NCBI RefSeq assembly: GCF_000280495.2
Contig: NZ_CP018016.1
Span: 4,774,001 to 4,838,000, forward strand
DNA from: Kosakonia radicincitans DSM 16656
Lineage (GTDB): Bacteria; Pseudomonadota; Gammaproteobacteria; Enterobacterales; Enterobacteriaceae
Length of the DNA: 64,000 nucleotides
Direction: 5' to 3'
Under the pieces are notes generated by a model. That model was not told the DNA's origin, did no database searches, and was given only the letters and a program-made list of their open reading frames with translations. Position numbers and translations under genes: made by a program. The number at the start of each line of letters is the position of its first letter. Position 1 is the first letter of the stretch. Below, in pieces: positions 1 to 64,000 of this stretch.

Positions 1-1596
1 CCCTTCCAGCGCCAGACGCCCGGTTTTCAGCGCCGCTTCGAAGGTTTCACGTTCCGGTCTGTCGACGCCAGCCTGTCGCAGGCGAATATAGTGATCGACA
101 TCGCGAGCGCGGGCAATAATGCGCAGATCCGGGAAGTGCTCTTTTGCCAGCTCAGTCAATTGCAGGCTGGCCTGTGGATCGTCAATCGCATTAATCAACA
201 CCTCAGCACGCCCGGCACCGGCGGACTCCAGCAGATCGACGCGCGTGGCATCACCGTAGAAAACTTTCATGCCGAATTTACGCAGCGTTTCGATATGATC
301 GGGATCGTGGTCAAGCACCACCATTTTCACGCCGCTGGAAAGTAACAGACGCCCGGCGATCTGACCAAAACGACCAAATCCGGCGATGATCACCCGCGCC
401 TCTTCTTCATCGATCTCATCGGCTTCGCGCTCCTGCTGTGAACCGGCAGTTTCCAGCCGCGCCAGCAGTACCAGCAGGACTGGCGTCGCCGCCATTGATA
501 ACGCAACCGTCAGCGTTAGCGCTTTCGCCCATTCTGGATCGAGCACCTGTGCAGTTTGCGCGGCGCCAAACACCACAAAGGCGAATTCACTCCCCTGCCC
601 CAGCAGCGCGGCAAACCACATCCGCTGTTTACCCGGCACACGTAACGGACGGGCGATCAGCCACAGCACCACGCTTTTAATCACCAGGAAACCCACCAGC
701 AACAGCAGGATACGCAGCGGGTGCGTCACCAGCGTACCGAAGTCGATGGACATGCCGACGCCAATAAAGAACAATCCAAGCAGCAGGCCTTTAAACGGTT
801 CGATGTCGCTTTCCAGCGCGTGACGGTATTCAGAGCTGGCCAGTAACACCCCGGCAAGGAAGGCGCCCATCGCCATCGACAATCCCGCCTCTTCCAGCAA
901 TAACCCAAAGCCGAACACCAGAAACAGCGCCACGGCGCAGAACACTTCCCGCAGCCCGGAGCGAGCGACAAAGCGTAGCGCCGGACGCGCGACATAACGC
1001 CCAATCAACACCACCAGCGCCAGTGCGCCCACCACTTTCAGCGCCGAAAGGGTAAACGCGCTCAACGTCATCGCACCGCCGCTGGCCGCCAGCAGCGGAA
1101 TCATCGCCACCAGCGGGATTGCCGCGATATCCTGGAACAGCAGCACCGAGAAGGCGCTGCGCCCCATCTGCGAAACTGTCAGGTTGCGTTCATTCATCGC
1201 CTGCATGGCAATCGCGGTGGAAGAGAGCGCCAGCGTCAGACCAATCAGCAGCGCCACCGGCCACGCCAGCCCCAGCAGGGCGCAAAACACGCCAAGCAGC
1301 AGGCCACAACTCACCATTTGCAGCGCGCCGCCGCCAAACACCGAGGCGCGCAACTTCCACAATCGTTGCGGATCCAGCTCAAGACCAATCACGAAAAGCA
1401 TCAGCACCACGCCAATTTCGGCGAAATGGAGAATGGATTCGGCATCGGTGACCAGGCGCAATCCCCACGGCCCAATAATGCCACCGGCAATCAGGTAGCC
1501 AAGCACCGACCCCAGCCCCAATCGTACAGCGATGGGAACAACCAGCGCGGCCGACCCCAGGTAGATCAGCGCCTGTATTAATGAATGGCTATCCAT
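1..1596 (-). CDS. kefC: KefC, glutathione-regulated potassium-efflux antiporter (C-terminus off the window)
   Basis: Inner-membrane K+/H+ antiporter of the CPA2 family, held shut by glutathione and opened by glutathione adducts to acidify the cytoplasm during electrophile stress. The N-terminus starts [14 protein letters not shown] and runs into a long series of hydrophobic membrane segments. It is followed by a cytoplasmic RCK/TrkA-N nucleotide-binding region that binds NADH and glutathione in the family. About 532 of the roughly 620 family residues are present; the window ends at the conserved stretch [16 protein letters not shown]. The start overlaps the end of kefF by 8 bases, so the two are translated as a pair, as in E. 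coli. The reading frame looked open where I checked it at both ends. Confidence 0.96.
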
Positions 1597-2119
1597 GTGC
1601 CGCCTCCTGCCACTCCAGCAAACGTTGTTTGTAATGACGCGCCTGCGCCTGCAGGGTTTCATCGTCGCAAATAAAGGTACAGTGCACGGCAAAAGGCGGT
1701 AACCAGTTCATCCCGCAGTAAATCGCTGTTGCCTGCAATGGCTGCGAAAGCACATCAAAGCCGGGGTGCGATCCGATATCAAAATGGTGGTCGCCGCCGC
1801 CAGTGGTCACAGCCCACATCACGTTTTTGCCTTTAAGCGCGGTGCCCTCATGACCATAGGCCCAGCCATGCGACAACACTTTATCCAGCCAGAGTTTCAG
1901 CAACGGCGGAACGCTGTACCACTGCATCGGATGCTGCCAGATAACCAGCGAAGCGCGGGAAAGCGCCTCCTGCTCGGCGGCCACATCAATATTAAAGTCA
2001 GGGTATAGCTCATAGAGAGAACGGATTTCGACGCCTTCCAGCGTCCTTGCCTGCTCAATCATTCGCTTATTCGCATGCGAATGCTGCGGATAAGGATGGG
2101 CATAAATTATAAGGATCAT
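1589..2119 (-). CDS. kefF: KefF, ancillary NAD(P)H oxidoreductase of the KefC channel
   Basis: Flavodoxin-like quinone oxidoreductase of 176 residues, the same size as E. coli KefF. It docks on the cytoplasmic side of KefC and is needed for full potassium efflux. Visible family features are the N-terminal strand [11 protein letters not shown], the motif [19 protein letters not shown], and the FMN-site loop TTGGGDHHF. It is the promoter-proximal gene of the kefFC pair and overlaps kefC by 8 bases. Confidence 0.97.
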
Positions 2120-2241
2120 CGATCAACCTGTTTTTCACTGCGTTCTTTTGCTTGAGAGTGTAGACAGTTAATCATCAGGCTTAAAGCGACAATCTGTGCG
2201 GGAATGGCAGACGCAACCCGCGCGCCTGCCAGTGAAGGGAG

Positions 2242-2736
2242 TTACATCGGAGGGACGAGCGTCAGTGGCGCGACATTCAGCGTCTGTGCCAGCGTACTCA
2301 GCACAAGGTTATGATCATCACGCTGCGGCGCGCCGGAGACCGTCACCGTACCAATCAGGCAACCGCTGGTCAGATAAAGCGGATAACTGCCGCCAAATGC
2401 TGCATAGTCTCGCGCACCTACGCCATAACGTTCACTCAGCGTCGTACCACGGGATTGCAGCATCAACCCTGCAGCCCAGGAGCTGATACCGAGAAAATCC
2501 ACCAGATTACGCTTACGCCGCACCCAATCCACATTTTCTGCCGTCGCGCCGGGCATTAGCGCGCTGAACAGGCACAGTTGATTGACACGAACCTCAATCG
2601 CCAGCGCATAATCGTTGCGCAGTGCCTCCTGGTATAACGCATTCCCCAGCGTCCAGGCATCCGCATAATCGAAGGCCGCAAAGCGCAACGTGGCGTGGTG
2701 GCTTTCGCATAATGCGATCTGTTGTTCCAGTGTCAT
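2242..2736 (-). CDS. UPF0303 family protein (GlcG/HbpS-like fold)
   Basis: 164 residues. The family signatures are clear: IEVRVNQLCLFSALMPGAT, then WVRRKRNLVDFLGISSWA, then AAFGGSYPLY and GTVTVSGAPQRDDHNLV. UPF0303 proteins belong to the broader haem-degrading/GlcG domain family. Their biochemical role is unsettled, although they often sit in operons for small organic acids. It lies 11 bases downstream of the transporter gene and closes the leftward operon that also holds a hydroxyacid dehydrogenase. I infer an accessory role in sugar-acid use; nothing in the sequence shows a catalytic site. Confidence 0.8.
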   Translation of the reverse strand: MTLEQQIALCESHHATLRFAAFDYADAWTLGNALYQEALRNDYALAIEVRVNQLCLFSALMPGATAENVDWVRRKRNLVDFLGISSWAAGLMLQSRGTTLSERYGVGARDYAAFGGSYPLYLTSGCLIGTVTVSGAPQRDDHNLVLSTLAQTLNVAPLTLVPPM

Positions 2737-2747
2737 AGTGCCCTCCG

Positions 2748-4055
2748 CTATGCGCGATGCGGCTGATCGTCGGTGCTGGCCAGAACCCGATCATCGGCTT
2801 GCAGATCGCATTTCTTCGGCAACAGGAAGGTGATCGTCCCGGCGATAATCAGTGAACCCGCCAGGGCGCAGACGGCCACATTCTGCCCGTAAAAGTAGAT
2901 CATCACGCCGACCAGATACGGGCCGCAGAAACCACCCAGATTGCCCAGACCGTTGATCACGCCACGCGCGCTACCGGCCACTTCCGGCGAGGCAATCCTT
3001 CCGGGAATAGACCAGAACGGGCTGGTCGCCGCCTTGAGGAAGAAACCGCACATCACCAGCGCAATATAAGCCGCCACCACATGTTCGCGTAACAATACCG
3101 AAGCTAGCAGTGAGGCAGCGAAACAGTACAGGGAGAGACGCACCCAGGCGCGACGTTTACCGCTGCGATCGCTGAATAGCGAGATGGTATAGATCCCGGC
3201 AAGCGTGGCAACAAAAGGTAAGATCGCCAGAACTCCGACCCCGGCCATATTGGCGCCAGTCAGATTTTTCAGGATCGTCGGCAACCACAGTGTGTAGCCA
3301 TAATCCCCGGTCTGGTAGAAGAAGTTGAGCACCACCAGCTTCATCAGGCCGGCATTGCGGAACACATCTTTTACCGGCGCATTGCTGACCGCCTCTTCCG
3401 CCAGCCGCGCTTCACGCTCGCGCGCCAGCGTGGTGACCAGATATTCGCGTTCGCTGGCTGGCAGCCAGTGCGCCTCTTCCGGCCGATCGCTGATCAGCCG
3501 CCACCACACCAGCAGCACCACCAGTGAAAGCAGCCCTTCGATGATAAACAGCCAGCGCCAGTCGAGCGCCGCGATGATCGCCCCGGAAACCGGCGCAGTC
3601 AGCATGCCGCCAAGCGGGGCAAACATCATGACAAACGCATTCGCCCGGCCCACCTCTTTTTCCGGGAACCAGTTGCTGACCATCGTCAGCACCACCGGCA
3701 ACATTCCCCCTTCGGAAACGCCGAGGATAAAGCGCAGTACCAGCAGTTGATACTCATGCGTTACGAATCCAGTGGCGACAGAAACCACCGCCCACGCCAG
3801 CAGCGACCAGGCGATAAAACGCTTGCCGCTGCCGTTTACCGCGCTACGCCCGCCGGGAATTTGCAAGAACAGATAACCGATAAAAAAGATCCCGCTGGCG
3901 ACGCCAGCCATCTGGCTGGTGATGCCTAAATCCGCTTCCATACCGCCTGGCAGCGCGAAGCTGATATTAACCCTGTCCATAAACGAAATAATGCAGGCAA
4001 TAAGCACAGGCGCAATGATCCGCCACCAGCGCGTGCCGGGTATTTTAGTGTTCAT
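2748..4055 (-). CDS. MFS transporter, anion:cation symporter (ACS) family
   Basis: 435 residues with twelve hydrophobic segments and ACS-type motifs: FMDRVNISFALPG in the first helix region, FLQIPGGR before the second loop, and LGVSEGGMLPVV in helix 4. ACS members such as ExuT, DgoT and the GudP/GarP group import hexuronates, aldonates and aldarates with protons. The neighbours (D-2-hydroxyacid dehydrogenase upstream, IdnO and gluconate kinase across the regulator) suggest a gluconate or keto-gluconate substrate. The exact substrate cannot be read from sequence. Confidence 0.87.
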   Translation of the reverse strand: MNTKIPGTRWWRIIAPVLIACIISFMDRVNISFALPGGMEADLGITSQMAGVASGIFFIGYLFLQIPGGRSAVNGSGKRFIAWSLLAWAVVSVATGFVTHEYQLLVLRFILGVSEGGMLPVVLTMVSNWFPEKEVGRANAFVMMFAPLGGMLTAPVSGAIIAALDWRWLFIIEGLLSLVVLLVWWRLISDRPEEAHWLPASEREYLVTTLAREREARLAEEAVSNAPVKDVFRNAGLMKLVVLNFFYQTGDYGYTLWLPTILKNLTGANMAGVGVLAILPFVATLAGIYTISLFSDRSGKRRAWVRLSLYCFAASLLASVLLREHVVAAYIALVMCGFFLKAATSPFWSIPGRIASPEVAGSARGVINGLGNLGGFCGPYLVGVMIYFYGQNVAVCALAGSLIIAGTITFLLPKKCDLQADDRVLASTDDQPHRA

Positions 4056-4084
4056 ATGTTTTCTCTCTGAGGCAGAGGTGAAGA

Positions 4085-5035
4085 TCAGGCAATCACATTG
4101 GGCAGCGGCGCCTGAGCAAAATAAGCAGCAACGTTGGCGTACACCACATCGCTCATTTTTTGTCGGGTTTCATGCGTTGCGCTGGCAACGTGCGGTTGCA
4201 GTACAACGTTGTCGAGCGCGATCAGCGCTGCCGGGACATTCGGTTCATCTTCATAAACGTCCAGGCCAGCACCGGCGATAACACCGTTTTGTAACGCGTG
4301 GATCAATGCCGTTTCATCGACCAGTGAACCGCGCGCGATGTTAATTAACCAGGCATGTTTCGGCATCACATTAAATACCGAGGCGTCGATCAGTTTGTGG
4401 TTTGCTGCTCCGGCAGAAGCCGCAATCACCAGAAAATCGCTCTCATGAGCGAGAGTATGCAGATCTGCGCACCAGTGGTAATCCAGCCCGGCAATCGGCT
4501 GCCGGTCGTTGTAGAGGATCTCCATATCGAAACCGCTGGCCCGACGGGCGATGGCCTGGCCGATATTGCCCATACCGAAGATGCCAATGCGTTTGCCGCT
4601 GACCTGCGTTGCCAGCGCTGGCGCGGAGGTTAACCAGTGTCCCTCACGGACAAAGCGATCGCCCTGACAGAGCTGACGCGCCCCCGCCAGCAGCAGCCCC
4701 ATCGCCAGATCGGCTACTCCTTGCGTTAACACGCCAGAAGTGATGGTGACAGCAATATTGCGTTTGCGGGTGTAGTTCAGATCAACTGCATCGGTGCCTA
4801 CCCCGAACAGCGCCACCAGCCCCACCTGCGGCAAGGCTTCCAGCACCTGATGAGTAACGCCGATATCGCCCCGCGTCACGACGACCTGAATGTCGGCGCC
4901 AACACGTTGCAGAAAAGCCTCTGCGTCAGCTTGTTCATAAAGGCGATGCACAGTGAAAGCAGTGGAAAGGCGATCGAGCAGGCTGTCTACAACAGGAACG
5001 ATCAGCAGTACGGTCTGGTTAGTTTTTGTATTCAT
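4085..5035 (-). CDS. D-2-hydroxyacid dehydrogenase (glyoxylate/hydroxypyruvate or 2-ketogluconate reductase type)
   Basis: 316 residues. The Rossmann nucleotide-binding motif GMGNIGQAIARRASGF is near residue 150. The catalytic set is present: Arg in NIARGSLVDE, Glu in DVYEDEPN, and His in LQPHVASATHETR. Family enzymes reduce a 2-keto acid to the D-2-hydroxy acid with NAD(P)H; close relatives include GhrB and 2-ketogluconate reductase. As first gene of the leftward operon, 29 bases before the transporter, it would reduce the imported keto acid. If the substrate is 2,5-diketogluconate, the product would be 5-ketogluconate, the substrate of the IdnO-like enzyme nearby. That assignment is inference. 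Confidence 0.88.
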   Translation of the reverse strand: MNTKTNQTVLLIVPVVDSLLDRLSTAFTVHRLYEQADAEAFLQRVGADIQVVVTRGDIGVTHQVLEALPQVGLVALFGVGTDAVDLNYTRKRNIAVTITSGVLTQGVADLAMGLLLAGARQLCQGDRFVREGHWLTSAPALATQVSGKRIGIFGMGNIGQAIARRASGFDMEILYNDRQPIAGLDYHWCADLHTLAHESDFLVIAASAGAANHKLIDASVFNVMPKHAWLINIARGSLVDETALIHALQNGVIAGAGLDVYEDEPNVPAALIALDNVVLQPHVASATHETRQKMSDVVYANVAAYFAQAPLPNVIA

Positions 5036-5140
5036 CGTGATACCTGTTTGAAAGTTTCAGTACGTCCTGGGTCTTATCAAACGGGTTTTCGGCGGGTATT
5101 TTTGCGATCTTCATCACGCTGAATGGTGTTAAAAAAGCGT

Positions 5141-5148
5141 GTTACTTT
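5141..5148 (-). promoter_or_regulatory. Possible regulator half-site AAAGTAAC upstream of the leftward operon
   Basis: AAAGTAAC (minus strand) lies in the 209-base gap between the hydroxyacid dehydrogenase and the LacI regulator. The same octamer is at 6373-6380 in the other control region of this module. It is a candidate operator half-site for the IdnR-like regulator; an eight-base match is weak evidence by itself. Confidence 0.3.
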
Positions 5149-5244
5149 CTTCGTGATCGGCGCGGGTAAAATGCCGCATTCCCCCTGAAAAGGGGCGACA
5201 TAAGCACAACAAAATACTAACAACAGCCTGCGCGACTGAAAGGT

Positions 5245-6237
5245 TCAGATGGTTTCGCCCATCGACAGGCGATAGTGCAAATCGACGTGTTCAATGGTTG
5301 GCAAGCCTTTGATTTTCTTGAGCAGGATTTCGGTCGCGACCTTTCCCATCTCGAATCGCGGGGTCAAAACGCTGGCCAGACGCGGGCTGATAACCTGCCC
5401 AATCTCCAGGCCGTGGAACCCGGCAATCGCGATCTCAGCAGGCACTTTTATCCCGGAAGTAAGGCACTCCTGTAACACCCCAACGGCAAGGTCGTCGTTA
5501 GTACATAAAATACCGTCCATATCCGGGTACATTTGCCGCGCCAGTGTCATCATGCCGGTGCCGATAGAAATCGAGGACACCTTATTTGGCGCAATGCGTC
5601 CGACCGGTAAACCCTGCGCTTCCATCGCCTGGCAGTAACCGGTATAACGCTGCTCGTCGCGCACATCAGACATCGAGCCGAAGTAGATAATGCGCCGCTT
5701 GCCGCTGGCCAGCAGCATCGTGGTCATATCAAAACCGGCCTTCATATTGTCGAAACCGACATTGATCCGATCGGCATTCGACGACAACCCCATCACTTCG
5801 GCAATCGGAATTTTGGCCGCTTTCAGATACTTTTCCGCCCGCAGACTATGAACCGACTCAGTAAGCAGCAACCCTTTGACATTAAAGGCTAAAACCGTAG
5901 CAATTTGCTCCTCCTCGCGCTGACTGTCGTAGTCATAATTGACCACCAGCGTCTGGTAGCCCTGCGCAGAAGTGACCGATTCAATCCCGGCGAGCAAGTC
6001 GGCAAAGATTTGATTATTAAAAGAGGGGATCAGCACGCCGATGCGCGGCAGCACGTTGGCAGACATCGCCGGATTATCCGGGTCGGGTTGGTACCCCACT
6101 TCAGCAATGACACTGGCGATACGCTCGGCCGTGTCGGGCTTCACCTTCTCCGGCGTGCGCAGATAGCGGCTGACCGTCATTTTAGTTACGCCCGCCAGCG
6201 CAGCGATATCATGCAAAGTAATACGTTGTGCCTTCAT
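5245..6237 (-). CDS. LacI-family transcriptional regulator, IdnR-like
   Basis: 330 residues from the chosen start. The N-terminal helix-turn-helix reads ITLHDIAALAGVTKMTVSR. It is followed by a hinge and a periplasmic-binding-like effector domain with GVLIPSFNNQIFADLLAGIE, ILCTNDDLAVG and IAIAGFHGLEIGQVI. These resemble E. coli IdnR and GntR-type gluconate regulators rather than LacI itself. An ORF extends upstream to 6336, but the ATG at 6237 has an AGGACAGG-type ribosome site and puts the HTH at the usual place. It sits between the two operons it probably controls. The likely effector is a gluconate derivative. Confidence 0.88.
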   Translation of the reverse strand: MKAQRITLHDIAALAGVTKMTVSRYLRTPEKVKPDTAERIASVIAEVGYQPDPDNPAMSANVLPRIGVLIPSFNNQIFADLLAGIESVTSAQGYQTLVVNYDYDSQREEEQIATVLAFNVKGLLLTESVHSLRAEKYLKAAKIPIAEVMGLSSNADRINVGFDNMKAGFDMTTMLLASGKRRIIYFGSMSDVRDEQRYTGYCQAMEAQGLPVGRIAPNKVSSISIGTGMMTLARQMYPDMDGILCTNDDLAVGVLQECLTSGIKVPAEIAIAGFHGLEIGQVISPRLASVLTPRFEMGKVATEILLKKIKGLPTIEHVDLHYRLSMGETI

Positions 6238-6372
6238 GGTTGCTACCTGTCCTGACGCCAGCCCGAGCCCGTTATTATGCCCCTTGTCGCCGGAAAAGAG
6301 AATTGCCCAACCGCGCTGCAACGCGCGGTTAACCACCGGATTGCCCTCAGTTTTCCGCCTGGCTTCACACTA

Positions 6373-6380
6373 AAAGTAAC
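6373..6380 (+). promoter_or_regulatory. Possible regulator half-site AAAGTAAC upstream of idnO
   Basis: Second copy of the octamer seen at 5141-5148. It lies 18 bases before the CRP-like site and about 100 bases before the idnO start. Its presence in both control regions fits one shared regulator. Confidence 0.3.
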
Positions 6381-6398
6381 CCCTTTTCGTAACATGGA

Positions 6399-6420
6399 TT
6401 TGAGTGATCTGCGTCACAGT
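6399..6420 (+). promoter_or_regulatory. CRP-like binding site upstream of idnO
   Basis: The sequence GAGTGATCTGCGTCACAG contains GTGA-N6-TCAC, a good match to the CRP half-sites TGTGA and TCACA with the correct 6-base spacing. It lies about 60 bases upstream of the idnO start codon, a usual place for class I or II activation. Catabolite activation of the gluconate genes would be expected. Confidence 0.6.
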
Positions 6421-6476
6421 TCAGCCAGGGTAAAAACCGTGAGATAGAGGCCACATCATTCGCTCAGGAAATACCA

Positions 6477-7241
6477 ATGAACGATCTTTTCAGTTTAAAC
6501 GGCAAACGCGTTTTAATTACCGGCTCAGGTCAGGGGATCGGTTTTGTTATGGCGCAGGGGCTGGCGCAGTACGGCGCGGAAATCATTATTAACGATATCT
6601 CGGCGGAACGCGCCGAACAGGCCGCGATGAAACTGCGCGATGAAGGCGCAACCGCGCATGTCGCGGTATTCAACGTGACCGATGCCGAATCCGTCGAGCA
6701 GGCGATTGACAATATTGAACGCCATATCGGCGCCATCGACGTGCTGTTCAATAACGCGGGCATCCAGCGCCGTCATCCTTTTACCGAGTTTCCGGTGGAT
6801 GAGTGGAACGCGGTTATCGCCGTCAACCAGACTGCTGTTTTCCTGGTTTCGCAGGCCGTCGCTAAACGCATGATGGCGCGCCAGCAGGGCAAAATCGTCA
6901 ATATCTGCTCAATGCAAAGTGAACTGGGCCGCGACACCATTACGCCATATGCCGCCGCGAAAGGCGCAGTGAAAATGCTGACGCGCGGCATGTGCGTTGA
7001 ACTGGCGCGCCACAATATTCAGGTTAACGGTATCGCGCCAGGCTATTTCAAAACTGCCATGACGCAGGCGTTAGTGGATGACAAAGCGTTCACCGACTGG
7101 TTATGCAAACGCACCCCTGCCGCACGCTGGGGCGATCCGCAGGAGCTGGTTGGCGCTGCGGTGTTTCTCTCCTCTAAAGCCTCCGACTTCGTTAACGGGC
7201 ATTTACTGTTCGTCGATGGCGGTATGCTGGTCGCGGTATAA
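6477..7241 (+). CDS. SDR-family 5-keto-D-gluconate 5-reductase, IdnO-like
   Basis: 254 residues, a classical short-chain dehydrogenase. It has the cofactor motif ITGSGQGIGF, the NNAG motif in LFNNAGIQRRH, and the catalytic Ser-Tyr-Lys set in NICSMQSELGRDTITPYAAAKGAVK. The substrate-loop sequence IAPGYFKTAMTQALVDDKAF is typical of IdnO/GNO, which interconverts 5-ketogluconate and D-gluconate. It heads the rightward operon, 10 bases before the kinase gene. IdnD and IdnT are not next to it, so the route feeding it differs from the E. coli L-idonate pathway. Confidence 0.9.
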   Translation: MNDLFSLNGKRVLITGSGQGIGFVMAQGLAQYGAEIIINDISAERAEQAAMKLRDEGATAHVAVFNVTDAESVEQAIDNIERHIGAIDVLFNNAGIQRRHPFTEFPVDEWNAVIAVNQTAVFLVSQAVAKRMMARQQGKIVNICSMQSELGRDTITPYAAAKGAVKMLTRGMCVELARHNIQVNGIAPGYFKTAMTQALVDDKAFTDWLCKRTPAARWGDPQELVGAAVFLSSKASDFVNGHLLFVDGGMLVAV

Positions 7242-7251
7242 GGAGCGCATG

Positions 7252-7782
7252 ATGGCTGGTCAGTGCGTGATTTTAATGGGCGTCTCCGGTACCGGGAAAA
7301 GCACGGTAGGTCTGGCGCTTGCGCAGGCAATGCAGGCGAAGTTTATCGATGGTGACGATCTGCATCCCCGACAGAACATTCGTAAAATGGCCTCGGGCCA
7401 GGCATTGGATGATGACGATCGCCTGCCGTGGCTGGAACGCGTTTCCGACGTTATTTTTAGTCTGGAACAGAAAAATGAATCTGGTGTGCTGGTCTGCTCT
7501 GCGCTGAAAAAACGCTATCGCGACCAGCTTCGCCAGGGGAACAACAATCTCTGTTTTCTCTGGCTCAGGGGCGATTACACCTGCGTGCTGGAGAGAATGC
7601 GCCAGCGTCAGGGGCATTTTATGCCCGAAGCGCTGCTGCAAAGTCAGTTCGCCGCGCTGGAAGTTCCCGCTGATGACGAACCCGACATTCTGGCGGTGGA
7701 TATCGCACCGCCGGTAGCTACGATCGTTTCGCAAAGCCTTTCCCTGTTACAAAACTACGTTAACCAGGATGTTCCCGCATGA
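7252..7782 (+). CDS. Gluconate kinase (GntK/IdnK family)
   Basis: 176 residues, close to GntK (175). It phosphorylates D-gluconate to 6-phosphogluconate with ATP. It has the P-loop GVSGTGKST, the substrate-region motif DGDDLHPRQNIRKMASG, and CSALKKRYRDQLR, all hallmarks of thermoresistant-type gluconokinases. The ORF is open from 7078, but AGGAG at 7241-7245 lies 6 bases before the ATG at 7252, so that start is chosen; ATG 7249 is too close to it. It overlaps the next gene by 4 bases (ATGA). Confidence 0.9.
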   Translation: MAGQCVILMGVSGTGKSTVGLALAQAMQAKFIDGDDLHPRQNIRKMASGQALDDDDRLPWLERVSDVIFSLEQKNESGVLVCSALKKRYRDQLRQGNNNLCFLWLRGDYTCVLERMRQRQGHFMPEALLQSQFAALEVPADDEPDILAVDIAPPVATIVSQSLSLLQNYVNQDVPA

Positions 7783-8258
7783 TCATTGATACCTTATCCG
7801 CTGGCGCGGTGAATCCACTCTATCCGGCGATTATTCGCCAGACGCTCCAGGCCATTCTCGATAAGAAACCGCACTCGCTGGCGGCGGGAAAATATCCGTT
7901 GCAGGGCGACAGCGTTTTCTTCTCAGTGGTTGAAGGACATACCAAGCCGCTGGCTGAGCAGCGCCCGGAATTTCATCGCCAATATATTGATATCCATATT
8001 GTATTAGACGGTGAAGAGGTGGTTGGCGCGGGTGTGGACGGCTTGCCGCTTGAACTTAGCGAGCCGTTTAATGACGCCTACGATCTCGGTTTTTGTCAGC
8101 ACATTGCCAGCGAGACACTGATCCATTTACAGCCTGAAGAACTGGCAATTATCTTCCCGCTGGAGCTGCACCGCCCGATGTGCAGCCTGACGTCGCCCGC
8201 CCCGCTACGTAAAATCGTGGTGAAAATCGACGCGGCGCTGCTGAAAATAAACGCATAA
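7779..8258 (+). CDS. YhcH/YjgK/YiaL family protein
   Basis: 159 residues. The conserved core has YIDIHIVLDGEEVVG and the late His in IIFPLELHRPMC. These are the metal-binding cupin-like residues of the family that includes YiaL, EbgC and YhcH (NanQ, a sialic acid anomerase). By analogy it may interconvert anomers or ring forms of the sugar acid handled by this operon. Its start overlaps the kinase stop as ATGA, so translation is probably coupled. A strong terminator follows directly. Confidence 0.85.
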   Translation: MIIDTLSAGAVNPLYPAIIRQTLQAILDKKPHSLAAGKYPLQGDSVFFSVVEGHTKPLAEQRPEFHRQYIDIHIVLDGEEVVGAGVDGLPLELSEPFNDAYDLGFCQHIASETLIHLQPEELAIIFPLELHRPMCSLTSPAPLRKIVVKIDAALLKINA

Positions 8259-8262
8259 AAAA

Positions 8263-8282
8263 AGTCCCGCCGTAGCGGGACT
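8263..8282. terminator. Bidirectional hairpin terminator
   Basis: AGTCCCGC-cgta-GCGGGACT forms a perfect 8-bp stem. A-rich sequence lies on its left and CTCTTTCT on its right, between two converging genes, so it can serve both. Confidence 0.85.
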
Positions 8283-8302
8283 CTTTCTCACAGCAAGCCG
8301 GA

Positions 8303-8539
8303 TCAGTTATCCAGCTCACTCATGTTTTTCACCTGGTCGCGGTTAATCTGCTCGGTTTTACCGGTTTCGGCATTTTTATAGGAAACCATCCCGGTGTCAT
8401 CATCCACCTTCGGTTTACCATCGGTCACAATGGTGCGGCCATCCGTGGTGCGAACAGCCTGATTTGAAGAACAACCAGCCACGGTAAACAGCGTTGCGGC
8501 AGTAAAAATCGACGTCATCAGAAGTTTGTTCATTTGCAT
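8303..8539 (-). CDS. Small lipoprotein, YgdI/YgdR family
   Basis: 78 residues. It has a signal peptide with the lipobox TVAGC at about residue 23, so the mature protein would begin with a lipidated Cys. The mature part carries the YgdI/YgdR signature (VRTTDGRTIVTDGKPKVDDD ... QINRDQVKNM). The start ATG at 8539 has GGGAG six bases upstream. The function of the family is unknown; members are small outer-membrane lipoproteins. Confidence 0.88.
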   Translation of the reverse strand: MQMNKLLMTSIFTAATLFTVAGCSSNQAVRTTDGRTIVTDGKPKVDDDTGMVSYKNAETGKTEQINRDQVKNMSELDN

Positions 8540-8642
8540 GGTTATCTCCCTGCTTTTCAGTGAATTTCATTCGTCTGTTAACCCATTTTAGGTTAACGCT
8601 CTGTAAGCGTGGGAAAATGCAGAACACTCTGAAGATTGCAGG

Positions 8643-8671
8643 TCTGATGGTGCTTCGCTTATCAGGCCTAC
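8643..8671 (+). repeat. REP-like palindromic unit
   Basis: TCTGATGGTGC-ttcgc-TTATCAGGCCTAC matches the enterobacterial REP/PU consensus and sits between the lipoprotein gene and the carB terminator, a typical intergenic place. Confidence 0.7.
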
Positions 8672-8695
8672 AGAACTTAGAAGTCAGGAAAGGAA

Positions 8696-8718
8696 ACCGG
8701 CCCGCGAAACGGGCCGGT
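8696..8718 (-). terminator. carAB terminator
   Basis: ACCGGCCCG-cgaaa-CGGGCCGGT forms a 9-bp GC-rich stem just past the carB stop. A long U tract is lacking, so efficiency is uncertain. Confidence 0.65.
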
Positions 8719-8725
8719 GTCAGGC

Positions 8726-11950
<3,225 letters not shown>

Positions 11951-11967
11951 GGCTCTTCTTCTCCTGA

Positions 11968-13116
11968 TTATTTGGCGGTGTTGCGATACTGCTCAATGAG
12001 CTCAATAAAGTGGTCAAACAGCGGTGCGGCATCGTGCGGCCCCGGGCTGGCTTCCGGGTGCCCCTGGAAACTGAACGCCGGTTTGTCGGTGCGATGGATG
12101 CCTTGCAGCGTGCCGTCGAACAGCGATTTGTGCGTCACCCGCAAATTGGCAGGCATTGAGGCTTCATCTACGGCAAAACCGTGGTTCTGCGCAGTGATCA
12201 TCACAGTATTGTTATCAATATCTTTTACCGGATGGTTGCCGCCGTGGTGGCCGAATTTCATCTTCATGGTTTTCGCGCCGCTCGCCAGTGCCAGCAGTTG
12301 ATGGCCAAGACAGATGCCGAACACCGGAATATCCGTTTCGAGGAAGGTTTTAATCGCCTCAATCGCGTAATCACACGGCGCCGGGTCGCCAGGACCGTTG
12401 GAAAGGAAGATACCGTCCGGATTGAGTTTCAGTACGTCTGCCGCCGGGGTTTTCGCCGGTACGACCGTTAAACGGCAACCGCGATCGACCAGCATACGCA
12501 GAATATTACGTTTCGCGCCGTAGTCGTAAGCGACAACGTGGAACGGTAATTCGCTCGCCGCTTTCGCCTGTGGCAGTTCGCCTGCCAGCGTCCAGCTGCC
12601 TTGCGTCCAGCTGTAGGTTTCCGCTGTCGTCACTTCTTTTGCCAGATCCATTCCGTTCAGGCCCGGGAATGCTTTCGCTTTCTCCAGCGCCACTGCGGCA
12701 TCGACATTATCGCCAGCGATAATGCAGCCGTTTTGCGCGCCTTTTTCGCGCAGCAAACGCGTCAGCTTACGGGTATCGATATCGGCAATCGCCACAATGT
12801 TATGGCGCTTCAGGTAAGAAGAGAGATCTTCAGTATTGCGATAGTTGCTGGCAATCAGCGGCAGGTCGCGAATGACCAGGCCTTGCGCATGTACCTGAGA
12901 GGATTCTTCGTCAGCGGAGTTGGTGCCGACATTGCCGATATGAGGATAAGTAAGAGTGACGATTTGGCGGGAATAGGAAGGATCAGTGAGGATTTCTTGA
13001 TAACCGGTCATTGAAGTATTGAAAACGACTTCCCCAACTGCCGTGCCCGTTGCCCCAATGGCCCGACCGTGAAACTGGGTTCCGTCTTCCAGAACCAATA
13101 GCGCTGACTTAATCAA
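11968..13116 (-). CDS. carA: CarA, carbamoyl-phosphate synthase small (glutaminase) subunit
   Basis: 382 residues, as in E. coli. The class I glutamine amidotransferase domain has the nucleophile Cys in [16 protein letters not shown] and the His/Glu pair in [13 protein letters not shown]. The ORF reads back to an ATG at 13143, but the chosen start is the TTG at 13116. CTGGAGGACG lies just upstream, and the protein then begins [13 protein letters not shown] like E. coli CarA, which also uses a rare UUG start. Control is by the two operators upstream. Confidence 0.97.
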
Positions 13117-13128
13117 AACGTCCTCCAG

Positions 13129-13168
13129 AGAATATTCACTCACTTTATTTGCATATTAATTCATATCG
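13129..13168 (-). promoter_or_regulatory. carAB P2 region with two ARG boxes
   Basis: Two ArgR-type 18-bp palindrome-like boxes lie tandemly directly upstream of carA: GCATATTAATTCATATC (13151-13167) and AGAATATTCACTCAC (from 13129). Their position relative to the TTG start matches the arginine-repressed downstream promoter of E. coli carAB. Confidence 0.75.
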
Positions 13169-13335
13169 AGATGATGAATCAATGCAAATTTGCTGGCCGT
13201 GGATTTTTGGCAAACGGCGGCATTCTGGAGAGATGTAGGTTAAAAGTCAACTTTTCTCACATATTTTTCTTAGTCTTTTACGCCACTGCCCTTCATTACT
13301 GGATTTAACAGACAAAAAGATCAAAAAAACCAGCC

Positions 13336-13351
13336 ACGAAAACGCTTTCGT
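13336..13351. promoter_or_regulatory. PurR-box-like site in the carAB upstream region
   Basis: ACGAAAACGCTTTCGT is a near-perfect palindrome that fits the PurR operator pattern ACGCAAACGTTTGCGT. It lies about 220 bases upstream of carA, in the zone of the pyrimidine/purine-regulated promoter P1. The rest of the 450-base carA-dapB gap (13117-13570) is AT-rich control sequence without a convincing gene. Confidence 0.65.
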
Positions 13352-13570
13352 AGCAAGAAAACTTCAGGATAGGCGATCCTGGCACAAGAAAGTGGACCAA
13401 ACGGTCAAAATTTACATTTCAGCGCGAAAAAAACAGAAGATAAGTAAAGATTAGACCACTCAGGCATGAAAAATAGAGGAAAAAAGAGAAAATAAAAGGG
13501 CAATAAAATACTGCCCTTTGCAATCAAGTAATTACGACTGCAACAACCACATCACGATGGGTAATAACTC

Positions 13571-14407
<837 letters not shown>

Positions 14408-14530
14408 TTAAAAAAATGCGTAAGAATCGTTTCCAGATTAACCAGCCCACGCCGGGGCCACCAGCCGAAAACACCGATAATTAGAAATTAATGATATACA
14501 GCCGGAAATATCAGTAAAAGGCATGATTCA

Positions 14531-15445
14531 TCAGGGCGCGAGTGCCAGCACTTCTGCCACCCAGTGACGAAAACCCTCAACATCAATATCCAGCGCAACC
14601 TGCGCATTCGGCTTCTGCTTCAGCTTGCCGTCGATATCCACCACCGTTGTGCCGGAGGTGTATTGCCCCTGCGTCTCCACCGCCACAAAACAGGATTTCA
14701 GCGTAAACAGTTCCGGACGGGCCAGCCAGGCAATCGTGCAGAGATCGTGCATACGCAGCCCGCTGGTCATGCTACCGCTACGATAGTGACTAAACAGCGC
14801 ATGCAGCATATGCCCGGTTTTGTTGAGCGCGGGCATCGTCGCGAGGAACTCAGGCGTCAACGTCGCCCGATTCGTGACATCCAGCCCGCACATCACGATC
14901 TCAAGGCCGCTCTGAAAAACACGGGCAGCAGCTTCGGGATCGATAGCAATATTGAATTCAGCGTTTGGTGTGAAGTTACCCCGCCCGGCGGAGCCCCCCA
15001 TCATCACCAGACGACGGATATTGAACTGGCACTCCGGGTAGTGTGACAGCAGCAGCGCGATATTGGTTAACGGGCCGATGGTCACCAGCGTAACGGGTTC
15101 AGCAGACGCCATCAGCGTATCGCGTATTGCCTGAAATGCCGGTTTAGCCAGAGGCTGGCGCTGATGCTCGACAAAGTCGTAGCCATCCATGCCGGACTCC
15201 CCGTGCACTTCGGCGGCGCTGTGCAGCGGGCGCAATAGGGGCGTCGACGCCCCTTGCGCCAGCGGGATATCGGCCTGCCAGAAGTTGAGCAGTTGCAGGG
15301 CGTTGCGGGTAGTTTTTTCCAGCGAGACATTACCGGCGACGGTGGTAATCAGTTTAAGTTCGCACTGCGGTGCATACAGCGCGGCAGCAATGGCAACGGC
15401 ATCGTCAATGCCCGGATCGGTGTCAAGAATCATTGGCAAACGCAT
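14531..15445 (-). CDS. rihC: RihC, non-specific ribonucleoside hydrolase
   Basis: 304 residues. It hydrolyses purine and pyrimidine ribonucleosides to base and ribose. The calcium-binding and catalytic motif [13 protein letters not shown] is right at the N-terminus. Further signatures are [22 protein letters not shown] and the late active-site His in [14 protein letters not shown]. The ORF opens at 15469, but the ATG at 15445 has CAGGAGG five bases upstream and gives the E. coli N-terminus MRLP. It is the last gene after ispH, 76 bases away, and may be transcribed with it. Confidence 0.95.
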
Positions 15446-15521
15446 AGTGCCTCCTGAAGTGAAATCCATAAAAAATGCCAGACTCAGTCTGGCATCTTCG
15501 CATAAAGTTTAGGGCAAAATG

Positions 15522-16472
15522 TTATTCGACCTCGCGAACATCAACCCTTAGCTCTTTTGGCACTTCAAAGACAATGTTTTCTTCACGACCTTCCAGCGGG
15601 ATGGCTTCACCGCCGCCCAGCTCCTGCAGGCGGGCAATCACGTTCTGCACAAGAATGTCCGGCGCGGAGGCACCGGCGGTTACGCCTACACATTTGATGT
15701 CTTTAACCCAGGCTTCCTGGATATCAGAAGCGTCATCAATCAAATAAGCGCTTTTCCCCATCCGCTGCGCCAGCTCGGCCAGACGGTTGGAGTTGGAAGA
15801 GTTTTTCGAGCCGACTACCAGCACCACTTCCGCCTGTTCAGCCAGCGCCCGCACCGCTTCCTGGCGGTTAGTCGTGGCGTAACAGATGTCATCTTTACGC
15901 GGGCCAACAATCTGCGGGAAGCGGGCGCGCAGTGCGTCAATAACATCAGAAGTATCGTCCACTGAGAGCGTGGTCTGCGTCATAAATGACAGTTTACCCG
16001 CATCTTTGATGTTGAGCGTAGCAACATCGGCAGGCGATTCAACCAGGTACATACCCCCTTTCGGGTTGCTGTACTGCCCCATTGTACCTTCTACTTCAGG
16101 ATGCCCTGCGTGACCGATCAGGATCGCTTCCTCACCGCGTCGGCTGGCGCGAGCCACTTCCATATGCACTTTTGTCACCAACGGACAGGTGGCGTCGAAA
16201 ACCGTCAGATCGCGGCTTTTCGCTTCGTTACGTACCGCCTGGGAAACACCATGGGCAGAAAAAATCAGGATTGCGCCATCCGGTACTTCACTTAACTGCT
16301 CAATGAAAATAGCCCCGCGCTCGCGCAGGCTATCAACAACATAACGGTTGTGCACCACTTCGTGACGCACATAAATTGGCGCGCCGTACAGAGCCAGCGC
16401 GTTTTCAACAATGCTGATAGCGCGGTCAACGCCGGCGCAAAAACCGCGCGGGTTAGCCAACAGGATCTGCAT
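15522..16472 (-). CDS. ispH: IspH, 4-hydroxy-3-methylbut-2-enyl diphosphate reductase
   Basis: 316 residues, the E. coli length. This [4Fe-4S] enzyme performs the last step of the MEP isoprenoid pathway, making IPP and DMAPP. Cluster cysteines are visible in [13 protein letters not shown] near the N-terminus, in DATCPLVTK in the middle, and in [13 protein letters not shown]. The acid/base region is IFSAHGVS. The chosen ATG at 16472 gives [10 protein letters not shown]; longer readings run into fkpB. It overlaps the end of fkpB by 20 bases. Confidence 0.98.
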
Positions 16473-16923
16473 TTGTTTCCTCCAGTACCGGATCAACTTC
16501 CAGTACATCGACATCAAAGTGGACGGTTCTGCCCGCCAGCGGATGGTTGAAATCGACGGTGATAGAGTCGCCGTTAATTTCACGGATCACGCCCGGCATT
16601 TCGCTGCCATCCATTGCGGTAAAGAGCATAATCGCCCCGATTTCAGGCTCCCCGGCATCCATAAACTCACGGCGGGAGAAGTACTGAATCAGATCCGGGC
16701 TCGGCGTACCGAAAGCGGCATCCGGTTCGAGAGAGAAAACCTTTTTCTCCCCGGCTTTCAGACCCAGCAGATGTTGCTCCAGCCCCTCGGAGAGCGAACC
16801 GTCGCCCAGACGAAACAGCGCCGGTTTGCCGTTGTTGCGGGTTGACTCGGCAAGAGAGCCATCTTCGAGCTTGAGCGTGAAGTGCACCAGCACTGCGCTA
16901 TCGCTCTGTACGGATTTAGACAT
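16453..16923 (-). CDS. fkpB: FkpB, FKBP-type peptidyl-prolyl isomerase
   Basis: 156 residues; SlyD/FkpB-like cytoplasmic prolyl isomerase and chaperone. Visible features are [33 protein letters not shown], the flap insert [14 protein letters not shown], and [20 protein letters not shown] near the end. The E. coli protein is about 149 residues and stops soon after the LE.DP.LE motif. Here the frame continues with about seven more residues (ETNADPVG), which creates the 20-base overlap with ispH. The ATG at 16923 gives [15 protein letters not shown]. Confidence 0.95.
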
Positions 16924-16954
16924 GCAGGTTGCTCGCTTGTTTTGACTCACCCGT

Positions 16955-17038
16955 TTGCCCGGTAGCGCTTTGCTTACCGGGCAAACAAGCGGCCACAAAT
17001 TCTGTAGGCCGGGCAAGCAAAGCGCCGCCCGGTATTTA
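16955..17038. repeat. Pair of REP/BIME-type palindromes
   Basis: TTGCCCGGTAGCG-ctttg-CTTACCGGGCAA and, after a short gap, TAGGCCGGGCAAGCAAAGCGC-CGCCCGGTA lie in the 118-base space between lspA and fkpB. Both match the REP core (GCCGGGTGGCGC-type stems) in opposite orientation, as in a BIME. They split the operon but are known not to block transcription fully. Confidence 0.7.
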
Positions 17039-17041
17039 CAT

Positions 17042-17542
17042 TTAAACCTGCTCTTTCGCTGCAGGTTTAGGCAAAAAGCCTTCCAACACAATCAGCGCCG
17101 CGCCGATACAAATTGCGCTATCGGCAAGGTTAAAGGTAGCAAAATGCCAGTCGCCGACGTAGAAATCGATCATATCGACGACGAAGCCATGCCATAAGCG
17201 GTCGAAGAGATTACCGAGCGCACCGCCGATAATCAGCGCATAAGCGATGTTATTCAGCTTTTGCGCGGCTTTCCCACGATACATCAGCACCGTCAGCACC
17301 ACGCAGATACCGATAGCGATACCGGCAAAGAACCATCGCTGCCAGCCGCCGCTGTCCGCCATAAAACTGAATGCCGCGCCATAGTTACGCGCATAGTGCA
17401 GATTGAGCGATGGGAACAGCGACACCGTATCCCCCAGAGCAAAGTTCTGGAGGATCAGGTATTTACTGCCCAGATCGATAATCAGCACAACCACAACCAG
17501 CCACAGCCAGCGCAGTCCTGTAGAACAGAGAGGCTTACTCAT
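17042..17542 (-). CDS. lspA: LspA, lipoprotein signal peptidase II
   Basis: 166 residues with four membrane helices. It cleaves prolipoproteins before the lipidated Cys. Catalytic aspartates are in [18 protein letters not shown] and [14 protein letters not shown]. It starts one base inside the ileS stop (TGATG), so the two are coupled, the universal enterobacterial arrangement. Confidence 0.97.
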
Positions 17543-20358
17543 CAGGCAAACTTACGTTTTTCGCCGTCACCGGCGACGTTGCTCACACAGCGTCCGCAGA
17601 TATCTGCGTGTTCCGCCACCTGGCCGACATCATTGGTGTAATGCCAGCAGCGCGGGCACTTATCACCTTCGGCTTTGCTCAGCGCGACTTTCAGCCCTTT
17701 GAGCAGTTCGCTCTGCTGAGCGTCCGCTGAAGCGCTGGCATAATCCGCAACTTTCGCCCCGGAGGTCAACAGGACAAATCGCAATTCGTCGCCCAGCGCA
17801 GTCAGCTTCGCCGCCAGTTCCGGCTCGGCGAACAGCGTAACTGCCGCTTCCAGAGAGCCACCGACTTTCTTGTCAGCGCGCGCCTGTTCAATCACCTTGT
17901 TCACTTCACCGCGCACCTTCAACAGCTCGTCCCAGAAGACGTCGTTCATCGCTTCGCTTTCCGCCAGGCCGAACAGGCCTTCGTACCACTCGCCGGTAAA
18001 GACATACTTCTCGCGATCGCCCGGCAGGTAGCCCCAGATTTCATCGGCGGTAAAGGACATGATTGGCGCCATCCAGCGCACCAGCGCTTCCGCAATGTGG
18101 TACAGGGCGGTCTGGCAGCTGCGACGCGCCACGCTGTCCGCTTTCGCGGTGTACTGGCGGTCTTTGATGATGTCGAGGTAGAACGACCCCATTTCGATGG
18201 AGCAGAAACGCATCAGGCGTTGTACCACTTCGTGGAAATCATAGGAATCATAGGCCTGAACAATGTCTTCCTGAGCCGCTTTCGCACAGCCGACCGCCCA
18301 GCGATCCAGCACGACCATCTCTTCCGGTTTCACCATGTCTTTCACCGGATCGAAGCCGTTGAGGTTCGCCAGCAAGAAGCGCGCTGTGTTACGGATACGA
18401 CGATAGCTGTCCGCTGCGCGTTTCAGGATCTCGTCAGAAACCGCCATTTCGCCGGTGTAATCAGTGGAAGCGACCCACAGGCGCAGGATATCCGCGCCCA
18501 GTTTGTTCATCACATCCTGCGGGGAAACGGTGTTGCCGATGGATTTGGACATCTTACGGCCCTGACCATCCACGGTGAAACCGTGAGTCAGCACCTGACG
18601 ATACGGCGCTTTGCCCTTCATCGCCGTGGAAATCATCAGCGAGGACATAAACCAGCCGCGATGCTGATCCGAACCTTCCAGATACATATCCGCTGCGTGA
18701 CCAGCAAACTCCGGACGCACATCAACCACGGAAGCATGAGTTGAACCAGAATCGAACCAGACGTCCAGCGTATCCGGCACTTTGACATAGTTGTCAGCGT
18801 CATCGCCCATGATGTCGCGCGGGTCGAGATCCCACCATGCCTGAATACCGTCGGCTTCAACGCGTTTGGCAACGGCTTCGATCAGCTCCAGCGTGCGCGG
18901 ATGCAGCTCTTCGGTGTCTTTGTGCACGAACAGCGACATCGGAACACCCCAGGTACGCTGGCGGGAGATACACCAGTCAGGACGGTTGGCGACCATCGAT
19001 TCGATGCGCGCCTGGCCCCAGTCCGGGATCCACTGCACCCCTTTGATTTCGCTCAGCGACTGTGCACGCAGACCTTTCTGGTCCATGCTGACAAACCACT
19101 GCGGCGTCGCACGGAAGATAATCGGCGATTTATGACGCCAGCAACACGGATAGCTGTGCTGCATCTTTTCAACGTGCAGCAGCGCGCCTTTTTCCGTCAG
19201 CAGCGCCACGATGATGTCGTTTGCTTTGAACACATTTACGCCATCCAGCGTCGGGTAAGTACCTGGCAGATAGGCACCGTCCGGTCCAACCGGGTTGGCG
19301 ATTTCCAGACCGTATTTCAGGCTGATGGTGTAGTCGTCCGGGCCGTGACCGCCAGCGGTATGAACCGCACCGGTACCGGCTTCCAGCGTAACGTGATCAC
19401 CGAGGATCGCAGGAACATCAAAATCCAGGAACGGATGTTTAAAGCGCATCAGCTCCAGCTCTGCGCCTTTCACCGTACCCAGCACGTTGTATTCTGCGGT
19501 GCCGATGCGTTTCATCACACTCTCGACCAGATCTTTCGCCAGGATCAGCGCCTGACCATCAATCTGCACCAGCGCATACTCAAATTCCGGCGCGAGAGAA
19601 ATTGCGCGGTTAGCCGGCAGTGTCCACGGCGTAGTGGTCCAGATAACCAGTGAAACCGGGCCGTTAACTGATGCAACGCCAAATTTGGCTTTTACTGCCT
19701 CCTGGTCAACAGCGTGGAACGCCACGTCGATGGACGGCGACGTTTTGTCGTAATACTCCACTTCTGCTTCCGCCAACGCGGAACGGCAGTCAACACACCA
19801 GTGCACCGGCTTGGCACCTTTAAGCAGGTGGCCATTGCCGATGATTTTGCCCAGCGCGCGGATAATATTGGCTTCGGTTTTGAAATCCATGGTCAGGTAC
19901 GGGTGCGACCAGTCGCCCAGCACACCGAGACGGATAAAGTCTTTGCGCTGACCATCAACCTGAGTTGCGGCATATTCACGGCATTTGGCGCGGAACTCAG
20001 CAGCGGTGAATTTCTCACCCGGCTTGCCGAACTCCTGCTCCACTTTCAGCTCGATAGGCAGACCGTGGCAGTCCCAACCCGGAACATAGGGAGAGTCATA
20101 ACCTGCGAGTCCTTTGGACTTCACAATAATGTCTTTCAGAATCTTGTTAACCGAGTGACCAATATGAATGCTGCCATTCGCATATGGAGGGCCATCATGC
20201 AGAATGAAGGTTTTTTTGCCTTTTTTCGCTGCACGGATGATGCCGTACAGGTCATCATCAGTCCAACGCGCCAGCATTCCCGGCTCACGCTTGGCGAGAT
20301 CGCCGCGCATCGGGAACCCTGTTTCCGGCAAATTCAGGGTAGATTTATAGTCACTCAT
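17542..20358 (-). CDS. ileS: IleS, isoleucyl-tRNA synthetase
   Basis: 938 residues, as in E. coli. This class I synthetase has the HIGH motif in [15 protein letters not shown] near residue 58, the KMSKS motif in [14 protein letters not shown] near residue 600, the CP1 editing region with [13 protein letters not shown], and a C-terminal zinc site (CPRCWHYT ... CGRCVSNV). The ATG at 20358 is chosen over an upstream one at 20397 because it gives [13 protein letters not shown]. It lies 45 bases after ribF. Confidence 0.99.
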
Positions 20359-20403
20359 CAGATTCTCGGTTCCGTATTTCGGTTTGATTAATACCACCAG
20401 GCC

Positions 20404-21345
20404 TTAAGAAGCCGGTTTAGATAGCCCAAAAAACTCGCGGGCCGCTACCTCATCGCGGGCGATTTGCGCTTTCAGCTCATCGAGCGAGGCAAATCGCTGT
20501 TCATTGCGTAATTTTTTACGCAACACGACATCTATATGGCGCCCGTAGAGGTCTATTACAACATCCAACAGATGCACTTCCAGCTGCTGGCGCACGCCTG
20601 CAACCGTCGGGCGCGTGCCGATATTGGCAACGCCCGGGTAAAGCGTATCGCCCAATCCAGCCACTTCCACCGCATATACCCCTTTTACCGGGGAGACCTG
20701 ACGGCGCAGCGGTAAATTCGCCGTCGGGAAACCAATGGTGCGCCCCAGTTCATCGCCGTGCACCACGCGCCCGGAGATACTGAATGGGTGGCCGAGCAAT
20801 TGTTCAGCCAGCTCAAGATTGTCGTCAGCCAACGCCTGACGCACCGCCGTGCTGCTCACACGAACGCCGCCATCAAAGAAAGTTTGCGTACTGGTGACGT
20901 CAAAGCCATATTTCTGACCGGCCTTCTGTAATAACAAGAAATCCCCCTGGCGACCAGCGCCAAAACGGAAATCGTCACCCACTGCGAGAAATTTCACACC
21001 AAGGCGGTCAACCAGCAGTTCGCTGACAAAGGTTTGTGCGGTGAACGCCGCAAAACGGCGGTCAAAACGGACGCACAGCACGTAATCCACGCCGCAACCC
21101 GCCAGCCAGCGCAGCTTTTCACGCAGCCGGGTAAGACGCGCAGGGGCTTTCTGCCCGGCGAACAGTTCCAGCGGTTGCGGTTCAAAGATCACCACCACCA
21201 CCGGCAAACCACGCGCCCGGCCTTCTGCGCCAAGCCCTTGTAAAAGCGCCTGATGGCCACGATGCACGCCATCGAAATTACCAATCGTCAGCACACACCC
21301 GTGGGGGGCCTGGCTGAGGTTATGTATGCCGCGTATCAGCTTCAT
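20404..21345 (-). CDS. ribF: RibF, bifunctional riboflavin kinase/FAD synthetase
   Basis: 313 residues, the E. coli length. The N-terminal FMN adenylyltransferase domain has TIGNFDGVHRGHQALL and the VSSTAVRQAL signature. The C-terminal flavokinase domain has GRTIGFPTANLPL and GVANIGTRPTV. It converts riboflavin to FMN and then FAD. It is the first gene of the run ribF-ileS-lspA-fkpB-ispH-rihC. Confidence 0.98.
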   Translation of the reverse strand: MKLIRGIHNLSQAPHGCVLTIGNFDGVHRGHQALLQGLGAEGRARGLPVVVVIFEPQPLELFAGQKAPARLTRLREKLRWLAGCGVDYVLCVRFDRRFAAFTAQTFVSELLVDRLGVKFLAVGDDFRFGAGRQGDFLLLQKAGQKYGFDVTSTQTFFDGGVRVSSTAVRQALADDNLELAEQLLGHPFSISGRVVHGDELGRTIGFPTANLPLRRQVSPVKGVYAVEVAGLGDTLYPGVANIGTRPTVAGVRQQLEVHLLDVVIDLYGRHIDVVLRKKLRNEQRFASLDELKAQIARDEVAAREFFGLSKPAS

Positions 21346-21595
21346 GTCTGGCTCAAAACAGTGAAAATCGTCGGATTATACCTTGTACAACGGGCAACGT
21401 TAACCGACGATTGCCTTCACAAAGCAGAAAGGAGAAGGATTTCATCAGGCTGCCCGCTGCTGGCATGAAAATCTGGCACCGTGAGCGATTTTTCTGGTGG
21501 AAAAGCTGTATTCGCGACAAGCAAGCTGTTAGAATCTTGCGCCATCACTACGTAACGAGCGTTGTATCTTAACGGCGCTTATTTGCACAAATCCA

Positions 21596-21935
<340 letters not shown>

Positions 21936-21962
21936 TCGCTACGTTTGTTGGCTTTGTGAAGA

Positions 21963-21986
21963 AACCCGCTTCGGCGGGTTTTTTTA
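21963..21986. terminator. rpsT/nhaR terminator
   Basis: AACCCGC-ttcg-GCGGGTT followed by a T tract is a textbook Rho-independent terminator for rpsT. It overlaps the very end of the convergent nhaR gene. Confidence 0.9.
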
Positions 21987-22883
21987 TTTCTGCGGCAGGT
22001 CGAAAAGTGTCGAGTAATCCTGATTGCAGATACGCTGCACTGCAGGATGCTGAATCATCCGCTCGGCAAAAATCGCGTGATACTCCTCCATTACATTATC
22101 CACCCGACCAATTTCAACCATGCTTTCATCGGCAAAAAGATCGTGAGCGTAACGTGTCGGGGCAACAAAAATAGCATTGTGCGCGGTGCCAAACGCCTTC
22201 ATCAGCGCGGCATCATCAAACTCCCCCAGAATCTCCACCTGCAAACCTTGCGCATTGAACCAGTTCAGCAGCCTGCGCCCCAGCATTGAACGTCGCCCTG
22301 GGATCAATAAGCGCCGTTCCTGCAAACAAAACGGAAAAGGCGTTTGAGACCGCGGATTACTGCCCCAAAAACTGACGCTGCATTCGCCAATTTTCACCGA
22401 AAAAAGCCCCTCTTGCTGAGTGGAATCGATCGGGCAGTCAGAGATAATCATGTCGAGTTTATGCTGGCTTAGCTGCTCCAGCAGAAGTTCATGCGTCGAT
22501 TCAAAACAGCGCAAATGGATCGGCTCGCCCTCGCTTACCGCCGCACTGAGGATATTGCTGACCAGCCGCTTGGAGAGCGCGTCTGCCACGCCGACATCAA
22601 ATAACAGGCTGGACTCTTTGCGGTAGTTAATGATGTCGAGCATCTCCTGACTGAGCGTGAACATCTTATCCGCGTAGCGGAACACCAGTTCGCCCAACTC
22701 TGTCGGTTCCAGTCCCCTGCCCTTACGTTTGAAGAGCTTGCCTTGTAGCCGCTCCTCGAGGGATTTAATTTGCCCGGTAATAGTCTGCGGCGTCAGAAAG
22801 AGCGACTCCGCCGCACCAACGACGGAGCCTTCACGGTAGACGTGCCAGAAGTAATACAAATGGTTGTAATTGATATACGACAT
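21984..22883 (-). CDS. nhaR: NhaR, LysR-family activator of nhaA
   Basis: 299 residues. It has an N-terminal LysR HTH ([19 protein letters not shown], then [17 protein letters not shown]) and an effector domain with [10 protein letters not shown]. In E. coli NhaR activates nhaA in response to intracellular Na+. It follows nhaA after 22 bases, in the same operon. Confidence 0.96.
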
Positions 22884-22905
22884 AGCCCTCTACTCACTCC
22901 CGTCG

Positions 22906-24069
22906 CTAAGCGCGAACGATCCGCGTACGCAGCAGGCAATAACCCGCCACTGCTGAGATAATCGAGCCGGTGAGGATCCCCAATTTACTCCACGCAATCA
23001 TCTCCTCATGGGCATCGCCAAAGGCCAGCGAAGCGATGAAAATCGACATGGTAAAGCCAATGCCGCACAGCACGCCTACCGACATAATCTGCTTAAATGC
23101 AGCGCCCTGCGGTAACTTCGCCAGCTTAAAACGTAACGCCAGCCAGCAGAATATTGTGATACCCAGCGGCTTACCAAGAACCAGCCCGGCAATAATGCCT
23201 AACGGCAGCACATCTCCCAGCCCGGATACAGACATGCCGCTTAGCGATACGCCTGCATTCGCAAAAGCAAATAATGGAAGGATCAGCCATCCAACCCACG
23301 GATGAATCGCATCGACCAGTTGGCGGGCCGGAGAAACACCGTTCTGCTCGCGCAGCGGAACAAAGAAACCAACAACCACCCCGGCGAGCGTCGCGTGGAC
23401 ACCAGATTTTAGCACCGCCGTCCACAACACTATCCCAACCAGCATATAGATGCCGACGCGCCGCACATTACAGGCATTCAGTATCGCCAGCACGGCAATG
23501 GATGCCGCCGCCACACCCAGCGCTGTGGTTGAGAGATCGCTGGTGTAGAACAAGGCAATAATGATAATCGCCCCCAGATCGTCAATGATCGCCAGCGCCA
23601 TCAGAAACACTTTCAGCACCACAGGCACGCGATTACCCAGCAAAGCAAGGACACCGAGAGCAAAGGCAATATCCGTCGCGGTTGGAATAGCCCAACCGTG
23701 TCGTGCCAGTGGATCGTGGAAATTGAACAGCAGGAAGATCAACGCGGGCGCAACCATACCGCCAAGGGCAGCAATCACCGGAAATACGGCCTGTTGACGG
23801 CTGGCAAGTGCGCCCTGGACCAGTTCATATTTCACTTCCAGGCCAATCATCAGGAAAAATACGGCCATCAACGCATCGTTGATCCATAGCAGCATATTTT
23901 TATTGATTTCCAGCGAACCAAATTTGAATTCGACGGGCGTCGACAGGAAGTTGTGGTAAAGATCCTGTGTTACTCCGAGGTTGGCACACAGCATTGCGAG
24001 CACTGCCGCAATGATAAGTACGATGCCCCCAGCGGCATCGCTGCTAAAGAAACGCTGTAAAAGCTTCAT
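22906..24069 (-). CDS. nhaA: NhaA, Na+/H+ antiporter
   Basis: 387 residues (E. coli 388), with twelve membrane segments. The ion-binding aspartate pair is in [20 protein letters not shown], and the unwound helix IV is in [18 protein letters not shown]. It exports sodium in exchange for two protons and matters at alkaline pH. The IS186/hok segment found near this locus in E. coli K-12 is absent. Confidence 0.97.
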
Positions 24070-24193
24070 GTTATTCTCTCGTTCACTATTCCGTTGTGCG
24101 GACTATCTTACCCCTCGCGAATCCTCGATAAAATCAGATTATAATTGGGTATAGATTCTCTTTTTCCGAGTAGTGGCAAAAACGATAAAAAAA

Positions 24194-24212
24194 GCCCGGC
24201 ATAAAGCCGGGC
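24194..24212 (-). terminator. dnaKJ terminator
   Basis: GCCCGGC-ataaa-GCCGGGC with TTTTTTT on the minus-strand side, 24 bases after the dnaJ stop, forms a strong Rho-independent terminator for the chaperone operon. Confidence 0.88.
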
Positions 24213-24235
24213 CTGATGTACGCGGTGCGGAAGGC

Positions 24236-25381
24236 TTAGCGCGTCAAATCATCGAAGAATTTTTTCACACCGTCGAAGAAGCTCTTGGAGCGCGGGCTGT
24301 TGTTCTCGCCCGTCGGGCCACCAAAGCTGTCCTGCAGATCTTTCAGCAGTTGCTTCTGCTTTTCGTTCAGGCCAACCGGCGTCTCAACAACGACGCGGCA
24401 CAACAGATCGCCCTGCGCGCCACCACGGACGGACTTCACGCCCTTACCGCGCATGCGGAACAGTTTACCGGTCTGGGTTTCGCTGGGTACTTTCAGCTTC
24501 ACGCGACCATCCAGCGTCGGCACTTCGATTTCACCGCCCAGCGCCGCCATAGCAAAGTTGATCGGCACTTCGCAGTACAGGTTATTGCCTTCACGCTCGA
24601 AGATAGGGTGCTGTTTCACCTGCACCTGAACGTACAGATCGCCTGCCGGTGCGCCATGCTCACCCGCTTCGCCTTCGCCGCTCAGGCGGATGCGATCGCC
24701 GGTGTCCACACCTGCCGGGATTTTGACGGACAGGGTTTTGGATTTCTCCACGCGGCCATGACCGTGACATTTGTTGCACGGATCTTTAATTAGCGTACCG
24801 CGCCCCTGACAGTGCGGACATGTCTGCTGTACGGCAAAGAACCCCTGGCGCATCTGTACCTGGCCGGAACCATGACAGGTCGGACAGGTTTGCGGCTGAG
24901 TGCCGGGTTTAGCGCCGCTGCCGTGGCAAACGTCACACTCTTCCAGCGTCGGAATGCGAATCTCTTTGGTGACGCCGCGAACCGCTTCTTCCAGCGTCAG
25001 ATCCATGTTGTAGCGCAGGTCTGCGCCACGGGCTGCACGCTGACGGCCACGCCCCCCGCCGAAGATATCGCCGAACACATCGCCGAAAATATCACTGAAG
25101 TCAGCGCCGCCGCCAAAACCGCCGCCGCCGAATCCACCGCCACCCATTCCGCCCTGCTCAAATGCAGCATGGCCGTACTGATCGTAAGCCGCACGTTTTT
25201 GGGCATCGGTCAGGACTTCGTAGGCTTCTTTTATTTCTTTAAATTTGGCTTCAGCCTCTTTATCGCCCTGGTTGCGGTCCGGGTGATATTTCATGGCCAG
25301 GCGTTTATACGCCTTTTTGATTTCACGCTCTTCCGCTGTTTTCGGAACGCCTAAAATCTCGTAATAATCTTGCTTCGCCAT
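24236..25381 (-). CDS. dnaJ: DnaJ, Hsp40 co-chaperone
   Basis: 381 residues. The order is a J-domain with the HPD motif in [11 protein letters not shown], a Gly/Phe-rich linker ([10 protein letters not shown]), a zinc domain with four CxxCxGxG repeats ([32 protein letters not shown]), and the C-terminal substrate domain. It stimulates the DnaK ATPase and hands over unfolded clients. It lies 85 bases downstream of dnaK. Confidence 0.99.
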
Positions 25382-25406
25382 CGGTTTATCTGCCCCTTAA
25401 CATACG

Positions 25407-25441
25407 AGCACGGGCGTGGAGAAAACTCCGACGCCCGTGCT
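25407..25441 (-). other. Strong stem-loop between dnaK and dnaJ (position of tpke11)
   Basis: AGCACGGGCGT ... ACGCCCGTGCT is a long, nearly perfect inverted repeat with GGAG/CTCC continuing the stem around an AAAA loop. E. coli has the small RNA tpke11 in this gap. The hairpin may be that RNA's counterpart, or may tune the dnaK:dnaJ ratio. Confidence 0.5.
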
Positions 25442-25466
25442 GGTTATCTACCCTGCATCAGGGCGA

Positions 25467-27380
25467 TTATTTTTTGTCTTTGACTTCTTCGAACTCGGCG
25501 TCGACAACATCGTCATCTTTCGCGTTGTTCGCGGAAGCATCAGCGCCCGCTTGCTGCTGTGCGTGCTGCTGTTGCGCGATTTCCAGCAGTTTCTGAGAAG
25601 CCTGCGCCAGCGCCTGCATTTTCGCTTCGATTTCAGCTTTGTCTTCGCCTTTCAGCGCAACTTCCAGCTCGCTCAGTGCAGACTCGATAGCCGTTTTGTC
25701 TTCTGCCGGCAGTTTATCGCCTGCTTCTTCAACCTGCTTACGCGTGCTATGCAGCAGATGATCGCCCTGGTTACGGGTTTGCACCAGCTCTTCGAATTTA
25801 CGGTCAGATTCCGCATTCGCTTCTGCTTCACGAACCATTTTCGCGATTTCTTCTTCGTTCAGACCCGAAGAAGCCTTGATGGTGATCTTCTGCTCTTTAC
25901 CGCTGTTTTTGTCTTTCGCGGAAACGTGCAGGATACCGTCAGCATCGATATCGAAGGTGACTTCAATCTGCGGCATACCGCGCGGCGCCGGGTTGATACC
26001 ATCCAGGTTGAACTGACCCAGAGATTTGTTATCGGACGCACGTTTACGTTCACCCTGCAGCACATGGATGGTTACAGCGGACTGGTTATCTTCCGCAGTA
26101 GAGAACACCTGGCTGTGCTTGGTCGGGATGGTGGTGTTTTTGTTGATCAGCGCAGTCATCACGCCGCCCATGGTTTCGATACCCAGCGACAGTGGGGTAA
26201 CGTCCAGCAACAGAACGTCTTTAACTTCACCAGTCAGAACACCGCCCTGAACCGCAGCACCGATAGCAACGGCTTCATCCGGGTTAACGTCTTTACGCGG
26301 CTCTTTACCGAAGAACTCAGCCACTTTTTTCTGCACCATCGGCATACGAGTCTGGCCACCGACCAGGATCACGTCGTTGATGTCGGATACGGACAGGCCA
26401 GCATCCTGCAGTGCAACTTTCAGCGGCTCGATTGAACGGTTAACCAGATCTTCCACCAGGCTTTCCAGTTTCGCGCGAGTCACTTTAATGTTCATGTGTT
26501 TCGGACCGGTCGCGTCTGCGGTGATGTACGGCAGGTTCACGTCGGTCTGCTGTGCGGAAGAAAGCTCGATTTTCGCTTTTTCTGCCGCTTCTTTCAGACG
26601 CTGCATCGCCAGCGGATCGTTGCGCAGATCGATACCCTGATCTTTCTTGAACTCTTCCACCAGGTAGTTGATCAGGCGGCTATCGAAGTCTTCACCACCC
26701 AGGTGGGTATCACCGTTAGTAGCCAGTACTTCGAAGGTTTTTTCGCCGTCAACTTCATCGATTTCGATGATAGAGATATCGAACGTACCACCGCCCAGGT
26801 CGTAAACCGCGATGGTGCGGTTACCGGTTTCTTTATCCAGACCGTAGGCCAGCGCTGCCGCTGTCGGTTCGTTAATGATACGTTTCACTTCCAGACCTGC
26901 GATACGGCCAGCGTCTTTGGTTGCCTGGCGCTGAGCATCGTTAAAGTAAGCAGGTACGGTGATAACCGCTTCAGTTACCGGCTCGCCCAGGTAATCTTCG
27001 GCAGTTTTCTTCATTTTTTTCAGCACTTCGGCAGAGATCTGCGGCGGTGCCATTTTGGTGCCTTTTACATCAAGCCATGCATCGCCGTTATCAGCAGCAA
27101 TGATTTTGTACGGCATGATGGCTTCGTCACGCTGGACTTCTTCGTCCTGGAAGCGACGGCCGATCAGGCGTTTGATCGCAAACAGGGTGTTTTGCGGGTT
27201 CGTCACGGCCTGACGTTTAGCCGGCTGACCTACCAGAGTTTCACCATCCTGTGTGTAAGCAATGATAGAAGGAGTGGTGCGATCGCCTTCAGCATTCTCC
27301 AGCACACGAGCCTGAGTGCCATCCATAATGGCTACACAAGAGTTGGTTGTCCCAAGGTCGATACCAATAATTTTACCCAT
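25467..27380 (-). CDS. dnaK: DnaK, Hsp70 chaperone
   Basis: 637 residues (E. coli 638). The nucleotide-binding domain starts [20 protein letters not shown] and has [15 protein letters not shown] and [11 protein letters not shown]. The substrate-binding domain follows the linker [18 protein letters not shown]. The disordered tail ends EFEEVKDKK. It is transcribed first, ahead of dnaJ, from the heat-shock promoter at 27501-27533. Confidence 0.99.
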
Positions 27381-27500
27381 CTAAACGTCTCCACTAAAAA
27401 TTCGTCATCATGTGGTTGTGAACCTGTAATAAGGGCGAAACGTGCTGTTTCAACCACCCTGTATCGTTTTTTTTTCAGGCCCACACACTGCGGTTGACTA

Positions 27501-27533
27501 CAAGATGGGGTCGCTAAGCGGCTCATCAAGGGG
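27501..27533 (-). promoter_or_regulatory. Sigma-32 heat-shock promoter of dnaKJ
   Basis: On the minus strand, CCCCTTGATG (27524-27533), a 13-base spacer and CCCCATCTTG (27501-27510) match the RpoH consensus CTTGAA-N13/14-CCCCATNT very well. It lies about 120 bases upstream of dnaK, like P1 of E. coli dnaK. Confidence 0.9.
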
Positions 27534-27678
27534 CAAACGATAAAAAATTTTTTAATTTACACCTGTTCAGATCATAGACAGGCCCATTACCGCTATTTAT
27601 GATGCCGCGCCCCGCCAGTTCAACAGGGTGCGGGGACTTTCATTTCTCCCTTTTCATATTGATTTATTTTGAGGAATT

Positions 27679-27702
27679 ATGGGCAAGCCAAAATTCATTT
27701 AG
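27679..27702 (+). pseudogene. Orphaned 5' end of satP (start codon and ribosome site cut off by the element)
   Basis: GAGGAATT precedes an ATG whose reading runs M-G-K-P-K-F-I-stop. The first two codons (ATG GGC) and the next AA are what an intact satP start (M-G-N-T-K-L) needs. The sequence then diverges exactly at TGGGCAA, the left copy of the 7-bp repeat. This is the native satP start left behind when the element inserted; it now yields at most a seven-residue peptide. Confidence 0.8.
27680..27686 (+). repeat. attL core TGGGCAA
   Basis: Left copy of the 7-bp direct repeat, inside the stranded satP start (A-TGGGCAA-G). Short identical cores are usual for large serine recombinases. Confidence 0.75.
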
Positions 27703-27723
27703 GAAAAGAAAAAATCACATTAG

Positions 27724-27742
27724 CGTTAATGATAATCATTCC
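27724..27742. promoter_or_regulatory. Fur-box-like site
   Basis: TAATGATAATCATT (27727-27740) matches the centre of the 19-bp Fur consensus GATAATGATAATCATTATC base for base. It overlaps the weak -35 (TTCCCA, 27739-27744) that, with a 17-base spacer, pairs with the -10 TAAAAT (27762-27767) for the Fur-like gene. Binding by host Fur or by the element's own regulator would block this promoter. Confidence 0.7.
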
Positions 27743-27805
27743 CAAACACAGAATTTCGTGATAAAATAACCGAACACCAGGAAAACACACAAAACAGGAG
27801 ACATA

Positions 27806-28150
27806 TTGACCCCAACGCCCATGCTGCCAGCGTTTGCAGCGCCTACAGATGAGGAACGCGCTACCCTCGCCGCGATCCTGAATGACACCGGCCTCCGTGC
27901 CACAGTCCCCCGGATTAATGTCTTGCATTACCTGAACACAACCGATATTCCCGTAACCGCTGAGATGACCAGCCGGTGCGTTGACGTGCCACTATCGACT
28001 GCGTACAGAACGCTCACCGCACTCGAAATTAATCACCTCGCCGGAGTGACCTTCGCGCGTGGTGATGTCACACGCTGGTTCCGTTTCCTCCCGGATACAC
28101 CGCAGCACTGTCCTGCATGTGGGCAGAGCTTTTACGGCGAATACGCCTGA
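27806..28150 (+). CDS. Short Fur-family regulator encoded by the element
   Basis: 114 residues. The middle aligns with the Fur winged helix: TGLRATVPRINVLHYL corresponds to AGLKVTLPRLKILEVL of E. coli Fur, and PLSTAYRTLTALE to the recognition helix GLATVYRVLNQFD. The wing is followed by HCPACGQSF, equivalent to the CxxC of Fur. The protein then stops. It lacks the His-rich HHHDH metal site and nearly all of the dimerisation domain of the ~148-residue family. The start is a TTG at 27806 with AGGAG five bases before it; the next ATG (27821) is too far away. Family membership is by eye and fairly secure; function is unknown. Confidence 0.75.
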   Translation: MTPTPMLPAFAAPTDEERATLAAILNDTGLRATVPRINVLHYLNTTDIPVTAEMTSRCVDVPLSTAYRTLTALEINHLAGVTFARGDVTRWFRFLPDTPQHCPACGQSFYGEYA

Positions 28151-28268
28151 CCACCTGAGACACAAGTACTGACGAGATGACCGCATATTACGGTCACGCC
28201 AAATGACGCTCACCAGAGAGCGCCATAGACCCGCTACACCCTTTACTCACTGATTACGGAGAACAACT

Positions 28269-28775
28269 ATGATTACAAAAAGACAGGCTCAGAGAGCCGC
28301 AGAGAGCGATTTACAGGCATTTATAACTGAGGCCGCCGCCCGGTTCAAACCCGACGCAACCGTATTAGCCGCGCGGATCGAAACCGCCGTCCAACGTTAC
28401 ACCGCCAGCAGCACCACACAACGTTTCCACGCCGCCGCGCCGCTGGCAATCCAGCAACTCCAGGAGAAGATATTGGAGGGGTGGCGATACGATATCGGCA
28501 TCCCGCAGTCCGTTTACGTTGCCGGTACGGGGAATATGAGTATCACGCTCCGCAAACCGGCGGAGCTGGTGGAGCAGGAGATAGCTGACCTGAAACGGCA
28601 GGTTGAGGATTCATACCACAACGAACTCGCCGCCGCGATGGAACGTGAGGTTGATAAACTGGTGCAGGACGCCGCCAACGAGGCACAGCGCCGTGCAGAG
28701 GAAGCCGCAGCCGCAGAACGGGACGCTATGCGCCAGCGTCTCCGCGATATGCTGCTGACCGGGGCGACAGCATGA
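28269..28775 (+). CDS. Unknown element protein, helical and charged
   Basis: 168 residues, not recognised. It is rich in Ala, Glu, Gln and Arg. The C-terminal part (KRQVEDSYHNELAAAMEREV and onwards to about residue 160) looks like a long coiled coil. It starts at an ATG with GGAG eight bases upstream. Its stop overlaps the next start as ATGA. Such proteins occur in phage and satellite early operons, but no function can be assigned. Confidence 0.7.
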   Translation: MITKRQAQRAAESDLQAFITEAAARFKPDATVLAARIETAVQRYTASSTTQRFHAAAPLAIQQLQEKILEGWRYDIGIPQSVYVAGTGNMSITLRKPAELVEQEIADLKRQVEDSYHNELAAAMEREVDKLVQDAANEAQRRAEEAAAAERDAMRQRLRDMLLTGATA

Positions 28776-28924
28776 CAGCTACCAAAACCAAAAGCGGGCC
28801 ACCAGCGCCCGCACATATCGACCCGGATGCACTGGAGCGAGCTATTGCCGCCGCTCGCACAATCAAAGCTGCCAACCCGGACAGGTACAAATCGCTGCCC
28901 GTCCAGCCGGAGGTTAAACGATGA
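28772..28924 (+). CDS. Small element protein of 50 residues
   Basis: Starts MTATKTKSGPPAPAHIDPDA and ends PVQPEVKR. It overlaps both neighbours by four bases (ATGA at each end), a strong sign that it is translated as part of the chain. No recognised domain; a basic, Ala/Pro-rich peptide with one short predicted helix (LERAIAAARTIKAA). Confidence 0.65.
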   Translation: MTATKTKSGPPAPAHIDPDALERAIAAARTIKAANPDRYKSLPVQPEVKR

Positions 28925-29118
28925 AAATTTACGATATCACCGTGACGGGAACAACCGCCGACTGGCTGGCCGCCACGCGCGGGAATATACCTCTGCCGGT
29001 GTTCGTTCGTAAGCTGCTAACGGAGATCGCCAGCAATCCGGAAAAATATAACGACCTGACCCAAACCCTTAACGACTCAGTGGAGTGCAAATGCCAAACC
29101 CGAACAACGAAAAAATAA
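28921..29118 (+). CDS. Small element protein of 65 residues
   Basis: MKIYDITVTGTTADWLAATR followed by a region rich in Leu and Glu. The C-terminus is basic with two Cys (ECKCQTRTTKK). It is coupled to the previous gene by ATGA and overlaps the helicase gene by 28 bases. Not recognised. It could be a DNA-binding or accessory replication factor from its position, which is inference only. Confidence 0.65.
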   Translation: MKIYDITVTGTTADWLAATRGNIPLPVFVRKLLTEIASNPEKYNDLTQTLNDSVECKCQTRTTKK

Positions 29119-30428
29119 TTGTTAACGCCGCCAATGATTCCGATGGGATCTACATCGACGAAAAAAACGAACATGAGCGACTGGCACACCAGTTTGCGGA
29201 ATACCTGATTAACCAGGGCTTCATCTATCTGGCTCGCAAAAACGGTGCAGACCTGTATAGCACGTTGACAGGTAAATTCCATCCGTTCCACGCGGAGACT
29301 AACCTCTATCAGCAGTGGCTGCGAAAACAGCCAGAGCACAGCGGTCACAATCCCCTGTTACACGATATTCTCCGCCAGCGGATTAAATACGCATCGGCGC
29401 GTGAGTTTATCCCCGGAGGCGCTCGCCCTCTGGTATACGAAGCGGACGGTGTACCCGTACTGAATACGTGGAAGCCATACGAACCACAGACAACCGACAC
29501 AGCCGGTATTGATTTGTCACTCTGGGTTGAATATCTGGAACGCCTGTTCCCGGACGCTGGCGAGCGGCACACCGTTGTACAATGGCTGGCGCATATGTTC
29601 CAGCACCCGGAGGTTAAACCCTCATGGCACCTCATGCTGACGAGTGCGACCGGCACAGGGAAAGGATTCCTGTTCGATCAGGTTCTCTCATCCCTGCTAT
29701 GCGGGCAGGCATCGTTACTCAGTTCGTATGACCGACTAACCGGCCAGTTCAGCACAGTAATCGCTGACAATTTGCTGGTGTTCTTGGACGATTGCCGCAG
29801 TAGCTCAAAATCACTACATACCCGTTTGAAATCCCTGCTGACAGAGCGCCACCAGCAGATCGAGGAGAAGCAGGAGCAGGCCCGGATGGTCTCAACTTAT
29901 ACGCGGTTTATCCTCGCCAGCAACGAGCGACGCCCGATCCGCTTTTCCCCGAACGAGCGTGAGCGCCGTTGGTTCGTCGTCCGGTTCATGGAGCATCGCC
30001 ATAACCCAGAAGAGACCGGCGAATTTATTGGTCGATTAGCGCAATGGCTAACGCAGGATGGCAGCCTCGATGCCATTTACTGGTGGTTGATGGCCTGTGA
30101 CCTGACCGGGTTCAACCCGCATCATTGCCACGTGACGGAGACACTGGCGGAGATGCAGGAACAATCGCGATCCATGCTGGATATCGGGTTATCCGACTGG
30201 CTGGAGTCAAACCGGGTCTTCAAAATGGAAACGGTACGCCTGCTGTTTGATGCACCGGCAGACCTGATTAAGCACAGGCTGGAGGAACTTGGATATCGAC
30301 AAGCGCCAATCAATACCAATGGGCAGGGGGTAGATCGCTCTCGCTACTGGTTCCCGGCAGACTGGAAACCCAAAAAGGCGGCGCAGTGGCTGGAGGATGC
30401 AGCAGACGGTACGACAGAGCAATTCTGA
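29091..30428 (+). CDS. SF3-type helicase / DUF5906-like replication protein
   Basis: 445 residues. It has a Walker A at about residue 190 (LTSATGTGKGFLFDQV), a Walker B at about residue 230 (NLLVFLDDCRSS), and a sensor/arginine-finger block FILASNERRPIRFSPNERER typical of superfamily 3 helicases of phages and satellites. The C-terminal part resembles a small winged helix. There is no visible primase domain. The ATG at 29091 has GGAG five bases before it; a GTG at 29085 lies within the ribosome site. It is probably the element's replication initiator/helicase, with the repeats just downstream as candidate origin. Confidence 0.85.
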   Translation: MPNPNNEKIIVNAANDSDGIYIDEKNEHERLAHQFAEYLINQGFIYLARKNGADLYSTLTGKFHPFHAETNLYQQWLRKQPEHSGHNPLLHDILRQRIKYASAREFIPGGARPLVYEADGVPVLNTWKPYEPQTTDTAGIDLSLWVEYLERLFPDAGERHTVVQWLAHMFQHPEVKPSWHLMLTSATGTGKGFLFDQVLSSLLCGQASLLSSYDRLTGQFSTVIADNLLVFLDDCRSSSKSLHTRLKSLLTERHQQIEEKQEQARMVSTYTRFILASNERRPIRFSPNERERRWFVVRFMEHRHNPEETGEFIGRLAQWLTQDGSLDAIYWWLMACDLTGFNPHHCHVTETLAEMQEQSRSMLDIGLSDWLESNRVFKMETVRLLFDAPADLIKHRLEELGYRQAPINTNGQGVDRSRYWFPADWKPKKAAQWLEDAADGTTEQF

Positions 30429-30430
30429 CA

Positions 30431-30453
30431 GGGAGCTACACGCTCCCTTTTTT
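30431..30453 (+). terminator. Terminator of the replication operon
   Basis: GGGAG-ctacacg-CTCCC followed by six T, directly after the helicase stop. Confidence 0.85.
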
Positions 30454-30476
30454 GCGTCCATCAGTCGAAAAAACCC

Positions 30477-30590
30477 AAATAATCCCACCCATACAGAAAA
30501 TAATCCCACGACAATCCCAGAATGAAAACCAATAAAATCATTACAAATCAACAATTAATATAAATAATCCCGATAAGCCCAGCAATCCCG
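30477..30590. repeat. AATCCC iteron-like repeats, candidate replication origin
   Basis: Five copies of AATCCC occur in about 110 bases (30481, 30502, 30513, 30566, 30584). Three have the longer form ATAATCCC and all are in the same orientation, in AT-rich DNA directly after the helicase gene and its terminator. From here to 31004 no convincing gene is seen; 30845-30895 is extremely AT-rich (AAATATATTTAAATATTTG). This fits an origin with iterons and a melting region. Confidence 0.55.
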
Positions 30591-30970
30591 CATCCTTATT
30601 TATATACAACGTTAGTTACTGTGGCGCACGCCAGTAAGCAACAGGGGCAGCCGTAGGCAAAGCGAAGCGCCGTGTGCAAATCTAAAGTGGCGGCACTGTT
30701 CCTGGCTAAGGGACAACGCCGTAGCGCTAAACAAGATTCGACTCCACCGGGCCAGCCTTATGCACACGAAAAATATCTGGGATCATTTCCCATGACAAAT
30801 TTGTCGCCAGCAGGCACAGCAACGCCCACAGCGATCTACACGACGCCGGTTTTCCCACATTAAATATATTTAAATATTTGTTATTTAACAAAAATAAAGC
30901 GTTGCATTAGTGAAAGAGAAAAGCACGGTCAAGTTTTCACAAAGGGTATACCTGAAATGAAGAGCGCAAT

Positions 30971-31060
30971 CGTGAACAAAGTCATTCACAATGAGTAGTA
31001 AAAATTGACTCTATGTAGATAGTTCACGTAAAATAATGATATGATAACTTAATGTGAACA
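30971..31060 (+). promoter_or_regulatory. Promoter of the small resolvase with GTGAAC repeats
   Basis: TTGACT (31005-31010), an 18-base spacer and TAAAAT (31029-31034) form a good sigma-70 promoter. It is surrounded by GTGAA-N8-TTCAC (30972-30989) and by GTTCAC (31022-31027) with GTGAAC (31054-31059). The repeats could be resolvase binding sites or operators. Confidence 0.65.
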
Positions 31061-31067
31061 AAAAATA

Positions 31068-31682
31068 ATGACAATGACACACGCATACCTCAGGGCATCC
31101 ACCGACGACCAGGACGCGACACGCGCTCTTGATACACTTAATTACTTTGTGGAAAAACACCAGCTAACAAATGTTGTTCACTACGTTGAAAACTTCTCTG
31201 GTGCCAAGCTGGAACGCCCGGAACTTACCCGGTTACTTGCCGCTGCCGAGGATGGTGATTATTTGCTGGTGGAATCTATCGACCGCTTGACCCGGCTCCC
31301 CGCTACACAATATGAAGCCTTAAAGGCTCGTATTGAAGAGCGCGGCTTACGTGTCATTGTTGTGGATCTGCCGACCTCCCACGATGCGTTAAAATCCAAA
31401 CCTGGTGATCGTATAATAGAACTTGTCAATGGTCTGATGATGGACATTGCAGCCCATTATGCACACGAGGACTACACCAAACGCCGCCAGCGTCAGGCGC
31501 AAGGCATCGCCAAGGCTAAGGCTGAAAACAAGTACAAAGGCAGACCGGCAGATATCAATCTGCGAAGTAAGATTGAGTCGTACCTCAACAAAGGCGGGAA
31601 TACCTATGCTGAGATCGCGAAGTTATGTGATTGCTCCATTGGCATGGTCGCCAAGGTGAAGAAGATTTTCGAAACTCCCTGA
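31068..31682 (+). CDS. Small serine recombinase (resolvase/invertase family)
   Basis: 204 residues. The catalytic domain has AYLRASTDDQDATRAL with the nucleophilic Ser in the RAST motif, FSGAKLERPELTRLL, and LLVESIDRLTRLPATQYE. After a long helix, a C-terminal helix-turn-helix (YAEIAKLCDCSIGMVAKVKK) binds DNA. The start is ATG 31068 or the in-frame ATG 31074. Proteins of this form resolve dimers or invert DNA; here it may resolve multimers of the excised element or control a switch. Confidence 0.88.
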   Translation: MTMTHAYLRASTDDQDATRALDTLNYFVEKHQLTNVVHYVENFSGAKLERPELTRLLAAAEDGDYLLVESIDRLTRLPATQYEALKARIEERGLRVIVVDLPTSHDALKSKPGDRIIELVNGLMMDIAAHYAHEDYTKRRQRQAQGIAKAKAENKYKGRPADINLRSKIESYLNKGGNTYAEIAKLCDCSIGMVAKVKKIFETP

Positions 31683-32014
31683 CAAATCACAATCACAACC
31701 ATCGCCAGCCTGGTCTGATATTTTCCAAAGATTCAGAGCAACTATTACGAACGGTGCAAATCGGTTAGGCCGTACTGCTCGAGCTACATGATATTTGCGC
31801 CGCTGGCTATGTATAAGGTAGTGGTACTTCTGAAACCTTCTCGGCGGGGGAGGTGAGAGGGCTCGGGGATATTGCTCCCCCCCTGCGTCAATCAGTTACT
31901 CAAGCAAGCCATTCAACGGTGCTCACGTTGCGTATAAACAGCTATTTCCGCACTCCTAAAGTGCAATTGGCTATACTTATTCTTTTTAAATAATCCGCCT
32001 TGTTTCGATGGAGA
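31683..32014. other. Gene-free spacer between the resolvase and glycosyltransferase genes
   Basis: 332 bases between converging genes. Apart from a short G/C hairpin (GGGG-atattgct-CCCC, 31865-31880), no gene, promoter or clear repeat is seen. Confidence 0.5.
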
Positions 32015-32956
32015 TTATTTCATCTTGGTTACAAGTTTGATGAAAAAACAGACATCACTGAAACTGCGTATCCCTTGCCAAAGAAGTCGTAGAGAAACAC
32101 GATTCCGAAATGCCTTCTTTATATCAGTACGCTTTTGTACGCGACGTCGATATAGCCCGAGAAAATGCCGTGCTTCAACCAGAGCATGGCGCAGAAGATA
32201 ACTACGTATCAGGCGATTTTCCGGCAGATGCGCCTGTTGGTGTAATTCATCTATGACATCAATATAATCCAATGCACGATAATCAAAATAATCAGCCCGA
32301 TGGGTAATGGATGCAACATTGGTTCGCCAAGTATAATCCTTGTGATCCGAGATGTAGAACACCCCATTACTTACTGCCAGTTGCACGGACCAGAGGATAT
32401 CTTTGTGGCTTTTCCCCGCATGGAACACTATTCCATGCTTATGCAGGTAGGCTGAACGCGTTATCTGTAACCAGAGATAATGTGGCCACTCTCGTTGACT
32501 GACACAATGACGAATCCATTTGTGTCCAGTTAGCTGTTGCCTGTAAAGTTGCTTACTGTGTACAGGTCTGGCTGGTTCACCATCAGCTCCACACCAAGCA
32601 TTAAAGAGCACTACGTCAGCCTGAGTTTCAATAGCAGTGCACCAGCGTTTGTAGATAAACTCGTCAGCAACACAGTCGTCAGCGTCAAGAAATATCACCC
32701 ATTCGCCACAATGAACGGCTAACGCCGCATTCCTGGCGGCGTAGACGCCTTGGTTTTCCTGCTCCAAAAGGATAATGCGAGGGTCATTGTATCTTTGGAC
32801 TATATTGCTGGTAGCATCAGTCGAACCATCGTTAACGACGATCAACTCCATCTCTACACGGTTTTCCTTTAGAAGGCTATCGATTAGCCCACCAATTGTG
32901 GTTTCAGCGTTATAGGCTGGGATAATGATACTGACATCTGGTGTAAGAGACCGCAC
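32015..32956 (-). CDS. Family 2 glycosyltransferase, WaaH-like
   Basis: 313 residues. GT-A fold motifs are VSIIIPAYNAETT at the N-terminus, VVNDGSTDAT, ENQGVYAARNAAL, and the DxD metal site in IFLDADDCVADEF. The middle pattern WIRHCVSQREWPHYLW ... AGKSHKDILWSVQLA resembles WaaH (YibD), an LPS-core glucuronyltransferase of E. coli. The frame opens with a GTG at 33007, but the GTG at 32956 is preferred. It shares one base with the upstream stop (TAGTG) and has AAGGGG eight bases before it. Probably surface-sugar-modifying cargo. Confidence 0.8.
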   Translation of the reverse strand: MRSLTPDVSIIIPAYNAETTIGGLIDSLLKENRVEMELIVVNDGSTDATSNIVQRYNDPRIILLEQENQGVYAARNAALAVHCGEWVIFLDADDCVADEFIYKRWCTAIETQADVVLFNAWCGADGEPARPVHSKQLYRQQLTGHKWIRHCVSQREWPHYLWLQITRSAYLHKHGIVFHAGKSHKDILWSVQLAVSNGVFYISDHKDYTWRTNVASITHRADYFDYRALDYIDVIDELHQQAHLPENRLIRSYLLRHALVEARHFLGLYRRRVQKRTDIKKAFRNRVSLRLLWQGIRSFSDVCFFIKLVTKMK

Positions 32957-33123
32957 TAATTGTGCCCCTTCTTGCGCTGTTCTGGTTGACGGATCGGCAG
33001 GGCACACTTCTCCCGAATCTCCTGGTTGGTATCTAAAAGGCAGGAATCACAATATTTATCGTCAAGAGCAAATAAACGCTCCAGGATGTTTCGCTTTTTC
33101 CCGCAGCGGGCACAGTTATGCAT
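32956..33123 (-). CDS. Small zinc-ribbon protein of 55 residues
   Basis: Begins MHNCARCGKKRNILERLFAL and continues to CDSC near residue 25. Two CxxC pairs 17 residues apart form a typical treble-clef/zinc-ribbon knuckle. It ends QPEQRKKGHN. The ATG has AGGAA upstream. Its stop overlaps the glycosyltransferase start as TAGTG, so the two form a coupled pair. Not recognised beyond the zinc motif. Confidence 0.7.
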   Translation of the reverse strand: MHNCARCGKKRNILERLFALDDKYCDSCLLDTNQEIREKCALPIRQPEQRKKGHN

Positions 33124-33192
33124 ATTGATATTCCTGGTGGATTAATTGCAGCGAGGAGATTGAGTTCAGGATAGCCTTATCGATATCGTATC

Positions 33193-33228
33193 ATTGATCA
33201 ATTTTATAGATCAATTGTCAGGGTCCAA
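33193..33228 (-). promoter_or_regulatory. Promoter with overlapping inverted repeat for the zinc-ribbon/glycosyltransferase pair
   Basis: On the minus strand, TTGGAC (33223-33228), a 16-base spacer and TAAAAT (33201-33206). The -10 is flanked by a 7-bp inverted repeat, ATTGATC (33193-33199) and GATCAAT (33209-33215), a likely operator. The rest of the 432-base gap 33124-33555 shows no gene; the 78-residue plus-strand ORF in it has no ribosome site and no recognisable content. Confidence 0.5.
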
Positions 33229-33555
33229 CTTGGTTTACCTGACAGTAGAAGGGAAAAGCAGAGATGGCCATCCACAGAGAGAAATCGAGATAAAACGATA
33301 TGCACTGATTATCAGTGGGTTGTTGATGGCTTTCTGCGTCCAACGCCAGGCGCATCACGCTGAACAATCCAGACAAGCAAGAACTACCCAGAGGAAAGCT
33401 CCTGTGGAGCCTGTTCATTTACACCAGTAGTGCCTCAGGTACGTTGACTTACATCACCAAGTCAAAGCATTGCTCATACAGTAAGACGTTGACCACAGAC
33501 GATGCGAAATAGGCAGGTAACTCTACATCACCCGCAGCACCAGAATAATTTTCAA

Positions 33556-35301
33556 CTACTTGCTAACAAACCATGACGCTTTCAGTGGAGGAAAAGCAGA
33601 TAATATCTCATCCACTTTGTCATGCTGCGCCTTTATCAACTCGCCGAGCTTGGAAGACAGAGCAGGCTCAATGCCATCATGCATCTCAACACTCTGATCT
33701 TCGATATGTATGGAGTACCCTCGGCGAATCCAGCCTCTATTATCGGTCTGAATCTCGCCTTGGTAAATAAACTGTTGACGATCATAAACATCAAAAATCA
33801 GCTTTAAGGCCTTATCTTCGCCCTTACCGATCGTGACGCAAGCTATAACCGCCCGGACAACCTCCCGGATATTCAACCGGTCTGGATCTGTTGTGTCCTC
33901 AAGCAACTCGGGGGTTATCAACTCCATCGTATCAACGATTTTTTCAATCTGCTGGTCACGGGAACCTTGCAACAATTCGCGCTGAGTTAACTTGTCCAGA
34001 TCAACCAAAATGGCGGACTTTCTGGACTCAAATCCTTGAAGCATCGCCACCAGGGAGCCAAGATTTCCGCCCATTGAGATCGCAGTTGTGGTGTTATCGA
34101 TCTGCAACTGTATAGCCTCCAATTCACTCCGCTTAGAATCTATCAGCCCGGAAATTGATTGCTCTGAATCCTGCTTATCCATCACCAGCGAGATATAACC
34201 GGTTATGAGCGGCTGTAACAAACACCGTTCAACCAACGCGCCCGAAACACTCCAGGCTTTGCAGGACGACATTCGTTTTTTCCCCGATTCGCACATATAG
34301 CGGATTTTGCCCTGCTTACTGGATGATGTCATGGCACCACCGCAGTGACTACAGCGCAAAATCCCCATACCAGAAAGTAGCGTGATCACCTGTTTTTGCT
34401 CCCCCTGTGGCATCTTGTTGTTACTGGCTACATCTTGAAGTCTTGCAAACTCAGCAGCTGTACAGACGGGCGGAAAATAGCTTTCCAGATGATGAGTAAC
34501 GTTGTTCAGGGTTAAAACCTTCTCCCCCATCAACGCGCGATTCAACCGCATTTTCTTAATATTCGGCACCGTCCAGCGCACTTCTTTTCTTTCGTTCTTA
34601 CTCTTCTTCCCTGCCGGTGGCGGATAAATCTCACTGTTATCGTTCAGGTAGTTGGTCACCCGATAGTTACCCCAGCCGGACAGTAAAAGTCTAACGGCCT
34701 CTTTAGCAGCCTTGAAGTGTGTTGGGTGAGGCTTCACGGCTTCGTTATTCGGCCCGGAAGCGTCGATCCACCAAGGAGAAGAACCTGCACTTTTTATATT
34801 TACAGGAAGCCCGGATCGATATCGTTCAATCAGTTTAAGCGTGGTTTCAAAGGCACGCTTTTGTTTGGTGAGAGATTCCTCGTTGGCTCTCATAAACAGC
34901 AGAATGGACAGCATCAAATCCGTGGGATTTTGGTTCACACTATCGCGGGTAAAAATCTTCCCATCCATACCGGTGACCAAAGTCAGTCCCAATCGCAGGA
35001 GACGGAGAAAGAGTTCGTTGGCGGTGGTGGCATCTGCACGACTCAGACGATCAAGATTTTCAACGTACAGCCACGAATCAGAGGGAATAACCCCACTTTC
35101 TACAGCAGAAATAAATCCTGCTAATTTCCCGCTTGTGCTATTCTTCGCGCGAAACGCTGAGACGCCCGCATCAAGGAGCTGGACATACTCCAAACCATGA
35201 ATAGCAGCGTACTGTTTCGCCTTTTCAGTCTGACGCTCCAGGGAAGTATTTCCTGTCTGTTTGTCAGTGGACCAACGTACATAGGAATAGAGTTTTTTCA
35301 T
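33556..35301 (-). CDS. Large serine recombinase (integrase of the element)
   Basis: 581 residues. The resolvase-like catalytic domain has YSYVRWSTDKQTGNTSLERQ and LYVENLDRLSRADATTANEL. It is followed by a recombinase domain and a zinc ribbon (GILRCSHCGGAMTSSSKQ ... YMCESGKKRMSSCKAW) near residues 315-355. A coiled-coil region near residues 390-450 and a C-terminal tail follow. This is the domain order of phage-type large serine integrases. The start codon at 35299-35301 overlaps the satP start codon on the other strand. Only about 50 bases separate it from attR, so its promoter must lie in satP DNA or, in the excised circle, in the left end of the element. Confidence 0.92.
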   Translation of the reverse strand: MKKLYSYVRWSTDKQTGNTSLERQTEKAKQYAAIHGLEYVQLLDAGVSAFRAKNSTSGKLAGFISAVESGVIPSDSWLYVENLDRLSRADATTANELFLRLLRLGLTLVTGMDGKIFTRDSVNQNPTDLMLSILLFMRANEESLTKQKRAFETTLKLIERYRSGLPVNIKSAGSSPWWIDASGPNNEAVKPHPTHFKAAKEAVRLLLSGWGNYRVTNYLNDNSEIYPPPAGKKSKNERKEVRWTVPNIKKMRLNRALMGEKVLTLNNVTHHLESYFPPVCTAAEFARLQDVASNNKMPQGEQKQVITLLSGMGILRCSHCGGAMTSSSKQGKIRYMCESGKKRMSSCKAWSVSGALVERCLLQPLITGYISLVMDKQDSEQSISGLIDSKRSELEAIQLQIDNTTTAISMGGNLGSLVAMLQGFESRKSAILVDLDKLTQRELLQGSRDQQIEKIVDTMELITPELLEDTTDPDRLNIREVVRAVIACVTIGKGEDKALKLIFDVYDRQQFIYQGEIQTDNRGWIRRGYSIHIEDQSVEMHDGIEPALSSKLGELIKAQHDKVDEILSAFPPLKASWFVSK

Positions 35302-35917
35302 GGCTCACACAGAAAATAATAAAGATTCTGAGATTATCACCTTTTCGAACTTGGGCAACACTAAGTTGGCTAATCCGGCTCCGCTGGGCTTAATGGGTTT
35401 CGGCATGACCACTATTCTGCTTAACCTGCACAATATTGGTTTATTCCCAATGGACGGCATTATTCTGGCGATGGGCATTTTCTATGGCGGTATCGCACAA
35501 ATTCTCGCGGGCCTGCTTGAATATAAAAAAGGCAACACCTTTGGTTTAACTGCATTCACCTCTTACGGTTCTTTCTGGTTGACGCTGGTCGCTATTCTGC
35601 TGTTTCCGAAAATGGGCCTTGCGGATGCGACAAACGGCCACTTCCTTGGCGTTTATCTGGGGATTTGGGGCGTCTTCACCCTGTTTATGTTCTTCGGCAC
35701 GCTGAAAGGCGCTCGTGCGCTGCAGTTCGTTTTCCTGAGCCTGACCATACTGTTCGCCCTGCTGGCGGTAGGTCATCTGGCTGATAACGAAAGCATCGTA
35801 CATGTCGCGGGCTGGATCGGTCTGGTTTGCGGCGCGAGCGCCATCTACCTGGCGATGGGCGAAGTGCTGAACGAACAGTTCGAACGCACAGTTCTGCCAA
35901 TTGGTGAAAAGCATTAA
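35300..35917 (+). CDS. satP: SatP, acetate/succinate:proton symporter, with element-derived N-terminus
   Basis: 205 residues. From residue 19 (GNTKLANPAPLGLMGFGMTT) it is the normal YaaH/SatP inner-membrane carrier with six helices and the NPAPLGL signature, and it ends TVLPIGEKH. The first 18 residues, M-A-H-T-E-N-N-K through N-L, come from the element; E. coli SatP starts directly at MGNTKL. An alternative is a TTG at 35351, which would give almost the native start but has no ribosome site. The ATG at 35300 has only a weak GAG or AGGA upstream. Expression may therefore be changed or lost while the element is integrated. Confidence 0.88.
   Translation: MAHTENNKDSEIITFSNLGNTKLANPAPLGLMGFGMTTILLNLHNIGLFPMDGIILAMGIFYGGIAQILAGLLEYKKGNTFGLTAFTSYGSFWLTLVAILLFPKMGLADATNGHFLGVYLGIWGVFTLFMFFGTLKGARALQFVFLSLTILFALLAVGHLADNESIVHVAGWIGLVCGASAIYLAMGEVLNEQFERTVLPIGEKH
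35352..35358 (+). repeat. attR core TGGGCAA
   Basis: Right copy of the 7-bp direct repeat, at the junction of element DNA and the native satP codons (T-TGGGCAA-CACTAAG). Confidence 0.75.
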
Positions 35918-35935
35918 TTCCTGCGCTGAATTCTA

Positions 35936-35960
35936 AAATGCGAAGCCTGGCTTCGCATTT
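35936..35960 (+). terminator. satP terminator
   Basis: AAATGCGAAGCC-t-GGCTTCGCATTT is a near-perfect palindrome 18 bases after the satP stop. Confidence 0.75.
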
Positions 35961-36075
35961 CTGCTATACCACTATTCCTGATATTTTCCCGCCCTCAGCC
36001 GTTACAGTCCTTAATTAAATTGGCGCATAAGAACAGGATATTTCGCTATTAATTATTCCCGGCCGTTCAAACTGA

Positions 36076-36098
36076 AAACGGAGCCTGCGGCTCCGTTT
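36076..36098 (-). terminator. Terminator of the MHS transporter gene
   Basis: AAACGGAGCC-tgc-GGCTCCGTTT directly past the stop codon. Confidence 0.8.
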
Positions 36099-36100
36099 GT

Positions 36101-37408
36101 TTATGCTTGCTCTACCGGTCGCTCCGCTACGCTATCCTGATGATGGAGATCCTGGCGCAGCCAGATCCCCAGCGCCAGACCAATCAGCGACAACGCCAGT
36201 ACATACCAGGCCGGCGCCATCGGCGAAACGCCCATTAGCATGGTCACCGCAATCGGCGTCAGGCCACCGAAAATAGCGTATGAAACGTTATACGAGAATG
36301 AGATTCCCGTGAAGCGAACCTCCGCCGGAAACGCCCGCACCATCACGTAAGGAACCGCGCCGACCACGCCAACGCACAACCCCACCAGGCCATACAGGAC
36401 AAAAAGCTGCTCAGGGTGTGCGCCCACCAGGTGATAGAAGAACCAACTGGTACAGGCAAGCAGCACGCTGCCAATGATAAAAGTGCGACTGGCACCAAAT
36501 TTATCGACCAGCAGCCCGGCGGCCAGACAACCGAAGCACAGCATAATGGTCGCAATGCTGTTGGCCTGCAACGTCAGGGCCGGAGCAAAGCCATACTGTT
36601 TTTGCAGCCAGACCGGCGACATCAAAATGACCACAACAATCCCGGCGGAAAGCAGCCAGGTCAGCAGCATGGAAATCACCACTGCTTTTTTATGTTTCAG
36701 CACGACCGATTTAACAGGTAATTCCTGCGCCAGCGCTTTACGTTGCTGCATCTCAAGAAAGATCGGTGTTTCTTGCAACCAGCGGCGCAGATACATCGCC
36801 ACCAGGCCAAATGCGCCGCCCAGCAGGAACGGAATACGCCAGCCACCATCATGAATAGCTTGCTGGGTCATGCTGGTATTAACCAGCGTCGCCACCACCG
36901 AACCGAGCAAAATCCCTACGGTCAGGCCCGCAGTCAACGTACCGCAAGCAATACCGATGCGACGCGCCGGAACATGTTCCGCCACAAACACCCACGCGCC
37001 AGGCACTTCGCCACCGATGGCCGCGCCCTGTAAAACACGCATTGATAGCAGCAACAGCGGTGCCACAATGCCTGCTGAGGCGTACGTTGGCAGCAAGCCA
37101 ATCGCCAGCGTCGGCAACGCCATCAGCAGAATACTCAGGGTGAACATTTTCTTGCGCCCGACCAGATCGCCGAAGTGCGCCATGACAATACCGCCGAGCG
37201 GACGCGCCAGATAACCGGCGGCAAAAATGCCAAAGGTTTGCACCTGGCGCAGCCATTCCGGAATATCCGCCGGGAAGAAAAGCTCGCCGACGACAGCGGC
37301 GAAGAAGACGAAAATGATGAAATCGTAAAACTCCAGCGCACCGCCGAGGGCAGCAAGCGTCAGCGTTTTATAATCCTGTTTGTTCAGAGGACGAGTGGGA
37401 TTTGACAT
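36101..37408 (-). CDS. MFS transporter, metabolite:H+ symporter (MHS) family
   Basis: 435 residues, twelve hydrophobic segments. MHS signatures are LGGALEFYDFIIFVFFA in helix 1, FGIFAAGYLARPLGGIVMAH with FGDLVGRKK in the first cytoplasmic loop, and RVLQGAAIGGEVPGAWVFVAEH in helix 4. Relatives such as ProP, KgtP, ShiA and citrate carriers take up small organic acids or osmolytes. It stands alone between satP and mog, a place where E. coli has other genes, so it may be a lineage-specific acquisition. Substrate unknown. Confidence 0.88.
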   Translation of the reverse strand: MSNPTRPLNKQDYKTLTLAALGGALEFYDFIIFVFFAAVVGELFFPADIPEWLRQVQTFGIFAAGYLARPLGGIVMAHFGDLVGRKKMFTLSILLMALPTLAIGLLPTYASAGIVAPLLLLSMRVLQGAAIGGEVPGAWVFVAEHVPARRIGIACGTLTAGLTVGILLGSVVATLVNTSMTQQAIHDGGWRIPFLLGGAFGLVAMYLRRWLQETPIFLEMQQRKALAQELPVKSVVLKHKKAVVISMLLTWLLSAGIVVVILMSPVWLQKQYGFAPALTLQANSIATIMLCFGCLAAGLLVDKFGASRTFIIGSVLLACTSWFFYHLVGAHPEQLFVLYGLVGLCVGVVGAVPYVMVRAFPAEVRFTGISFSYNVSYAIFGGLTPIAVTMLMGVSPMAPAWYVLALSLIGLALGIWLRQDLHHQDSVAERPVEQA

Positions 37409-37534
37409 AGCGAACCATTTGTAAATAGGGAGTGCTGATTTAATTATTACGAATTGTGTAAATTAAAACTTACTATACCGTAAATGAATCAACACGCCAT
37501 GGTTCGCCGTCTTTATTTCAGAAAAGATTAACTT

Positions 37535-38122
37535 TTAGGATAATGTTTCGCGCCTTGCATTTTTAGGCCGGAAAGATGCTACGACTTGCGGATTGGTTTC
37601 AACGTAAGGACCGTCAAGCAGCTGTACACAATACGGTACGCTGGCAAAAATACCGGGCACTTTCACTTCGCCGTCCGCGCTTTTTAATCCTTCCAGCGTC
37701 TCTTTGATCGATTTGGGCTGGCCGGGTAAATTCAGGATCAATGCCTGTTTGCGGATCACGCCGACCTGGCGGGAGAGGATAGCCGTCGGTACAAAATTGA
37801 GGCTGATTTGGCGCATCTGCTCACCAAATCCCGGCATTTCGCGATCGGCAACCGCCAGCGTCGCGTCCGGCGTTACGTCGCGTCGCGCAGGCCCCGTGCC
37901 GCCGGTTGTCAGCACCAGATGGCAGCTCATTTCGTCCACCAGCTCGCACAGCGTTTGTTCGATGATGCTTTGCTCGTCCGGGATCAACCGGGTCTCAATC
38001 TGAAACGGGGTGGTCAGCGCGCTCGCCAGCCACTCTTCAAGCGCAGGAATGCCCTTATCCTGGTAAATACCGCTGGATGCACGATCGGAAACCGAAACTA
38101 AACCAATGCGTAGTGTGTCCAT
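37535..38122 (-). CDS. mog: Mog, molybdopterin adenylyltransferase
   Basis: 195 residues, as in E. coli. It adenylates molybdopterin before molybdate insertion. Motifs are RIGLVSVSDRASSG, LTTGGTGPARRDVTPDATL, and LNLPGQPKSIKE. The frame opens at a TTG (38137), but the ATG at 38122 gives the familiar N-terminus MDTLRIG with a GGA element just before it. Confidence 0.96.
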   Translation of the reverse strand: MDTLRIGLVSVSDRASSGIYQDKGIPALEEWLASALTTPFQIETRLIPDEQSIIEQTLCELVDEMSCHLVLTTGGTGPARRDVTPDATLAVADREMPGFGEQMRQISLNFVPTAILSRQVGVIRKQALILNLPGQPKSIKETLEGLKSADGEVKVPGIFASVPYCVQLLDGPYVETNPQVVASFRPKNARRETLS

Positions 38123-38198
38123 ATTCATTCCGTTCAAAAAAACTATTTAACGAAATGATACACGCTGAGGGGAAAGGCAGACAGTAGGGAAAGAAGAA

Positions 38199-38222
38199 GC
38201 GTGCCCGGCAAACCGGCCACGC
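38199..38222 (-). terminator. talB terminator candidate
   Basis: GCGTGCCCGG-caaa-CCGGCCACGC is an imperfect stem 8 bases past the talB stop; the U tract is weak. Confidence 0.5.
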
Positions 38223-38229
38223 CTGAAGA

Positions 38230-39183
38230 TTACAGCAGATCGCCGATCATTTTTTCCAGTTTTTCCTGGTCAACGGCAAACTTACGGATACCATCCGCCA
38301 GTTTATCCACCGCCATCGGATCCTGGTTATGCTGCCACAGGAATTCCGCTTCGGTGATGCGTTCCGGACGCGCTTTCACTTCGCCGGTATACGCCAGTTT
38401 GCGCTCAATGGTACCAGCACTTTCAGACAGTTCTTTCAGCAGCGCCGGAGCGATGGTCAGACGGTCGCAGCCTGCCAGTTCGATGATTTCACCGGTATTA
38501 CGGAAGCTGGCGCCCATCACCACGGTTTCATAACCATGCTGTTTGTAGTACTGGTAAATTTCGGTTACGGAAACCACGCCCGGATCTTCTGCCGGCGCGT
38601 ACTCTTTCTTGTCGGTGTTGGCTTTGTACCAGTCGAGAATACGGCCTACAAACGGGGAGATCAGGAATACGCCCGCTTCGGCACATGCGCGCGCCTGCGC
38701 GAAGGAGAACAGCAGCGTCAGGTTACAGTTAATGCCCTCTTTTTCCAGCTGTTCCGCAGCGCGAATACCCTGCCAGGTAGAGGCCAGTTTGATCAGGATG
38801 CGATCGTTGCTGATACCGGCATCGTTATACATCTTGATCAGACGTTTCGCTTTGGCGATAGAGGCTTCGGTGTCGTAAGAGAGACGAGCATCAACTTCGG
38901 TAGAGATACGGCCCGGGATCAGTTTGAGGATTTCCAGACCAATGTTCACCGCCAGGCGATCTGTCGCGTCAACAATCTGCTGCGCGCGATCGCTGCTCTG
39001 AGCGCGAGCCCATGTTACGGCATCATCGATCAGCTTACGGTATTCCGGGATTTGCGCAGCGCCAAGGATCAGAGAAGGGTTCGTTGTTGCATCCTGCGGC
39101 TGGTACAGTTTCATTGCCGCAATATCTCCGGTATCAGCCACGACTGTTGTGTACTGACGCAGGGAGGTCAATTTATCCGTCAT
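38230..39183 (-). CDS. talB: TalB, transaldolase
   Basis: 317 residues, the E. coli length. Pentose phosphate pathway enzyme moving a dihydroxyacetone unit between sugar phosphates. The N-terminal active-site signature is DATTNPSL, and the Schiff-base Lys is in [17 protein letters not shown]. Then follow [18 protein letters not shown] and the C-terminal phosphate-binding region SFRNTGEI. The 296-base gap to yaaJ holds the divergent promoters. Confidence 0.98.
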
Positions 39184-39479
39184 GATAGTATTTCTCTTTA
39201 AAGATACCCTGAATAATCCATGTCAGGCTCACGACACGTTTGCGCCCCTGAAGCACAACCGCAGCCAGCGCACCTGAACGTGAAGTATGACGAGTATACT
39301 TGTTAGGGGGATGTAACCGGTCTGCCCTGATGATAACACGACGACCTGCCAGCGCAACCGCAGACAATGCTGTGTAAATAGTATGGTAAACTCTCCTAAT
39401 TAATTGCCTGCGAAGTGATGTGCTTCCAATGACAGCCTCGCCCCAGGTTACAAACCCGGCATCAACAAGAGGAATGTTA

Positions 39480-40910
39480 ATGCCTGAATTTTTCTCGTTT
39501 ATCAGTGAAATACTCTGGGGCTCATTCATGGTGTACCTGCTGGCGGCGGCGGGTATCTGGTTTGCTGTCCGCAGCCAGTTTGTCCCCTTTCGTTTTCTGC
39601 GCGACTTTGGGAAAAGCCTTAAAAGCAGCCGCACCCCGCAACCCAACGCGCTCACCGCTTACCAGGCACTCTGTCTGAGCCTGGCAACAAGGCTGGGCAG
39701 CGGCAACCTGGCGGGCGTGGCCTTTGCATTAACCTCCGGCGGGCCTGGTGCCGTTTTCTGGATGTGGATCTCTGCGCTTATCGGCATGGTGATCAGCTTT
39801 GCCGAATGCTCTCTGGCGCAGCTGTATAAAGAGCGTGATACGGAAAATCAATTTCGTGGCGGCCCGGCATGGTATATGGCCCGCGGTTTAGGTATGCGCT
39901 GGATGGGCGTACTTTTCTCAGTGTTCCTGCTGCTTACGTATGGCCTGGTGTTTAATACCATTCAGTCCAGCGCCGTCGCACGGGCCATGCACTTTGCCTG
40001 GGGCGTTCCGGGAATCGCCAGCGCCATGGCACTGGCGCTCTGCGTACTCTTTTTCATCGTTCGGGGATTAAAACCTGCCGCCCGGCTGATGCAGTGGTTG
40101 GTGCCAGTAATAGGGCTTGTCTGGATCCTGGTCAGTCTGTGCCTCAGTCTTTGGCATGCCAACTTACTGCCAGGGATTTTTACCACCATCATCAAAAGCG
40201 CTTTCGGCTGGCAGGAAGCAGCGACAGGCACGATGGCTTATACCCTGAGTCAGGCGATGACCAGCGGTTTTCAGCGCAGTATGTTTGCCAACGAGGCCGG
40301 GCTGGGATCGTCGCCTAACGCCGCCGCTATGGCCGCTTCATGGCCGCCGCACCCGGTAGCACAGGGAATTGTGCAAATGATCGGCGTGCTGACGGATACC
40401 TTCCTGGTCTGCACCGCCAGCGCACTGGTATTGTTGCTGGCGGGTACGGTTCCGCTAAGCGACGCATTTGGTGGCATCCAACAGCTTCAGCAAGCCATGG
40501 CTTCATTGACCGGGGGCTGGGGTGCGGGCTTTGTCGCCTGTATCGTCGTGCTCTTCGCATTTACTTCGATCGTCGCGAATTATATTTATGCGGAAAATAA
40601 TCTGATCTTTTTACGCTGCAACAGTAATCGAAATCTCTGGCTGCTGCGCATCGGTATTTTATTGATGGTAGTGGCAGGTCCCATACTCAGCGTACCGCTT
40701 ATCTGGCACATTGCCGATGTCGTGATGGCGCTAATGGCGATGATTAACCTGACCGCCATTTTGCTGCTTTCACCGGTTGTCAGAGTGCTGGCCCGCGACT
40801 ATCTGCGCCAGCGCAAACTGGGAGTCATGCCGGTCTTCAACCCGCAGCGTTATCCGGAAATAGAGCGTCAACTGGCGCCAGGCAGTTGGGATGACATTCC
40901 CCGCTCGTAG
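39480..40910 (+). CDS. yaaJ: YaaJ, sodium:amino-acid (alanine/glycine) symporter, AGCS family
   Basis: 476 residues, the same as E. coli YaaJ. The AGCS signature LATRLGSGNLAGVAFAL is near residue 75. Further features are GGPGAVFWMWISA, the MFANEAGLGSSPNAAA motif and FTSIVANYIYAENN. The frame extends to 39420, but GAGGA seven bases before the ATG at 39480 and the N-terminus MPEFFSFI decide the start. It probably takes up alanine or glycine with Na+. Confidence 0.94.
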   Translation: MPEFFSFISEILWGSFMVYLLAAAGIWFAVRSQFVPFRFLRDFGKSLKSSRTPQPNALTAYQALCLSLATRLGSGNLAGVAFALTSGGPGAVFWMWISALIGMVISFAECSLAQLYKERDTENQFRGGPAWYMARGLGMRWMGVLFSVFLLLTYGLVFNTIQSSAVARAMHFAWGVPGIASAMALALCVLFFIVRGLKPAARLMQWLVPVIGLVWILVSLCLSLWHANLLPGIFTTIIKSAFGWQEAATGTMAYTLSQAMTSGFQRSMFANEAGLGSSPNAAAMAASWPPHPVAQGIVQMIGVLTDTFLVCTASALVLLLAGTVPLSDAFGGIQQLQQAMASLTGGWGAGFVACIVVLFAFTSIVANYIYAENNLIFLRCNSNRNLWLLRIGILLMVVAGPILSVPLIWHIADVVMALMAMINLTAILLLSPVVRVLARDYLRQRKLGVMPVFNPQRYPEIERQLAPGSWDDIPRS

Positions 40911-40990
40911 CGCTAATCGCAACTATCGATCAAGTCTGTCGGTTTTTTTGCTAAAGTCAGCGGAAATTTCTCGCACAGCAAGGACTGAGT

Positions 40991-41764
40991 ATGCTGATTC
41001 TGATTTCACCTGCCAAAACACTCGATTACCAAAGCCCGCTGGCGACAACGCGTTTTACCCAGCCGGAACTGCTGGATCACTCGCAGCAACTGATTAACAG
41101 CGCACGTAAGCTCTCCGCGCCGCAAATCAAAGCGCTGATGGGGATCAGCGACAAGCTGGCCGATCTGAACGCTACGCGTTTTCACGACTGGCAGCCTGAT
41201 TTCACTCCGGAAAATGCGCGCCAGGCTATCCTGGCATTTAAAGGAGATGTCTATACCGGCTTGCAGGCAGAAACCTTTAGCGATGCGGATTTCGATTTCG
41301 CGCAGCAACATCTGCGTATGCTTTCCGGTTTATACGGCGTGCTGCGTCCGCTGGATCTGATGCAGCCGTACCGGCTGGAGATGGGCATTCGCCTGGAAAA
41401 TGCTAAAGGGAAAGATCTCTACCAATTCTGGGGCGATGTGATCACCCACAAACTCAACGAAGCCATTGCGGCGCAAGGCGATGAGATCGTTATCAACCTG
41501 GCCTCTGATGAGTATTTCAAATCGGTCAAAACGCAAAAGCTGAACGCCCGGATCATTAAGCCGGTGTTTCTTGACGAGAAAAACGGCAAGTTCAAAGTCA
41601 TTAGCTTCTACGCCAAAAAAGCACGTGGCCTGATGAGTCGTTTTATTATTGAGAATCGCCTGACGAAACCGGAGCAATTAACCGGGTTTAACAGCGAAGG
41701 CTATTTCTTTGATCGGGAAGTTTCATCGCAGGAAGAGTTGGTGTTTAAGCGGCACGAACAGTAA
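40991..41764 (+). CDS. yaaA: YaaA, peroxide-stress protein
   Basis: 257 residues (E. coli 258), DUF328/UPF0246 family. It starts [12 protein letters not shown] and contains GDVYTGL and [20 protein letters not shown]. The conserved basic motif near the end is [18 protein letters not shown]. In E. coli it is an OxyR-controlled protein that lowers free iron during H2O2 stress; members have a DNA-binding fold. Confidence 0.95.
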
Positions 41765-41770
41765 GAAAAA

Positions 41771-41792
41771 CCCTCTCCTGCTCGGGAGAGGG
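41771..41792. terminator. Bidirectional terminator between yaaA and yaaX
   Basis: CCCTCTCC-tgctcg-GGAGAGGG with A-rich sequence on its left, between converging genes. Confidence 0.8.
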
Positions 41793-41801
41793 TCAGAAAG
41801 G

Positions 41802-42089
41802 CTATGGATGGCGATGCCAGTCATCATCCGGCCCGCCACGGTGATCGTCATGGCGATCATCATGCCGGTCGTCAAAGTGGCCGTGCGGCTGCCAGCGGTT
41901 CTCACGCCATTCGTAGTGTCTCTGCCACCAGCCATGATCGCGCCAGTGCCCGCCATCCCAGTAGTTTCCACCGCGGTCGCGATCGCCGATTTGCAGTTTC
42001 ACTGCCGGCACAAGGGTGATTTCTGCGGCCTGAACAGCCAGAGGAGCCACCAACATCATGGAAAGCGCTAACATCACAGGTTTCAACAT
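41802..42089 (-). CDS. yaaX: YaaX-like periplasmic protein, DUF2502
   Basis: 95 residues. The cleavable signal peptide ends AVQAAEI. The mature protein has [13 protein letters not shown], then [18 protein letters not shown], and a His/Asp-rich tail that could bind metal. The sequence and place upstream of the thr operon match E. coli yaaX. Function is unknown. Confidence 0.88.
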
Positions 42090-42251
42090 AGGTTACTCCT
42101 TCGCATCATCTTGCCCGTTATGGGCCGATGTCAGGAGATTACGCAACGCCAGATGATGTTGTTATTGTCCGCAATCCTAATCTCTGAACCCCCGCATTTA
42201 ATGGGAATTCATCCGTTTTCCCTGCCATTTTTCTACATAATTTCTCCCTGA

Positions 42252-42274
42252 TTCCCCCGCTTGCAGGCAGGGGA
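42252..42274 (-). terminator. thr operon terminator candidate
   Basis: TTCCCC-cgcttgcaggca-GGGGAA hairpin 10 bases after the thrC stop; the loop is long. Confidence 0.5.
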
Positions 42275-42284
42275 AGCAGAGAAA

Positions 42285-43571
42285 TTACGCGTTACGCATC
42301 ATCAACTGGCGTAATGCCGCGAAATCCGCAGGTAACTGATGGGAAAGCAGCGGCAGATCCGCGCGATCCGCCAGTTCCTTCGGCAACGGTAACGGTTCGC
42401 CCAAAATCTCTTCTACGCTCTCTTTGAATTTCGCAGGATGAGCCGTACCGAGGAACAGACCGTACTCGCCCGGATTAAGCTGATCGCGCAGGGCGCGATA
42501 TGCAATCGCGGCATGCGGTTCAGAAACGTAACCTTTATCCTTCAGCTCGCGCATGGCCGCTTTCGTCGTTTCATCGTCCACAGCAGCGTAACCCAGCTCA
42601 TTCAGACGCCAGATTTTACGGCGGAACAGCTCTTCAACGCGCGGCCAGTTATTTGGCTGGCTAACATCCATGGCGTTTGAGAGCGTCGCTTGCGTTGCTT
42701 TTGGCTGCCATTGCCCCTCTTTGAGGAAACGCGGCACGGTATCGTTGGCATTGGTCGCTGCGATAAAGCGTTTGATCGGCAGCCCCAGCGATTTCGCCAG
42801 CAAACCAGCGGTCAGATCGCCGAAGTTACCGCTCGGTACGGAAACCACCAGCTGGTTGCGCGCTTCCTGTGGCAACTGCGCAACCGCTTCGAAGTAGTAA
42901 CAAATCTGCGCCAGCAAGCGGCTGATATTGATCGAGTTCGCCGAGTTCAACCCCAGCGCGGTCTTCAGTTCTTCATCGTCGAAGGCCTGTTTCACCAGCG
43001 CCTGGCAGGCATCGAAGTCGGCATCAATCGCCACAGTTTCGATATTACCGCCCAGCGTACAGAACAGTTTTTCCTGCAACGGGCTGATTTTGCCTTGCGG
43101 ATAGAGGATCACCACGCGCACATTTTTCATGCCGTAGAAGGCATGAGCAACCGCAGCGCCGGTATCGCCCGAGGTAGCAGTCAGGATGGTCACCGGTTTA
43201 TCGCCGCTGATGGCGCTCAGCATCTGCGCCATAAAACGTCCGCCGAAATCTTTAAATGCCAGCGTTGGCCCATGGAACAGCTCCAGACAGCCGATATCGC
43301 TCTCTACCGGTTTAACCGGTGCCGGGAAAGCAAACGCGGCGCGTACCCGCGCTTCCAGTTCGTCCTGCGGAATTTCGTCGCCAATAAAAGCGGCTAGGAT
43401 CTTCGCGCTGCGGCTGACGAAATCCTGCTCCAGCATCGCGTCGATTTCCGTCAGGTTAAATTCCGGCAGCTCGTGCGGGAAAAACAGGCCCTGATTTTTG
43501 CCAAGCCCCTGCGTTACGGCCTGCGCAAAGCTGACCTGCTCGTTGTGATCTTTTAAGTTGTAGAGTTTCAT
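42285..43571 (-). CDS. thrC: ThrC, threonine synthase
   Basis: 428 residues, as in E. coli. PLP enzyme converting O-phosphohomoserine to threonine. The PLP lysine is in FHGPTLAFKDFGGRFMAQ. The phosphate-binding loop is TATSGDTGAAVAHAFYG, and SVPSGNFGDLTAGLLA follows. Third gene of the operon, 3 bases after thrB. Confidence 0.98.
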   Translation of the reverse strand: MKLYNLKDHNEQVSFAQAVTQGLGKNQGLFFPHELPEFNLTEIDAMLEQDFVSRSAKILAAFIGDEIPQDELEARVRAAFAFPAPVKPVESDIGCLELFHGPTLAFKDFGGRFMAQMLSAISGDKPVTILTATSGDTGAAVAHAFYGMKNVRVVILYPQGKISPLQEKLFCTLGGNIETVAIDADFDACQALVKQAFDDEELKTALGLNSANSINISRLLAQICYYFEAVAQLPQEARNQLVVSVPSGNFGDLTAGLLAKSLGLPIKRFIAATNANDTVPRFLKEGQWQPKATQATLSNAMDVSQPNNWPRVEELFRRKIWRLNELGYAAVDDETTKAAMRELKDKGYVSEPHAAIAYRALRDQLNPGEYGLFLGTAHPAKFKESVEEILGEPLPLPKELADRADLPLLSHQLPADFAALRQLMMRNA

Positions 43572-43574
43572 TGG

Positions 43575-44504
43575 TTATCCCACTACTCGTGCGCCCGCCG
43601 TATCCAGCCGGCAAATATGAACAAAGCCTTCCTGATTCTGCAGATAGTGTTTGCCAAGCCAGTCGGCTACGCGCTGAGCGGTATCCGGCTTATCGCATAA
43701 AGCAAACAGCGTTGGCCCGGAACCGGAGATCCCACAGGCCAGCGCGCCAATATCGGCCACTGCCTGACGCGCTTCGCCAAAGCCCGGCAGCAATTTCATG
43801 CGGTACGGCTCGGCAATCACGTCTTTCATCAATTTTGCCGCCAGCGCGGGCTGGCGGGTGTAGCAGGCGTGAATAAAGCCCGCCAGATGCCGCCCGTGAG
43901 CGATGCAATCCTGACGGCGATATTGCGCGGGCAAAATAGCGCGCGCTTCCGCCGTTGAGACTTTAATGCCCGGATAGGCCAGCACCCACAACCATTCATC
44001 AAAGCCTGGCACCTGCTGGCTGATAATGCCGCTTTCCTCGATCATCAACTGCATACCGCCGAGGAAACAAGGCGCGACGTTATCGTAATGCACGCTGCCT
44101 GAAATACGCCCTTCCAGCTCGCCCATCAGCGCCAGCATGCGCGTATCATCCAGCGGTTTACCGCAATACTCGTTCATCGCCACCAGCGCGGCAACAACGG
44201 AACACGCGCTGGAGCCGAGCCCCGAGCCAATCGGCATGTTTTTTTCCAGCGTCATTGCCACCGGAACCTGCTTGCCAATCGTCTGGCAGAACAGTTCCCA
44301 GCACTGATAAACGATATTTTCCTGCGGTTCAGTCGGTAATTTACTGGCAAAACGGCCAATATTCTTCAGGCTGAAATGTTCAGCGGCTTCCACCGAAACA
44401 TTATCGCCCAGCAAAGTTCCATCTACCGGCGTCACCGCCGCGCCCAGCACATCAAAGCCAACACTCATATTGGCGCTTGAAGCCGGAGCATACACCTTCA
44501 CCAT
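43575..44504 (-). CDS. thrB: ThrB, homoserine kinase
   Basis: 309 residues, GHMP kinase family. The ATP loop is [17 protein letters not shown], the N-terminal motif is [20 protein letters not shown], and the C-terminal motif is [12 protein letters not shown]. It phosphorylates homoserine. It follows thrA after one base. Confidence 0.98.
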
Positions 44505-44505
44505 G

Positions 44506-46968
44506 TCAGACTCCTAACTTCCAGGACAGGGTACGCAGCAGGTCTGCGAATACGCCAGCTGCTGTTACATCGTTACCCGCGCCGTAACCGCGTAATACCA
44601 ACGGCAACGGCTGATAATAGTGGCTGTAGAACGCCAGCGCATTCTCACCATTTTTCACTTTGTAGAGCGGATCATTACCGTCAACAGCGGCGATCTTCAC
44701 CCGACAGGTGCCATCTTCCTCAATATTACCGACATAACGCAGCACTTTTCCTTCATCACGGGCTTGCGCCACGCGAGAGGCGAACTCGTCATCCAGTTGC
44801 GGCAGGCGCGCCATCAAGCTCTCAACATCGCCGGACGCATCAAACGTTGCGGGTAAGACGGGCTCAATGACAATATCAGAAAGCTCCAGTTCTCGTCCGG
44901 TTTCACGAGCCAGAATCAACAGTTTACGCGCGACATCCATCCCGGAGAGATCGTCTCGCGGGTCCGGTTCGGTGTAACCCAACTCGCGCGCCAGTGCCGT
45001 GGCTTCCGAGAGGTTCATTCCCTCATCCAGTTTGCCGAAAATAAACGACAGTGAGCCAGAAAGGATCCCGGAGAAGTGCTGTAACTCATCACCGGCATTG
45101 AGCAGGTTTTGCAGGTTTTCAATCACCGGCAGGCCGGCACCAACGTTGGTGTCATACAGGAACTTACGGCGAGATTTCTCCGCTGCGCGACGCAACTGGT
45201 GATAGTAATCCAGCGACGAGGTGTTGGCTTTCTTATTCGGCGTGACAACGTGGAAACCTTCCCGCAGGAAATCCGCGTATTGATCGGCCATCGCCTGGCT
45301 GGAGGTACAGTCAACAATCACCGGGTTAAGCAGATGATACTCTTTCACCAGACGGATCAAGCGCCCCAGATTGAAAGGTTCTTTCGCCTCCGCCAGTTCG
45401 GCCTGCCAGTTTTCCAGATTCAGGCCATGCACATTGGTCATCAACGCTTTTGAATTCGCCACGCCGCAGACGCGCAGATCGATATGCTTGTTTTTCAACC
45501 AGCCTTGCTGACGCTTCAACTGCTCCAGCAGCGCGCCGCCGACACCGCCAACGCCAATGACAAAAACTTCAATCACCTGGTCGGTGTTAAACAGCATCTG
45601 GTGAGTAACGCGCACCCCAGTCGTCGCATCATCATTGCTCACCACAACCGAGATAGAGCGTTCAGAGGAGCCCTGAGCAATCGCCACAATGTTGATATTG
45701 GCGCGTGCCAGAGCGGCAAAGAATTTCGCCGAGATACCACGCAAGGTACGCATGCCATCGCCGACCACGGAGATGATCGCCAGACGCTCCATCACTGCCA
45801 GCGGTTCCAGCAGCCCCTCTTTGAGTTCCAGATAGAACTCTTCATTCATCGCTTTCTGAGCGCGAACACAATCGGACTGCGGCACACAGAAGCTGATGCT
45901 GTATTCCGAGGAGGATTGGGTGATCAAGACGACGGAAATCCCTGAGCGTGACATCGCCGCAAACACGCGGGCAGCCATGCCGACCATGCCTTTCATGCCC
46001 GGGCCTGAAACGCTAAACATCGCCATGTTGTTCAGGTTGGAGATCCCTTTCACCGGCAGACCATCTTCGTCCGACGTTGCACCAATGAGTGTGCCGGGAG
46101 CTTGCGGGTTACCGGTATTTTTAATCAGGCAAGGGATCTGGAACTGGGCAATCGGGGTAATTGTGCGGGGGTGAAGAACTTTGGCGCCGAAGTAGGAAAG
46201 CTCCATGGCTTCCTGATACGACATGGACTTCAGCAGCCTGGCGTCCGGCACCTGCCTCGGGTCGCAAGTATAAACGCCATCAACATCCGTCCAGATCTCA
46301 CAACAATCGGCGCGTAAACAGGCGGCCAGCACAGCGGCAGAGTAATCCGAACCGTTGCGCCCCAGCACCACCAGCTCACCTTTTTCGTTACCGGCAGTGA
46401 AACCAGCCATCAGCACCATATGATCTTGCGGAATGCGGCTGGCAGCGATGCGGCGAGTTGATTCTGCAATATCAACAGTCGATTCCAGATAGTGACCAAC
46501 GGCGAGTAATTTTTCCACCGGATCGATAACGCTGACTTTATGACCACGCGCTTCCAGCAGACCGGCCATGATGGCGATAGAGAGTTTTTCACCACGACAG
46601 ATCAGCGCCGCATTGATACTGTCCGGGCACTGGCCCAGCAGGCTGATACCATGCAGGACATGCTTGATCTGCGCGAACTCTTGTTCGACGAAGTTTTTTA
46701 ACTGTGTGAGGGGAAATCCAGGTTGCGCATCGGCCAGCCCTTGCAGCAGGTCAGCGAAAATACGTTCTGCATCGCTAATATTCGGTACTGCATCCTGGCC
46801 ACTGATGGTCTTTTCGATCATCGCCACCAGATGGTTGGTAATTTTCGCCGGGGCAGAAAGTACGGTCGCTACCTGCCCCTGCCTGGCATTGCTTTCCAGA
46901 ATGTCGGCAACACGCAGAAAACGTTCTGCATTTGCCACTGATGTACCGCCGAACTTCAACACTCGCAT
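44506..46968 (-). CDS. thrA: ThrA, aspartokinase I/homoserine dehydrogenase I
   Basis: 820 residues, the E. coli length. The N-terminal aspartokinase domain has [19 protein letters not shown] and [11 protein letters not shown]. Two central ACT domains (around [17 protein letters not shown] and [17 protein letters not shown]) carry threonine feedback. The C-terminal homoserine dehydrogenase has [17 protein letters not shown] and [17 protein letters not shown]. It commits aspartate to threonine synthesis. Confidence 0.99.
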
Positions 46969-47000
46969 GGTTTTACCCCTTGATCTTTGGTCGAAAAAAA

Positions 47001-47025
47001 AGCCCGCACTGTTCAGGTGCGGGCT
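47001..47025 (-). terminator. thr attenuator
   Basis: AGCCCGCAC-ctgaaca-GTGCGGGCT (minus strand) followed by eight T, between the leader peptide gene and thrA. Ribosome stalling at the Thr/Ile codons of thrL prevents this hairpin from forming. Confidence 0.93.
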
Positions 47026-47048
47026 TTTTTCTGTGTTTCCTGTACGCG

Positions 47049-47117
47049 TCAGCCCGCACCGTTACCTGTGGTAATGGTGATGGTTGTAATAATGGTAATG
47101 GTGCTGATGCGTGTCAT
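47049..47117 (-). CDS. thrL: ThrL, thr operon leader peptide
   Basis: 22 residues, starting [18 protein letters not shown] and ending NGAG. Eight Thr and six Ile codons make it a sensor for charged threonyl- and isoleucyl-tRNA. E. coli ThrL has 21 residues and starts MKRISTT, so this is a slightly longer variant with Thr at position 2. Confidence 0.95.
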
Positions 47118-47164
47118 AGATGTTGTGTGCTCTGTAATATTATCTGTCTGTGCTGTATGCCTAT

Positions 47165-47195
47165 ATTGGTTAAAGTATCTGCCCGCTTAAGTCAA
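47165..47195 (-). promoter_or_regulatory. thr operon promoter
   Basis: The minus strand has TTGACT (47190-47195), then ATACTTTAACCAATATAGGC, which is the conserved core of the E. coli thrL promoter at the same distance from the leader peptide. Confidence 0.8.
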
Positions 47196-47327
47196 TTTAT
47201 TTTTATTTTTTACATTTTTATTCGCCTTCCCGGCTGCGCTGAAACGACAGTTAATTTCAGCGCGACAGGGTCATTACAACAATAGATTTCAGCGGCTTTA
47301 ACTATAAAACAAACTTATCGCAGTGAC

Positions 47328-48014
47328 TTACTCGGAGAGTTTTTTTTCAATATCATGCAGCAATCGGTGCAACATTGCCGTGTCGCGCTGTTCAAGCAGA
47401 CCAAGACGCTGATCCAACCAGTCCGCCATTTTTATATCGTCCGCAACGCCAAGTTTCTCCAATAATTCACGAGCCCGCAAACGCAATGCGCGCAACTGAT
47501 TATCATCAACCGGAGCCGCTTGCTGAGGTGCTTGTTGCATTAATGACGCTAATTGATAGCAAAAAACCATTACTGCCTGCCCCAGATTCAGCGATGGATA
47601 ATCCGCAGCCATCGGCACGCCGGTTAAGATGTCCGCCAGCGCCAGCTCTTCATTGGTTAAACCGGAATCTTCGCGACCAAAAACCAGCGCAGCACTGCCA
47701 AGCCACGTGCGTTTCTCTTGCAATAGCGGCACCAGTTCTGCTGGCGTCGCGTAATAATGGAACTTCGCCCGGCTACGCGCCGTGGTCGCAATGGTGAACT
47801 GAACATCCGCCAGCGCGTCGGCAAGCGTCGCATAACGTTTAACATTATCAAGGATATCGCCGGAACCGTGGGCAACACGGCGCGCACCTTCCTGTAAATG
47901 CGCATCGCTATCGACAATGCGCAAGTCATGAAACCCCATGGTTTTCATCGCCCGGGCAGCGGCGCCGACATTTTCGGGCCTTGCGGGGCAAACGAGTACA
48001 ACAGCCAATTGCAT
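47328..48014 (-). CDS. yjtD: YjtD, TrmH-family RNA methyltransferase
   Basis: 228 residues, SPOUT superfamily (TrmJ/TrmH type). It begins LAVVLVCPARPENVGAAARA. The SAM-binding trefoil-knot motifs are LVFGREDSGLTNEEL and YPSLNLGQAVMVF. The C-terminal helix region matches E. coli YjtD closely (LGLLEQRDTAMLHRLLHDIE). The precise RNA target is not established. Confidence 0.92.
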   Translation of the reverse strand: MQLAVVLVCPARPENVGAAARAMKTMGFHDLRIVDSDAHLQEGARRVAHGSGDILDNVKRYATLADALADVQFTIATTARSRAKFHYYATPAELVPLLQEKRTWLGSAALVFGREDSGLTNEELALADILTGVPMAADYPSLNLGQAVMVFCYQLASLMQQAPQQAAPVDDNQLRALRLRARELLEKLGVADDIKMADWLDQRLGLLEQRDTAMLHRLLHDIEKKLSE

Positions 48015-48357
48015 CTTACTTTCTCTTCTTACTGATTCCGCAGGAGAATGTGACAGACATCAACATACTACGCAGAGCGAATTTACAATTTTCTAACACG
48101 AATCACTGATTTTCAGATTACGCACAATTAAAAAAAGCTAAACTGTTTATCAGCAATCGTACCTGCTAAGATGTTAACAGAAGGGGCTTATCCCTATGTT
48201 TATACATAGTATTTTATTACAGTATTTCGTTCTTGTATTGGATTCATCATATTTATCAATTAATATGCGCAACTAGTTGGTTTATTGATAAATAGTCGCA
48301 AGCGCTGGCATTTGGCTGTGAGGATTTCGCCAGACTGTTAACGTGCTACAATTGAAC

Positions 48358-48371
48358 TTGATATATGTCAA
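48358..48371. promoter_or_regulatory. FNR-box-like site upstream of arcA
   Basis: TTGATATATGTCAA fits TTGAT-N4-ATCAA with one mismatch. It lies about 290 bases upstream of arcA, where E. coli arcA has an FNR-activated promoter. The whole gap 48015-48412 holds the arcA promoters and no convincing gene on the plus strand. Confidence 0.7.
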
Positions 48372-48412
48372 CGAAGCGTAGTTTTATTGGGTGTCATTTA
48401 CGTCTTAGCCTG

Positions 48413-48553
48413 TTATGTTGCTGTTAAAATGGTTAGGATGACAGCCGTTTTTGACACTGTCGGGTTCAGAGGGAAAGTGCCCACGACCAAGCTAATGATG
48501 TTGTTGACGTTGATGGAAAGTGCATCAAGAACGCAATTACGTACTTTAGTCAT
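48413..48553 (-). CDS. yjjY: YjjY, small protein opposite the arcA leader
   Basis: 46 residues. Begins MTKVRNCVLDALSINVNNII and ends VILTILTAT, nearly the same as E. coli YjjY. It lies antisense to the arcA 5' untranslated region. Strong conservation could reflect the RNA leader rather than the peptide; no ribosome site is evident. Confidence 0.6.
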   Translation of the reverse strand: MTKVRNCVLDALSINVNNIISLVVGTFPLNPTVSKTAVILTILTAT

Positions 48554-48647
48554 GTTATGCCGTCATGTTAATTTTCGACATGCACCAGGCTGGTCAGGGA
48601 CTTTTGTACTTCCTGTTTCGATTTAGTTGGCAATTTAGGTAGCAAAC

Positions 48648-49364
48648 ATGCAGACCCCGCACATTCTTATTGTTGAAGACGAGTTGGTAACACGCAACAC
48701 GTTAAAAAGCATTTTCGAAGCAGAAGGCTACGATGTCTTTGAAGCGACTGATGGCGCTGAAATGCATCAGATTCTTTCTGAAAATGATATCAACCTGGTG
48801 ATTATGGATATTAATCTGCCAGGTAAAAACGGTCTTTTGCTGGCGCGCGAACTGCGTGAGCAGGCGAACGTCGCCCTGATGTTCCTGACCGGACGTGATA
48901 ACGAAGTCGATAAGATTTTGGGACTCGAAATTGGTGCCGACGACTACATCACGAAGCCGTTCAACCCACGTGAACTGACTATCCGCGCACGCAATCTGCT
49001 GTCCCGTACCATGAATCTGGGCACGGTCAGCGAAGAACGCCGCAGCGTTGACAGCTACAAGTTCAACGGTTGGGAGTTGGATATCAACAGCCGCTCACTG
49101 ATCAGCCCAAACGGCGAACAGTATAAGCTGCCGCGCAGTGAATTCCGCGCGATGCTGCACTTCTGCGAAAATCCGGGGAAAATCCAGTCCCGTGCCGAAC
49201 TGTTGAAAAAAATGACCGGCCGCGAGCTGAAACCACACGACCGTACCGTGGACGTGACGATTCGCCGCATTCGCAAACATTTTGAATCCACGCCGGACAC
49301 ACCGGAAATCATCGCCACCATTCACGGTGAAGGTTACCGTTTCTGCGGCGACCTGCAGGAATAA
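48648..49364 (+). CDS. arcA: ArcA, aerobic respiration response regulator
   Basis: 238 residues, as in E. coli. The receiver domain has the acidic pair in [11 protein letters not shown], the phosphorylated Asp in [13 protein letters not shown], and the Lys in [13 protein letters not shown]. The OmpR-type winged helix ends [12 protein letters not shown] ... [17 protein letters not shown]. With ArcB it represses aerobic metabolism when oxygen is low. A terminator at 49382-49401 follows. Confidence 0.99.
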
Positions 49365-49381
49365 GCGAAGATTGATAAAAA

Positions 49382-49401
49382 AAGCGGCGCTCAGGCGCCG
49401 C
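49382..49401 (+). terminator. arcA terminator
   Basis: AGCGGCGC-tcag-GCGCCGCT followed by TTTTT, 18 bases past the arcA stop; AAAAAAA on the other side lets it act in both directions. Confidence 0.9.
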
Positions 49402-49415
49402 TTTTTTATTGTCAC

Positions 49416-50038
49416 CCTTAAACCACCTCCTGGGGAGGTGGTGATTGATCCTGTAAGGCTATAGCCTGAAGAATGCCCATGCCGGAATATCTCTGCTTAC
49501 TCACCACAAGTAAAAGGAGACAAACCGACATGGGGCTTTACAGGAGTTCATCACATGTATATTGGCGTTGTAAATATCACATAGTCTGGACGCCTAAGTA
49601 CCGTTTCAGGATCCTGAAAGATAAGTTGGGCAAGGAACTTTACAGGACAATCTACATTCTCTGCGGAATAAAGGATTGTGAGGTTCTGGAGCTAAATGTT
49701 CAGCCAGATCATGTACATCTGGTCGTAATAGTCCCGCCGAAAATCTCGATATCAACTCTAATGGGGCATCTGAAAGGTCGCAGCGCAATCAGACTCTACA
49801 ATCGTTTCCCACACATAAGAAAGAAGCTATGGGGCAACCACTTTTGGTCACGTGGCTACTTTGTAGATACTGTCGGTGTGAACGAGGAAATTATCAGACG
49901 ATATGTGAGGCATCAGGAGAAAACGGAACAAATACATGAACAGCAAATGGAATTGCTAGAGTAGTAAGCGGGAAGTGACAATAGCCCCCCTTACAGGGGG
50001 CATTCTCAAAAGCCACCTTCTAAGAAGGTGGTCTTTTA
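49416..50038. mobile_element. IS200-type insertion sequence
   Basis: It holds a single Y1 transposase gene. Subterminal hairpins of the IS200/IS605 kind are ACCACCTCC-tgg-GGAGGTGGT (49421-49441) at the left and CCACCTTC-taa-GAAGGTGG (50013-50031) at the right. An internal hairpin (CCCCC-ttaca-GGGGG, 49986-50000) follows the gene. No target duplication or terminal inverted repeat is expected for this family, so the outer ends are approximate. It lies between the arcA terminator and creA. Confidence 0.8.
49530..49964 (+). CDS. tnpA: IS200-family transposase TnpA (Y1 HUH)
   Basis: 144 residues from the ATG at 49530, which has GGAG ten bases upstream and gives MGLYRSSSHVYWRCKYHIVW. The HUH motif is PDHVHLVV and the nucleophilic Tyr is in IRRYVRHQEKTE. 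It cuts and joins single-stranded DNA at the end hairpins. The gene looks intact. No tnpB accompanies it. Confidence 0.92.
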   Translation: MGLYRSSSHVYWRCKYHIVWTPKYRFRILKDKLGKELYRTIYILCGIKDCEVLELNVQPDHVHLVVIVPPKISISTLMGHLKGRSAIRLYNRFPHIRKKLWGNHFWSRGYFVDTVGVNEEIIRRYVRHQEKTEQIHEQQMELLE

Positions 50039-50044
50039 CTTCCA

Positions 50045-50518
50045 CTATTTGCTCCACGGAATGATAGGAACTGCGCTTAAGGCATTCTTCGGCGAACCTT
50101 CGACGACTTTGTCGGAGTAGGCTAAATATGCCAAAGTGTTACGTTTTGCGTCATAGAAACGCACCACCTGCAATTTTTTAAATACCAGCGAAGTCCGTTT
50201 CTGGAAGACCACATCGCCCTGTGCCTTGCCGTTTTTAATTTTATCGCTCAGTTCAACCGGCCCAACCTGCTGGCAAGAAATGGCAGCATCTGAAGTGTCC
50301 TCCGCCAGCCCCAGCCCGCCTTTGATACCGCCGGTTTTCGCCCGGCTGATATAACAGGTCACGTTTTTAACGTCCGGGTCGTCAAACGCCTCAACTACAA
50401 TTTTGTGATCCGGGCCAAACATTTTAAATACCGTATCCACAGAACCAATCTGTTCCGCCTGGGCTGAACTGCACGCCATCAATATCAACGCAGGAATGCA
50501 TAACTTCGTGTATTTCAT
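50045..50518 (-). CDS. creA: CreA, conserved periplasmic protein
   Basis: 157 residues, the E. coli length. The signal peptide ends SSAQAEQI. The mature part has [20 protein letters not shown] and [20 protein letters not shown]. The start at 50518 ([11 protein letters not shown]) is preferred over 50551. Function is unknown. The E. coli partners creB, creC and creD, which should follow, are absent; an IS200 copy lies there instead. Confidence 0.93.
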
Positions 50519-50733
50519 ATTGTTACCATTTTTGAATATTACGTTTAGCAACTATTCAGTTTTCAAATGAGAAACTGTTTGCAGATCACCGATTTACAAA
50601 ATTTATGATGAAAATCAGTCACAATGCGGATTTGTGCACAAAAAAAACACCGAATGCTAAAGCCTTAAAAACCCGCTATTATCCGTCCCCTGGTATCAGG
50701 TGTTCATCGCTGTATTAAGGAAGAGGATATTGT

Positions 50734-51606
50734 ATGGATCAGGCTGGGATCATTCGCGACCTACTCGCCTGGCTGGAAGGCCATCTGGATCAGCCGCTCT
50801 CATTAGATAATGTGGCGGCAAAAGCGGGCTATTCCAAGTGGCATTTGCAACGGATGTTCAAAGACGTCACCGGCCACGCCATTGGTGCTTACATCCGCGC
50901 TCGTCGCCTGTCAAAATCCGCAGTCGCATTACGGCTTACCGCCCGTCCTATTCTTGATATTGCGCTACAGTATCGTTTCGATTCACAGCAAACGTTCACC
51001 CGTGCTTTCAAAAAACAGTTTACCGTCACGCCAGCGCTCTATCGCCGTTCGCCGGACTGGAGCGCCTTTGGCATCCGCCCGCCGCTGCGTCTTGGCGAGT
51101 TTACCTTGCCTAAACATGAATTTGTAACGCTGCCGCAAATGCACCTGATCGGCACAACGCAGAGCTATACCTGCTCGCTGGAGGAGATCTCCGATTTCCG
51201 CAACCAAATGCGCATCCAGTTCTGGCGTGAATTTTTAAGCAATGCGCCGACGCTTCCTCAGGAGTTGTACGGGCTGCACGAACCGCGCCCCAGCCTTGAG
51301 AAAGATGATGAGCAGGAGGTGTTTTACACCACGGCGCTGACGCCGGAAATGGCGAATGGTTATTTGAGCAATGCGCAGCCGGTATTACTGGAAGGCGGCG
51401 ATTACGTGGCTTTCTCTTTTGAAGGCTCTCCGGACGGGCTACAGGACTTTATTCTGACCGTTTATGGCACGTGCATGCCCATGCTCAACCTTACGCGCCG
51501 CAAAGGTCAGGATATTGAGCATTTCTACCCGCAGCATGACGACTCACGCGATCGTGAGCCGCCGTTACACATTCGCTGCGAATATCTGGTGCCTATCCGC
51601 CGTTAA
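50734..51606 (+). CDS. rob: Rob, AraC/XylS-family transcriptional activator
   Basis: 290 residues. The N-terminal double HTH starts GIIRDLLAWLEGHLDQPLSL and has GYSKWHLQRMFKDVTGHAIG and FDSQQTFTRAFKKQFTVTP. A C-terminal GyrI-like ligand domain follows from about residue 125. It activates mar/sox/rob genes (efflux, solvent tolerance) on binding bile salts or dipyridyl. Its stop overlaps the convergent gpmB stop by four bases. Confidence 0.97.
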   Translation: MDQAGIIRDLLAWLEGHLDQPLSLDNVAAKAGYSKWHLQRMFKDVTGHAIGAYIRARRLSKSAVALRLTARPILDIALQYRFDSQQTFTRAFKKQFTVTPALYRRSPDWSAFGIRPPLRLGEFTLPKHEFVTLPQMHLIGTTQSYTCSLEEISDFRNQMRIQFWREFLSNAPTLPQELYGLHEPRPSLEKDDEQEVFYTTALTPEMANGYLSNAQPVLLEGGDYVAFSFEGSPDGLQDFILTVYGTCMPMLNLTRRKGQDIEHFYPQHDDSRDREPPLHIRCEYLVPIRR

Positions 51607-52250
51607 CGCTGTAATTCATCCAGCGCAGGGGCGTCGAGATGCGAAACATCGCCTGCAGTTTCCACCACCCAGCCGGATGCCAGCCACGGGCTGTGCTGGT
51701 AATCGATGCGGGAGATGGAGCAGTTGCGCAGACGCAGACGGCGTTCAGCATAAGCCGGAAGCCCGAGAATGGTACTCACCAGGCAGCCCAGCGCCATACC
51801 GTGACTGACCAGCATCGGGCGGCTTCCTTCCGGTAGCTCCAGACAAGTAGCCAGCGCGGCGTGCATACGATCGCTCAGCTCCTGCATCGACTCACCGTCA
51901 GGAATACGGCCATCTGCCGTGCCATTCACTAACTGCCGACGCCAGCTCTCTTCTTCTTCCGTCAGGGAATCGATATGGCGGCGTTCGAGCACGCCCATGT
52001 CCAGCTCGCGCAGGCGTGGCTCAAGCGTAATTTCGCAACCGCAGGCATCAGCGATGATCTCCGCCGTGCGACGGGTACGCCCCAGATCGCTGGCAATAAT
52101 ATGGGTGATGCCCAGCGCTTTCGCGCGTTCAGCCACCTGCCACGCCTGCGTTTCCCCTTTGTCGGTTAACGGACTGTCTGACTGGCCTTGAATACGACGC
52201 TCGGCGTTCCACTGCGTTTCACCGTGGCGAACAAGGTATACCTGTAACAT
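51603..52250 (-). CDS. gpmB: GpmB, histidine-phosphatase family protein
   Basis: 215 residues, the E. coli length. The catalytic motif LVRHGETQWNAERRIQGQSD has the phosphorylated His; the second His is in LVSHGMALGCLV. It is related to cofactor-dependent phosphoglycerate mutases; the true substrate is uncertain. Confidence 0.95.
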   Translation of the reverse strand: MLQVYLVRHGETQWNAERRIQGQSDSPLTDKGETQAWQVAERAKALGITHIIASDLGRTRRTAEIIADACGCEITLEPRLRELDMGVLERRHIDSLTEEEESWRRQLVNGTADGRIPDGESMQELSDRMHAALATCLELPEGSRPMLVSHGMALGCLVSTILGLPAYAERRLRLRNCSISRIDYQHSPWLASGWVVETAGDVSHLDAPALDELQR

Positions 52251-52349
52251 GCTTTTTTATCCATTATACTGCGATGAATTTATTATCTGAGGAAGGTCTT
52301 TGTCCGGGATAAAGAACGCGTCTCGTTTCGGACAAGCCAATTATAGATT

Positions 52350-52865
52350 ATGCACCATGTTGTCTCAGCTACCACAAATCCCGCGAAAATTCGGGCTATT
52401 CTGCACGCTTTTAACGAGATCTTCGGCGAAGGATCCTGCCATATAGAATCTGTCTCCGTCGATAGCGGCGTGCCTGAACAGCCGTTTGGCAGTCAGGAAA
52501 CGCGGGCTGGCGCACGTAATCGCGTGAACAATGCCCGCAAGCTACGGCCTGACGCCGATTTCTGGGTTGCCATTGAAGCAGGTATTGATGAAGGCAGTAC
52601 GTTTAGCTGGGTAGTCATCGAAACCTCTCAAATGCAGGGCGAAGCGCGTTCAGCCACGCTGCCGCTGCCAGAGATCATTTTGCAGAGAGTGCGTGCCGGT
52701 GAAGCGCTCGGACCGGTGATGTCAAACTACACCGGCATTGATGAGATTGGCCGGAAAGAGGGGGCGATTGGTGTTTTCACTGCCGGTAAACTCACCCGCG
52801 AGAGCGTTTACCATCAGGCGGTAATTCTGGCGCTAAGCCCGTTTCATAACGCGGTTTACCGCTGA
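52350..52865 (+). CDS. yjjX: YjjX, inosine/xanthosine triphosphatase
   Basis: 171 residues. Begins [20 protein letters not shown] and has [19 protein letters not shown], the signature of the YjjX/NTPase family that removes non-canonical ITP/XTP. Its 3' end overlaps convergent trpR by 10 bases, as in E. coli. Confidence 0.95.
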
Positions 52866-53185
52866 TCGTTCAGCAGCGTCTGCTCCAGCCACAGGCGCAA
52901 ATCGGCAGGCGCTGCTTTCAGGCTATTTGAGCCGCGGGTAATGGTCGCAATGCCCGCGCCCAGTTCGCTCTTCAGTTCGCGCTGGCTCATCTCGCCGCGC
53001 AACAACTCTTCGATAATTCGCACCCGCGTCCCCAACGACTCGCGCTCATCCGGCGTAAGCATCAAATTAAGCAACGGAAGATGCAGATCCTTTTCATATG
53101 ACTGCCTGACCAACTCGACAAAGCGTCGCCACTCCTGGTCACGCTGTTCGGCCATTGCTGCTGAATAAGGAGATTGCTGAGTCAT
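52856..53185 (-). CDS. trpR: TrpR, trp operon repressor
   Basis: 109 residues (E. coli 108). Helical dimer with the HTH in [20 protein letters not shown]. The tryptophan-binding region includes [10 protein letters not shown]. It represses trp, aroH, mtr and its own gene through the operator just upstream. Confidence 0.97.
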
Positions 53186-53240
53186 AGTTTTCCGCCATTC
53201 GTTGGTTTCGGAAGCCCTTTAGACAGGCTTCCGAAAAGAG

Positions 53241-53260
53241 TGTACTCGTTAAAGAGTACA
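53241..53260 (-). promoter_or_regulatory. TrpR operator of trpR
   Basis: TGTACTCGTTAAAGAGTACA is an almost perfect palindrome with the GTACT/AGTAC arms of the trp operator, 56 bases upstream of trpR; it provides autorepression. Confidence 0.88.
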
Positions 53261-53283
53261 CAGCATAGCATAAACCTTAGAAA

Positions 53284-55224
53284 TCAGTAACGGCGCTGCA
53301 ACTCGGCGTCAGTAAAGATGACAGGTTTGCCACCATTAAGGAAATAGCGGTAGTAGGCATCGTAAGCGAGGACGTTTTTCACGTAGCTGCGGGTTTCCGA
53401 GAACGGGATACTTTCTACAAACGCCACGGCGTCCAGTTTTCCGGCGCTGTTGTTCAACCAGCTACGTACCCTGCCCGGCCCGGCGTTATATGCCGCCGAG
53501 GAGAAAATCCGGTTGTTGCCGAACTGCTGATAAACATATTGCAGGTAGCTGGTGCCAATGTTGATGTTGGTTTCCGGATCGAAAAGCTGGCTGGGATTGC
53601 GATAACCGGCAATGTTAAACATCTTCACTGTATGGGTGGCAGTGCCGGGCATAATCTGCATTAACCCGCTCGCGCCAACCGGCGAACGCGCCGTTGGATT
53701 CCATGCGCTCTCCTGACGGGAAATCGCCATCGCATAGCTCTGGCTAATGTCTTTGCCGTTGGTGTAACGCGCATACAAATCGCTGTAGGCCAGCGGGAAT
53801 CGTTCTTCCAGATGATCCCACAATTTACCGGCAATGGTGGCCTGCACGCTGAGATCCCACCAGTGCTGGTTGAATGCATAGCGTGCCAGTTGCGCCTGCT
53901 CTTGCTGCGAGCGGCTGGTGACCAGATTAGCCCATTCACTGCGGGCGGTATTATCCAGCCCCCAGTACATCAATTCGCGCACGCGAGCCATTTCAGCGCC
54001 CTGAATCAACGCCGGATCGGGGTTACCAGGCACTTTATCGATCTGAAGTTGATAATCTTCCCCTAAGCGTTGCGCCGCCGCCATCGGATAAAAGCCGCGC
54101 TGCTGCATCAACGCATGCAGGATCGATTTGGCCTCTTCATCGCGGCCACGCTCCAGCAACAAATCAGCCTGCCAGTAACGCCACTCATCTTTCTCTTTCG
54201 CCTCCATCGGCAAACGGGAAAGCCAGGTATTCAGACCGCGACGATCGCCGGCGCCGATCGCCATCCGCACCCGCCGCTCCAGAAGCGATGTGGATTGCGA
54301 GCGCATCACCGCATCATCGCGCCAGCGCGCCTGTTCGCTGGTCACGTCATTCCCCATCAAACGCCAGGCGACAATGTCACGCAGCGTCTGGATTTGATCC
54401 TCCGTCAATTGCTGCGCCTTCGCCAGCGAAGGGATCAGCAAACGGGCATTTTCCACATCCTGCCGGGCAACACTTTCAAACGCTTCCGCCGCCATTTGCC
54501 GGGTGAAGTCGGTCGCGCCGGTGGTGGTGGCAAACGTCATGACGCTGTTGGGATTATTCGCAAGGTTAATGATGGCCTGTGAGATAGTTTGATAATCAGC
54601 GGGCATCTGCCCGGCCAGCAGCGTCACCAGTTGCGTATTACCGGCTTTCATGGCCAGCCGGATGCGTTCAAGAAATGCCAGCGGATCCTGCTTTCCGGAA
54701 GCGCGCCAGGCGCCAAACAACCGGTCACAGGCATTCGGTTGGCTTTTACCGCTCAACCAGAGCTCTTTTGCTCCCGCCCACGCCTCATCTGCCTGCCCGG
54801 TGTTCCACTTGGCGAAATAGTAGTTACATTGCGCTTCGGTAGTGGCGGGTTTCTCCGGGCTGAAAGCCAACAGCCCGCGCCAGTCTTCACGCCGCGCCAG
54901 TTCGTTAACAAAACGGGATTTCAGAGTGCGTGCTGGCGGCAGTGTCGGGTTCTGCTGCACAAAGTTGGTCACCGTGATGGCCGGCTGATTCATCAAATCG
55001 TCGGTAATCTGGCGATATTGTAAATAGGGATACAGCGGATAATTAGTCAGCGTGGGCAGCAGTTGCTGCACAACATCCATTTGCTTGTTATCCCATGCGC
55101 TTTTGATCTGCGCATAACGGTTACGTTGTTCATCCAGTGAATCTGCGCGCGCCATATTGCTGAGGGACAGCAAACAAACGCAGGCCGCCGCAAATCGCCA
55201 GGCGGCATGTTTAGCTCTCTGCAC
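53284..55224 (-). CDS. slt: Slt, soluble lytic murein transglycosylase
   Basis: 646 residues (E. coli 645). The signal peptide ends NMARADS. A long helical U-shaped superhelix follows, then the lysozyme-like catalytic domain from about residue 470. There the catalytic Glu is in AISRQESAWNPTARSPVGAS, with SGLMQIMPGTA and AAYNAGPGRVRSWL. It cuts peptidoglycan in the periplasm giving 1,6-anhydro ends. Confidence 0.97.
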   Translation of the reverse strand: MQRAKHAAWRFAAACVCLLSLSNMARADSLDEQRNRYAQIKSAWDNKQMDVVQQLLPTLTNYPLYPYLQYRQITDDLMNQPAITVTNFVQQNPTLPPARTLKSRFVNELARREDWRGLLAFSPEKPATTEAQCNYYFAKWNTGQADEAWAGAKELWLSGKSQPNACDRLFGAWRASGKQDPLAFLERIRLAMKAGNTQLVTLLAGQMPADYQTISQAIINLANNPNSVMTFATTTGATDFTRQMAAEAFESVARQDVENARLLIPSLAKAQQLTEDQIQTLRDIVAWRLMGNDVTSEQARWRDDAVMRSQSTSLLERRVRMAIGAGDRRGLNTWLSRLPMEAKEKDEWRYWQADLLLERGRDEEAKSILHALMQQRGFYPMAAAQRLGEDYQLQIDKVPGNPDPALIQGAEMARVRELMYWGLDNTARSEWANLVTSRSQQEQAQLARYAFNQHWWDLSVQATIAGKLWDHLEERFPLAYSDLYARYTNGKDISQSYAMAISRQESAWNPTARSPVGASGLMQIMPGTATHTVKMFNIAGYRNPSQLFDPETNINIGTSYLQYVYQQFGNNRIFSSAAYNAGPGRVRSWLNNSAGKLDAVAFVESIPFSETRSYVKNVLAYDAYYRYFLNGGKPVIFTDAELQRRY

Positions 55225-55438
55225 AGCTCTTTCCTCTTTCTGTCACGTTATTGGCAGCATCATGCCGCGTAATGAGTTAATGCTAACCGGGCATGCCGCT
55301 ACGCGCCATGTTCTGCACACTTTTTTACCTTTTTGTGGTGATTTAACAGTGTGGGCGCTGTTGGCTGGGATTAAGCGTCGAAAACCGCTACACTCCGCTG
55401 TTGAATACTACTCTCATGACAAAGAGGCGAAGTCCAAC

Positions 55439-57106
55439 GTGGCTCAATTCGTATATACCATGCATCGTGTCGGCAAAGTTGTCCCGCCGAAACGTCATAT
55501 TCTGAAAAATATCTCGCTAAGCTTCTTCCCGGGCGCAAAAATCGGCGTGCTGGGTCTTAACGGTGCCGGTAAGTCTACCCTGCTGCGCATCATGGCCGGC
55601 ATCGATACAGACATCGAAGGTGAAGCCCGCCCGCAGCCCGGCATCAAAATTGGTTATCTGCCGCAGGAACCACAACTGAACCCGGAACATACCGTCCGTG
55701 AATCGGTTGAAGAAGCCGTTTCCGAAGTGGTTAACGCGCTGAAAGGTCTGGATGAAGTGTACGCGAAGTACGCGGAACCGGATGCGGACTTCGACAAGCT
55801 GGCCGTGCAGCAAGGTAAGTTTGAAGAGATTATCCAGGCGCACGACGGTCACAACCTGAACGTGCAGCTGGAGCGCGCGGCGGATGCCCTGCGTCTGCCG
55901 GACTGGGATGCCAAAGTCGCGAATCTTTCCGGTGGTGAACGCCGCCGCGTCGCGCTGTGCCGTCTGCTGCTCGAAAAGCCGGACATGCTGCTGCTCGACG
56001 AACCCACTAACCACCTTGATGCTGAATCCGTTGCGTGGCTGGAACGCTTCCTGCACGACTTCGAAGGCACAGTGGTGGCAATCACCCACGACCGTTACTT
56101 CCTTGATAACGTCGCAGGCTGGATCCTCGAGCTCGACCGTGGCGAAGGCATTCCGTGGGAAGGCAACTACTCCTCCTGGCTGGAACAAAAAGATCAGCGT
56201 CTGGCGCAGGAAGCCTCTCAGGAAGCAGCTCGCCGTAAATCCATTGAGAAAGAGCTGGAGTGGGTTCGTCAGGGTGCGAAAGGCCGTCAGTCGAAGGGCA
56301 AAGCCCGTCTGGCGCGCTTTGAAGAACTTAACAACACGGAATACCAGAAACGTAACGAAACCAACGAACTGTTTATTCCGCCTGGAGCACGTCTGGGTGA
56401 CAAAGTGGTTGAGGTCAGCAACCTCAGCAAATCCTACGGCGATCGCCAGTTGATTGATAATCTGTCCTTCTCCGTACCGAAAGGCGCCATTGTCGGCATC
56501 ATCGGTCCAAACGGCGCGGGTAAATCGACGCTGTTCCGTATGATGTCCGGTCAGGAGCAGCCAGATAGCGGCTCCATCACCCTGGGTGATACCGTGAAAC
56601 TGGCCTCAGTTGACCAGTTCCGTGACGCGATGGATAACAGCAAAACCGTATGGGAAGAAGTTTCCGGCGGGCTGGATATCATGCGCATCGGCAATACCGA
56701 AATGCCGAGCCGTGCTTATGTGGGTCGCTTTAACTTTAAAGGCACCGATCAGGGTAAACGCGTTGGCGAACTCTCTGGCGGTGAGCGAGGCCGTCTGCAT
56801 CTGGCGAAGCTGCTGCAGGTAGGCGGCAACGTATTGCTGCTCGATGAACCAACCAACGACCTGGATATCGAAACGCTGCGCGCGCTGGAAAACGCCCTGC
56901 TCGAATTCCCGGGTTGCGCGATGGTTATCTCGCACGACCGCTGGTTCCTTGACCGTATCGCCACCCACATTCTGGATTACCAGGATGAAGGTAAAGTCGA
57001 GTTCTTCGAAGGTAACTTCACCGAATACGAAGAGTATAAAAAACGTACGCTTGGCGCTGAAGCGCTGGAGCCCAAACGTATTAAATACAAACGTATCGCT
57101 AAATAG
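55439..57106 (+). CDS. ettA: EttA, energy-dependent translational throttle ABC-F protein
   Basis: 555 residues, the E. coli length. Two ABC cassettes have Walker A GLNGAGKSTLL and GPNGAGKSTLF and signature motifs LSGGERRRVAL and LSGGERGRLHL, with no membrane domain. The linker between them is the tRNA-interacting P-site motif. The frame is open from 55157, but the start is the GTG at 55439 (AQFVYTMHRVGKVVPP follows), as in E. coli. It binds the ribosomal E site and senses the ADP/ATP ratio. Confidence 0.97.
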   Translation: MAQFVYTMHRVGKVVPPKRHILKNISLSFFPGAKIGVLGLNGAGKSTLLRIMAGIDTDIEGEARPQPGIKIGYLPQEPQLNPEHTVRESVEEAVSEVVNALKGLDEVYAKYAEPDADFDKLAVQQGKFEEIIQAHDGHNLNVQLERAADALRLPDWDAKVANLSGGERRRVALCRLLLEKPDMLLLDEPTNHLDAESVAWLERFLHDFEGTVVAITHDRYFLDNVAGWILELDRGEGIPWEGNYSSWLEQKDQRLAQEASQEAARRKSIEKELEWVRQGAKGRQSKGKARLARFEELNNTEYQKRNETNELFIPPGARLGDKVVEVSNLSKSYGDRQLIDNLSFSVPKGAIVGIIGPNGAGKSTLFRMMSGQEQPDSGSITLGDTVKLASVDQFRDAMDNSKTVWEEVSGGLDIMRIGNTEMPSRAYVGRFNFKGTDQGKRVGELSGGERGRLHLAKLLQVGGNVLLLDEPTNDLDIETLRALENALLEFPGCAMVISHDRWFLDRIATHILDYQDEGKVEFFEGNFTEYEEYKKRTLGAEALEPKRIKYKRIAK

Positions 57107-57361
57107 GCACCGTCAAAGCGGATGGATTTCCCATCCGCTTTTTCCCCTTCCCCACCACGGTTCCCCCCGAAATGCGCAGAGAATTCATCTGCAACGCTGA
57201 GCAAATAAAGTGTTTTCGTTTTTGCATAATATTCGCATCAAACCCAGGCATTTGTGCATTCACCGCTCACGGCCAATCAAAGCAAAAGCACACCAAAAAC
57301 CATAGATACAGAATAAAAAATACAAAAAATATAAATAAATAGTTTTATATTTTGATGATTA

Positions 57362-57958
57362 ATGAAAAAACCACGCTCTTGCTTAACGAAAAAACCACCG
57401 GATAACATTGATTACCCTTTAAGCCGAATCAATACGTGGTTATATTCAATGCAGATCATTACGGAAAATGCATATTTAAAATGCGGTCTGCGCACGCTTA
57501 TTCAGCAGCATGCGATAAAACTGAATGCGGATGATGTGATTATAGATTTTGATAATCACCTGCTTGTTATTACCACCTTGACAACGCTGAATGAAATTAC
57601 GGAAGGCGATAATTCTTTTGAAAAATTTCTGCTGTATCCCTTTTTCAAAATAAGTAAAAGCCTGCCAATCGACGTCTTCCAGCGAACCTTACAACAGAAG
57701 TCCTGGAGAAATAAAAAGAGGCGCGAAGGGAAATTAGCACTAACCCGAAAAGAAAGGGTGCTGCTCAAACATATTATTAACAGAGAAGCGCAGACCGATA
57801 TATTCAGCAACGGCGAAATGGATGTGAAAACGTTCAGCACTCATAAATACAATATGCTGAAGAAAGTGAACCAGCCTTCTGTCGCGACGCTGAATCAGGT
57901 TTACTATCACTGGGAAAGTTTGTGTAACCAGCCGACCAGTTATCCGCTTGCCGGGTAA
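57362..57958 (+). CDS. Putative LuxR-type regulator, AT-rich
   Basis: 198 residues, not recognised as a named protein. The C-terminal part LALTRKERVLLKHIINREAQ ... KTFSTHKYNMLKKVNQPSVA has the layout of a LuxR helix-turn-helix as in the BglJ/YjjQ/MatA group. The N-terminal part IITENAYLKCGLRTLIQQ resembles the start of their receiver-like domains. Neither ATG 57362 nor the internal ATG 57449 has a good ribosome site; the second gives a better match to the family start. The gene and the 255 bases before it are clearly richer in A/T than the surroundings, a sign of horizontal acquisition and perhaps H-NS silencing. Confidence 0.65.
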   Translation: MKKPRSCLTKKPPDNIDYPLSRINTWLYSMQIITENAYLKCGLRTLIQQHAIKLNADDVIIDFDNHLLVITTLTTLNEITEGDNSFEKFLLYPFFKISKSLPIDVFQRTLQQKSWRNKKRREGKLALTRKERVLLKHIINREAQTDIFSNGEMDVKTFSTHKYNMLKKVNQPSVATLNQVYYHWESLCNQPTSYPLAG

Positions 57959-57985
57959 AGTGAAATACCCGGCCAGTAGCCGCGC

Positions 57986-59212
57986 TTATGCGCCCATCAG
58001 CTTCTTAACCAATTCGACACACTGCAGAAACCGCGAATCATAGTCGGCCGATTCAACGCGAACAAAATCAATATGGTTCTCCCGTAGCATAGAAACCAAC
58101 AGATCCTGAAACTCTTTCCGGTCAACCGAACTGCCCAGACTTCTTAAGCCATCATTCACCCACGGCGTATTATTTTCCAGCAGGATCACTAAATCGAAGC
58201 GATATTCATCAATTAACGCCTGTACGAAGGGATGTTCACGCCCCTCATATTTTTTGCAAAACGCCTGCGTGGTAACAAAATCCGTATCGATAAAAGCCAC
58301 TTTATTCGCATATTTCACCGCGAAATCGATATATTGCGCATGGCCTAAGGCAATTTTATCGTAATCAGAATATTGCAGCGCCATCTCATCGCCGCCGAGA
58401 TGAGAAAATACGTAGTCCCGGCCATATTCCCACGCACTGGTCGTATTAAAAATATTGGCGAGTTTATTCACCAGCGTCGATTTACCGCTGGATTCACCGC
58501 CCAGAATAGCCACAGTGCGGACAAAGAAAGGTTTTACTTCCGTCGGAATATAATCCCAGTAGCGGAATGGATTTTCGCGGATCTGCGAGCCGCTGATATT
58601 CATAAACGTACGCTGCGGATCCACCAGCACGGCCTCAATGCCCAAATGTTGCAGATACTGCGACGCATCAGCCTCTTCCGAGGTGTAGATCCAGTTTGGC
58701 GTGATGCCTTTCTCTGTCATAAACGCTTTGATGCCTTTACTCCAGACATCCCAGCCGTGCGGATACGGCTCCATGCCCTCTTCATTAAAAGCATGAATAC
58801 GAATATTTTTCTGATACTTAAAGGTTTGCAGCAGCCAGCGCAGCCGATCGCTGACCGTCGGCTGCTGCGACATTGCGCTGTCTTCAAACAGCTTGCGATC
58901 GCGCGTTTCGTCGTAACCGAGGATAATGTGCAATTCATCAACCTGGCTACAGGCGCGCTGGATCAAATAGATATGGCCGGTATGCAGCGGATAAAACTTA
59001 CCGAATACCACACCAATATTTTTCTGCCGCCGGGGAAATTCAAGGTCGAGGAAGCGGTGCAACGCTTCCAGCTTTTGCGCGCTGGGGCTTTTAATCTTGG
59101 CATTCAGCAGCTGGCTTAAATAGCCTTTGGTCATACCGCTGGCATCTGCCACTTGTTGTAATGTGCAGCCCTTCTGGCGAATCGCGGTTTTTAAATAATC
59201 AAATGACGACAT
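57986..59212 (-). CDS. nadR: NadR, NAD regulator with NMN adenylyltransferase and ribosylnicotinamide kinase activity
   Basis: 408 residues. It has an N-terminal HTH (CTLQQVADASGMTKGYLSQL), a central adenylyltransferase with GVVFGKFYPLHTGHIYLIQ, and a C-terminal kinase with P-loop ILGGESSGKSTL. It represses NAD synthesis genes and salvages nicotinamide riboside. The ATG at 59212 has AGGAGG six bases upstream, deciding against 59227. Confidence 0.97.
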   Translation of the reverse strand: MSSFDYLKTAIRQKGCTLQQVADASGMTKGYLSQLLNAKIKSPSAQKLEALHRFLDLEFPRRQKNIGVVFGKFYPLHTGHIYLIQRACSQVDELHIILGYDETRDRKLFEDSAMSQQPTVSDRLRWLLQTFKYQKNIRIHAFNEEGMEPYPHGWDVWSKGIKAFMTEKGITPNWIYTSEEADASQYLQHLGIEAVLVDPQRTFMNISGSQIRENPFRYWDYIPTEVKPFFVRTVAILGGESSGKSTLVNKLANIFNTTSAWEYGRDYVFSHLGGDEMALQYSDYDKIALGHAQYIDFAVKYANKVAFIDTDFVTTQAFCKKYEGREHPFVQALIDEYRFDLVILLENNTPWVNDGLRSLGSSVDRKEFQDLLVSMLRENHIDFVRVESADYDSRFLQCVELVKKLMGA

Positions 59213-59241
59213 TGTTGCCTCCTGCAAAAATCTTTAGCCAA

Positions 59242-60624
59242 TTATAAGTCGTCAAAGACGTTTAGCGCATCCGAGAGCTTCTTCACGCCGAAAATCTGCA
59301 TTCCTTCCGGCACTTTTTTCGGCACGTTTGCCGCCGGAACAATCGCGCGGCGGAAACCGTGTTTGGCCGCCTCGGAGATACGCTCCTGGCCACTCGGCAC
59401 CGGACGGATCTCACCGGCCAGCCCCACTTCGCCAAACACTACCAGGTCCTGCGGCAGCGGTCTGTCGCGCAGGCTGGAAACCATCGCCAGCAGCAGCGCC
59501 AGATCGGCACTGGTTTCGGTTACTTTCACCCCGCCGACAACGTTCACGAATACGTCCTGATCCGCCATCTGCAAGCCGCCGTGGCGATGCAACACCGCCA
59601 GCAGAATCGCCAGCCGGTTCTGCTCCAGGCCAACCGCCACGCGGCGCGGGTTCGACATCATCGAGTGATCCACCAGCGCCTGGATCTCAACCAGTAGCGG
59701 GCGCGTCCCTTCCCATACCACCATCACCGAGCTACCGGAGGTCACTTCATCCCCGCGGCTAAGAAAAATGGCCGAAGGGTTGCTGACTTCACGCAGCCCC
59801 TGTTCGGTCATCGCAAACACGCCGAGCTCATTCACTGCGCCAAAGCGGTTTTTGTGGCTACGCAAGGTGCGAAAACGGGAGTCGGCATCGCCGTCAAGCA
59901 GCACCGAGCAGTCGATACAGTGCTCCAGCACTTTTGGCCCCGCCAGCGAACCATCTTTCGTAACATGGCCGACCATAACAATCGCCACGCCGCGGGTTTT
60001 GGCGAACCGCGTCAGATATGCTGCCGTCTCACGCACCTGGGCAACGCTACCGGGCGACGACTGAATGTCCGCCATATGCATCACCTGAATCGAGTCGATC
60101 ACCATCAATTTAGGTTGTTCTTCATCGGCAATCATGCAGATTTGCTCGATGCTGGTTTCCGAAAGCATATTCAGATTGCCCGTCGGCAGCCCCAGACGGT
60201 GGGCGCGCATCGCCACCTGTTGCAACGACTCTTCGCCGGTGACATACAGGGTTTTCATCTGTTCGGCGAGCTTACACAGCGTCTGCAACAGCAACGTTGA
60301 CTTCCCTGCGCCCGGGTTACCGCCAATCAGAATGGCGCTCCCCGGCACAACACCGCCGCCAAGCACGCGGTCAAACTCTTTAAAACCGGTCGAAAAACGC
60401 GGCAGCTCTTCCAGACTGATTTCCGAAAGTTTCTGCACTTTCGAGACGCCCGCGCTCCCGGCATAGCCAGAGAGGCGCTCATTACGCGCCACGGTGGGCG
60501 AAGCGGCCACACGGATTTCAGTAATGGTATTCCATGCATGGCAGGCGCTGCACTGCCCCTGCCAGCGCGGATAATCCGCGCCGCATTCATTACAGACAAA
60601 CGCACGTTTGGGAGCTTTCGCCAC
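59242..60624 (-). CDS. radA: RadA, DNA repair/branch-migration helicase
   Basis: 460 residues, as in E. coli. It has an N-terminal C4 zinc finger (FVCNECGADYPRWQGQCSAC), a RecA-like ATPase with GGNPGAGKSTLLLQ, the KNRFG motif in SHKNRFGAVNELG, and a Lon-like C-terminal domain. The start is the GTG at 60624, five bases after GAGG. It lies 8 bases after serB. Confidence 0.97.
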   Translation of the reverse strand: MAKAPKRAFVCNECGADYPRWQGQCSACHAWNTITEIRVAASPTVARNERLSGYAGSAGVSKVQKLSEISLEELPRFSTGFKEFDRVLGGGVVPGSAILIGGNPGAGKSTLLLQTLCKLAEQMKTLYVTGEESLQQVAMRAHRLGLPTGNLNMLSETSIEQICMIADEEQPKLMVIDSIQVMHMADIQSSPGSVAQVRETAAYLTRFAKTRGVAIVMVGHVTKDGSLAGPKVLEHCIDCSVLLDGDADSRFRTLRSHKNRFGAVNELGVFAMTEQGLREVSNPSAIFLSRGDEVTSGSSVMVVWEGTRPLLVEIQALVDHSMMSNPRRVAVGLEQNRLAILLAVLHRHGGLQMADQDVFVNVVGGVKVTETSADLALLLAMVSSLRDRPLPQDLVVFGEVGLAGEIRPVPSGQERISEAAKHGFRRAIVPAANVPKKVPEGMQIFGVKKLSDALNVFDDL

Positions 60625-60632
60625 AATCACCT

Positions 60633-61604
60633 CTACTTCTTATTGATACTGCCGGAAAGAATACAAAATACGCCCATCAGATCGGCGTGACGGATGGAGA
60701 CTTCCGCTTTCTCATTCACTTTGGGTTTCGCGTGGAAGGCGATCCCCAACCCGGCGGCTTTGATCATTGGCAGGTCATTCGCGCCATCGCCAATGGCGAC
60801 GGTTTGCGTGACCGGAATCTCGTACTTCTCAGCCAGCGCTTTCAATGTGTTGGCTTTGTACTGGGCATCGACGATATCGCCCAGCACCTGGCCGGTGAAT
60901 TTGCCGTCCATGATCTCCAGCTCATTCGCCACTGCCGCGGTGAGGTGCAGCTTGTCACGCAGGTAATCTGCAAAGAAGGTAAAGCCGCCGGAGGCAATCG
61001 CCACTTTCCAGCCCAGCGTCTCCAGCTTCAACACCAGTTGCACCAGACCCGGCATCAGCGGCAACGATTCTCGCACCTGCATCAGGATATTGGCATCCGC
61101 CCCTTTCAGCGTTGCCACGCGGCTGCGCAAGCTGGCGGTGAAATCAAGCTCGCCGCGCATCGCACGTTCGGTCACTTCCGCCACCATCTCGCCCGTACCG
61201 GCAAGCTTCGCAATCTCGTCAATGCACTCGATCTGAATCGCGGTGGAATCCATATCCATCACCAGCAGCCCTGGCGAGCGCAAATGCGGGATTTTACCCA
61301 GCGGCGCAACATCCATGCCTTCGTCATGCGCCAGACGCGAAGCGCGCGGCGTTAACGAACCGGCCAGACGGATCACCTGATAATCATCGACGCACCAGGC
61401 CGCCACAATCACCATTGCCGCGCCCAGTTTGCGCTGGTAGGTCGTAAGACGCGTTTTATCAAGATTGCGCCCATACAGGAGCCAGCCGCTTCGACCGGCG
61501 TGATAGTCCAGAGGCATGACCTCATCACCACTTAAAGAGAGCGGCAATCCTGGCCACTGAGAAACATCGTCGGGCAGATCGCACCAGGTCAAACTGTTAA
61601 GCAT
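60633..61604 (-). CDS. serB: SerB, phosphoserine phosphatase
   Basis: 323 residues (E. coli 322). HAD-family enzyme with nucleophile and acid in LLVMDMDSTAIQIECIDEIA, motif II in IASGGFTFF, and motif III/IV in AIGDGANDLPMIKAAGLG. Last step of serine synthesis. The ATG at 61604 has AGGAG five bases before it. It heads the serB-radA-nadR operon. Confidence 0.97.
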   Translation of the reverse strand: MLNSLTWCDLPDDVSQWPGLPLSLSGDEVMPLDYHAGRSGWLLYGRNLDKTRLTTYQRKLGAAMVIVAAWCVDDYQVIRLAGSLTPRASRLAHDEGMDVAPLGKIPHLRSPGLLVMDMDSTAIQIECIDEIAKLAGTGEMVAEVTERAMRGELDFTASLRSRVATLKGADANILMQVRESLPLMPGLVQLVLKLETLGWKVAIASGGFTFFADYLRDKLHLTAAVANELEIMDGKFTGQVLGDIVDAQYKANTLKALAEKYEIPVTQTVAIGDGANDLPMIKAAGLGIAFHAKPKVNEKAEVSIRHADLMGVFCILSGSINKK

Positions 61605-61722
61605 TAAAGCTCCTGTAAAAACGTTCGCGCCAGAAAGCATCGGAGGGGAAAATAACGCATGAGGCTACCTTGTAACCAGCGCTTCTGGCAACATTAAGCC
61701 TCAAATTTTCAACAGGTGGAAT

Positions 61723-62367
61723 ATGGCTCGCGCAAAACTTAAATTTCGGCTGCACCGCGCCGTAACAGTCCTCATCTGTCTGGCATTGCTGGTCGCGCTG
61801 ATGCAGGGCGCATCCTGGTTCAGCCAGAACCATCAACGCCAGCGCAATCCACAGTTTGAAGAGCTGGCCAGAACCCTGGCGCGTCAGGTGACGCTCAACC
61901 TTACGCCGCTGCTGCGTACCGAAACGCCGGATGAAAAACGTATTGGTGTCGTGTTACGCCAGCTTACGGAAGGGAGCCGGATCCTCGATGCCGGCGTGTA
62001 TGACGCGCAGGGCGATCTCATCGCACGTTCGGGCGAAAGCATTGACGTTCGCGACCGGCTGGCGCTCGACGGCAAGAAAGCCGGCGGCTATTTCAATCAA
62101 CAAATTGTCGAACCCATTCAGGGGAAAAGCGGCCCGCTGGGTTATCTGCGCCTGACGCTGGATACCCACACGCTGGCGACGGAAGCCCGCCAGGTGGATA
62201 ACACCACCAATATTCTGCGCCTGATGCTGCTACTGTCGCTGGCCATTGGCGTTGTGCTAACACGTACGCTTCTGCAGGGCAAACGCACTCGCTGGCAACA
62301 ATCGCCGTTCCTGCTGACGGCTAACAAATCCGTGCCGGAAGAAGAAGAGCACGAAAAGAAAGAGTAG
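61723..62367 (+). CDS. ytjB: YtjB (Smp), membrane protein
   Basis: 214 residues. An N-terminal membrane helix (VLICLALLVALMQGASWF), a periplasmic domain and a second helix (LMLLLSLAIGVVLT) near residue 175. It ends in an acidic-basic tail (EEEEHEKKE). It matches E. coli YtjB in length and sequence; function unknown. Divergent from serB. Confidence 0.93.
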   Translation: MARAKLKFRLHRAVTVLICLALLVALMQGASWFSQNHQRQRNPQFEELARTLARQVTLNLTPLLRTETPDEKRIGVVLRQLTEGSRILDAGVYDAQGDLIARSGESIDVRDRLALDGKKAGGYFNQQIVEPIQGKSGPLGYLRLTLDTHTLATEARQVDNTTNILRLMLLLSLAIGVVLTRTLLQGKRTRWQQSPFLLTANKSVPEEEEHEKKE

Positions 62368-62418
62368 CAGTTACCGCTAATGGTAATCTGTTGAAAAGTC
62401 AAAGAAAGGAAATCGGCT

Positions 62419-63435
62419 ATGTCGACGCTTCGTCTGCTTATCTCTGAATCTTACGATCCGTGGTTCAACCTGGCTGTGGAGGAGTGTATTTTCCGCCAGA
62501 TGCCCGCAACACAGCGCGTGCTGTTTTTATGGCGTAACGCCGATACGGTGGTTATCGGCCGGGCGCAGAACCCATGGAAAGAGTGCAATACGCGGCGCAT
62601 GGAAGAAGACAACGTGCGGTTGGCTCGCCGTAGCAGCGGCGGCGGCGCGGTTTTCCACGATCTCGGTAACACCTGCTTTACCTTTATGGCCGGGAAACCC
62701 GAATACGACAAAACCATCTCTACGGGTATTGTGCTCGCGGCGCTGAATGCACTCGGCGTAACGGCGGAAGCCTCCGGGCGTAACGACCTGGTCGTGAAGA
62801 CCGCAGAAGGCGACCGCAAAGTGTCTGGCTCTGCCTACCGTGAAACCCGCGATCGTGGCTTCCACCACGGCACGCTGCTGTTAAATGCCGATCTCAGCCG
62901 TCTGGCTAACTACCTCAATCCGGACAAGAAAAAACTGCAAGCAAAAGGCATTACCTCCGTACGCGGACGCGTCGCCAACCTGGTGGAATTACTACCGGGC
63001 ATCACCCACGAGCAGATTTGCCAGGCGGTAACGGAGGCCTTCTTCAGCCACTATGGCGAACGCGTTACAGCCGAAATTATCTCGCCGGAGAAAACGCCGG
63101 ATCTGCCCAATTTCGCCGAAACCTTTGCCCGCCAGAGCAGTTGGGAGTGGAACTTCGGTCAGGCGCCAGCCTTCAGCCATTTACTGGATGAGCGTTTTAC
63201 CTGGGGCGGCGTGGAGCTGCACTTCGACGTTGAGAAAGGCCATATCACCCGCACGCAGGTGTTTACCGACAGCCTGAACCCAGCGCCGCTCGAAGCGCTG
63301 GCAGCGCGTCTGCAGGGCTGTCTGTACCGGGCGGATATGCTGGCGCAGGAGTGCGATGCGTTACTGGTGGATTTTCCGGATCAGGAACAGGAACTGCGCG
63401 AGCTGTCGGCGTGGATTGTCAAAGCGGTGCGTTAA
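62419..63435 (+). CDS. lplA: LplA, lipoate-protein ligase A
   Basis: 338 residues, the E. coli length. It attaches scavenged lipoate to E2 subunits. Motifs are [20 protein letters not shown] (lipoate-binding), the Lys in [20 protein letters not shown], and [18 protein letters not shown]. It follows ytjB by about 50 bases. Confidence 0.97.
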
Positions 63436-63446
63436 CTTCAAATGCC

Positions 63447-63511
63447 TGATGGCGCTGCGTTTATCAGGCCAGAGGAATGCAGGCCGGGTAAGGCATCGCC
63501 TCCACCCGGCA
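63447..63511. repeat. REP/BIME-type repeat pair
   Basis: GCCTGATGGCGCTGCG-ttTATCAGGC and, inverted, GCCGGGTAAGGCATCGCC-tccACCCGGC lie between the converging lplA and deoD genes; both fit the enterobacterial REP consensus. Confidence 0.75.
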
Positions 63512-63521
63512 CAACAAAGAG

Positions 63522-64000
63522 TTACGCTTTATCGCCCAGCAGGACAGATTCCAGCGCAATTTTGATCATGTCATTAAACGTCGTCTGACGCTCAGCAGAG
63601 GTGGTCTGCTCGTGGGTGCGGATATGGTCGGAAACGGTGCAGATAGTCAGCGCTTTCGCCCCGAATTCTGCCGCCACGCCATAAATACCCGCCGCTTCCA
63701 TTTCCACGCCGAGAATGCCGTATTTCTCCATCACATCGAACATTTCGCCGTCCGGAGAGTAGAACAGATCGGCAGAGAACAGGTTCCCCACGCGCGCGTC
63801 AACGCCCAGCGTTTTCGCCGCATCGACCGCGTTACGCACCATGTCGAAATCAGCAATCGCCGCAAAGTCGTGATCTTTAAAGCGCATGCGGTTTACTTTG
63901 GAATCGGTACAGGCACCCATACCAATCACGATATCACGCAGTTTCACATCCATACGCACCGCACCGCAGGAACCGACGCGAATGATTTTCTTCACGCCGA
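63522..64000 (-). CDS. deoD: DeoD, purine nucleoside phosphorylase (N-terminus off the window)
   Basis: The C-terminal two thirds of the 239-residue protein are present. Visible are [21 protein letters not shown] and the nucleoside-binding [20 protein letters not shown]. The catalytic Asp is in [13 protein letters not shown]. It splits purine (deoxy)nucleosides with phosphate. The frame continues past the window end through KK preceded by a GTG (Val) codon, so no start is visible. Confidence 0.97.

Follow-up and report, generated by a model that had tools for sequence, protein, structure and literature searches.

A 7,672-bp integrated element was found at positions 27687 to 35358 of the window, the 64,000-nucleotide stretch of Kosakonia radicincitans DSM 16656 analyzed here, where it interrupts satP at codons 1 and 2. 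Two forward-strand copies of TGGGCAA flank the insert, the attL core at 27680 to 27686 and the attR core at 35352 to 35358; immediately left of the attL core are the ribosome site native to satP and the A of its ATG. The repeat by itself is uninformative, because the window holds TGGGCAA 10 times and at least 10 copies occurred in 73 of 100 shuffles. Rather, the boundary is real on the evidence of uninterrupted satP loci. A satP search of 28 relatives gave matches in 23 and loci in 20, and the junction was read in 16 of these (the window's own, 14 empty and 1 occupied); four loci from other families (L037 to L040) were left out because their alignment at the satP start was too weak. In all 14 empty loci, 13 from the same genus and 1 from another, a single TGGGCAA joins the upstream flank to satP as ATG GGC AAC ACT AAG TTG. 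An empty Escherichia coli locus (L117) likewise holds TGGGCAA once, its satP start (ATG-GGC-AAC-ACT-AAG) is intact, and its flanks are identical to those of an occupied E. coli locus (L003) over the 60 bases compared on each side. The proposal of the first-pass annotation that the TGGGCAA copies define the element to the base is thus borne out by empty and occupied loci, as is its reconstruction of an MGNTKL satP start from the joined flanks, which was recovered in the 14 empty relatives. None of the uninterrupted satP genes read carries an N-terminal extension, and empty satP sites were found both in relatives and in E. coli.

At attR, satP reads TTG GGC AAC, its start codon having become TTG (35351 to 35353), and this TTG is where the NCBI annotation of satP begins in the four occupied E. 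coli genomes. An in-frame ATG at 35300, 51 nt upstream of the TTG, overlaps the integrase start as CATG and opens an element-supplied N-terminal extension of 17 codons (35300 to 35350, forward strand). The extension frame is open in seven of the seven occupied loci checked, with four different sequences among them. The right-hand satP was initially thought to lack a start of its own, which is incorrect, since the element supplies two in-frame start codons, a TTG and an ATG.

Just inside attL, a Fur-box-like operator, TGATAATCATTCCCA (27730 to 27744, forward strand), overlaps the −35 hexamer of the promoter predicted for the replication operon (27739 to 27767, forward strand; TTCCCA, 17 bp, TAAAAT, by consensus match only), and TGATAAAAT recurs in this promoter region. 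The Fur box consensus is TGATAATNATTATCA; the operator matches it at 12 of 14 positions, and none of 500 shuffles did as well. The backbone follows on the forward strand and comprises, in order, mini-Fur (27806 to 28150), p168 (28269 to 28775), p50 (a small protein; 28772 to 28924), a replication gene, and a small serine recombinase (31068 to 31682; 204 amino acids), all with open reading frames. p168 matched no family above cut-off, and a fold search of PDB and BFVD returned nothing for it at an E value of ≤0.001. The replication gene encodes a DUF5906 helicase-type protein of 447 amino acids (29085 to 30428, forward strand); genes of this type are accompanied by p65 (28921 to 29118, forward strand), of which a 19-residue remnant persists in L012. 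Downstream lie iteron-like repeats that form a candidate origin (30472 to 30571, forward strand; AAATAATCCCAC twice, 21 bp apart), a conserved noncoding block (30726 to 30864) that is a candidate cis site for origin, packaging, or partition, and a candidate resolvase site (30972 to 31062) with GTGAACAAA repeats 82 bp apart and an inverted repeat at 31022 to 31059. Both spacings, 21 bp and 82 bp, are kept in the metagenome contig L079. The small serine recombinase is a probable multimer resolvase. The cargo, on the reverse strand, consists of a family 2 glycosyltransferase (32015 to 33007) and a zinc-finger-like protein of 55 amino acids (32956 to 33123; family match below cut-off). PADLOC gave no match for the window cargo, and an Rfam search of the element gave none either.

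Among closer relatives, the noncoding block is kept whichever of the two replication genes is present and whether the integrase is of the serine type, of the tyrosine type, or missing. It was undetected in L080, L082, L106, L113, L114, and the E. coli satP elements. A scan of E. coli genomes gave no match, but such a scan misses diverged copies, because the copy in N921 became visible with shorter words in a local comparison. No signal of RNA structure was found between 30640 and 30870 (z scores, 0.21, −1.05, and −0.29).

Mini-Fur (114 amino acids) has a Fur-type winged-helix DNA-binding domain. All 16 PDB sequences listed by a profile search are Fur-family proteins or a Fur-carrying fusion, and in the search with a predicted fold the best eight matches are Fur/PerR, with MarR folds close behind. 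With the single sequence, the Pfam score of 20.9 lies below the cut-off of 23.1, and a PDB search returned a spurious zinc-finger match only; among 13 mini-Fur members at an E value of ≤0.01, 12 matched HTH_IclR and 5 matched FUR. While the DNA-binding domain is common to the Fur/PerR/Zur regulators by profile and fold, mini-Fur is shorter than full-length Fur-family chains (131 to 163 amino acids), and the C-terminal metal-binding/dimerization domain is largely missing. Its truncated C-terminal part contains one CxxC, and the structure model is of low confidence beyond residue 80. Of 20 loci tested, 10 have a Fur-box-like operator ahead of the replication operon, a count for which the mini-Fur start is approximate in L003, L005, L105, L106, and L111 to L113. 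Five of the other 10 loci (L008, L010, and L102 to L104) have a different 9-1-9 palindrome, and L007, L012, L111, L112, and L113 have no clear Fur box. In a comparison of helix and operator for covariation, the helix was nearly invariant among close members.

The large serine integrase (33556 to 35301, reverse strand; 581 amino acids) contains Resolvase, Recombinase, and zinc ribbon domains that score above their Pfam cut-offs (49.3 versus 23.3, 22.7 versus 21.1, and 33.5 versus 25.3 bits). Residues R9, S11, D84, R85, and R88, which we take by analogy to be catalytic, are invariant in 13 sequences. A PDB sequence search with the integrase gave no match, and the phage relatives found are only 25 to 31% identical. 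The integrases of the phiC31/Bxb1 type have the same three domains, a short shared core, and a protein-coding site; the window integrase differs in that it targets the satP start codon and that the element end provides in-frame starts. That serine integrases can target protein-coding genes is already known in general, as parts of two publications describe (PMC10083194 and PMC12884075). The best matches for an integrase promoter were 9 of 12 in the circle and 8 of 12 in the integrated state. The idea that all related serine integrases target start codons was dropped, since L081 and L087 lie inside a gene that we take to be ycdX and L080 lies in what is presumably the ybhB-ybhC intergenic region. 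We also rejected a symmetry of the att sites about a central GG, a candidate crossover dinucleotide: the inner 4 bp agree in three of four attP sites (CTTG-GG-CAAG), but over 22 pairs attP was no better than shuffles (746 to 798 of 2,000 as good) and attB not clearly above them (300 of 2,000).

By megablast, the satP site is occupied in 4 of 5,426 E. coli genomes. Further occupants are a copy in Kosakonia oryziphila (L001), a fragment in Salmonella arizonae (L002), and L079, which is 89% identical to the window over 27687 to 31317 and which we consider chromosomal because the contig, by eye, begins in the satP upstream flank. Genus-wide, the element was found at satP in 2 of 15 genomes, one copy being decayed. 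Eighteen other integrases are 92 to 96% identical to that of the window, the named ones coming from Klebsiella, Raoultella, and Leclercia; on sequence identity, this indicates recent transfer between genera. Neither a circular form nor excision was observed, and the window's own genome has a single copy each of the integrase and p168. Decay of the K. oryziphila and S. arizonae copies would suit an ordinary genomic island in decay, made up of neighboring parts that have no relation to each other. Such an origin is very improbable, because the backbone genes keep their order in different genera and at different sites; the open backbone reading frames in the window and the conservation of the noncoding block among closer members also argue against it.

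The full backbone order is present in the window, the plasmids, L111, and L112, and other members hold part of it. Whole or in part, the backbone recurs with tyrosine integrases next to RNA genes or elements, namely, rnpB (L108, L111, and L112), ffs (L113 and L114), and the TPP riboswitch (L012 and L115), as well as with other serine integrases and, free of any integrase, in Klebsiella plasmids of 5.5 to 6.6 kb. L115 retains only a weak p168 fragment, and neither replication gene type was detected in L012, L113, or L114 with the query set used. Nucleotide identity is 88% between window positions 27706 to 30865 and plasmid OW849137 and between 27758 to 30898 and NZ_CP122577. Of 14 plasmid records matched (plasmid status being that of the deposited assemblies), 12 are family members from Klebsiella and Leclercia, and none matched the integrase region, 33556 to 35301. 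Klebsiella cryptic plasmids such as pKP-2683-1-6.5 have the backbone in common with the window at 88% nucleotide identity, the DUF5906 gene included; in contrast to the window, they carry an HTH regulator and hypothetical genes in place of the large integrase.

These 12 records, the small serine recombinase, and the family copies inside large conjugative plasmids (L010 and L106) are consistent with a cryptic plasmid replicon that an integrase module occasionally captures and that spreads passively, on conjugative plasmids or by transformation, needing no dedicated helper. We regard this as a serious possibility that falls somewhat short of even odds, as the repeated association with six or more different integration sites points to selection for integration and mobility.

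A direct swap is seen in E. coli, where L005 (8210 to 12453), a serine-integrase element at satP, and L108 (6001 to 10252), a tyrosine-integrase element at rnpB, have 97.7% nucleotide identity over a 4.2-kb core. This is a natural case in which two recombinase classes with no relation to each other have each integrated a near-identical core, and at different sites. The E. coli elements that show this swap are without p168 and have a degenerate mini-Fur; what ties them to the window is therefore the integrase, a distant small recombinase (about 30% identity), and the layout, and not a full backbone. On a p168 tree of 18 rows, the large serine integrase label needs four changes (shuffled mean, 3.8). 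The three integration labels together need six changes; the shuffles averaged 8.0, and 12 of 200 went as low, which indicates partial clustering by integration type. Since related backbones occur with tyrosine integrases or integrase free, the integrase seems to be an exchangeable part. A serine-recombinase element at satP codons 1 and 2, as first annotated, stands, whereas its status as a separate design is not supported, given the related backbones with other integrases. The element probably belongs to a family of small integrative replicons whose integration modules are exchangeable. No description of the element or its backbone was recognized in a literature search that most subscription journals lay outside of, and the family is apparently unnamed.

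An undescribed family of phage satellites, whose members integrate and, when a helper phage infects, are excised, replicated, and packaged into its particles, the 140-bp block being the packaging site, would fit the size, the helicase-type replication protein, the absence of transfer genes, the conserved noncoding block, and the defense genes of relatives (drt2 in L012, PDC-S31 in L080, and a SIR2-like PDC-S25 in L089). To us this is possible and less likely than not: no capsid, terminase, AlpA, Psu, or Sid was found among the element proteins with Pfam and PHROGs, 50,697 phage records gave no DNA match, the noncoding block had only chance-level phage matches (best E value, 0.2), and four IMG/VR scans, sensitive to close relatives only, yielded the single contig L079. 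The expectation that virion and transfer genes are absent held, as the element proteins scanned matched no virion, relaxase, or transfer family.

Known systems offer partial likenesses. P4-like satellites are defined by Psu, Sid, delta-type, and alpha primase genes; none was matched, and the P4-family primase profile scored 19.7 against a cut-off of 108.7. Relaxase and conjugation genes of integrative mobilizable or conjugative elements were not found among the nine element proteins scanned. The PICMI satellites of Vibrio, which in the part of their description concerned carry an integrase, AlpA, and a DUF3987/DUF5906 primase next to fis (PMC10803314), are likewise small, with few genes and a DUF5906-type replication protein; the window element has DUF5906 only, with no AlpA or DUF3987 match, and lies in satP. 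Islands I23, I44, and I55, as far as the relevant part of their report goes, have about 18 kb in common, a tyrosine integrase downstream of tmRNA, and alpA (PMC12595487); they also lack transfer genes, and their inovirus Gp2-like protein occurs in relatives of the window element. The ROD21-like (EARL) islands, in the portion describing them, lie at Asn-tRNA genes, are mostly 21 to 30 kb, and mostly have a relaxase (PMC6035254); as enterobacterial islands grouped by a common excision/integration module, they resemble the window element.

The sequence shows that a circle carrying the large serine integrase inserted through TGGGCAA at satP codons 1 and 2. Under the preferred reading, a small integrative replicon with an exchangeable module, the integrase and its att site would be swapped as one cassette of the circle. 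Once excised, the circle may replicate by means of the DUF5906 helicase together with p65, and the small recombinase would resolve multimers. Spread would occur via a helper or passive transfer; neither a recombination directionality factor nor a helper or packaging signal could be identified for the element. Within the circle, integrase and replication operon would diverge from one 176-bp region containing attP and the Fur-box-like operator, and integration would split this region, leaving the satP promoter facing the replication operon. More speculatively, host Fur and the truncated Fur of the element might both read the divergent region that drives replication and integration in this cassette-swapping family, with iron starvation leading to release; if the Fur-box link is true, a mobile element is coupled to iron supply. 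It is similarly tentative that cassette exchange moves the family among three lifestyles, as a plasmid, tyrosine integrated at RNA genes, and serine integrated at protein starts. The E. coli core pair and the integrase-free plasmid backbones make exchange of integration modules directly testable. The satP integrase with its predicted attP and attB is a new candidate tool for enterobacteria, given that all 14 empty relatives and the empty E. coli locus that were read have an intact site.

The sequence TGGGCAA stands at 27680-27686 and again at 35352-35358 of the window. A 7-mer of this kind turns up just as often in shuffles of the window, and the case for insertion therefore rests on relatives. 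With satP as the query, 23 of 28 relatives matched and 20 provided loci, from which 16 junctions were read (locus L025 of K. oryziphila is the same as L001; L037 to L040, from other families, were left out because the alignment stopped short of the satP start). The site is occupied in the window and, by a decayed copy, in K. oryziphila; the other 14 loci are empty, join the flanks on a single TGGGCAA, and begin satP with ATG GGC AAC ACT AAG TTG. The first-pass annotation was thus right in placing an insert between two TGGGCAA copies and in naming MGNTKL as the restored start, and the search that it proposed, for satP with and without the insert, found both states, with four E. coli genomes adding to the occupied sites. 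These four, among 5426 complete E. coli genomes, have the integrase adjoining satP as detected by megablast, which more diverged integrases would escape, and one of them (L003) has flanks identical to those at an empty site in the same species.

Element length at satP is 7,672 bp in the window and 8,988, 10,990, and 7,457 bp (L005) in E. coli, and the K. oryziphila remnant measures 2,553 bp; L006 is identical to L005 across the 7,700 bases compared. Salmonella arizonae (L002) has an integrase fragment of 173 residues and the same attR. Metagenome contig L079 resembles window positions 27687-31317 at 89% identity; by eye, the contig starts within a diverged form of the flank upstream of satP, and beyond the match an IS3-like transposase breaks the small recombinase. 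The S. arizonae genome G071 contains both the satP serine integrase fragment (L084/L002) and a backbone-family element at ffs (L113).

At the insertion joint, ATG GGC AAC becomes TTG GGC AAC. TTG is also a start codon, from which NCBI annotates satP in all four occupied E. coli genomes, and another candidate start, an in-frame ATG, lies 51 nt upstream, overlapping the integrase ATG as CATG. With these two codons in place, the suggestion that satP is left without its own start did not hold up. The upstream frame, 17 codons that are variable and stop-free, is open in all seven occupied loci checked (the window and L001 to L006), which amount to four different sequences, the four E. coli being identical in the extension. 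It may extend satP in occupied loci, a reading that is suggestive only, because chance alone would fairly often leave 17 codons open and the att sequence is constrained in its own right.

The left part of the element (27687-35358) carries a Fur-box-like operator and a predicted promoter followed by genes for mini-Fur (a 114-aa Fur-type protein), p168 (168 aa), the small proteins p50 and p65, and a DUF5906 helicase-type replication protein. The middle contains iteron-like repeats and, after them, a conserved noncoding block, then a candidate resolvase site and a small serine recombinase adjoined by repeated GTGAACAAA motifs. On the opposite strand, the right part encodes a glycosyltransferase of family 2 together with a small zinc-finger-like protein, and the large serine integrase. 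Pfam and PHROGs matched no capsid, terminase, relaxase, or conjugation families in the nine element proteins scanned, in keeping with the earlier description of an element free of virion and transfer genes.

The same description treated the serine recombinase as a separate design, but relatives of the backbone (mini-Fur, p168, p50, replication gene, and small recombinase) occur with tyrosine, other serine, or no integrase. Elements with a tyrosine integrase adjoining rnpB (L111 and L112) carry mini-Fur, p168, p50, the alternative replication gene Gp2, and the small recombinase; those adjoining ffs (L113 and L114) have the first three of these plus a small recombinase, and their integrases match the rnpB-site integrase at only 23-24%. 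L012 (E. coli N921), with a tyrosine integrase and the defence gene drt2, has mini-Fur, p168, p50, and a small recombinase between two TPP riboswitch copies (5758-5855 and 16318-16414) that are 95% identical over 76 bp; a weak backbone relative with a tyrosine integrase, L115, has such copies at 3868-3964 and 14784-14878. In both it is as if the riboswitch were an attachment site rebuilt on insertion. Neither type of replication gene was found in L012, L113, or L114 with the queries used. Other serine integrases accompany mini-Fur, p168, a replication gene, and the small recombinase in L080, between ybhB and ybhC with a 16-bp repeat, and in L082, between nadA and pnuC.

Two E. coli elements, L005 with a serine integrase at satP and L108 with a tyrosine integrase at rnpB, show 97.7% identity across L005 8210-12453 and have three proteins with the same accession, whereas their integrase ends differ. 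Once circularised, such an element would have its differing parts side by side as a single cassette of integrase and att site, and the integrase of the window element looks like a swappable part. In these E. coli elements p168 is missing and mini-Fur is degenerate, and they are therefore an outlying branch. Remnants of E. coli rnpB-site elements adjoin IS26 in L109 and L110. In an 18-row tree of p168, with long branches and rough bootstraps, the large serine integrase label took 4 changes against a shuffled mean of 3.8 (500 of 500 as low), the tyrosine label 3 against 4.6 (35 of 500), the plasmid label 5 against 6.2 (134 of 500), and all labels jointly 6 against 8.0 (12 of 200); serine integration is therefore unclustered, and the labels overall are somewhat clustered.

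A backbone search of plasmids returned 14 records; 12 belong to the family, and 10 of the 12 measure 5.5-6.6 kb. The other two family members are an 11,644-bp Leclercia plasmid with the unit twice (L011), a doubling due either to a dimer or to the assembly, and a copy in the 292-kb conjugative plasmid pBio19 (L010); another large conjugative plasmid, pKFu015_1 (L106), also holds a backbone copy. OW849137 and NZ_CP122577 share p65 and the DUF5906 gene with the window, and the seven others annotated (L009 to L011 and L102 to L105) have the HUH-like Gp2/YagK replication gene within the same flanking sequences. The integrase region was matched by none of the 14 records, an HTH gene and others occupying the place of the integrase cassette. 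By hand count, the longest contig is 5.1-7.2 kb in 32 of the 120 listed among 245 p168 relatives.

At the level of sequence comparison, the site, the integration product, and the modularity are established. The element probably belongs to a family, apparently an unnamed one, of small replicons that integrate by means of exchangeable modules, our confidence being slightly reduced by the several relatives that carry the backbone only in part. P4-like satellites are defined by a gene set that the window element does not have. Nor does it have the full set of genes that defines PICMI (PMC10803314), and it differs from ROD21-like islands, which sit at Asn-tRNA (PMC6035254). It is already known in general terms that serine integrases can target protein-coding genes and that some islands restore the gene into which they insert (PMC10083194 and PMC12884075); a literature search gave no paper recognised as covering this element or its backbone.

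The noncoding block at 30726-30864 recurs with about 77-93% conservation among the 12 family plasmids and in L079, L012, L111, and L112, alongside either replication gene and with serine, tyrosine, or no integrase. No copy was detected in L080, L082, L106, L113, L114, or the satP elements of E. coli. At the sensitivity used, only 12 of 72,556 plasmid records contain it, namely the family plasmids, and a phage search gave chance-level matches (best E value, 0.2). The tests run gave no sign of a structured RNA. The window copy contains a 12-bp palindrome, GACAAATTTGTC, and an origin, a packaging site, and a partition site are candidates for the block.

When the element is circular, mini-Fur and the integrase would diverge over 176 bp holding attP and the operator; integration would part the integrase from this region and leave the replication operon downstream of the native satP promoter. 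The DUF5906 helicase, or in relatives the HUH-like protein, would serve for replication, and the small recombinase would resolve multimers at the adjoining motifs, which would fit a plasmid phase. In 10 of 20 loci a Fur-box-like sequence scores better than almost every shuffle (no more than 1.4% do as well); the loci are related and hence not independent; the best match, 14/14, is in L082. The other 10 did not pass, and 5 of them have another 9-1-9 palindrome in common. In a profile search with mini-Fur, all 16 PDB sequences listed were of the Fur family, matched in the DNA-binding domain, one being a designed fusion, and the mini-Fur model (mean pLDDT 73, moderate confidence) fits the E. coli Fur domain at TM 0.79 on the target and 1.7 Å. 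Against a Fur assignment, MarR folds rank close behind, the Pfam FUR score falls under the cut-off, a PDB search with the single sequence returned no Fur protein, and HTH_IclR is matched by 12 of 13 members and FUR by 5. The operator is a candidate for binding by host Fur, mini-Fur, or both.

Related serine integrases were also seen at other genes. One in L081 (11800-11900), 56-57% identical to that of the window, is inserted inside ycdX, where the joint GTTGGGCAACCC resembles the satP joint CTTGGGCAACAC. Others, 38-63% identical, lie at the rimO 5' end (L083, L085, L086, and L092); given what we take to be its native starts, rimO apparently received replacement first codons on insertion. In L082 (8030-8230 and 15380-15600), the element between nadA and the pnuC 5' end apparently supplies a TTG start behind GAGG, on our assumption of the native pnuC start. 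A small secreted-looking protein (about 70-87 aa, with TMSNP and VYSN motifs) is encoded near the integrases of L080, L081, L082, and L083.
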